From positions 1 through 26,721 of the forward strand of contig JAHFAK010000015.1 in the NCBI GenBank assembly GCA_023250585.1: a stretch of 26,721 nucleotides of DNA. The letters run 5' to 3'. This DNA is from Deltaproteobacteria bacterium. Its GTDB lineage: Bacteria > Bdellovibrionota_F > JAHFAK01. Of the stretch, positions 1 to 26,721 are shown in pieces (the first letter of the stretch is position 1; each line of letters starts with the position of its first letter). Both the position numbers and the translations under genes were made by a program. Below the pieces are notes generated by a model that was given only the letters and a program-made list of their open reading frames with translations, was not told where the DNA came from and searched no databases.

Positions 1-183
1 GCAAAGGTCATGAATTTTTTAGAGAAAAATAATATTTCTGTTCCTATGAAAAATATTCATGAAGAAGCGGGCGCAAAAGAAGAACTCATTCGTATTGGCG
101 GTAAAAGCCAAGTCCCCTGCTTGGTTATTAGCGGAAAAGCCCTCTATGAGTCAGATGATATTATTAAATGGTTTGAAACGTGA
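1..183 (+). CDS. Glutaredoxin/GST-N-like protein, 3' end only
   Basis: The first 60 codons are open in frame 1 and stop at TGA 181-183; the start lies outside the window. The visible part has the C-terminal half of a thioredoxin fold: a cis-proline strand in KSQVPCLVISGKALYES, then DDIIKWFE, the usual end of glutaredoxins and of GST N-terminal domains. The redox CxxC or Ser/Cys site would be upstream and cannot be checked. Glutaredoxins reduce disulfides or mixed glutathione disulfides in the cytoplasm. The gene converges on polA with only 42 bases between the stops and no clear intrinsic terminator there. Fold assignment is fairly safe; exact substrate is not. Confidence 0.75.
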   Translation, partial: AKVMNFLEKNNISVPMKNIHEEAGAKEELIRIGGKSQVPCLVISGKALYESDDIIKWFET

Positions 184-225
184 GACTCTTTGCGGGGCAA
201 TGGGCTGGATAATGAAATGAGCTAT

Positions 226-2898
226 TTAATGAGCTTCCATCCAATTTTTGCCGCCGCCGATTTCGACTTTTAAAGGAACATCCAAATGCGTGACGTTTTC
301 CATTTCGTTTTTAATCATAGCTTTTATCATCTCTACTTCGTTATTGGGAACTTCAAAAACAAGTTCATCATGAACTTGTAAAATCATTTTTGATGTGAGT
401 TTTTGTTTTTGAATTATTTCATCAATGCGAATCATGGCAATTTTGATGAGATCAGCTGCAGTTCCTTGAATAGGTGTATTAACCGCTACTCGTTCGGCAA
501 AGCTTCGAAGCATGGGATCTTGACTTGAAATATCAGGAATGTACCTTTTTCGTTTAAATAACGTTTCTACATAGCCATTCTCGCGAGCCTTTTCTATAAC
601 TTCTTCTGTATATTTTTTTATACTGGTATACTTAGCAAAATAACTCTTAATATATTTCATTGCTTCCGCACGTTTTATATGAAGTTCTTGAGCAAGCTTT
701 GTTGCACCCATACCATAGATAATGCCAAAATTAATCGTCTTGGCAATTCGTCTTTTTTCAATGGTTACCTCGTCTTTTTTAATTTCAAAAAGTTCCATTG
801 CCGTTTTTGTATGAATATCAAAATCCTCTTTAAAAGATTGGAGAAGCGTTGGATCCTGTGATAAATGCGCTAAGAGCCTCAATTCAATTTGAGAATAATC
901 AGCGCTGATGAGCATATGCCCTCTTTCGGCCACAAATGCTTCGCGAATCTTTGCGCCATCTTCGCTTTTAATCGGAATGTTTTGTAAATTAGGATCAGAT
1001 GAACTCAACCGTCCGGTTGCCGCAACAGTTTGATTAAACGATGTATGAATTCTTCCCGTTTTTTCATAAATCAAATCTTGAAGCGCATCAGTATACGTGC
1101 CTTTGAGTTTTGATAAACTACGATGTTCAAGTATATGGGTAATAATGGGATGAACATCTTGTAAGTCTTGTAACACACGATTGTCAGTTGATCGCCCAGT
1201 CTTTGTTTTCTTCTTACTGGTCAGCTTGAGTGTATCAAATAAAACATCGGCAAGTTGTTTTGGAGAGTTAATATTAAACTCACATCCGGCGAGTTTGAAA
1301 ATTTCTTCCTCTAATGACTTAAGACGTTTTTCAAATTCGGTCGAAAATTTTTCCAAAATTGTTTGATCAACTTTTATGCCCGCTATTTCCATTCGTGCAA
1401 GCACTGAGATAAGAGGAATTTCAATATCATTGTAGAGATCCAAAAGTTTATTTTTTTTCATCACTTCGTGGAGAGGTTCGTATAAAAGGCAGACAACATG
1501 CGCGTCTTCGCATGCATATGTGGTGGCAACATCGACTGCTACATCTCTAAAATTTATTTGCTTTACTCCTTTTCCCGTTACATCTTCATAAGAAATCATT
1601 TTGTGTTTAAGAATATCTAAAACAATATAATCGAGCTTATGCCGATAGCCAGAGGGATGAATGACATATGACGCAATCATTGAATCGAAGAGAATGCCTC
1701 GAAGAGTAATGCCATAGCGAGAAAAAACAATATATTCATATTTGAGATTTTGGCCTATCTTTTTTATTTCGGTCGATTCTGCAATATCTTTAAAGAGCAC
1801 TAAAACTTCATCTCGATCTGGCTGAGAAATTTCGCTCTTCGTATGGGCAACAGGAATATAATAGCTTTCACATTCTTTATCCTGTAACGATATCGCTATT
1901 CCTACAATTTCCGCACGGGTTGGCAATGGACTCGTTGTCTCAAAATCAATCGAAACTAGTTTGTACTTTTTGATTTTTTCAACAACCTTTTTAATCTCAT
2001 CTAAAGAATAAAGCGTTTTATAGTTGGACATGTCGATCGTTTTTTCTGAACTTACCTCCTGGGCAAGCTTGTTAAATTCAAGTTCAGAAAAAAGCGTACG
2101 TAAATAATCAGAATTCCATTTGTCAGCGTTATAGCCCATCTGTTCCAAATCAAAATCTATCTGAATATTCTGATCAATTGTTGCTAACTCTTTTGAAAGA
2201 AGCGCATCTTCTTTATAGGTCAGAAGATTTTCCTTGAGTGCGGCCTTCTCAATTTCATCGATGTGTTTATAAATTCCTTCGATTGAACCATAGGTTTCAA
2301 GAAGCTTTTGCGCTGTTTTTGGCCCAACGCCGGGAACACCAGGAATATTATCAGATGAGTCGCCCATTAGTCCGAGGAAATCAACTACCATACTGGGTTT
2401 TATTCCAAATTTTTCCACGACGTCTTGCGGGCCATACGTTTTATTTTTCATGGTATCAACCATCATAACTGTTGGCTCAATTAACTGCATCATATCTTTA
2501 TCGCCGGAAACAATAATAACATCCAAATCCTTTTTACATTTTTTACAAATCGTCCCAATAATATCGTCTGCTTCAATTCCATCCTTTTCAAATGCAGCAA
2601 TATTAAATCCCTGTACAAGATTTTTGATATAGGGAATTTGGATCTGTAAATCATGGGGCATGGTAGGTCTATTAGCTTTATAATGAGCATAACGATTTTT
2701 ACGAACGCTCGGCTCTTTTGAATCAAAAACAATAGCTAAATAATCAGGTTTACAATCACGGACGATTTTTAAAAGCATATTCGTAAAGCCAAAAATCGCA
2801 TTCGTCGGCATCCCCCGTGAATTCGAGAGCACAGGAATTGCATAAAATGCTCGATAAAAATGAGAACTCGCATCTATGAGATAAAGCTTCTTAGCCAT
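226..2898 (-). CDS. polA: DNA polymerase I
   Basis: Complete 890-residue polymerase I for gap filling, primer removal and repair. The 5'-3' nuclease is residues 1-290: LIDAS with D9, ADD at 110-112, SGDKD at 131-135 and the helix-hairpin-helix GDSSDNIPGVPGVGPKTA at 179-196. The 3'-5' exonuclease is about 310-480: DFE (D318, E320), NLKYE at 384-388 and YACED at 461-465. The polymerase domain has motif A DYSQIE 667-672, motif B RRIAKTINFGIIYG 716-729 and motif C VHDE 842-845. All metal-binding acids are present, except that the exo II Asp (D424 in E. coli) is Glu388, a conservative change that may lower proofreading. Length is normal for a three-domain PolA. There is no clear Shine-Dalgarno before ATG 2898. 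Confidence 0.97.
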   Translation of the reverse strand: MAKKLYLIDASSHFYRAFYAIPVLSNSRGMPTNAIFGFTNMLLKIVRDCKPDYLAIVFDSKEPSVRKNRYAHYKANRPTMPHDLQIQIPYIKNLVQGFNIAAFEKDGIEADDIIGTICKKCKKDLDVIIVSGDKDMMQLIEPTVMMVDTMKNKTYGPQDVVEKFGIKPSMVVDFLGLMGDSSDNIPGVPGVGPKTAQKLLETYGSIEGIYKHIDEIEKAALKENLLTYKEDALLSKELATIDQNIQIDFDLEQMGYNADKWNSDYLRTLFSELEFNKLAQEVSSEKTIDMSNYKTLYSLDEIKKVVEKIKKYKLVSIDFETTSPLPTRAEIVGIAISLQDKECESYYIPVAHTKSEISQPDRDEVLVLFKDIAESTEIKKIGQNLKYEYIVFSRYGITLRGILFDSMIASYVIHPSGYRHKLDYIVLDILKHKMISYEDVTGKGVKQINFRDVAVDVATTYACEDAHVVCLLYEPLHEVMKKNKLLDLYNDIEIPLISVLARMEIAGIKVDQTILEKFSTEFEKRLKSLEEEIFKLAGCEFNINSPKQLADVLFDTLKLTSKKKTKTGRSTDNRVLQDLQDVHPIITHILEHRSLSKLKGTYTDALQDLIYEKTGRIHTSFNQTVAATGRLSSSDPNLQNIPIKSEDGAKIREAFVAERGHMLISADYSQIELRLLAHLSQDPTLLQSFKEDFDIHTKTAMELFEIKKDEVTIEKRRIAKTINFGIIYGMGATKLAQELHIKRAEAMKYIKSYFAKYTSIKKYTEEVIEKARENGYVETLFKRKRYIPDISSQDPMLRSFAERVAVNTPIQGTAADLIKIAMIRIDEIIQKQKLTSKMILQVHDELVFEVPNNEVEMIKAMIKNEMENVTHLDVPLKVEIGGGKNWMEAH

Positions 2899-2907
2899 AG
2901 AGATTCG

Positions 2908-2936
2908 ATACTATCTTGCGTGGAATTTTTAGGCAA
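2908..2936 (-). promoter_or_regulatory. Candidate promoter of polA
   Basis: On the minus strand, TTGCCT (2931-2936), a 17-base spacer and TAGTAT (2908-2913) resemble a sigma-70 promoter. Transcription would start only a few bases before the polA ATG, so the message would be nearly leaderless, which fits the absence of a ribosome binding site. This is a weak match and the real promoter may lie further upstream. Confidence 0.3.
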
Positions 2937-2991
2937 GTAAATGTGATTAACGCTTTTTGACGGGAAGCTGACTGTCCTTTTTTCACACCTT

Positions 2992-3115
2992 CTCAGTTAT
3001 TGGGAGGGAAAATGGATCCCGCGATCAAGTCGCGGGATGACGCCTGGCGGGCCTTTGAAAAAGTTAAAAAATTCTATCGCTATTTTTCAGCAACCATGAT
3101 TGACAGAACTATTCT
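2992..3115. repeat. Degenerate copy of the GGATCC-hairpin element
   Basis: CTCAGTTATTGGG at 2992-3004 followed by ATGGATCCCGCG matches the left half of the element at 15298-15403 (CTCAGTTAATGGG, then ATGGATCCCG). The core is a perfect 9-bp stem, ATCCCGCGA (3016-3024) and TCGCGGGAT (3030-3038), with a 5-base loop. Towards the right end AGAACTATT (about 3105-3113) resembles GAACTATT of the other copy. Flanking direct repeats are not visible, so the outer limits are estimates. It lies between the HAD gene stop and the polA start, both on the minus strand. Confidence 0.55.
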
Positions 3116-3123
3116 GCACTGTA

Positions 3124-3864
3124 CTATTCTTCTGGAGGGATATCTCGTAACATGCTTCTATTTCTTATTCTTACAATACGTGCTGTTGTTACATTTAAAA
3201 AATGAAAAAATCGTGCTCGTAGATATCGAGACATAGAATCGATTTTATTTCTTTCGGGAGGTATAGACTGAACCAAAATATTTACCGAGAATAAAGGAGC
3301 TTCATTCCGTCGCACCAACGGCATATCTGTTATAGGAAAATTTCCAATCATTGCTGTTTCCTGTGGATCCAATTTATAGTCAGTGCAGGCCTCATTAAAT
3401 GCTTCTAACGACGGTTTACCCATTCTTGATTCTATTATAGTGATCCCAGCTTGTCTTAAAGTCTCTAAACGTAGAGAATTTGGTGAATTCGTAAAAATAA
3501 AAACAGCAATACCTCCCTTCTTATAACTTGCCAATGTAGTATCGGTTACTTCAGGAGGAATGTCTGCATATGGAGCGACTAATGTTCCATCTAAATCAAA
3601 AATAACATTTTGTATTGGAGGTTTATTTAGTTTCTCTCTTATCCTCACAAATTCAGCAAATGTAGGTACTCTTTCTAAAAAAGCATCAAAATCATGAGGA
3701 CGACTTCCCAGAAATAATTCGACCGCACTTCTAAACTTTGCGTATGAGTATCTTTCTCTATTTGGGTTTTTGTGAGCCCCAGGGTTAAATACATCAGCAC
3801 AACCCAGTGCAGTTTCATAAAAAACACATACACTTACAATAATTAAAAAAAACTTTTTAACCAT
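3124..3864 (-). CDS. Exported HAD-superfamily phosphatase-like protein
   Basis: 246 residues. Residues 1-21 form a signal peptide (KK, hydrophobic stretch, ALG before Cys22), so the protein is probably periplasmic or, if Cys22 is a lipid site, a lipoprotein. The HAD domain starts near 84: motif I DLDGT (D90, D92), motif II TN (125-126), motif III Lys in MGK (K150) and motif IV GNFPITD (174-180). Families of this type normally have GDxxxTD; here the first Asp is Asn175 while D180 is kept, so metal binding may be altered. Residues 25-80 are an N-terminal cap or linker I do not recognise. The substrate is unknown. Most HAD hydrolases of this kind are cytoplasmic, so export is notable. Confidence 0.8.
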   Translation of the reverse strand: MVKKFFLIIVSVCVFYETALGCADVFNPGAHKNPNRERYSYAKFRSAVELFLGSRPHDFDAFLERVPTFAEFVRIREKLNKPPIQNVIFDLDGTLVAPYADIPPEVTDTTLASYKKGGIAVFIFTNSPNSLRLETLRQAGITIIESRMGKPSLEAFNEACTDYKLDPQETAMIGNFPITDMPLVRRNEAPLFSVNILVQSIPPERNKIDSMSRYLRARFFHFLNVTTARIVRIRNRSMLRDIPPEE

Positions 3865-3960
3865 ACGTAACTTATAAATAATCTAAGAGGATATTTCAAA
3901 TCTCTAGGGTTACGCCAAAATAAAGAAGAGCGGATAAAGAAGACAGAGGTAAGGGGGGGA

Positions 3961-4058
3961 AAGAAGATATGGATGACTGCAATTCTAGCAACGAAGAAAA
4001 GATCGTTGTATAATAGGGACTAAAACCCAACATAGAAAGGAGCCATCCATATCTTCTT
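3961..4058. repeat. 98-bp element with 15-bp perfect inverted ends
   Basis: AAGAAGATATGGATG (3961-3975) is repeated in inverse at 4044-4058 with 68 bases between. Inside, TATAAT (4009-4014) and GAAAGGAG (4035-4042) run towards the right end, looking like the promoter and ribosome binding site of a lost gene that now runs directly into the right inverted end. That arrangement suggests an internally deleted insertion sequence (a MITE), but no transposase or target duplication is seen. It lies upstream of the HAD gene and downstream of the ATPase gene. Confidence 0.4.
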
Positions 4059-4077
4059 TTTTTATTTGTCCTCAAAT

Positions 4078-5376
4078 TCATTCAAGCAGCCATTTCCAAA
4101 GTGACGAATACAAAATTTTTTTTCCGTTTACTTCCTCTTCTCCATCAAAATCATAGGTAATAATGCGCAAAGAGTCACACCTGAGTTCTTTTGATGCTTC
4201 TAATAATGCCGTTATTTCTCTTTTCTTTGTTTCTGGATCATCAAGGGTATAGCAAACCTGGATGAGTTCATCTATTTTCAATTTACCCTTGATAACAAAA
4301 TCAACCTCTTTATTTGTTTTTTTTGATCTAAAGTAATAAACCTCATAACCTTTTCTTACGAGATTCACACACACAATATTTTCAATTAACCTACCCAAAT
4401 CTTCATTAAACCTGAAACTCATCGTATTTCGTATTCCAACGTCGACGCAATATACTTTCTTTGGATTTAAAATTTGTTCTCTTTTTGAATACGAAAATCT
4501 CCTGATAAAAAACAAAAGCCCAGCGGCAGTAAAATAATGTGAAAATCTGCCAACAGTATCGAGGCTGATACCAAGAGCATTCTTAACTTTGTTAAATGGC
4601 TGAAGCGTTGAAATATGTGTTAAATAGTATTTTGCTAATTCTTCTAATTTATCGAATTCTCTTATTTTGTATCGTTTTTGGATGTCTTTCGTAAGAATGT
4701 CTCGTAAATAATTTTCAAGTAAAATTCTTCGGTCATTTTTTTCAATAAGTGTAACCTTAGGAAAACTGCCATATTCTATATATTCATGTAATAGATTCTT
4801 TATCAGATGACGCTTCTTTACTGCATCAATTTCATTTTCTATAGTTATTCCTTTAAAAAGAATAAATTCATCAAACGAAAGAGGAAAAATTTCAAGGTCA
4901 ATATGTCTACCTGTTAACAGGGTCGCATATTCACCGCTTAAAAGTTTTGAAGATGAACCCGTAACAAAAACCTGGACTTTTTTTGCTTCGGTCAAAAATC
5001 GAGCAAATTTTTCCCAACCCTCAATTTCCTGAACTTCATCCAAGACGACATAATGATCTCTATCAGGCAAAACTTCCTCCTGATAAACCTCATATATTGA
5101 ATTTAATAAATCCAATGTAGGCTTTCTGAATCGTGGATCTTCAAAATTGATAATCAGCGTATTCTTAATATTTTCTGAAGGAATATATTGTTTAAGAAAT
5201 TGAGTTATAATAGTTGATTTTCCACTTCTTCTCACCCCAGAACATACAATAATTTCCCTTATTTTGAGGTATCTTTCTAAAATGGCTGTATATCGAGGCC
5301 TTTGAATACTCGAATCTGTATAAGAACCCCAATAATTCCAATCAGTTAAAATTATCTTAATGTCGTTTTTATCCAT
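4078..5376 (-). CDS. DUF4143-family AAA ATPase
   Basis: 432 residues, the usual length for this family. An N-terminal ATPase has Walker A GVRRSGKST (47-55), Walker B VVLDEVQ (110-116) and the sensor-like VTGSSS (138-143) followed by LSGEYATLLTGR, a hallmark of these ATPases. After a winged-helix-like middle part, the C-terminal region contains KEVDFVIKGKLKIDELIQV, the PD-(D/E)XK-like core typical of DUF4143. The family is widespread, often patchily distributed and its cellular role is not established; some members are suspected of taking part in DNA-related or defence functions. It has its own promoter and a striking palindromic operator just upstream. No clear Shine-Dalgarno precedes the ATG. 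It is divergent from a toxin-antitoxin pair. Confidence 0.9.
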   Translation of the reverse strand: MDKNDIKIILTDWNYWGSYTDSSIQRPRYTAILERYLKIREIIVCSGVRRSGKSTIITQFLKQYIPSENIKNTLIINFEDPRFRKPTLDLLNSIYEVYQEEVLPDRDHYVVLDEVQEIEGWEKFARFLTEAKKVQVFVTGSSSKLLSGEYATLLTGRHIDLEIFPLSFDEFILFKGITIENEIDAVKKRHLIKNLLHEYIEYGSFPKVTLIEKNDRRILLENYLRDILTKDIQKRYKIREFDKLEELAKYYLTHISTLQPFNKVKNALGISLDTVGRFSHYFTAAGLLFFIRRFSYSKREQILNPKKVYCVDVGIRNTMSFRFNEDLGRLIENIVCVNLVRKGYEVYYFRSKKTNKEVDFVIKGKLKIDELIQVCYTLDDPETKKREITALLEASKELRCDSLRIITYDFDGEEEVNGKKILYSSLWKWLLE

Positions 5377-5386
5377 AAAATCTATC

Positions 5387-5458
5387 GATATATCGGAAGA
5401 ATATATGCTAAATCTTTTGATATATCAGAATATTTATCATATATTCTTCCGATATATC
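5387..5458. promoter_or_regulatory. Palindromic operator of the ATPase gene
   Basis: A perfect 21-bp inverted repeat occupies 5387-5407 and 5438-5458. Each arm contains GATATATC, and a third GATATATC lies in the centre within TGATATATCA (5419-5428). The three octamers start at 5387, 5420 and 5451, 33 and 31 bp apart, close to three helical turns. The 5438-5458 arm lies between and over the promoter elements while the other is next to the start codon, so a DNA-binding repressor is likelier than an RNA hairpin, because the predicted transcript would contain only one arm. Confidence 0.55.
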
Positions 5459-5464
5459 TGTCAA
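5436..5464 (-). promoter_or_regulatory. Promoter of the ATPase gene
   Basis: On the minus strand: perfect -35 TTGACA (5459-5464), 17-base spacer, -10 TATGAT (5436-5441). Start of transcription is expected near 5429, about 50 bases before the ATG at 5376. The spacer is almost exactly one arm of the 21-bp inverted repeat. Confidence 0.65.
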
Positions 5465-5475
5465 ATAATTATTAA

Positions 5476-5600
5476 TATTAGTTGTTCCAAAGCGATAATG
5501 TCCCCTAGAGAAGGCATTTTCTTATGAAATAAGGAGATGCCAATGAAAAGATATTTAGTAATGAGTCAAAATGGACATTATCGCTTTGGAACAACTAATA
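5476..5600. mobile_element. 125-bp MITE-like element with 28-bp inverted ends
   Basis: Bases 5476-5503 and 5573-5600 are perfect inverted repeats of 28 bp (core GTTGTTCCAAAGCGATAATG). Between them is a 13-bp stem (5513-5525 with 5529-5541, GAA loop, two G-U pairs) that hides AAGGAG (5531-5536), the ribosome binding site of a short reading frame at 5543. That frame begins MKRYLVMSQ, which resembles the N-terminus I remember for IS1202/ISNCY-type transposases, and then runs straight into the right inverted end. The simplest reading is an internally deleted derivative of such an insertion sequence. No target-site duplication is visible. Inverted ends are certain; the parent family is inference. 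Confidence 0.6.
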
Positions 5601-5629
5601 AAAAAATCTCATTGACAAAGCGTACGTAA
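5543..5629 (+). pseudogene. 28-codon ORF, probable transposase N-terminal remnant
   Basis: ATG at 5543 follows AAGGAG by 6 bases and the frame stops at TAA 5627-5629. The peptide MKRYLVMSQNGHYRFGTTN is encoded up to the end of the inverted repeat and the rest by flanking DNA that also holds the next promoter. Coding past the element end is therefore accidental. It could still be translated, but the hairpin at 5513-5541 would block its ribosome binding site. Confidence 0.35.
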
Positions 5630-5640
5630 TAGCGTACTAT
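5612..5640 (+). promoter_or_regulatory. Promoter and operator of the toxin-antitoxin operon
   Basis: TTGACA (5612-5617), 17-base spacer and TACTAT (5635-5640) form a near-consensus sigma-70 promoter. AGCGTAC occurs twice, at 5619-5625 and 5631-5637, so the GTAC cores are exactly 12 bp apart. The E. coli yefM-yoeB operator is known for paired palindromes with a 12-bp centre spacing, so autoregulation by the antitoxin and by the complex is likely. A good Shine-Dalgarno, TAAGGAG, follows at about 5648-5654. Confidence 0.7.
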
Positions 5641-5660
5641 ATAAGTCTAAGGAGAATAAT

Positions 5661-5903
5661 ATGAGTAGCAGAACTGCAAGCCAAGCACGAGCAAAATTAT
5701 ATAGACTTATTGACGAAGTTGCAGAATCTCATGAACCAATCATGATCACGGGAAAGAGAAATAATGGGGTTCTTATTTCTGAAGAAGACTGGAAATCAAT
5801 AGCAGAAACTCTCTATCTTACGTCAATTCCCGGAATGAGAGCGTCGATTAAAAAAGGCATGGAAACTCCTCTTTCGAGGTGTTTAAAGAAGCTTAATTGG
5901 TAA
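5661..5903 (+). CDS. Antitoxin, Phd/YefM family
   Basis: 80 residues, normal family length. The N-terminal part (MSSRTASQARAKLYRLIDEV, 1-20) is the DNA-binding YefM fold, followed by ESHEPIMITGKRNNGVLISEEDW (23-45), the family signature strand-helix. The C-terminal tail with TSIPGMRASIKKGMETPL is the toxin-binding segment. It neutralises the downstream RNase and, with it, represses the operon. AAGGAG lies 6 bases before the ATG. The stop codon abuts the toxin ATG (TAAATG), so translation is coupled. Confidence 0.92.
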   Translation: MSSRTASQARAKLYRLIDEVAESHEPIMITGKRNNGVLISEEDWKSIAETLYLTSIPGMRASIKKGMETPLSRCLKKLNW

Positions 5904-6164
5904 ATGTGGAAAATAGTTTATACAAATCAAGCAGCAAAAGATGCAAAAAAATTAAAACGAAGCGGGCTAAAAAAAGAGGCCGAAAAACTTCTTTCATTAT
6001 TAGCAAAAAATCCATTTACGATACCTCCACCGTATGAAAAATTACTCGGTGATTTAACAGGGGCATATTCTCGAAGAATCAATATCCAACATCGACTTGT
6101 TTACCAAGTTTATAAAGCTGAAAAAACTGTAAAAATTCTACGAATGTGGACTCATTATGAATAG
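5904..6164 (+). CDS. mRNA interferase toxin, YoeB-like (RelE superfamily)
   Basis: 86 residues, typical for Txe/YoeB. Toxins of this family bind the ribosome and cut mRNA in the A site. Visible features: PPYEKLLGDLTGAYSRRI (about 42-59) aligns with the family's EPLKxxLxGxWSRRI, supplying the catalytic Glu; QHRLVYQV (62-69) gives the conserved Arg; and the C-terminal THYE supplies the His-Tyr pair (H84, Y85). All key residues look intact, so it should be active when freed from the antitoxin. The start directly follows the antitoxin stop with no separate ribosome binding site. Confidence 0.92.
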   Translation: MWKIVYTNQAAKDAKKLKRSGLKKEAEKLLSLLAKNPFTIPPPYEKLLGDLTGAYSRRINIQHRLVYQVYKAEKTVKILRMWTHYE

Positions 6165-6264
6165 AATTTTTTTGACTTTTTTCTAGCAATATCCACCAAA
6201 GTTTCAAACTACTCCATCATTACCTTTGGGGAAAGGTGTGAATGAAAATATAATTAGGAAATAT

Positions 6265-6296
6265 GTCCAGATGCAAGGAGCGGAAGATGCTGGACA
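6265..6296. repeat. Possible relic of the 125-bp hairpin family
   Basis: GTCCAGATGCAAGGAGC closely matches the left inner segment of the hairpin element at 17807 (GTCCAGATGCGAGGCGC at 17821). It is followed by a short closing GCTGGAC, so a small hairpin remains. The outer arms and the central loop motif are missing. Could be a decayed or truncated copy, or chance. Confidence 0.3.
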
Positions 6297-6318
6297 AGCG
6301 CAGCTTGAATTATTTTAG

Positions 6319-6350
6319 GTACCCCGGGTAAAGCCGGGGGGATCCATTTT
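6319..6350. repeat. GGATCC-type hairpin repeat, inverse orientation
   Basis: CCCCGG (6322-6327) and CCGGGG (6334-6339) form a short GC-rich stem with loop GTAAAG, followed by GGATCCATTTTT. It resembles, in reverse, the ATGGATCCCGCG hairpins at 3013 and 15329. GC content is strongly unlike the surrounding DNA. Located after the toxin gene, the stem plus T-run could act as a terminator. Confidence 0.5.
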
Positions 6351-6429
6351 TCTTGTAAAAATGGCACTATTATTGCATGTATTAACAAATTATGGTCAAA
6401 TGTATAACTAACCAGTAAGGAGATTTGCT

Positions 6430-8136
6430 ATGAAATATATATTAAAAACGCGCCTTGCTTATTTTGGTATTTTATTCTTTATTTTCGGAAGCTTCAATGG
6501 TCATAGCGTTGATATTTTTAATAAGAATATGGAAACGCATAAACCGTTGATTGATGGTGAACAACTGATTAAAATCATTGATCTTTGCCAGGCAAACCAT
6601 AATGACTCAGAATGCAAAACAATGATAAAAAGACTGCAAAAATTGCAAGGAATAGATCATACAGTATATACGATTATTCAACCATGTTTCGACGATCCCT
6701 TTTCACAAGGCTGCACAGAGTCTAAAAAAATCCTTAAGAAAATAAACGATCAGAATAAGCAAAAAAAGAAAATAGAAATCGAAAGAAAAAACAAAGAGAA
6801 AGAAGCTAAGGATCTAGAAAAGGCAGCAGAGACAAAAAACATTACTGAAAGAACCCAAAATCTTGATCGTCAATATACAATAAAGGATATCAAAAATTGT
6901 AGAGCATCAATAGATACTCCACAATGTACTAAGGCGCATAAATTTGCAACTTCATTACGAAAGTATCTCGATGAAATACAATATGATTCACTTATACAAC
7001 AGATTATGGGTGATCTGTATAAATATGGAGATCTCATAGATGAAGGATCTTTAAAATATTTTGACCAAAGAAGAGGTCCTTTAGATGATGATCAAGAAAT
7101 AATTGTAAATCTATTCTTTTTTAATAAAAAAGTAAGGATTACGAAAATTTTTAATCTTGATAACCATTCACACACAGAGCTCCTCAGACTTCTTCTTGAA
7201 TTAGATCTTGCAACTATTACTGAAAACAAAATAGCGTTGAATAAATATTGGATAAATTCTTATTCATTAGCAAATAATAAAGTCATGTATCTCCTCAATG
7301 ATTATCCTCAAGAACGATTGATTAAGAGTGATACAAATCCTGAGGGAAAGTCATCAGCGTTGTTATCGGAAACAAGCCATAGATTATTACGAAGGATAGA
7401 ACAAGATTATAAGACAAAAAGAATAAACTCTGACGGTATCGTTGCTGACTTTGGTTCAGGAACGGGAATTCAAGCAATCGCATTATTACTGCTCTATCCA
7501 GATATACAAAAAGCTATCGGACTTGAAATCGATGATCATAGTATGGATGTATCGGTTTTAAACGCACAACTGAATAATGTATATACAAAATTTGTTGTTC
7601 TAAATAACTACGATACCAATACTCTAACTAAAGAATTAAACGGAGAAAAATTAACTTTTGCTATCTCCAATCCCCCTTTCAATGTCGTACCTGAAAGTTT
7701 GAGTAAATATTTTTCAGTTTTTGGTGATGGAGGTGAACGAGGAGAGTTTGTAACAGGAATATTTTTAGAACAAGTTAATCAACATTTAGCTGATACTGGC
7801 GCTTTTTTATTTTATTCTGATCTACCTATAAATAGTAAGAAAGAATTTCTCATACAAAACTTGATTAAAGAAAAACTCCCCAATGGATTTGAATGTGCTA
7901 TTTTAGTCGATGCAACTGCCGGTTATAGTACAGATCAATATATCATAGGATTCACTGATTTTATTATCAAAAATAATCCTAAAAAAAGCTTTGCTCCTGA
8001 AGTAGCAACGCTTTTTTTAAGCCTCAATTTAAAAAAACATGATGTAATCGATTTTAAATCAGCAGTCGTTTATGTAAAGAAAAGCAAAAACAAATCTGAA
8101 TTTACTTTTGATGAATGGGATTTTAATGCTTTATAA
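6430..8136 (+). CDS. Exported NPPF-type SAM methyltransferase with CX8C repeats
   Basis: 568 residues. A signal peptide is seen at 1-26 (basic start, hydrophobic 10-20). The N-terminal region has three units with cysteines exactly nine residues apart, C53/C62, C86/C95 and C157/C166, each starting a helix-like stretch; six of the seven cysteines are in these pairs, as expected for disulfides outside the cytoplasm. Residues 100-145 are a charged Lys/Glu-rich probable coiled coil. The C-terminal domain is a class I methyltransferase: motif I VADFGSGTGIQA (338-349), acidic GLEIDD (364-369) and motif IV SNPPF (413-417). NPPF/Y motifs are known from enzymes that methylate amino groups of adenine, guanine or glutamine (RsmC, PrmC, DNA N6-adenine enzymes). 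Substrate unknown. TAAGGAG precedes the ATG. A secreted enzyme acting outside the cell is an inference. Confidence 0.75.
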   Translation: MKYILKTRLAYFGILFFIFGSFNGHSVDIFNKNMETHKPLIDGEQLIKIIDLCQANHNDSECKTMIKRLQKLQGIDHTVYTIIQPCFDDPFSQGCTESKKILKKINDQNKQKKKIEIERKNKEKEAKDLEKAAETKNITERTQNLDRQYTIKDIKNCRASIDTPQCTKAHKFATSLRKYLDEIQYDSLIQQIMGDLYKYGDLIDEGSLKYFDQRRGPLDDDQEIIVNLFFFNKKVRITKIFNLDNHSHTELLRLLLELDLATITENKIALNKYWINSYSLANNKVMYLLNDYPQERLIKSDTNPEGKSSALLSETSHRLLRRIEQDYKTKRINSDGIVADFGSGTGIQAIALLLLYPDIQKAIGLEIDDHSMDVSVLNAQLNNVYTKFVVLNNYDTNTLTKELNGEKLTFAISNPPFNVVPESLSKYFSVFGDGGERGEFVTGIFLEQVNQHLADTGAFLFYSDLPINSKKEFLIQNLIKEKLPNGFECAILVDATAGYSTDQYIIGFTDFIIKNNPKKSFAPEVATLFLSLNLKKHDVIDFKSAVVYVKKSKNKSEFTFDEWDFNAL

Positions 8137-8355
8137 GAAACCAACTAATATCTTGACATTATTATACTCACATCTTCCAGGCGCATATATGTTTAATCCT
8201 CTCTCGATTCCCAAATGAGGTATCATCGCAGGGAAAGGTGTGACACTACTTCCCGCCCGTTCAGGTATATGCATATCATCTAGAAGACAAAGTGTATTAA
8301 GTACGCTGTAATAATCGGCTATTTCTTTTAAACCTCGAAGAAAATTGGAAAGATA
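8131..8355 (-). pseudogene. Decayed ORF fragment on the minus strand
   Basis: A 74-codon open frame without a suitable start runs from just after a TGA (8356-8358) to TAA at 8131-8133, overlapping the methyltransferase stop by a few bases. It encodes YLSNFLRGLKEIADYYSVLN at its start and later PAMIPHLGIERGLNIYAPG, a composition that looks protein-like for such AT-rich DNA. The same frame continues upstream through several stops (8356 and beyond). I do not recognise the family. It could be the C-terminal remnant of a gene broken by the neighbouring repeats, or chance. Confidence 0.3.
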
Positions 8356-8509
8356 TCAGTTCATGCGTGCTCTTAATTATATTGTTTTAATGTCGAATCA
8401 TATGCATTTAGGTTCTCTCTGACCAACAAAAAATACTTGGATCTTCTCCTACAACCCTCGTTACATAAATATGCTTACACCCCAACGGTCGGGAAGTAGC
8501 GTCACACCT
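8236..8509. repeat. 274-bp region bounded by 24-base inverted repeats
   Basis: AGGTGTGACACTACTTCCCG (starting 8236, 24 bases to 8259) matches the reverse complement of 8486-8509 at 22 of 24 positions. GGGAAA precedes the left repeat and the right one is followed by TATTTTTCCCC, so similarity extends a little further. It looks like a mobile element with terminal repeats and a decayed interior, but the left arm also lies inside the decayed ORF. No transposase or target duplication is seen. Confidence 0.45.
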
Positions 8510-8580
8510 ATTTTTCCCCACCTATTTTTCCACCTATTTTTCTTTCACACCTATTTTTCTATTTTTTACACCTATTTTTT
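8505..8580. repeat. Five CACCTATTTTT tandem repeats
   Basis: CACCTATTTTT begins at 8505, 8519, 8531, 8548 and 8569, with irregular spacing of 12 to 21 bases. The first copy is continuous with the right inverted repeat (GTCACACCTATTTTTC), so the array looks like repeated partial copies of that element's end. Similar words, such as CACCTATATTTCT near 10895, occur elsewhere in the window. Confidence 0.6.
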
Positions 8581-8595
8581 AAAGAACCACAAATA

Positions 8596-8678
8596 ATCTA
8601 TATATTTATAGACTTTATAATAAATATATCTATATTTATATTGACTAAAATAGTAAAATAGTCTATAAATATATAGAT
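8596..8678 (+). promoter_or_regulatory. Operator and promoter of mobile mystery protein A
   Basis: ATCTATATATTTATAGACT (8596-8614) is perfectly inverted at 8660-8678. A similar half site (TATCTATATTTATA) lies at about 8627-8640. TTGACT (8641-8646), 17 bases, TATAAA (8664-8669) make a plausible promoter whose -10 is covered by the right arm. Binding by the downstream helix-turn-helix protein would block transcription, so autorepression is likely. Confidence 0.55.
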
Positions 8679-8698
8679 AATAATATTCAGAGGTTACT

Positions 8699-9169
8699 AT
8701 GCAAGCAAAGTATAAAAAACGTGTCCGAGAACAGCTCGATACAACATTAAAACATTTTGATTACCTCAAGACATTTCAGTCTCCGCCAAAAGGCTGGATT
8801 CAAGCTATTCGTAATGCGCTTGGCATGACTGGGGAACAACTTGCTCGTCGTTTACGTGTCAATAAACAGCGGGTCTCACGTATCGAACACGACGAGAAAC
8901 GAGGAAAACTTACTTTAGAAACGATTCAAAAAGTTTCACAAGCCCTCGATTGTATTTTTGTCTATGGGTTTTTACCCAGGGTGAGTCTTACGCATACGGT
9001 ACAAAAACAAGCTATGAAACTTGCAAAAAAACGTATGGCACGTACGAACCAAACCATGAGATTAGAAAAACAAGAGCTTGAAGAAAGTGAAAAAGAAAAG
9101 TCTTTTAAAGAACTTGTTGAAGATATTATTAATGAAATGCCAAAATCGCTTTGGGATATACATGACTAG
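8699..9169 (+). CDS. Mobile mystery protein A (HTH regulator)
   Basis: 156 residues, normal for this family. PPKGWIQAIRNALGMTGEQL (29-48) followed by ARRLRVNKQRVSRIEHDE (49-66) is an XRE-type helix-turn-helix with the family's characteristic PPxGWIxAIRxALGM lead-in. LDCIFVYGFLPR (83-94) is the other conserved block. The C-terminal half is charged and helical. The family is always found with mobile mystery protein B, a Fic-domain protein, and behaves like the regulatory or antitoxin half of a mobile pair; that role is inference from genomic association. It overlaps the B gene by 8 bases. Confidence 0.88.
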   Translation: MQAKYKKRVREQLDTTLKHFDYLKTFQSPPKGWIQAIRNALGMTGEQLARRLRVNKQRVSRIEHDEKRGKLTLETIQKVSQALDCIFVYGFLPRVSLTHTVQKQAMKLAKKRMARTNQTMRLEKQELEESEKEKSFKELVEDIINEMPKSLWDIHD

Positions 9170-9502
9170 ACAAAAACGAATTCAAGGAATAACTCCGCTC
9201 CACCCAGATGAGAGTGAAGGGCTTTTACTAACACACCTGACAGATCGAACGGAGTTCGATCGATGGGAACAAGATAATATCAATGAAGCTCTTGCATGGG
9301 TAGAAAAACATAAACCTCATGATATTCTCAATGAATCTTTTCTAAAATTACTCCATAAAAAAATGTTTTTCATCAGCCTGCTTTTAGTTGGGGAAATGCT
9401 CATCTTATTCACCACAATGATGACAGGAAAAGATATATTGACGCTTTAGTTGCTGCGGACCGCGGTGACTACAGAAAACTTCTGGAATTCGTAAGATCAT
9501 AA
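9162..9502 (+). pseudogene. Mobile mystery protein B (Fic family), broken
   Basis: ATG 9162 overlaps the A gene stop (ATGACTAG). The first 69 codons match the family's N-terminus: GITPLHPDESEGLLLTHL (8-25), then DILNESFLKLLHKKMF. From about 9366 the reading frame changes: frame 1 ends at TAG 9447-9449 in a meaningless hydrophobic tail, while another frame from 9371 encodes HQPAFSWGN, DDRKRYIDALVAADRGDY and KLLEFVRS and ends at TAA 9500-9502, the normal C-terminus of the family. The central Fic core, with HPFxxGNGR, is missing from both frames. Relative to about 195-200 residues for intact members, some 80-90 codons are deleted and the junction is out of frame. AMPylation activity must be lost. 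Confidence 0.85.
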
Positions 9503-9523
9503 ATGATTTTGTCAAATTTTCTT

Positions 9524-10837
9524 CTAACTTTTGACTTCAATAAGATTAACCGCATTACACTCTGCCTTGATACCATGTGACCGCAAAGCCAAAACTGCTT
9601 GGTCAACATAGCCTTCTTTTTCTAATAGCTCATTAATTTCAAGCGCAGAGTTATTGAATTCAGCAAGATCTAATGATTGTGTCAAAGGTAACCAACGATT
9701 TGATTGGGGATCTTTTTTTCCCAATCCATGTTCTTCAACAAGTTTTACAAAACGAGAATCAAAAGCATTAATAAATTTTTTATCCTCTCGTAATATTTTC
9801 AAATAACGGATGAGAGTATCTTTTTCAGCATATGAGCGATGCATAGAAAAAAAGATCCACGGACGGAGAGGATACAGACAATCAATACTGAAACTAAACG
9901 ATACTTCATTAAGCACTCCATCTGCTTTTTTGTACGTAAAATATGCAGAACTGAGGCCTTTGATCCAGTCAGTACCGCAAAAGAACATGCCGCCTTCTTT
10001 TAAAATTTTACTTATCCAATCAAGCGTCTGAAGACGGAACGTTTCATCATAGTAAACGCTGACATTGAATAAACGCGCGACAGCGATATTATCAATCTCA
10101 ACACTCCCAATTTTGCCAGTCATAAAAGTTACATTCGGCCGAGTATAGAGTTTAAACGGATTACAAAAAAGATGATGCCCCTCTATTTCTATTTCGTCCG
10201 TACGTTTGTCTGTCTTGAATTTTGCAAAAAGCTTTTTAGCCGCGCTCACTATATCTTCACGAATTTTTGTTATCTCATCTGCTGAATTTTGTAATGTCAC
10301 TTTACGATGAAGAGCATCTGACCACATAAAACGTAAATTTTCTTGCCCATCAAAGCATCCATAATAACCATGATTATTGGTAACAAGATAAGGATAAAAA
10401 GATGGATCCACGCCGATAACATTCCAGTTCGATAAACGCTCAGCTGCTTCCACTGTCGTAATTGGTGGAAAACCGCAGCCAAGATCGAGGAGGCACGGAC
10501 GCGTGCCCGACGGTACTGGAAGGCTTGCTATCAGCTGATCAATACGCATATGCCGATCTGGGGTTGTAATGGGCGGAATGAATGGTGCCTTAGAATCAAG
10601 AAACGTATTACGTGGCAGGCCTTCGGCTAACTCAAAAACGAAATGAGGCGATAATTCAGTAATCCCCAAGCCAGCCTGACGGTAACGTGATAAAATAATA
10701 TCCACACCTTCAAAATATTTCGGGTTATTATACGTTTCAAGTTTCGCAAGAATAGCAAGAAAATCAGCAGATAACCCCCTATTAAAATATCGCTGATTAA
10801 TATCATTAAGAAATTCTGCACTCTGTTTAATTACCAT
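9524..10837 (-). CDS. SAM-dependent methyltransferase, function unknown
   Basis: 437 residues from the chosen start; an upstream in-frame ATG at 10900 exists, but AGAAAGGA lies 9 bases before the ATG at 10837. The SAM-binding motif I is LLDLGCGFPP (116-125) and the following acidic strand end is VIGVDPS, so it is a class I Rossmann methyltransferase. GGMFFCGTDW further on resembles the strand 5 region. Long N- and C-terminal extensions contain no motif I know, and no signal peptide or membrane segment is present. It is divergent from manB, and the 160 bases between hold the manB promoter. Substrate cannot be predicted. Confidence 0.75.
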   Translation of the reverse strand: MVIKQSAEFLNDINQRYFNRGLSADFLAILAKLETYNNPKYFEGVDIILSRYRQAGLGITELSPHFVFELAEGLPRNTFLDSKAPFIPPITTPDRHMRIDQLIASLPVPSGTRPCLLDLGCGFPPITTVEAAERLSNWNVIGVDPSFYPYLVTNNHGYYGCFDGQENLRFMWSDALHRKVTLQNSADEITKIREDIVSAAKKLFAKFKTDKRTDEIEIEGHHLFCNPFKLYTRPNVTFMTGKIGSVEIDNIAVARLFNVSVYYDETFRLQTLDWISKILKEGGMFFCGTDWIKGLSSAYFTYKKADGVLNEVSFSFSIDCLYPLRPWIFFSMHRSYAEKDTLIRYLKILREDKKFINAFDSRFVKLVEEHGLGKKDPQSNRWLPLTQSLDLAEFNNSALEINELLEKEGYVDQAVLALRSHGIKAECNAVNLIEVKS

Positions 10838-10935
10838 GTTTCGATTCCTTTCTTTTGTCATATGATTAAAGCATTGCCACCAACTGTGTGTCAAAGGCAC
10901 CTATATTTCTAAAAAGTGCCCTCGCTGACTTCCGG

Positions 10936-10964
10936 TTGATTTGTAACTACGAATCCTGTATGTA
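10936..10964 (+). promoter_or_regulatory. Candidate promoter of the manB operon
   Basis: TTGATT (10936-10941), 17 bases, TATGTA (10959-10964), about 35 bases before the manB ATG, which has AAGAGGT as ribosome binding site. Moderate match to sigma-70 consensus. Confidence 0.4.
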
Positions 10965-10999
10965 AAATCAAAATATTCTTATCATTCAAGAGGTACACT

Positions 11000-12358
11000 A
11001 TGAATTCAGAAATATTTAGACAATACGATATTCGTGGAATCGTTAATCAAGATTTAACACGCGACGTGGCTCACAATATTGGTCGAGCATATGGAACGAT
11101 GTTGCGATCAGCAAAAAAACATACGATAACTCTTGCGCGTGATTGTCGCTTAAGTGGGGTAGCTCTGTATGAAGCCTTTGCTCATGGAGTACTTGCAACG
11201 GGAATACATATTATCGATTTAGAAATAACTCCGACTCCCTGTCTCTACTTTTCACTTCATCATATTGTTGATGTCGATGGAGGGGTAATCATTACAGGAA
11301 GTCATAATCCTGCCGAATACAATGGATTTAAACTTGCCATTGGAAAAACAACAATTCATGGCGAGACAATTCAAGAGTTAAAAAAAATTATTGAATCAAA
11401 AAATTTCATTATTGGACGAGGAACGTTGCAGTCATATGATATAATCACCCCATATATTGACCACCTTGCTGACGACATCAAAATTTCCAATAAAAATATT
11501 TCATTTGCTCTTGATGGAGGCAATGGAACTGGCGGCCCGGTAGCTGTACAACTTTTTAAAAAATTAGGCGTGCCTCCTCGCGATGAACTTTTTATTGAAA
11601 TGGATGGGCAGTTTCCGAATCATCATCCGGATCCTACTGTTCCCGAAAATTTACAAGACCTTATTACAAGCGTCCGAGAAAAAAAACTCAATGTTGGAAT
11701 TGCTTTTGATGGAGATGCTGATCGCATTGGCGCCATTGATGATAAAGGAAATATTTTATGGGGCGATGAACTCATGATCCTTTTTGCTCGTGATATTTTA
11801 CAAGCTAAAAAACAGGGAACATTTATTTCTGAAGTAAAATCATCACAAGTTATGTATGACGATATAGAAAAGCATGGGGGCAAAGCAATCATGTGGAAAA
11901 CAGGACATTCGCTCATTAAAGAAAAGATGCAAGAAGTTGGTGCACTCCTTGCCGGTGAAATGAGCGGACATATTTTCTTTGCCGATCGCTATTTCGGTTA
12001 TGATGATGCAATTTATGCTGCTGCTCGGCTTGTAGAAATCATCTCAAAAAATACAGTCCCTCTTTCGGAACTGCTTCGTGATCTTCCTAAAACTTTTAAA
12101 ACACCTGAAATTCGTGTTGATTGCCCAGATACAAAGAAATTTTCTATTGTTTCAAAAATTACTGAGCATTACAAAAAAACACATGCCGTTATTGATATTG
12201 ATGGAGCACGAATTCAATTTCAGGATGGCTGGGGTTTAGTACGTGCTTCAAATACTCAGCCGGTGCTTGTATTACGATTTGAAGCTCAATCGGAAACAAC
12301 CCTTAAAAAGATACAGACTGACATAGAAGGAACTCTAGAAAAATTTCTTAAAGATTAG
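11000..12358 (+). CDS. manB: Phosphomannomutase/phosphoglucomutase
   Basis: 452 residues, standard for the alpha-D-phosphohexomutase family. It interconverts mannose 6-phosphate and mannose 1-phosphate, usually also glucose phosphates. EIFRQYDIRGIV (4-15) is the typical N-terminus. The catalytic phosphoserine is S101 in ITGSHNPAEYNGFK (98-111), the Mg site is DGDADR (237-242), the sugar-binding loop is GEMSGH (319-324) and the phosphate-binding loop is RASNTQP (415-421). All catalytic elements are intact. The next gene, manC, starts 8 bases on, so mannose is the likely main substrate, feeding GDP-mannose for polysaccharide or glycan. AlgC-type dual specificity is possible. Confidence 0.93.
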   Translation: MNSEIFRQYDIRGIVNQDLTRDVAHNIGRAYGTMLRSAKKHTITLARDCRLSGVALYEAFAHGVLATGIHIIDLEITPTPCLYFSLHHIVDVDGGVIITGSHNPAEYNGFKLAIGKTTIHGETIQELKKIIESKNFIIGRGTLQSYDIITPYIDHLADDIKISNKNISFALDGGNGTGGPVAVQLFKKLGVPPRDELFIEMDGQFPNHHPDPTVPENLQDLITSVREKKLNVGIAFDGDADRIGAIDDKGNILWGDELMILFARDILQAKKQGTFISEVKSSQVMYDDIEKHGGKAIMWKTGHSLIKEKMQEVGALLAGEMSGHIFFADRYFGYDDAIYAAARLVEIISKNTVPLSELLRDLPKTFKTPEIRVDCPDTKKFSIVSKITEHYKKTHAVIDIDGARIQFQDGWGLVRASNTQPVLVLRFEAQSETTLKKIQTDIEGTLEKFLKD

Positions 12359-12366
12359 GGATACGT

Positions 12367-13425
12367 ATGTTTGCAGTAATTATGGCAGGTGGTAGCGGAA
12401 CTCGCTTTTGGCCACTATCACGAAAAAAATCACCAAAGCAATTTTCATCAATCACTGGCAACAGTTCATTACTATATGAAACAATACAAAGAATACGTGA
12501 TTATTTCCCTTACGAAAAAATTCTGATTGTAGGAAGAGAAGATCATAGAGATCTGATTTACAAAGAAGCTTCCATGCTTCCAAAAGAAAATATTCTTCTT
12601 GAGCCGGTAGGAAAAAATACTGCTCCTTGTATTGCATTTGCAGCAATGTGGATTGCAGAGCGAAACCCCTGCGAAAAGATGCTCATTCTGCCTTCAGATC
12701 ATATAATCAAACCAAAGGAAAAATTATTAGAAGATATAAAAGCTATTGATTATTTTCTCAATGATAATGATGCTCTTATCGCCTTAGGTATTAAGCCTGC
12801 TTCTCCACACACAGGTTATGGATATATTGAATTAAGCACAGCCTCTGTTAGCTCCCCATTTTATTCAGTACAATCATTTACTGAAAAACCAGATGTGGAA
12901 ACTGCACAAAAATTTATTCACAATGGAAATTACCTTTGGAATGCGGGAATGTTTGCATGGAACGTACGTACGATTCTAACGGCATTTGAAGAACATCTTC
13001 CCCATATCTATGAGGTAATACATGAGCTTGCTCCCTATTTAACTAAAAAAGATTATAGTCGTGAATTAAAAAAAGCGTATAGCGCATTTGAAACTATTTC
13101 CATCGATTATGGCATCATGGAAAAAGTACGCAATGTTATGGCATATAAATGTGATTTTACATGGAACGACGTTGGAAGTTTCGATAGCATCTATCGGCTT
13201 CTTGACAAAGACACTTCTGGAAACATTTTTGAGAACGACCATTACAATTTTGATTCTAAAGGAATGTATATAAAGAGCAAAAAATTTGTCGCCACTATAG
13301 GTATTGAGGATGTCATTGTTATTGATACTGATGATGCCCTACTGCTCTGTAAACGCGATAGATCAGAAGAAATCAAAAAAATTATGGATTATCTTAACAA
13401 AGAGAAAAAAACTTCACTCATATAA
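12367..13425 (+). CDS. manC: Mannose-1-phosphate guanylyltransferase
   Basis: 352 residues. It joins GTP and mannose 1-phosphate to GDP-mannose. The nucleotide-binding signature GGSGTRFWPLSRKKSPKQ is at 8-25, the metal-site LPSDH at 108-112, the sugar-binding FTEKPD at 171-176 and YLWNAGMFAWN at 189-199. The length matches single-function enzymes; the isomerase cupin domain of bifunctional ManC/AlgA is absent, so mannose 6-phosphate isomerase must be encoded elsewhere. It forms an operon with manB upstream and miaA 5 bases downstream. Confidence 0.93.
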   Translation: MFAVIMAGGSGTRFWPLSRKKSPKQFSSITGNSSLLYETIQRIRDYFPYEKILIVGREDHRDLIYKEASMLPKENILLEPVGKNTAPCIAFAAMWIAERNPCEKMLILPSDHIIKPKEKLLEDIKAIDYFLNDNDALIALGIKPASPHTGYGYIELSTASVSSPFYSVQSFTEKPDVETAQKFIHNGNYLWNAGMFAWNVRTILTAFEEHLPHIYEVIHELAPYLTKKDYSRELKKAYSAFETISIDYGIMEKVRNVMAYKCDFTWNDVGSFDSIYRLLDKDTSGNIFENDHYNFDSKGMYIKSKKFVATIGIEDVIVIDTDDALLLCKRDRSEEIKKIMDYLNKEKKTSLI

Positions 13426-13430
13426 TCCTC

Positions 13431-14360
13431 ATGCAAGAGTCTAAACCAAAACTTCTGATTCTTCTTGGCCCAACAGCTTGCCGTAAAACATACTATTCTC
13501 TGTTACTTGCCCAGCAACATAACGCTGAAATTATTTCCGCCGATTCAATGCTGATTTATAAACATCTCGATATTGGAACTGCAAAGCCTTCAAAAAAAGA
13601 GCAATTAAAAATCCCTCATCACATGATTGATGTAATTAATCCTGATGAATATTTCAGCGCCAAAGATTTTGAAATAGCAGTTGATAAAATTATAAGCGAT
13701 ATTCACAAAAGAGGAAAAAGTATCATTGTTGTCGGGGGCACAGGCTTTTTCATTAAAGCTCTTACGCATGGATTATTTGATCTTCCGAAAGATCATCTTT
13801 TCGAAATTCGTGAAAAATTAGAAATGGAAGACACGGAAAAACTCTATGAACGACTCATTGTTATTGATCCTGAAAAAGCCCGTGTCATTCATCATCATGA
13901 TCGTTTTCGTATAATACGCGCACTTGAAGTTTTTGATCTCACCGGAAAGCCTATTTCTGAATTTCAACACGAGCATGCCTATAACAAAAAAAAATATCAG
14001 TATATAAAAATGGGCCTCTTTCTTGAACGTCCGGTCATGTATGAAGCAATCAATAATCGTGTTGATCATATGATGCATTCGGGATTAGAAGACGAAGTAC
14101 GAAAACTGCTCGCTATGGGATATGGAAAACAGCACAAGCCACTTGCATGTTTTGCGTATTCGTATTTCATCGATGCATGCAAACATGGTATCTCTCTTAG
14201 AGAAGCTCTCGAAAAAACGAAACAAGAAACAAGAAAATTTGCTAAACGACAAATGACATGGTATAAAAAGGATAAAGAAATACATTGGTTTCATGCGATT
14301 AAGGATGAAAAAAATATTCTTAAATGCTGTAATGATTTTTTTAAGGGAGGTATCTCATGA
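13431..14360 (+). CDS. miaA: tRNA dimethylallyltransferase (MiaA), divergent
   Basis: 309 residues, normal length. MiaA adds a dimethylallyl group to A37 of tRNAs reading UNN codons. Recognisable blocks are ISADSMLIYKHLDIGTAKPS (35-54), IPHHMIDVINPDEYFSAKDF (61-80), VGGTGFF (101-107), RFRIIRALEVFDLTGKPI (158-175) and FAKRQMTW (270-277). Two usually invariant places are changed: the P-loop is GPTACRKT (13-20) where GPTASGKT is expected, so the Gly before Lys is Arg18, and the late GYKE block reads AYSY (242-245). The frame is intact throughout, so either the enzyme tolerates these changes or activity is reduced or lost. It starts 5 bases after manC without a clear Shine-Dalgarno and overlaps the next gene by 4 bases. 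Confidence 0.88.
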   Translation: MQESKPKLLILLGPTACRKTYYSLLLAQQHNAEIISADSMLIYKHLDIGTAKPSKKEQLKIPHHMIDVINPDEYFSAKDFEIAVDKIISDIHKRGKSIIVVGGTGFFIKALTHGLFDLPKDHLFEIREKLEMEDTEKLYERLIVIDPEKARVIHHHDRFRIIRALEVFDLTGKPISEFQHEHAYNKKKYQYIKMGLFLERPVMYEAINNRVDHMMHSGLEDEVRKLLAMGYGKQHKPLACFAYSYFIDACKHGISLREALEKTKQETRKFAKRQMTWYKKDKEIHWFHAIKDEKNILKCCNDFFKGGIS

Positions 14361-14605
14361 AGTTACGAGTCGGTGAAAAAGAATATTCATTTCAAAACGA
14401 GTCACCACTAATCTATTTTCCAGGAGCGCTTTTAATTCTTTTAGGCCTGATTATTTATTTCATTCCAAAACTGCTGCTTTTTTTAATCTCGGCTGGCTTT
14501 ATCTTTTTAGGCACGCTCTTTGTTACCGTTGCGTATCGTTTTAAAAAATTTAGAAAGACAAATATACGCTTTTTTGATGAACGCTGCACACTGGAAGAGG
14601 ATTAA
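14357..14605 (+). CDS. Small membrane protein, two TM segments
   Basis: 82 residues. Two hydrophobic helices (about 18-37 and 38-57, around PKLL) with a basic C-terminal tail (RFKKFRKT), so both ends are probably cytoplasmic. AAGGGAGGT lies before the ATG and the start overlaps the miaA stop (ATGA), so it is the last gene of the manB operon. No family recognised and no function can be given. The hairpin element at 14635 follows and may end the transcript. Confidence 0.65.
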   Translation: MKLRVGEKEYSFQNESPLIYFPGALLILLGLIIYFIPKLLLFLISAGFIFLGTLFVTVAYRFKKFRKTNIRFFDERCTLEED

Positions 14606-14634
14606 GGGAGGAATCTCTAATAACTATGTTTTTT

Positions 14635-14759
14635 GGGAATCTCTAAAAAGTGCCCAGATACGAGGCGTACACACATGAGCAACCGGAGCGTATATGTCAA
14701 TACGTGAGGATTGCGAATGGGTGGACAACGAAGTAGATGGGTAGTTTTTAGAGATTCCC
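14635..14759. repeat. 125-bp covarying hairpin element, copy 1
   Basis: GGGAATCTCTAAAAA (14635-14649) pairs with the inverted copy ending at 14759. The centre is GCAACCGGAGCGTAT (14679-14693), a 6-base loop and ATACGTGAGGATTGC (14700-14714): stems GCAA/TTGC and CGTAT/ATACG around the internal loop CCGGAG/TGAGGA. It fills the gap between the convergent membrane protein gene and the 111-residue gene, so it could be a two-way terminator. GGAATCTCTAA also occurs just before it (14610-14620). Related to the elements at 17807 and 23882. Confidence 0.85.
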
Positions 14760-14770
14760 TTAACAATCAA

Positions 14771-15106
14771 TTATTCCGGCACAACTTTGAGGCCATTTAA
14801 AATATTCTCAAGTTCCGCATCAAATTCTAAATCAGTAGCAATTTCTTGGAAGTCAACACTTAAGTCAGTCATCTTACGCTCCGTCCAACCTGTTTTATCA
14901 GCCTCTTGAGGTTCTTGGCCTTCGACTTTGTTTTTGAGCTTTTCACTGGCTTGCTTAATAAAATCAGAAAAGCTTACTTTCTTTTGGAGACATTCAGCCT
15001 CTTTAATTTTTCTCCAATTTTTTAAATAGTGTAACCGGCAATAACCGTTAATGATCTGCATATCATTACAGTTATCATCCTTACAAATTGTAATTTTATT
15101 GACCAT
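14771..15106 (-). CDS. Small Cys/His protein, putative zinc-binding
   Basis: 111 residues. The N-terminus has C8-x4-C13-x9-C23-x2-H26 (CKDDNCNDMQIINGYCRLHY), a good zinc-ligand set, followed by a basic patch KNWRKIK. The rest is acidic and helical (about 50-111). YCRLHYLKNW-like sequences occur, as far as I recall, at the start of small proteins of deltaproteobacteria-type bacteria with no known function. No membrane segment or signal. It is a single gene, convergent with the manB operon and divergent from the lipoprotein operon. Confidence 0.7.
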   Translation of the reverse strand: MVNKITICKDDNCNDMQIINGYCRLHYLKNWRKIKEAECLQKKVSFSDFIKQASEKLKNKVEGQEPQEADKTGWTERKMTDLSVDFQEIATDLEFDAELENILNGLKVVPE

Positions 15107-15287
15107 AGCTTTACTCCATTAAAATAATTACTCGCTACTCTATTTTTAATACAAAATCCATGCCAAATATTAATCTTTTTAAGTAGTCGAAATTATTAAT
15201 ATTTCATCTAAGAAAATGCAAGTATTTTAATAGTGCACTCTGAGAATGAGGTATCTATATGCAAAAAGTGTACAGATGGCTATTCCA

Positions 15288-15413
15288 GAATATCAGTGTA
15301 ACAGCTCAGTTAATGGGAAAAATGAAGATGGATCCCGTGGCTTGACCGCGGGATCCAGTTCCATAGAAAAATTACTTAATCCCCCCATTAACTGAACTAT
15401 TACGAATATCAGT
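15288..15413. mobile_element. 106-bp MITE with inverted ends and 10-bp target duplication
   Basis: GTAACAGCTCAGTTAATGGG (15298-15317) and CCCATTAACTGAACTATTAC (15384-15403) are inverted with 18 of 20 matches. Immediately outside both, GAATATCAGT is repeated directly at 15288-15297 and 15404-15413, the pattern of a target-site duplication. The interior holds the GGATCC hairpin: GGATCCCG (15330-15337) and CGGGATCC (15349-15356) in an 11-bp stem with one wobble. There is no coding capacity, so transposition would need an enzyme elsewhere. A degenerate second copy is near 2992. Confidence 0.75.
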
Positions 15414-15422
15414 CTATTTTCT

Positions 15423-15450
15423 TTGCTATTTTTGTGTTTTTTTCTATAAT
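15423..15450 (+). promoter_or_regulatory. Candidate promoter of the lipoprotein operon
   Basis: TTGCTA (15423-15428), 16 bases, TATAAT (15445-15450), then a tandem AATATCCTT pair just downstream. It starts 10 bases after the element's right duplication, so the insertion may have displaced upstream control sequences. Confidence 0.45.
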
Positions 15451-15488
15451 ATCCTTAATATCCTTAGTTTTGAATTATTATTTATTTT

Positions 15489-16577
15489 ATGAAATCAAAA
15501 GTAATTTTAATTTTATCTTTCTGTTTACTTTCTACGTGCAGTTCACAAAAAAAAGAAATTGATTTAGGAACAGAAACTCGCGATGTGGTTCTTGAAAGTG
15601 GAAGAACTGAACTTCGAAACTTCTATAAAGAATTTCTACAAAAAATTACCGACAAGTATTACTCTCCTTACTATAATGATCAAATTGATATTCTCGTACT
15701 TGATTTTCGTAATGACCAAGAGAATACAACGATACTCTCCAAAATATTTAGCGATTTTCTGTATGAACAATTCACCGGAAAAAAAGGCCTACGCCACATT
15801 GATAAAGTGAAAAAAGAAAAAGCTTATGCGGAATTAAACCTCACAAATATCGGTATTATTACTTCTGACCTTGGTAAAACCTTGCTCAATGAATATAATG
15901 TTGAAATTGTTATAGATGGTGAAGTTATTTTAGAAAAAAGCGAGACCGAACGTATTATTGAACTGCATCTTCGTGCATACGAAACAAAATCGGGAATTAA
16001 AATTTTAGGTCAAGAAAAACGATTTAATTTTGAGCGTATTGCTCAAACAATTGATTTGGAAAGTTATCTTCAAACAATACTGGTTCAAAAACAATCATTA
16101 TACATGGGACATTTAAAAATTACCGAAGAAACAAAACTCGCGCAATTCAGTGAACCAGGAAAATCAGCAGATAAACCACAAAACACCTATGCCTCACTGC
16201 AATTGGATGAAGACAAGCTGAATAACATGAAGTTTGAAACTCGTGTAAGTATTGATAATCAAGATTTTTTTCCTGATGAACAAGGTATAATTATTGATCG
16301 TAGCATTAAGAGTGGCCCCTACGAACTCGGCATTATTTTTACTCTCAGTTTTCCTTTTGAAAATAATCTCATTTTTAAAAAACAACAAGCACGCTATCTC
16401 ATCGATGTTAAGCCTCAAGAAAGCTTAGATATCACTATCGAAAATGTGGTAGAACAACCAGACCCCGTTATTCGAGTTAAGGCTATTATTACTAAGCCCT
16501 CTGCTAATAAAGATGATAAAAAGCTCGTCAAAGAGTTTATTAATCTTAAAGAGCTTCCATTAAAACCAGCGAACTAA
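15489..16577 (+). CDS. Lipoprotein with CsgG/FlgO-like domain
   Basis: 362 residues. MKSKVILILSFCLLSTCSSQ is a lipoprotein signal with lipid Cys at 17; Thr at -1 is unusual but tolerated. Residues about 45-180 contain IDILVLDFRNDQENTTILSK, then LTNIGIITSDLGKTLLNEYN and VEIVIDGEVILEKSETERII, the strand-helix pattern of the FlgO/CsgG-like domain of outer membrane assembly lipoproteins. Residues 230-360 are beta-rich and not recognised. The next lipoprotein starts 1 base after the stop, so the two probably act together at the envelope. Family placement rests on pattern, not on an alignment. Confidence 0.65.
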   Translation: MKSKVILILSFCLLSTCSSQKKEIDLGTETRDVVLESGRTELRNFYKEFLQKITDKYYSPYYNDQIDILVLDFRNDQENTTILSKIFSDFLYEQFTGKKGLRHIDKVKKEKAYAELNLTNIGIITSDLGKTLLNEYNVEIVIDGEVILEKSETERIIELHLRAYETKSGIKILGQEKRFNFERIAQTIDLESYLQTILVQKQSLYMGHLKITEETKLAQFSEPGKSADKPQNTYASLQLDEDKLNNMKFETRVSIDNQDFFPDEQGIIIDRSIKSGPYELGIIFTLSFPFENNLIFKKQQARYLIDVKPQESLDITIENVVEQPDPVIRVKAIITKPSANKDDKKLVKEFINLKELPLKPAN

Positions 16578-16578
16578 T

Positions 16579-17796
16579 ATGAAAAAAATAATCTATAGTT
16601 TTGTTTTTATGTTGCTGATATTTTCCTGTGCACCGAAGTATAGCAGAATCGACAATGACTACGTTCGAAAGCTTGCAAATATTGAAGTACAGATACGAAT
16701 ACATCTCGAAAATCTTTACGAAAAAAAACTCCAGGGGGCCCAGCTTCTTGAAACAAAGAGAAATCTTCTCAAACCAAGTGATATTTCAGAAATAAAAAAT
16801 CAAATAAAGATTCTCAATGCTCTGATTAAAGAACATGAATATACGCTGAGTCTTCTTAATGCTCTCAAAAGCCAAGGTGCACTTTCAAATGAAGAATATC
16901 GAAAGCTTCTTCAATTTCACTTTGATCTTTTAACGAGTAATAAGTTTGCACTGTTATTTAACTTTAATAGTTATATTCAAAAAAATACTATTCCTACGCC
17001 TCTTTTGGTACCAAAAAAAGAAGAAGAGCAAAAAAAGCCATCCGCTGAATCTGAAAAAATTTCAACGTTGCGTGCATTAATTGCGAATAAATTATTGATC
17101 CAAGCCCGAGTCATGCATAACCAACTTTCAAACCAAGTTACCAGTGTCGAAGAAGCTCAAACCCTGAGAGAGCTATCGCTTGAAATTAATAGTGGAATGA
17201 CTGAAGAAATTGAAGCAAAGATTCAGCAGGCTGAAAATTTAATAACCGAACACAAAATTCAAGAAGCATATAACATGCTTCTTGAAGTAAGAAATACCTA
17301 TAAAGATGTATGGCCTCAAGAAGAGACACGACTGAAGGTGGAAAATTATGTATCGACGCTTGCGGAAAATCTTAAGGATATTTCGATGGAGCAACGCATT
17401 GGCGTATATGACGATCAGAAAGTTGTTTTTAACGAAGCAGTTGCTATTTATGAAAATGCACAAAACAGTCGAAATCTTTTAGATGCATTACAAAAGTTTG
17501 AAAGCCTTCAAGGCACTACGTTTGAAGACGAAGCACATGAGTATATTAAGAAAACAAAAGATAAATTAGCCCAGGAAGAACGTACCGAAGCAGCAAATAT
17601 ATTATTACAAGCACGCAAAATGAAAGATGCTGATAAAAAGAAAGAAACGCTTATGAAAGCACTCAAAATGTTACGTAAAATTAATAAAGATTATCCTGAA
17701 AATTCACTTCGACAAAAAATAGAACAAAATATTGCTGCTGTTATTGAAGAAATACGAGAGATTGATCCATCGTTTGACGCTGGCAGCACTGAATAA
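16579..17796 (+). CDS. Helical lipoprotein with TPR-like repeats
   Basis: 405 residues. MKKIIYSFVFMLLIFSC is a lipoprotein signal with Cys17. The body is almost all helix: coiled-coil stretches at about 40-130, then QQAENLITEHKIQEAYNMLL and similar helix pairs at about 210-400 that look like degenerate TPR units. No catalytic motif. It probably scaffolds or binds a partner at the membrane, most likely the preceding lipoprotein, since the genes are 1 base apart. Function otherwise unknown. The gene ends 10 bases before the hairpin element at 17807. Confidence 0.65.
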   Translation: MKKIIYSFVFMLLIFSCAPKYSRIDNDYVRKLANIEVQIRIHLENLYEKKLQGAQLLETKRNLLKPSDISEIKNQIKILNALIKEHEYTLSLLNALKSQGALSNEEYRKLLQFHFDLLTSNKFALLFNFNSYIQKNTIPTPLLVPKKEEEQKKPSAESEKISTLRALIANKLLIQARVMHNQLSNQVTSVEEAQTLRELSLEINSGMTEEIEAKIQQAENLITEHKIQEAYNMLLEVRNTYKDVWPQEETRLKVENYVSTLAENLKDISMEQRIGVYDDQKVVFNEAVAIYENAQNSRNLLDALQKFESLQGTTFEDEAHEYIKKTKDKLAQEERTEAANILLQARKMKDADKKKETLMKALKMLRKINKDYPENSLRQKIEQNIAAVIEEIREIDPSFDAGSTE

Positions 17797-17806
17797 TATC
17801 ATTGAG

Positions 17807-17927
17807 GAACCTCTACAAAGGTCCAGATGCGAGGCGCACGTAAATCCACAACCGGAGCATACTTTGATAGTATGTGAGGATTGTGGTTTTATGTGCAACG
17901 ACGCCAGATGGGCCTTTGTAGAGGTTC
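17807..17927. repeat. 121-bp covarying hairpin element, copy 2
   Basis: GAACCTCTACAAAGG (17807-17821) pairs with CCTTTGTAGAGGTTC (17913-17927). The centre is CCACAACCGGAGCATACT (17846-17863), a 5-base loop and AGTATGTGAGGATTGTGG (17869-17886). The stems differ from copy 1 (CCACAA/TTGTGG for GCAA/TTGC, CATACT/AGTATG for CGTAT/ATACG) but stay paired, while the CCGGAG/TGAGGA loop is unchanged. It fills the gap between the convergent lipoprotein and mglA genes, 10 and 2 bases from their stops. Confidence 0.88.
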
Positions 17928-17929
17928 TT

Positions 17930-18523
17930 TTATTCTTTCATTTCTTGTCGGAGGCCGGTGAGAACAGCTTTGGCGATTTCTTTAAGCGTTTCAAAAACCC
18001 CAACCCCTTCAATTGCTTTTGCTTCAAAATCTTTGCAATGATAGGTGTTTAAAAGTTCTCTAAGTTCTTTTGTTTCAGTAATATTTGGAAGATCTCTTTT
18101 GTTATACTGAATAACATGCGGAAGAGTTTCCAAATCGTACCCTTGCTCTTTCAGATTGAGCTTTAAGTTTTCCAAACTTTCAAGATTTGCTTCTATACGT
18201 TCTACCTGAGAATCAGCGACAAAAACAATGCCATCAACGCCTTTGAGAATAAGCTTGCGAGAAGCATCGTAAAATACCTGACCCGGAACGGTATATAGAT
18301 GGAATCGTGTTTTAAAACCTTTTACCTCGCCCAACTCTAAAGGTAAAAAATCAAAAAAGAGTGTACGTTCAGTTTCAGTGGCTAAAGAGATCATTTTTCC
18401 TTTTGATTCAGGGTTTACTTTTTTATAAATGAATTGCAAATTGGTTGTTTTACCACTTAACCCCGGTCCATAGTATACAACCTTGCAATTAATTTCTTTG
18501 GTTGAATGATTTATAAATGACAT
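17930..18523 (-). CDS. mglA: MglA-type small GTPase
   Basis: 197 residues, normal for MglA. This Ras-like GTPase sets cell polarity and drives gliding or pilus motility in Myxococcus, and has related roles elsewhere. GPGLSGKTT (19-27) is the P-loop, [15 protein letters not shown] (48-62) is the switch I region with the intrinsic Arg53, TVPGQ (78-82) carries Gln82, and NKRD (141-144) gives guanine specificity. The stretch [20 protein letters not shown] is nearly invariant in MglA. It is thus likely active. AGAAAGGA precedes the ATG. The upstream gene encodes a roadblock-like protein, as expected for an MglB-type GTPase-activating partner. Confidence 0.95.
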
Positions 18524-18538
18524 GCGAATCCTTTCTGT

Positions 18539-18578
18539 TACGAAGTAGCATTCAAACGCTAACTTCGTTGACTTCGTA
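18539..18578. promoter_or_regulatory. Inverted repeat before mglA
   Basis: TACGAAGT (18539-18546) pairs with ACTTCGTA (18571-18578), and a further ACTTCGTT lies at 18562-18569. It occupies most of the 67-base gap between the roadblock-like gene and mglA. In RNA it would form a weak hairpin upstream of the mglA ribosome binding site; it may tune expression of the second gene. Confidence 0.3.
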
Positions 18579-18590
18579 TCATACTACCTA

Positions 18591-19109
18591 TCAATGTTTA
18601 CGTGTAGCTTCTTTTAATACACTGCCGTCTCTATCCATGAGATAGAGTGTTTTCTCTGACCTTTCTGGAGGTCCAACAAGTTTTTGTATTTCAGTCATAA
18701 GTTTTTTCGTTTTTAATTTAATAAAACCAAAAGGTACTTCATTTGAAAAAATAATACCTAAGACGGTACTCTGGCTCAGCAAAATAAAATAGCTGGATAC
18801 ATATTCTCCAGTGAAAAGAAGGGATTCGCTTTTATTCTTTTCTATCATTGTAGAAAATGATCGCAGACAATGAAGCGCATTAAGACTAAACGATGCAAGA
18901 GAGAATCTTGAAAAATCCTCTTCTTTCGTTTTAGAAAAAATTACTTTACCTTTGTTATCAGCAATAAAGACACATTGAGCTTTGAGTAAAAATACGCACT
19001 CTCGTAACGCTGACTCAAGCCCATCTTGCTTGCCTTCATTAATGACTTCTTGAAGTTCTAATGTAACGTTTTGCATAAAATTATGTTTATGAGTACATTC
19101 AAAATACAT
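18591..19109 (-). CDS. Roadblock/LC7-like protein, putative MglB partner
   Basis: 172 residues. The arrangement AQCVFIADNKGKVIFSK (44-60), a helix, SESLLFTGEYVSSYFILLSQ (94-113) and STVLGIIFSN, then a helix, follows the alpha-beta roadblock fold, in which MglB stimulates GTP hydrolysis by MglA. Sequence is diverged and the assignment leans on gene order with mglA. The tail after about 145 (GPPERSEKTLYLMDRDGSVL) is extra. Start uncertain: MQNVTLEL 11 residues in is an alternative and neither has a good ribosome binding site. Confidence 0.6.
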   Translation of the reverse strand: MYFECTHKHNFMQNVTLELQEVINEGKQDGLESALRECVFLLKAQCVFIADNKGKVIFSKTKEEDFSRFSLASFSLNALHCLRSFSTMIEKNKSESLLFTGEYVSSYFILLSQSTVLGIIFSNEVPFGFIKLKTKKLMTEIQKLVGPPERSEKTLYLMDRDGSVLKEATRKH

Positions 19110-19166
19110 GTATAATTTAACAAAGAAAGAATTTCATTGCAATAAATAATTTTTGAGGCTGCCTTT

Positions 19167-20192
19167 TCAGCTCTTTATTAATGCGCTATAAAGCATAGGC
19201 AAAGATATATCAAAACGATAGGCAGTTCCTGAATGTCCATCATTAAATTCTTCATAAAAATGCTTAATTTTTAAGCGTTTTAGTTTATTAACCAAAAGCC
19301 GTGCTCCAAAGTGCATACGATATTCATCTCTATTTCCAACATCTAAATACAGAAGATTAAGTTTACGCAAATTATCAACATATTTTTCAACTATATGAAG
19401 TGGATCATGCGCCTTCCAATGCTTCCAGCGTTTTTCATCAATTTCGGCAGTAAAATAATCAACAGGCCAATGAAAACCAAGCGGAGTATTTTTATCAGCA
19501 TCATAACTGGCAGCCATTGCTATCGTCATAAGTAATTCAATATCTTCACGGCTCGGTCTACTTGCCTTTTCAAATGTCTTTAAAAAATTTTGTATTGATC
19601 CATTATACTTACCAAGTGTTGTACATACCGCCGGAAAATCCGTGCGGTAACAAAGATCAAAATGCATATCGCCTGCATGGCATGCAATAGCTCCCCACAC
19701 ATCAGGTCGTTTCATTCCATACATGAGCGATCCATATCCTCCCGAAGAATGTCCAAAACATGCTCGTTTATCTCGATGATTAAAAGTTCTAAATTGATTT
19801 TCAACACATGGAATAATTTCATCAATGAGATAATCTTCATAATTTCCAATTGCTGTGGAATTAATGTATTGGTTTCCACCAAGGCGCGTAAAGCAGTCGG
19901 GAAAAATAACAATCACGGGGCCCATTTTTTTTTCATACATTAAACGATCTAAACGTTCAGGGAGATTCTCCGTAAAATTCCGCCAATTAAGAGCATCAAG
20001 CCCCGAGCCCGTAAATCCTGCGAGATACATAAAAAGTGGATACCGCTTTTTAGGATGCATTTCATATTCAGCAGGAAGATATATGCCAATTTTTCTGGCG
20101 TGAGGATCATGTAATGGATTATTTTTAAGAATTTTTGAAGAATACTTTAGATAAACAATATGCCCTTGAGGTTTTCTAGAAGCTTTGATCAT
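19167..20192 (-). CDS. Esterase D/Fes-type alpha/beta hydrolase
   Basis: 341 residues from ATG 20192, preceded by AAAGGATAGG; an ATG 54 bases upstream has no such site. The fold is the putative esterase family (PF00756-type): IGIYLPAEYEMHPKKRYPLF near the start is the usual entry, GHSSGGYGS gives nucleophile Ser149, GNRDE gives Asp289 and NDGHSG gives His320, so the triad is complete. AGFTGSG and FPDCF are likely oxyanion and binding regions. No signal peptide, so probably cytoplasmic. Substrate unknown; relatives hydrolyse S-formylglutathione, siderophore esters or feruloyl esters. Divergent from hdc. Confidence 0.85.
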   Translation of the reverse strand: MIKASRKPQGHIVYLKYSSKILKNNPLHDPHARKIGIYLPAEYEMHPKKRYPLFMYLAGFTGSGLDALNWRNFTENLPERLDRLMYEKKMGPVIVIFPDCFTRLGGNQYINSTAIGNYEDYLIDEIIPCVENQFRTFNHRDKRACFGHSSGGYGSLMYGMKRPDVWGAIACHAGDMHFDLCYRTDFPAVCTTLGKYNGSIQNFLKTFEKASRPSREDIELLMTIAMAASYDADKNTPLGFHWPVDYFTAEIDEKRWKHWKAHDPLHIVEKYVDNLRKLNLLYLDVGNRDEYRMHFGARLLVNKLKRLKIKHFYEEFNDGHSGTAYRFDISLPMLYSALIKS

Positions 20193-20225
20193 ACCTATCC
20201 TTTTTCTTGTCTTTTTATTAAAAGT

Positions 20226-20240
20226 ACCATAATGTATGGT
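20226..20240. promoter_or_regulatory. Palindrome between esterase and hdc
   Basis: ACCATA-ATG-TATGGT is a perfect 6-3-6 inverted repeat in the 104-base divergent region. It could be an operator for either gene. TATTAT (20250-20255) is a possible -10 for hdc, but no matching -35 is seen. Confidence 0.3.
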
Positions 20241-20296
20241 GCACATAGATATTATAGGCGATCTGTATTTGGAAAATAAAGAATTCTTTCATAATT

Positions 20297-21406
20297 ATGA
20301 ATAATACGACGATACAAAAAGAACTTGATGGATTAAAAAAGAATTTAAAGAAAACTACTTCCTCATTTCTCGGCTATCCCTGCAATACAGATTTACACTA
20401 TAAAGAGCTCTTTGATTTCTTTTATTTTCCCCTCAACAATATTGGCGATCCTTTTATTGAATCACTGTATCGCGTCAATACAAGAAAGTATGAACGCGAG
20501 GTGCTCGAATTTTTCGCAAAACTCTATAACTTACCAAAAAATAATTTTTGGGGGTATGTAACTTCCGGTGGAACCGAAGGAAATTTATATGGACTCTTCA
20601 TGGCACGCGAGTTTTATCCACAAGGCATATTGTACTTTTCTGAAGATTCGCATTATTCCATTCAAAAAATTGCTCGTATTCTCAACATGAAATATATCAT
20701 GATTCGTTCCGATCAATATGGAGAAATAGATTATAGTGACTTTGAGGCAATAATTACGGTCAATCGACAGTATCCAGCGATTTGCAGTCTGAATATTGGA
20801 ACGACAATGAAAGGTGCCATCGATAATTCTGATCGTATCTACGAAATCCTCCAAAGAAATAATATACATAATTTTTATATTCACGCAGATGCTGCTCTTT
20901 TTGGTATGATGGTTCCTTTTATAAAAAATGCGGCTCAATTAAGTTTTAAAAAACATATTAGCAGCATCGCTATCTCCGGGCACAAATTTATTGGCTCACC
21001 AATCCCCTGCGGAGTTGTATTAACCAAAAAAGAATATACAAAAAGAATCGAAAGAAAAATTGAATACATTGGAACACTTGATACCACTATTTTAGGATCT
21101 CGCAACGGTCATACGCCACTTATTTTATGGTATGCAATTAAAACGCGAGGCCTTGAGGGTTTCCGACAAGAAGTCGAACAATGCCTAAAAATGAGCGAGT
21201 ATCTCTATACAAAACTGCAACAAGCTCATTATCCTTCATGCCTGAATCAATGTTCCAATACAGTTTATTTTAAAAAACCTTCTAAAAAACTTATAGAAAA
21301 ATGGCAACTCGCAATTTCTGATAAATGGGCTCATATTGTTGTTTTACAGCACGTAACAAAAGCTAAACTAGATGCATTTCTTAATGACCTTTTTAACTCA
21401 AAATAG
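20297..21406 (+). CDS. hdc: Histidine decarboxylase, PLP-dependent
   Basis: 369 residues, like Gram-negative PLP-type histidine decarboxylases. It converts histidine to histamine and CO2. GYPCNTDLHYKELFDFF (26-42) with NIGDPFIESLYRVNT is the family signature. SGGTEGN (90-96) binds the cofactor phosphate, H119 stacks on the PLP ring, HADAA (196-200) holds the pyridine-nitrogen Asp198, and Lys230 in SGHKFIGSPIPCG (227-239) is the Schiff-base Lys. All catalytic residues are present. A related PLP decarboxylase with another substrate cannot be fully excluded. The ACT gene follows after 9 bases and the liv transporter after that, so the substrate may be imported by it. No clear Shine-Dalgarno. Confidence 0.88.
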   Translation: MNNTTIQKELDGLKKNLKKTTSSFLGYPCNTDLHYKELFDFFYFPLNNIGDPFIESLYRVNTRKYEREVLEFFAKLYNLPKNNFWGYVTSGGTEGNLYGLFMAREFYPQGILYFSEDSHYSIQKIARILNMKYIMIRSDQYGEIDYSDFEAIITVNRQYPAICSLNIGTTMKGAIDNSDRIYEILQRNNIHNFYIHADAALFGMMVPFIKNAAQLSFKKHISSIAISGHKFIGSPIPCGVVLTKKEYTKRIERKIEYIGTLDTTILGSRNGHTPLILWYAIKTRGLEGFRQEVEQCLKMSEYLYTKLQQAHYPSCLNQCSNTVYFKKPSKKLIEKWQLAISDKWAHIVVLQHVTKAKLDAFLNDLFNSK

Positions 21407-21415
21407 GAGCATACT

Positions 21416-21811
21416 ATGGATAAAAATATAATTAGAATTATTACTGAAAATAAAGCTGGAATTTTATATGCTCTCTCAAAGCTGCTTGCAAAAGAAGGTA
21501 TTAACGTCGAAGATATTGTTGCTACTACTTTTGGCGACAAAGCAATGATCATGCTTATGAGCTCTGATCAAAAAAAGGCACTGAGTGTTATTCAAAATAA
21601 TGGATATCATGTCTTAGAAGAAGAAAGCGTCATCATTAAACTTAAAAATCAACCCGGCGCATTGGCAGAAGTTACAAAGCTTTTAGCAAAAACAAATATT
21701 AATATTATGTCAGCTGTTATAATTAATAAAGATACACACCATGCATTTTTTGTTATGGTTGTAGATAATCCGGTAAAGACTCAAGAAGTTTTGAGCGCAT
21801 ATATTGTCTAA
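21416..21811 (+). CDS. Double ACT-domain protein
   Basis: 131 residues, made of two ACT domains (about 4-66 and 71-131): IIRIITENKAGILYALSKLL and VIIKLKNQPGALAEVTKLLA are the matching starts, each with the Gly at the strand-helix turn where small ligands, mostly amino acids, bind. No catalytic domain. Such stand-alone proteins are thought to be amino acid sensors. Position between hdc and livJ suggests it senses the transported or decarboxylated amino acid. GGAG precedes the ATG and the gaps are 9 and 18 bases. Confidence 0.85.
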   Translation: MDKNIIRIITENKAGILYALSKLLAKEGINVEDIVATTFGDKAMIMLMSSDQKKALSVIQNNGYHVLEEESVIIKLKNQPGALAEVTKLLAKTNINIMSAVIINKDTHHAFFVMVVDNPVKTQEVLSAYIV

Positions 21812-21829
21812 TCAATAAGGAGAAGATCC

Positions 21830-22936
21830 ATGAAAAATACTATTCTATCTTTAATTCTTGTATGTTTTGTATCGGTAGGTGCTTTTGCAAAATCTGATGT
21901 CATTACCATTGGTGTTCCCGGATCGTATAGCGGCGATCTTGCTTCATATGGTATCCCAACAAAACAAGCTGTTGAACTTGTGGTAAATAAGGTCAACAAA
22001 TCAGGAGGTTTACTCGGCAAAAAAATTGTTATGCTGCCTGAAGATGAAATGTGTAAACCGGAACTTGCAACGAATGCCGCAATGAAATTAACTCCGATGG
22101 TGAATTTTATTATTGGGCACACCTGTTCTGGCGCTACAAAAGCAGCGCTCGAGCATTACAAAGATGCCCATATAATTACTATATCTCCGTCTGCTACAAA
22201 TACTGATCTTACCGTAAGTGGAGATTATCCTAATTTTTTTAGAACAATTGCCCATGATGATGCGCAAGCAATGTTACAAGTTACGTTTGCTATAAATCAT
22301 TTAAAAGCAAAAAAGATTGCAATTATTCATGACAAAGGCGATTACGGCAAAGGAGCGGCAACTCTTGCAAAAAACCATATAGAAAAAAATGGTCAAGCAA
22401 CCGTTGTTCTTTTTGAAGGTATTACCCCAGGAGCAGTTGATTATTCTGCAATTGTACAAAAGATTAAAAAAGTAAATCCTGATGTAGTTATCTGGGGTGG
22501 CTACCATCCTGAAGCAGCCAAAATCGTAGCATTAATGAAGAAAAAAAAGATCATGGCTGCATTTATTGGTGCAGATGGTTTGAAAGATGAAACATTTATT
22601 AAAACAGCACAAAAGAATGCAGAAGGCGTATATGCCAGCGGTCCACGCGACGTTTCACAAAGAGCTTTAACGATTCAAGCAAAAAAAGAATTAAAAGATA
22701 CTTTTGGTGTAGAGCCTGGAGCATTTTTTCTTGAAGGATACTCTGCCACTCTCGCAATTATCAATGCAGTGAAGAAAGCTGGTTCTACCGATTATGACAA
22801 AGTCAAAAAAGCGCTGACAACTACTACGGTTGACACTCCAATTGGTGATATACGTTTCAATGCAAAAGGAGATGTAATCGGTGCCGGCTTTTCCATGTAT
22901 CAAGTTAAAGATGGTAAATTCGTCGAAGTGAAATAA
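21830..22936 (+). CDS. livJ: Periplasmic amino acid-binding protein, LivJ/LivK type
   Basis: 368 residues. Residues 1-20 are a signal peptide ending in AFA, so it is periplasmic. The mature part starts ITIGVPGSYSGDLASYG, typical of type I binding proteins, followed by GGLLGKKIVMLPEDEMC, GHTCSGATKAALEHY and ITISPSATNTDLT, as in LivJ/LivK. The two cysteines (about 65 and 105) probably form the family's disulfide. It captures a hydrophobic or other amino acid for LivHMGF. AAGGAG lies before the ATG. Binding specificity cannot be read from the sequence; the hdc context makes histidine worth testing. Confidence 0.93.
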   Translation: MKNTILSLILVCFVSVGAFAKSDVITIGVPGSYSGDLASYGIPTKQAVELVVNKVNKSGGLLGKKIVMLPEDEMCKPELATNAAMKLTPMVNFIIGHTCSGATKAALEHYKDAHIITISPSATNTDLTVSGDYPNFFRTIAHDDAQAMLQVTFAINHLKAKKIAIIHDKGDYGKGAATLAKNHIEKNGQATVVLFEGITPGAVDYSAIVQKIKKVNPDVVIWGGYHPEAAKIVALMKKKKIMAAFIGADGLKDETFIKTAQKNAEGVYASGPRDVSQRALTIQAKKELKDTFGVEPGAFFLEGYSATLAIINAVKKAGSTDYDKVKKALTTTTVDTPIGDIRFNAKGDVIGAGFSMYQVKDGKFVEVK

Positions 22937-22960
22937 AATATACACATTGAAGAGGAATAA

Positions 22961-22993
22961 ATGTTAGTCGAGAGAGTATGGAATATTTTTTAG
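22961..22993 (+). CDS. Possible 10-residue leader peptide before livH
   Basis: ATG 22961 follows a strong ribosome binding site (AAGAGGA, 22950-22956) and codes MLVERVWNIF, stopping at TAG 22991-22993, inside livH. The livH ATG (22978) is in another frame with only GAGAG close before it. This suggests coupled translation: ribosomes ending the leader restart at livH. Four of its ten residues are Leu, Val, Val and Ile, but there is no run of codons as in classical attenuators. Confidence 0.35.
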   Translation: MLVERVWNIF

Positions 22994-23880
22994 AACTCCT
23001 TTTAAGTGGACTTATCAGAGGCAGTATTTATGCACTGATTGCTCTCGGCTATACAATGGTATATGGAATTATCGAACTTATAAATTTTGCTCATGGTGAA
23101 ATTTATATGATCAGCGCTTTTATTGCTCTCATCTTTGCAAGTGTTCTCAATGCTTATGGACTTAATTCTCTTGCTACGTTTGCAATAGCATCCTCTTTAG
23201 CAATTGTATACGCAGCTGCATATGGTTTTACTCTTGAAAAACTCGCGTATAAGCCATTACGAAATGCGCCTCGATTATCACCTCTTATAAGTGCAATAGG
23301 ATTGTCTATCGTTCTTCAAAACTATGTAATGCTCGCACAAACTTCATCATTCGTACCTTTTCCCAATCTTATTCCGGACTTTGCATTTTTGAATTCGATA
23401 TCCCATATTTTATTTCCCTCTGAGTTTCTCATTTTAGTTATAACTACAATCGTCATGATCATATTAACGATTGTGATCAAGTACACTAAAATCGGTAAAG
23501 CCATGAGAGCAGTGGCCCAAGATCGAATGATGGCAATGCTTCTTGGTATTAATATAAATTATATCATCTCTGTTACTTTTATCATTGGTTCATGTCTCGC
23601 AGCAATTGGGGGAGTTCTAATCGCGTCACACATAGGACAAATAAATTTTTTCATAGGCTTCATTGCAGGCATAAAAGCTTTCACGGCTGCCGTGCTTGGT
23701 GGGATTGGCAATATTCCCGGCGCAGTTTTGGGCAGCATCATTCTTGGATGTACTGAAAGCTTTGCCACGGGTTATGTTTCAAGCGACTATGAGGATGTTT
23801 TTGCATTTGCAATCCTTGTCTTATTATTAATTTTTAGACCAGAAGGAATACTCGGTAAAAAGCGAGATCAAAAAGTATAA
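22978..23880 (+). CDS. livH: Branched-chain-type amino acid ABC permease LivH
   Basis: 300 residues, normal length. The N-terminus GSIYALIALGYTMVYGIIELINFAHGEIYM (about 15-44) is the family hallmark; about eight hydrophobic segments follow, with the GGIGNIPGAVLGSIILG loop (about 240-256) that docks on the ATPases. It forms the inner-membrane channel with LivM. No in-frame start exists further upstream. A 125-bp hairpin element begins one base after its stop. Confidence 0.95.
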   Translation: MEYFLELLLSGLIRGSIYALIALGYTMVYGIIELINFAHGEIYMISAFIALIFASVLNAYGLNSLATFAIASSLAIVYAAAYGFTLEKLAYKPLRNAPRLSPLISAIGLSIVLQNYVMLAQTSSFVPFPNLIPDFAFLNSISHILFPSEFLILVITTIVMIILTIVIKYTKIGKAMRAVAQDRMMAMLLGININYIISVTFIIGSCLAAIGGVLIASHIGQINFFIGFIAGIKAFTAAVLGGIGNIPGAVLGSIILGCTESFATGYVSSDYEDVFAFAILVLLLIFRPEGILGKKRDQKV

Positions 23881-23881
23881 T

Positions 23882-24006
23882 GGTGACCTCTAAAAACTAT
23901 CCATCTACTTCGTTGTCCACCCATTCGCAATCCTCACGTATTGGCATATACGCTCCGGTTGCTCATGTATGGCCGCCTCGTATCTGGACACTTTTTAGAG
24001 GTCACC
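23882..24006. repeat. 125-bp covarying hairpin element, copy 3, inside the liv operon
   Basis: GGTGACCTCTAAAAA (23882-23896) pairs with TTTTTAGAGGTCACC (23992-24006). It is in reverse orientation relative to copy 1, with 23927-23941 and 23948-23962 forming the centre (GCAATCCTCACG and CGCTCCGGTTGC). Outer arms GGTGAC/GTCACC replace GGGAAT/ATTCCC of copy 1 yet still pair. It fills the gap between livH and livM, genes normally a few bases apart or overlapping, and could form a long RNA hairpin in the operon transcript. Confidence 0.9.
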
Positions 24007-24035
24007 TATAAAACAGAGTTATGAGAGGTACCCTA

Positions 24036-25217
24036 ATGTTTTCATTCAAAGAAATAAAAAAATCATTTCTCATATCACTATGGTTTATGTTTCTAACCTT
24101 TCCTCTCATGGTGATAAAAATAAATCCTGAGACTCACAGTATCTTGTGGGAATGGAAAAATATGCTGTGGGTTGGAATCGGAACTTTCTGCATCTCATTG
24201 CTTGTACGTTTTTATCAAGCCCGTAATAAAAAAAAATCTCTTTCAAAAAAATTATTTTTTGCGGATAGAAAAATACCAACATCAGTGATCGTTGCTTTTT
24301 TATTCTTTTCAATTATATTCCCTTTTCTTTTTTCGAATTACCACGTAAATATTATGACCACTGCTCTCATGTATATTGTTTTGGGGTTGGGTCTTAATAT
24401 CATTGTTGGACTTGCGGGACTCTTGAATCTTGGATATGCTGCCTTTTATGCAATTGGTGCATATTCATATGCGCTGCTCAATTACCATTTTGGTATTGGA
24501 TTTTGGCTCGCCATTCCCATTGCTGCATTGTTATCAGCACTTGCAGGAATTCTTCTTGGTTTTCCTGTCTTACGTTTACGCGGTGATTACCTTGCCATTG
24601 TAACGCTTTGCTTTGGAACCATAATACGACTTATACTTGAAAACTGGGATGAATTGACTTTTGGGCCAAGCGGAATATCGCAAATTCCTCGTCCAACTTT
24701 TTTTGGCATCGAGTTTTCACCTCATAATGTAACCACGTACATTTATTTTATCGCGCTTGGATTTGTCTTTTTTACTATCTTTATGGTGAATAGACTCAAG
24801 CATTCAAAAATAGGACGTGAATGGCAGGCATTACGAGAAGATGAAATTGCCTGTGAAGCAATGGGTGTTGATAAAACAAAAACAAAACTCAGCGCCTTTG
24901 CGCTTGGTGCAACATGGGCGGGAATGATGGGTGTTCTCTTTGCGGCAAAAACAACCTTTATCAATCCAGCAAGTTTTACTTTTATTGAATCAGTTATTAT
25001 GCTTTCCATTGTCGTCCTAGGAGGCATGGGCTCAATTAGTGGTATTATTATTGCCGCGCTTATTTTAATTTTACTTCCCGAATACTTGCGTGAGCTTGGA
25101 AACTATAGAATGATTGTTTTTGGTTTATCTATGGTTGTAATCATCATTTTTAAACCTCATGGCTTAATCGGCAATGTAAAAAAAAATTATAAAACGGACT
25201 ATGATGTCTCACAATAA
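24036..25217 (+). CDS. livM: Branched-chain-type amino acid ABC permease LivM
   Basis: 393 residues from ATG 24036, chosen because GAGAGG lies 7 bases before it; an ATG 15 bases upstream is possible. An N-terminal stretch of about 90 residues has two membrane segments separated by a basic loop, as in longer LivM proteins. The conserved core begins near GLGLNIIVGLAGLLNLGYAA and includes VLRLRGDYLAIVTLCFGTI, then EDEIACEAMGVD and VVLGGMGSISG. It pairs with LivH. Its end overlaps livG by 17 bases. Confidence 0.93.
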   Translation: MFSFKEIKKSFLISLWFMFLTFPLMVIKINPETHSILWEWKNMLWVGIGTFCISLLVRFYQARNKKKSLSKKLFFADRKIPTSVIVAFLFFSIIFPFLFSNYHVNIMTTALMYIVLGLGLNIIVGLAGLLNLGYAAFYAIGAYSYALLNYHFGIGFWLAIPIAALLSALAGILLGFPVLRLRGDYLAIVTLCFGTIIRLILENWDELTFGPSGISQIPRPTFFGIEFSPHNVTTYIYFIALGFVFFTIFMVNRLKHSKIGREWQALREDEIACEAMGVDKTKTKLSAFALGATWAGMMGVLFAAKTTFINPASFTFIESVIMLSIVVLGGMGSISGIIIAALILILLPEYLRELGNYRMIVFGLSMVVIIIFKPHGLIGNVKKNYKTDYDVSQ

Positions 25218-25995
25218 AATACTAGAAATTCAAAATCTTTCGATGGAATTTGGTGGTCTGCAGGCTCTTGATTCAATTAATATCACATTTTATGAAAAAG
25301 AGGTCGTCGCAATTATCGGCCCCAATGGCGCGGGGAAAACTACACTTTTTAATTGCATTACGGGGGTGTATGTCCCTACACGTGGGAATATTTTTATTCA
25401 GAATCCTTATACACAGATGAAAGAAAAAATTAATGGATTAAAACCAAATATTATTACACGAAAAGGTATGGCACGGACTTTTCAAAATATACGTCTTTTT
25501 AAAAATATGACGGTTCTAGAAAATGTAATGATCGGACGACATTGTCATGCGAAAGCAGGTATTATATCTGCTATGGTAAGGAGTAAAAAAACTCGAGACG
25601 AAGAAGCGCGCATTATTCATGATAGCCGTGAACTCCTTAAAAAAGTAAATCTTGTCGATGAACAATATGAGTATGCAAAAAATTTATCATATGGTTATCA
25701 AAAAAGATTAGAAATTGCGCGTGCGCTCGCGACAAAACCATTTTTGCTTCTTTTAGATGAACCAGCGGCAGGCATGAATTCCAAAGAAACAGCAGAGCTT
25801 ATGGATCTTCTCAAGGAAATAAAAAAGGATTTACATATTGCACTCCTCCTCATTGATCACGATATGCATTTTATTATGAATTTATCTGAGAAAATATTTG
25901 TTATGGACTATGGTAAAAAAATCGCCGAAGGCACGCCCGAAGAGATACAAAAAAATCCCCTCGTAATAAAGGCATATCTGGGAGAAAATATTTAG
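25201..25995 (+). CDS. livG: ABC transporter ATPase LivG
   Basis: 264 residues, typical. Walker A GPNGAGKTT (40-48), the family block MARTFQNIRLF (about 90-100), signature LSYGYQKRLEIARAL and Walker B LLLLDEPAAGMN, then the D-loop and H-loop LLIDHDMHFIM. The signature LSYGxQ rather than LSGGQ is usual for LivG. The C-terminal GTPEEIQKNPLVIKAYLGE is the LivG tail. It powers the LivHM permease with LivF. Two adjacent ATGs (25201, 25204) are possible starts; livF starts 7 bases after the stop. Confidence 0.95.
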   Translation: MMSHNKILEIQNLSMEFGGLQALDSINITFYEKEVVAIIGPNGAGKTTLFNCITGVYVPTRGNIFIQNPYTQMKEKINGLKPNIITRKGMARTFQNIRLFKNMTVLENVMIGRHCHAKAGIISAMVRSKKTRDEEARIIHDSRELLKKVNLVDEQYEYAKNLSYGYQKRLEIARALATKPFLLLLDEPAAGMNSKETAELMDLLKEIKKDLHIALLLIDHDMHFIMNLSEKIFVMDYGKKIAEGTPEEIQKNPLVIKAYLGENI

Positions 25996-26002
25996 ACAGT
26001 TT

Positions 26003-26721
26003 ATGCAACAACCATTTTTGAAAATGCAGAATGTTACCACGTTTTATGATACTATCCGCGTATTAAAAAATGTAGATATAGAAGTATATAAAGGAGAAAT
26101 AGTTTCATTAATTGGCGCAAATGGTGCAGGCAAAACGACGACGCTTTTAACTATCTCTGGCCTTGTTAAACCACGCGAAGGAGAAGTATATTTTGAAAAT
26201 GAGAAAATCAGTAATTTGCCCCCAGAGCTAATTGTCAAAAGAGGAATAGGTCATGTACCAGAAGGTCGACATATTTTTCCTTCGCTCTCGGTTTCTGAAA
26301 ATTTAGATTTAGGAGCATTTTTAAGAAAAGATACAAAAGAAATAAAACGCGATTTAGAATATATTTTTGATTTGTTTCCTATCTTAGCAAAAAGAAAAAA
26401 ACAAGATGGCGGAACACTCAGCGGTGGGGAGCAACAGATGCTTGCCATTTCACGAGCGCTCATGGGACGACCAAAGCTATTGATTCTGGATGAACCATCG
26501 TTAGGACTTGCGCCTATCATTATTTCTCAAATTTTCACAACCATTCAGAAAATTAATCAAGAAAGCAATATAACCATTATGCTCGTTGCTCAAGAAGCTA
26601 ATGTAGCCCTTCGTATTTCTCATCGTGCCTATGTTATCGAAAATGGATCAATCATTATGCACGATACAGGAAAAAATCTTCTGGCTAATGAAGATGTAAA
26701 AAAAGCCTACCTGGGAATTTA
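26003..26721 (+). CDS. livF: ABC transporter ATPase LivF, stop codon cut off
   Basis: 239 residues are visible and the window ends in an incomplete codon TA, probably a stop, because KKAYLGI is the usual LivF C-terminus. Walker A GANGAGKTT (38-46), VPEGRHIFPSLSVSENL (85-101) typical of LivF, signature LSGGEQQML (139-147) and Walker B LLILDEP (159-165). The family's LVEQN switch region reads LVAQEAN here; the His is not at the usual LivG position, which is normal for LivF. It is the last gene of the hdc-ACT-livJHMGF series as far as can be seen. Confidence 0.93.
   Translation, partial: MQQPFLKMQNVTTFYDTIRVLKNVDIEVYKGEIVSLIGANGAGKTTTLLTISGLVKPREGEVYFENEKISNLPPELIVKRGIGHVPEGRHIFPSLSVSENLDLGAFLRKDTKEIKRDLEYIFDLFPILAKRKKQDGGTLSGGEQQMLAISRALMGRPKLLILDEPSLGLAPIIISQIFTTIQKINQESNITIMLVAQEANVALRISHRAYVIENGSIIMHDTGKNLLANEDVKKAYLGI

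What the first reader, a model, noticed from the sequence alone, without database searches (positions are those of the whole stretch)
6430..8136. Exported methyltransferase with an NPPF active site and three CX8C units
A signal peptide, three cysteine pairs with identical spacing (53/62, 86/95, 157/166), a Lys/Glu-rich linker and a class I methyltransferase with DFGSGTG and NPPF motifs are in one protein. NPPF methyltransferases normally act on rRNA, DNA or release factors in the cytoplasm. Regular cysteine pairing suggests disulfides and therefore life outside the cytoplasm. A secreted modifier of host or neighbour molecules is possible. The presence of the parts is seen; the role is inference.
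Basis: partly seen in the sequence, partly recalled or inferred. Interest (0 to 1): 0.62.

Follow-up and report, generated by a model that had tools for sequence, protein, structure and literature searches.

The report
Exported methyltransferase with stapled helical hairpins
A bacterium from a barely sampled phylum makes an apparently intact methyl-transfer enzyme fused to an export signal and three short cysteine-braced helical hairpins, which suggests that an enzyme type normally kept inside the cell works outside it; target and methyl-donor supply are unknown.

Summary
The ORF at 6430-8136 (568 aa) has the only strong Shine-Dalgarno of its in-frame starts, a signal-peptide-like N-terminus, six of its seven cysteines in three CX8C pairs (53/62, 86/95, 157/166), a Lys/Glu-rich linker, and a C-terminal class I methyltransferase with intact DFGSGTG and NPPF motifs. 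The CX8C units are non-random (equal spacing P about 3e-4) and similar beyond the cysteines (P = 0.003), so they are a real internal repeat. AlphaFold2 places each pair symmetrically at or next to a helical-hairpin turn, with confidence for the first two only. The organism is a diderm whose phylum has two held genomes; it has VKOR-DsbA, a separate DsbA and secretins, so export and disulfides are feasible. The methyltransferase belongs to a broad PrmA/HemK-like group whose relatives (carbamoyltransferase fusion, carbamoyltransferase/NRPS locus, radical-SAM neighbour, groundwater MAG) lack the N-terminal module. No homologue of that module was found. Best reading: a Sec-exported, disulfide-stapled variant of a small-molecule/protein methyltransferase. 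A host-directed role has no positive evidence, and SAM outside the cytoplasm is the unresolved problem. No laboratory evidence exists.

The parts
6417..6422 (+). Shine-Dalgarno AAGGAG for the ATG at 6430
   Evidence: sequence; anti-SD duplex -9.2 kcal/mol, best of all in-frame starts
6430..8136 (+). whole gene, 568 aa: signal peptide + CX8C hairpin module + accessory domain + class I methyltransferase
6430..6507 (+). signal peptide, residues 1-26 (n-region MKYILKTR, h-region LAYFGILFFIFGSF, possible cleavage after GHS)
   Evidence: sequence; hydropathy; positive-inside rule; SignalP not run
6550..6651 (+). CX8C unit 1 (C53/C62), residues 41-74
   Evidence: AF2 helices 43-56 and 59-70
6649..6750 (+). 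CX8C unit 2 (C86/C95), residues 74-107
   Evidence: AF2 helices 77-88 and 93-
6742..6867 (+). Lys/Glu-rich linker, predicted as one long helix, residues 105-146
6862..6963 (+). CX8C unit 3 (C157/C166), residues 145-178
   Evidence: AF2 helices 151-158 and 164-182, low confidence
6997..7419 (+). accessory region before the methyltransferase, residues 190-330, partly shared with relatives
   Evidence: alignment with L028, L002, L006, L008; no Pfam family above cut-off
7420..8133 (+). class I methyltransferase domain, residues 331-568
   Evidence: Pfam MTS/PrmA, NCBIfam PRK14968-like 1.9e-11 below cut-off
7447..7467 (+). SAM-binding motif I DFGSGTG (340-346)
   Evidence: sequence; D340, G344, G346 invariant among four aligned proteins
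7669..7680 (+). catalytic-loop motif NPPF (414-417)
   Evidence: N414, P415, P416 invariant among four aligned proteins

Best explanation
A Sec-exported protein of a diderm bacterium. After signal-peptide cleavage, the cell's VKOR-DsbA system oxidises the three CX8C pairs, each stapling the turn of an alpha-helical hairpin, so that residues ~40-182 form a disulfide-stabilised helical module (binding, anchoring or scaffold). The C-terminal domain is a PrmA/HemK-like class I methyltransferase with intact SAM and NPPF motifs that works outside the cytoplasm, most likely on a small molecule or an envelope/secreted protein. Shown: gene, repeat, motifs, domain relations, presence of disulfide and outer-membrane machinery. 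Inferred: signal peptide cleavage, disulfides, catalytic activity, location, substrate. Not explained: where SAM comes from.
For: Start codon supported only at 6430; hydrophobic N-terminus with K/R before it; six of seven Cys in three CX8C units, repeat significant; AF2 single-sequence model confident (pLDDT 70-89) for residues 40-130 with Cys symmetric about the turns; one Cys in the remaining 378 residues against 4.6 expected (P = 0.05); VKOR-DsbA fusion and separate DsbA; Omp85 and four secretin matches; catalytic motifs conserved with relatives.
Against: No SignalP run; no homologue of the N-terminal module anywhere searched, so CX8C conservation could not be tested; SAM is made in the cytoplasm and no extracytoplasmic SAM supply was shown; all relatives of the enzyme domain look cytoplasmic; third hairpin is modelled with low confidence.
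Confidence: 0.5

Rival explanations
1. Exported, but no longer (or not mainly) a methyltransferase: the Rossmann domain is kept as a ligand- or SAM/SAH-binding receptor or structural part of an envelope protein whose active end is the hairpin module.
For: SAM is not expected in the periplasm (established knowledge); the domain is divergent, about 21-30% identical to relatives.
Against: DFGSGTG and NPPF are fully kept, which a non-enzyme would be free to lose.
Confidence: 0.2
2. Secreted modifier of host or competitor molecules (an effector-type methyltransferase), which would use SAM of the target cell.
For: Solves the SAM problem; bacterial methyltransferases acting in host cells are known (reviewed in PMC10117894); secretins present.
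Against: No host known; no effector-type secretion system was tested; the described effector methyltransferases are of other families; a Sec signal plus disulfides does not fit direct injection.
Confidence: 0.15
3. Cytoplasmic or inner-membrane-anchored enzyme facing the cytoplasm; the hydrophobic start is only an anchor and the cysteines bind metal or act as a redox switch (compare the CX8C pairs of CP12 and of MtrC).
For: All enzyme-domain relatives look cytoplasmic; SAM is there; CX8C pairs exist as redox switches (MtrC, PMC9973256; weak profile match to CP12).
Against: Positive charges precede the hydrophobic core, so the rest should face outside; no good internal start; Cys elsewhere nearly absent.
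Confidence: 0.15

Closest known systems
NC_groundwater MAG methyltransferase (L028 = L051, JACQOF010000085.1)
   Same: enzyme domain aligned over 292 columns, 27% identity, GIQAI...SNPPFN...GxGGxxG...HLA
   Different: no signal peptide seen, no CX8C module
PrmA / PrmC(HemK) / PRK14968-type methyltransferases
   Same: class I fold, motif I, NPPF/NPPY-type loop, GG..G after it
   Different: scores far below the curated equivalog cut-offs; PrmC is cytoplasmic and acts on release factors
Carbamoyltransferase-linked methyltransferases (fused in the same genome, L002; adjacent in Mycetohabitans, L008)
   Same: same enzyme superfamily, aligned through the SAM fold and partly before it
   Different: fused or next to carbamoyltransferase and NRPS genes; no export, no hairpin module
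Hcp / Sel1-like repeat proteins (HcpB, HcpC, COA7)
   Same: helical-hairpin repeats of about 36 residues tied by disulfides between cysteines a fixed short distance apart
   Different: no Sel1 signature, no Pfam match; Hcp proteins carry no methyltransferase
CX8C disulfides of MtrC and CP12
   Same: identical Cys spacing, proven disulfide in MtrC
   Different: single motif in another structural context, redox switch role
Secreted bacterial methyltransferases (Rv2966c, Rv1988, RomA)
   Same: methyltransferase acting outside the bacterial cell
   Different: other families and export routes; host targets shown there, none here

Membership tests
Class I SAM-dependent methyltransferase (Pfam MTS/PrmA clan) | profile match above curated cut-off | tested here: met
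   PF06325 31.7 bits (cut-off 22), PF05175 30.7 (cut-off 23)
Class I SAM-dependent methyltransferase (Pfam MTS/PrmA clan) | SAM motif I and NPP[FY] loop intact | tested here: met
   DFGSGTG 340-346, NPPF 414-417; aligned and conserved with relatives
Class I SAM-dependent methyltransferase (Pfam MTS/PrmA clan) | methyl transfer from SAM | not testable with these tools
   needs an assay
PrmC / HemK release-factor methyltransferase | equivalog score | tested here: not met
   TIGR03534 27.8 bits vs cut-off 199.1
PrmA (L11 methyltransferase) | equivalog score | tested here: not met
   TIGR00406 29.7 vs 183.15; a separate PrmA-like protein lies in the genome (L057)
Sel1-like repeat / Hcp proteins | Sel1 repeat profile | tested here: not met
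   no Sel1 match among Pfam hits to E = 10 for residues 26-192
Sel1-like repeat / Hcp proteins | SLR superhelix | tested here: inconclusive
   low-confidence models, best Z 6.4 to a designed protein, no Foldseek hit at E <= 0.001
Exported, disulfide-bonded protein | signal peptide | tested here: inconclusive
   n/h/c-regions and single strong start; no SignalP
Exported, disulfide-bonded protein | cysteines paired in the fold | tested here: inconclusive
   symmetric about hairpin turns in AF2; no coordinates for S-S distances
Secreted effector methyltransferase | delivery into and activity on a host cell | not testable with these tools
   needs experiments; lifestyle of the organism unknown

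The most novel reading that the evidence does not exclude
A true extracytoplasmic methyltransferase: an NPPF-type enzyme exported by Sec and folded with three stapled hairpins, which modifies envelope, secreted or foreign molecules with SAM from outside the cell's cytoplasm.
Probability: 0.35. Interest if true: 0.65.

Novelty: new variant of a known kind. Interest (0 to 1): 0.42.

Why it matters
If active where it is sent, it raises the question of SAM outside the cytoplasm and adds a disulfide-stapled repeat not matched by any Pfam profile. The question is directly testable with one protein in E. coli. If inactive, it is an example of an enzyme fold reused in the envelope.

Tried and rejected
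Relatives of the full protein: none in phages, in viral contigs, or in genome contigs with the protein alone; a focused alignment found one MAG, the same gene as L028. The first alignment had no usable stretch. N-terminal module: no other copy in the own genome, none in plasmids, none in PDB; the repeat profile met only weak PDB matches (salivary 10.7 kDa protein E = 0.04, CP12 E = 3-4), taken as chance or analogy. Fold searches gave nothing above common helical matches; the full-length AF2 model of the enzyme part failed (pLDDT < 50). Defence system: no PADLOC match. ATP/ADP translocase as sign of intracellular life: one TLC-family protein of 412 aa, matched only over its C-terminal half, judged not diagnostic. 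Paper searches for exported methyltransferases with COG4798 or 'extracellular methyltransferase' found nothing. Internal start giving a cytoplasmic form: rejected for want of an SD.

Full report
What is there. The gene at 6430-8136 encodes 568 residues without interruption. Of the in-frame starts only 6430 has a strong Shine-Dalgarno (AAGGAG, -9.2 kcal/mol against -3.3 or weaker). Residues 1-26 read as a Sec signal peptide: MKYILKTR, a hydrophobic core and GHS before a possible cleavage site; the hydropathy is a little below that of the window's evident exported proteins and above that of its cytosolic ones. SignalP could not be run.

The cysteines. Six of seven cysteines lie in three CX8C pairs. 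Equal spacing of three successive pairs is unlikely by chance (P about 3e-4 for any spacing, 1.5e-5 for this one), and the sequence around the pairs is also similar when the cysteines are left out (P = 0.003). So the three units are one repeat. The first two are 33 residues apart, the third 71 further on, about two such steps; the gap is filled by the Lys/Glu-rich helix. AlphaFold2 from the single sequence is confident for residues 40-130 (pLDDT 70-89) and puts C53/C62 and C86/C95 three and two residues from the ends of facing helices; C157/C166 is similar but modelled with low confidence, and C157 falls just past its helix in the second model. S-S distances were not available.

The enzyme domain. 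Residues about 331-568 match Pfam PrmA and MTS above cut-off and, far below the curated equivalog cut-offs, PRK14968, PrmA and PrmC in NCBIfam. It is therefore a class I methyltransferase of unassigned specificity. Relatives are a carbamoyltransferase-methyltransferase fusion in the same genome (L002), a protein next to radical-SAM genes in the only other held genome of the phylum (L006; the radical-SAM naming of the neighbours is my reading of their sequence), a Mycetohabitans protein next to a carbamoyltransferase and an NRPS-type gene (L008) and, closest in motif detail, a groundwater MAG protein (L028, 27% over 292 columns). None has the signal peptide or the CX8C module. D340, G344, G346 and N414-P416 are invariant among the four proteins aligned. 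The neighbours of the relatives suggest small-molecule substrates; this is inference.

Is export plausible in this organism? The genome has a membrane VKOR fused to a DsbA domain with CPAC, and a second DsbA, Omp85 proteins and four secretin matches. So it is a diderm with the means to make disulfides and, possibly, to move proteins further out. The rest of the protein has one Cys where 4.6 are expected (P = 0.05), weak support for life in an oxidising place.

Interpretation. The best-supported account is a Sec-exported protein with a disulfide-stapled helical module and an apparently intact methyltransferase. Export and disulfides are likely; catalysis outside the cytoplasm is open, because SAM is made inside. 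Either SAM is available outside (leakage, lysis, a partner cell), or the domain binds something without methylating it, or the protein faces the cytoplasm after all.

Comparison with the known. Disulfide-tied helical-hairpin repeats are known in the Hcp branch of Sel1-like proteins (PMC3851747) and in COA7 (PMC6505684); this module resembles them in design but has no Sel1 profile match and no fold match. A CX8C disulfide is known in MtrC (PMC9973256). Secreted bacterial methyltransferases that act on host chromatin are reviewed in PMC10117894. From my own knowledge, some class I methyltransferase-like proteins with signal peptides (COG4798) are annotated in proteobacteria; this was not tested and no paper was found. 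The combination seen here was not found elsewhere in the collections searched.

Limits. Only two genomes of the phylum are held, the N-terminal module has no homologue to test conservation, the enzyme part has no good model, and nothing has been shown in the laboratory.

Noticed in passing
8236-8509: 274-bp element with 41-nt terminal inverted repeats (85% complementary), like a MITE or insertion-sequence remnant, just downstream of the gene.
   Followed up: partly
3124-3864, - strand: YqeG/HAD-IIIA-like phosphatase with a signal-peptide-like N-terminus: a second normally cytoplasmic enzyme type that looks exported.
   Followed up: partly
5661-6164: YefM/YoeB-type toxin-antitoxin pair directly upstream.
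   Followed up: yes
8699-9449: mobile mystery protein A (complete) and B (only the first third matched, apparently truncated).
   Followed up: partly
L060 (G000:C5:6825-7043): Another methyltransferase of the genome whose ORF has a strongly hydrophobic segment near its N-terminus; true start not settled.
   Followed up: no
9524-10900, - strand: Divergent methyltransferase-like protein with LDLGCGFPP motif, only a sub-threshold Pfam match and a weak PADLOC mad2 match.
   Followed up: no
17930-19109, - strand: MglA-like GTPase with an MglB-like neighbour.
   Followed up: no
L020 (G000:C55): 412-aa TLC-family (ATP/ADP translocase-like) transporter matched over its C-terminal half only.
   Followed up: partly
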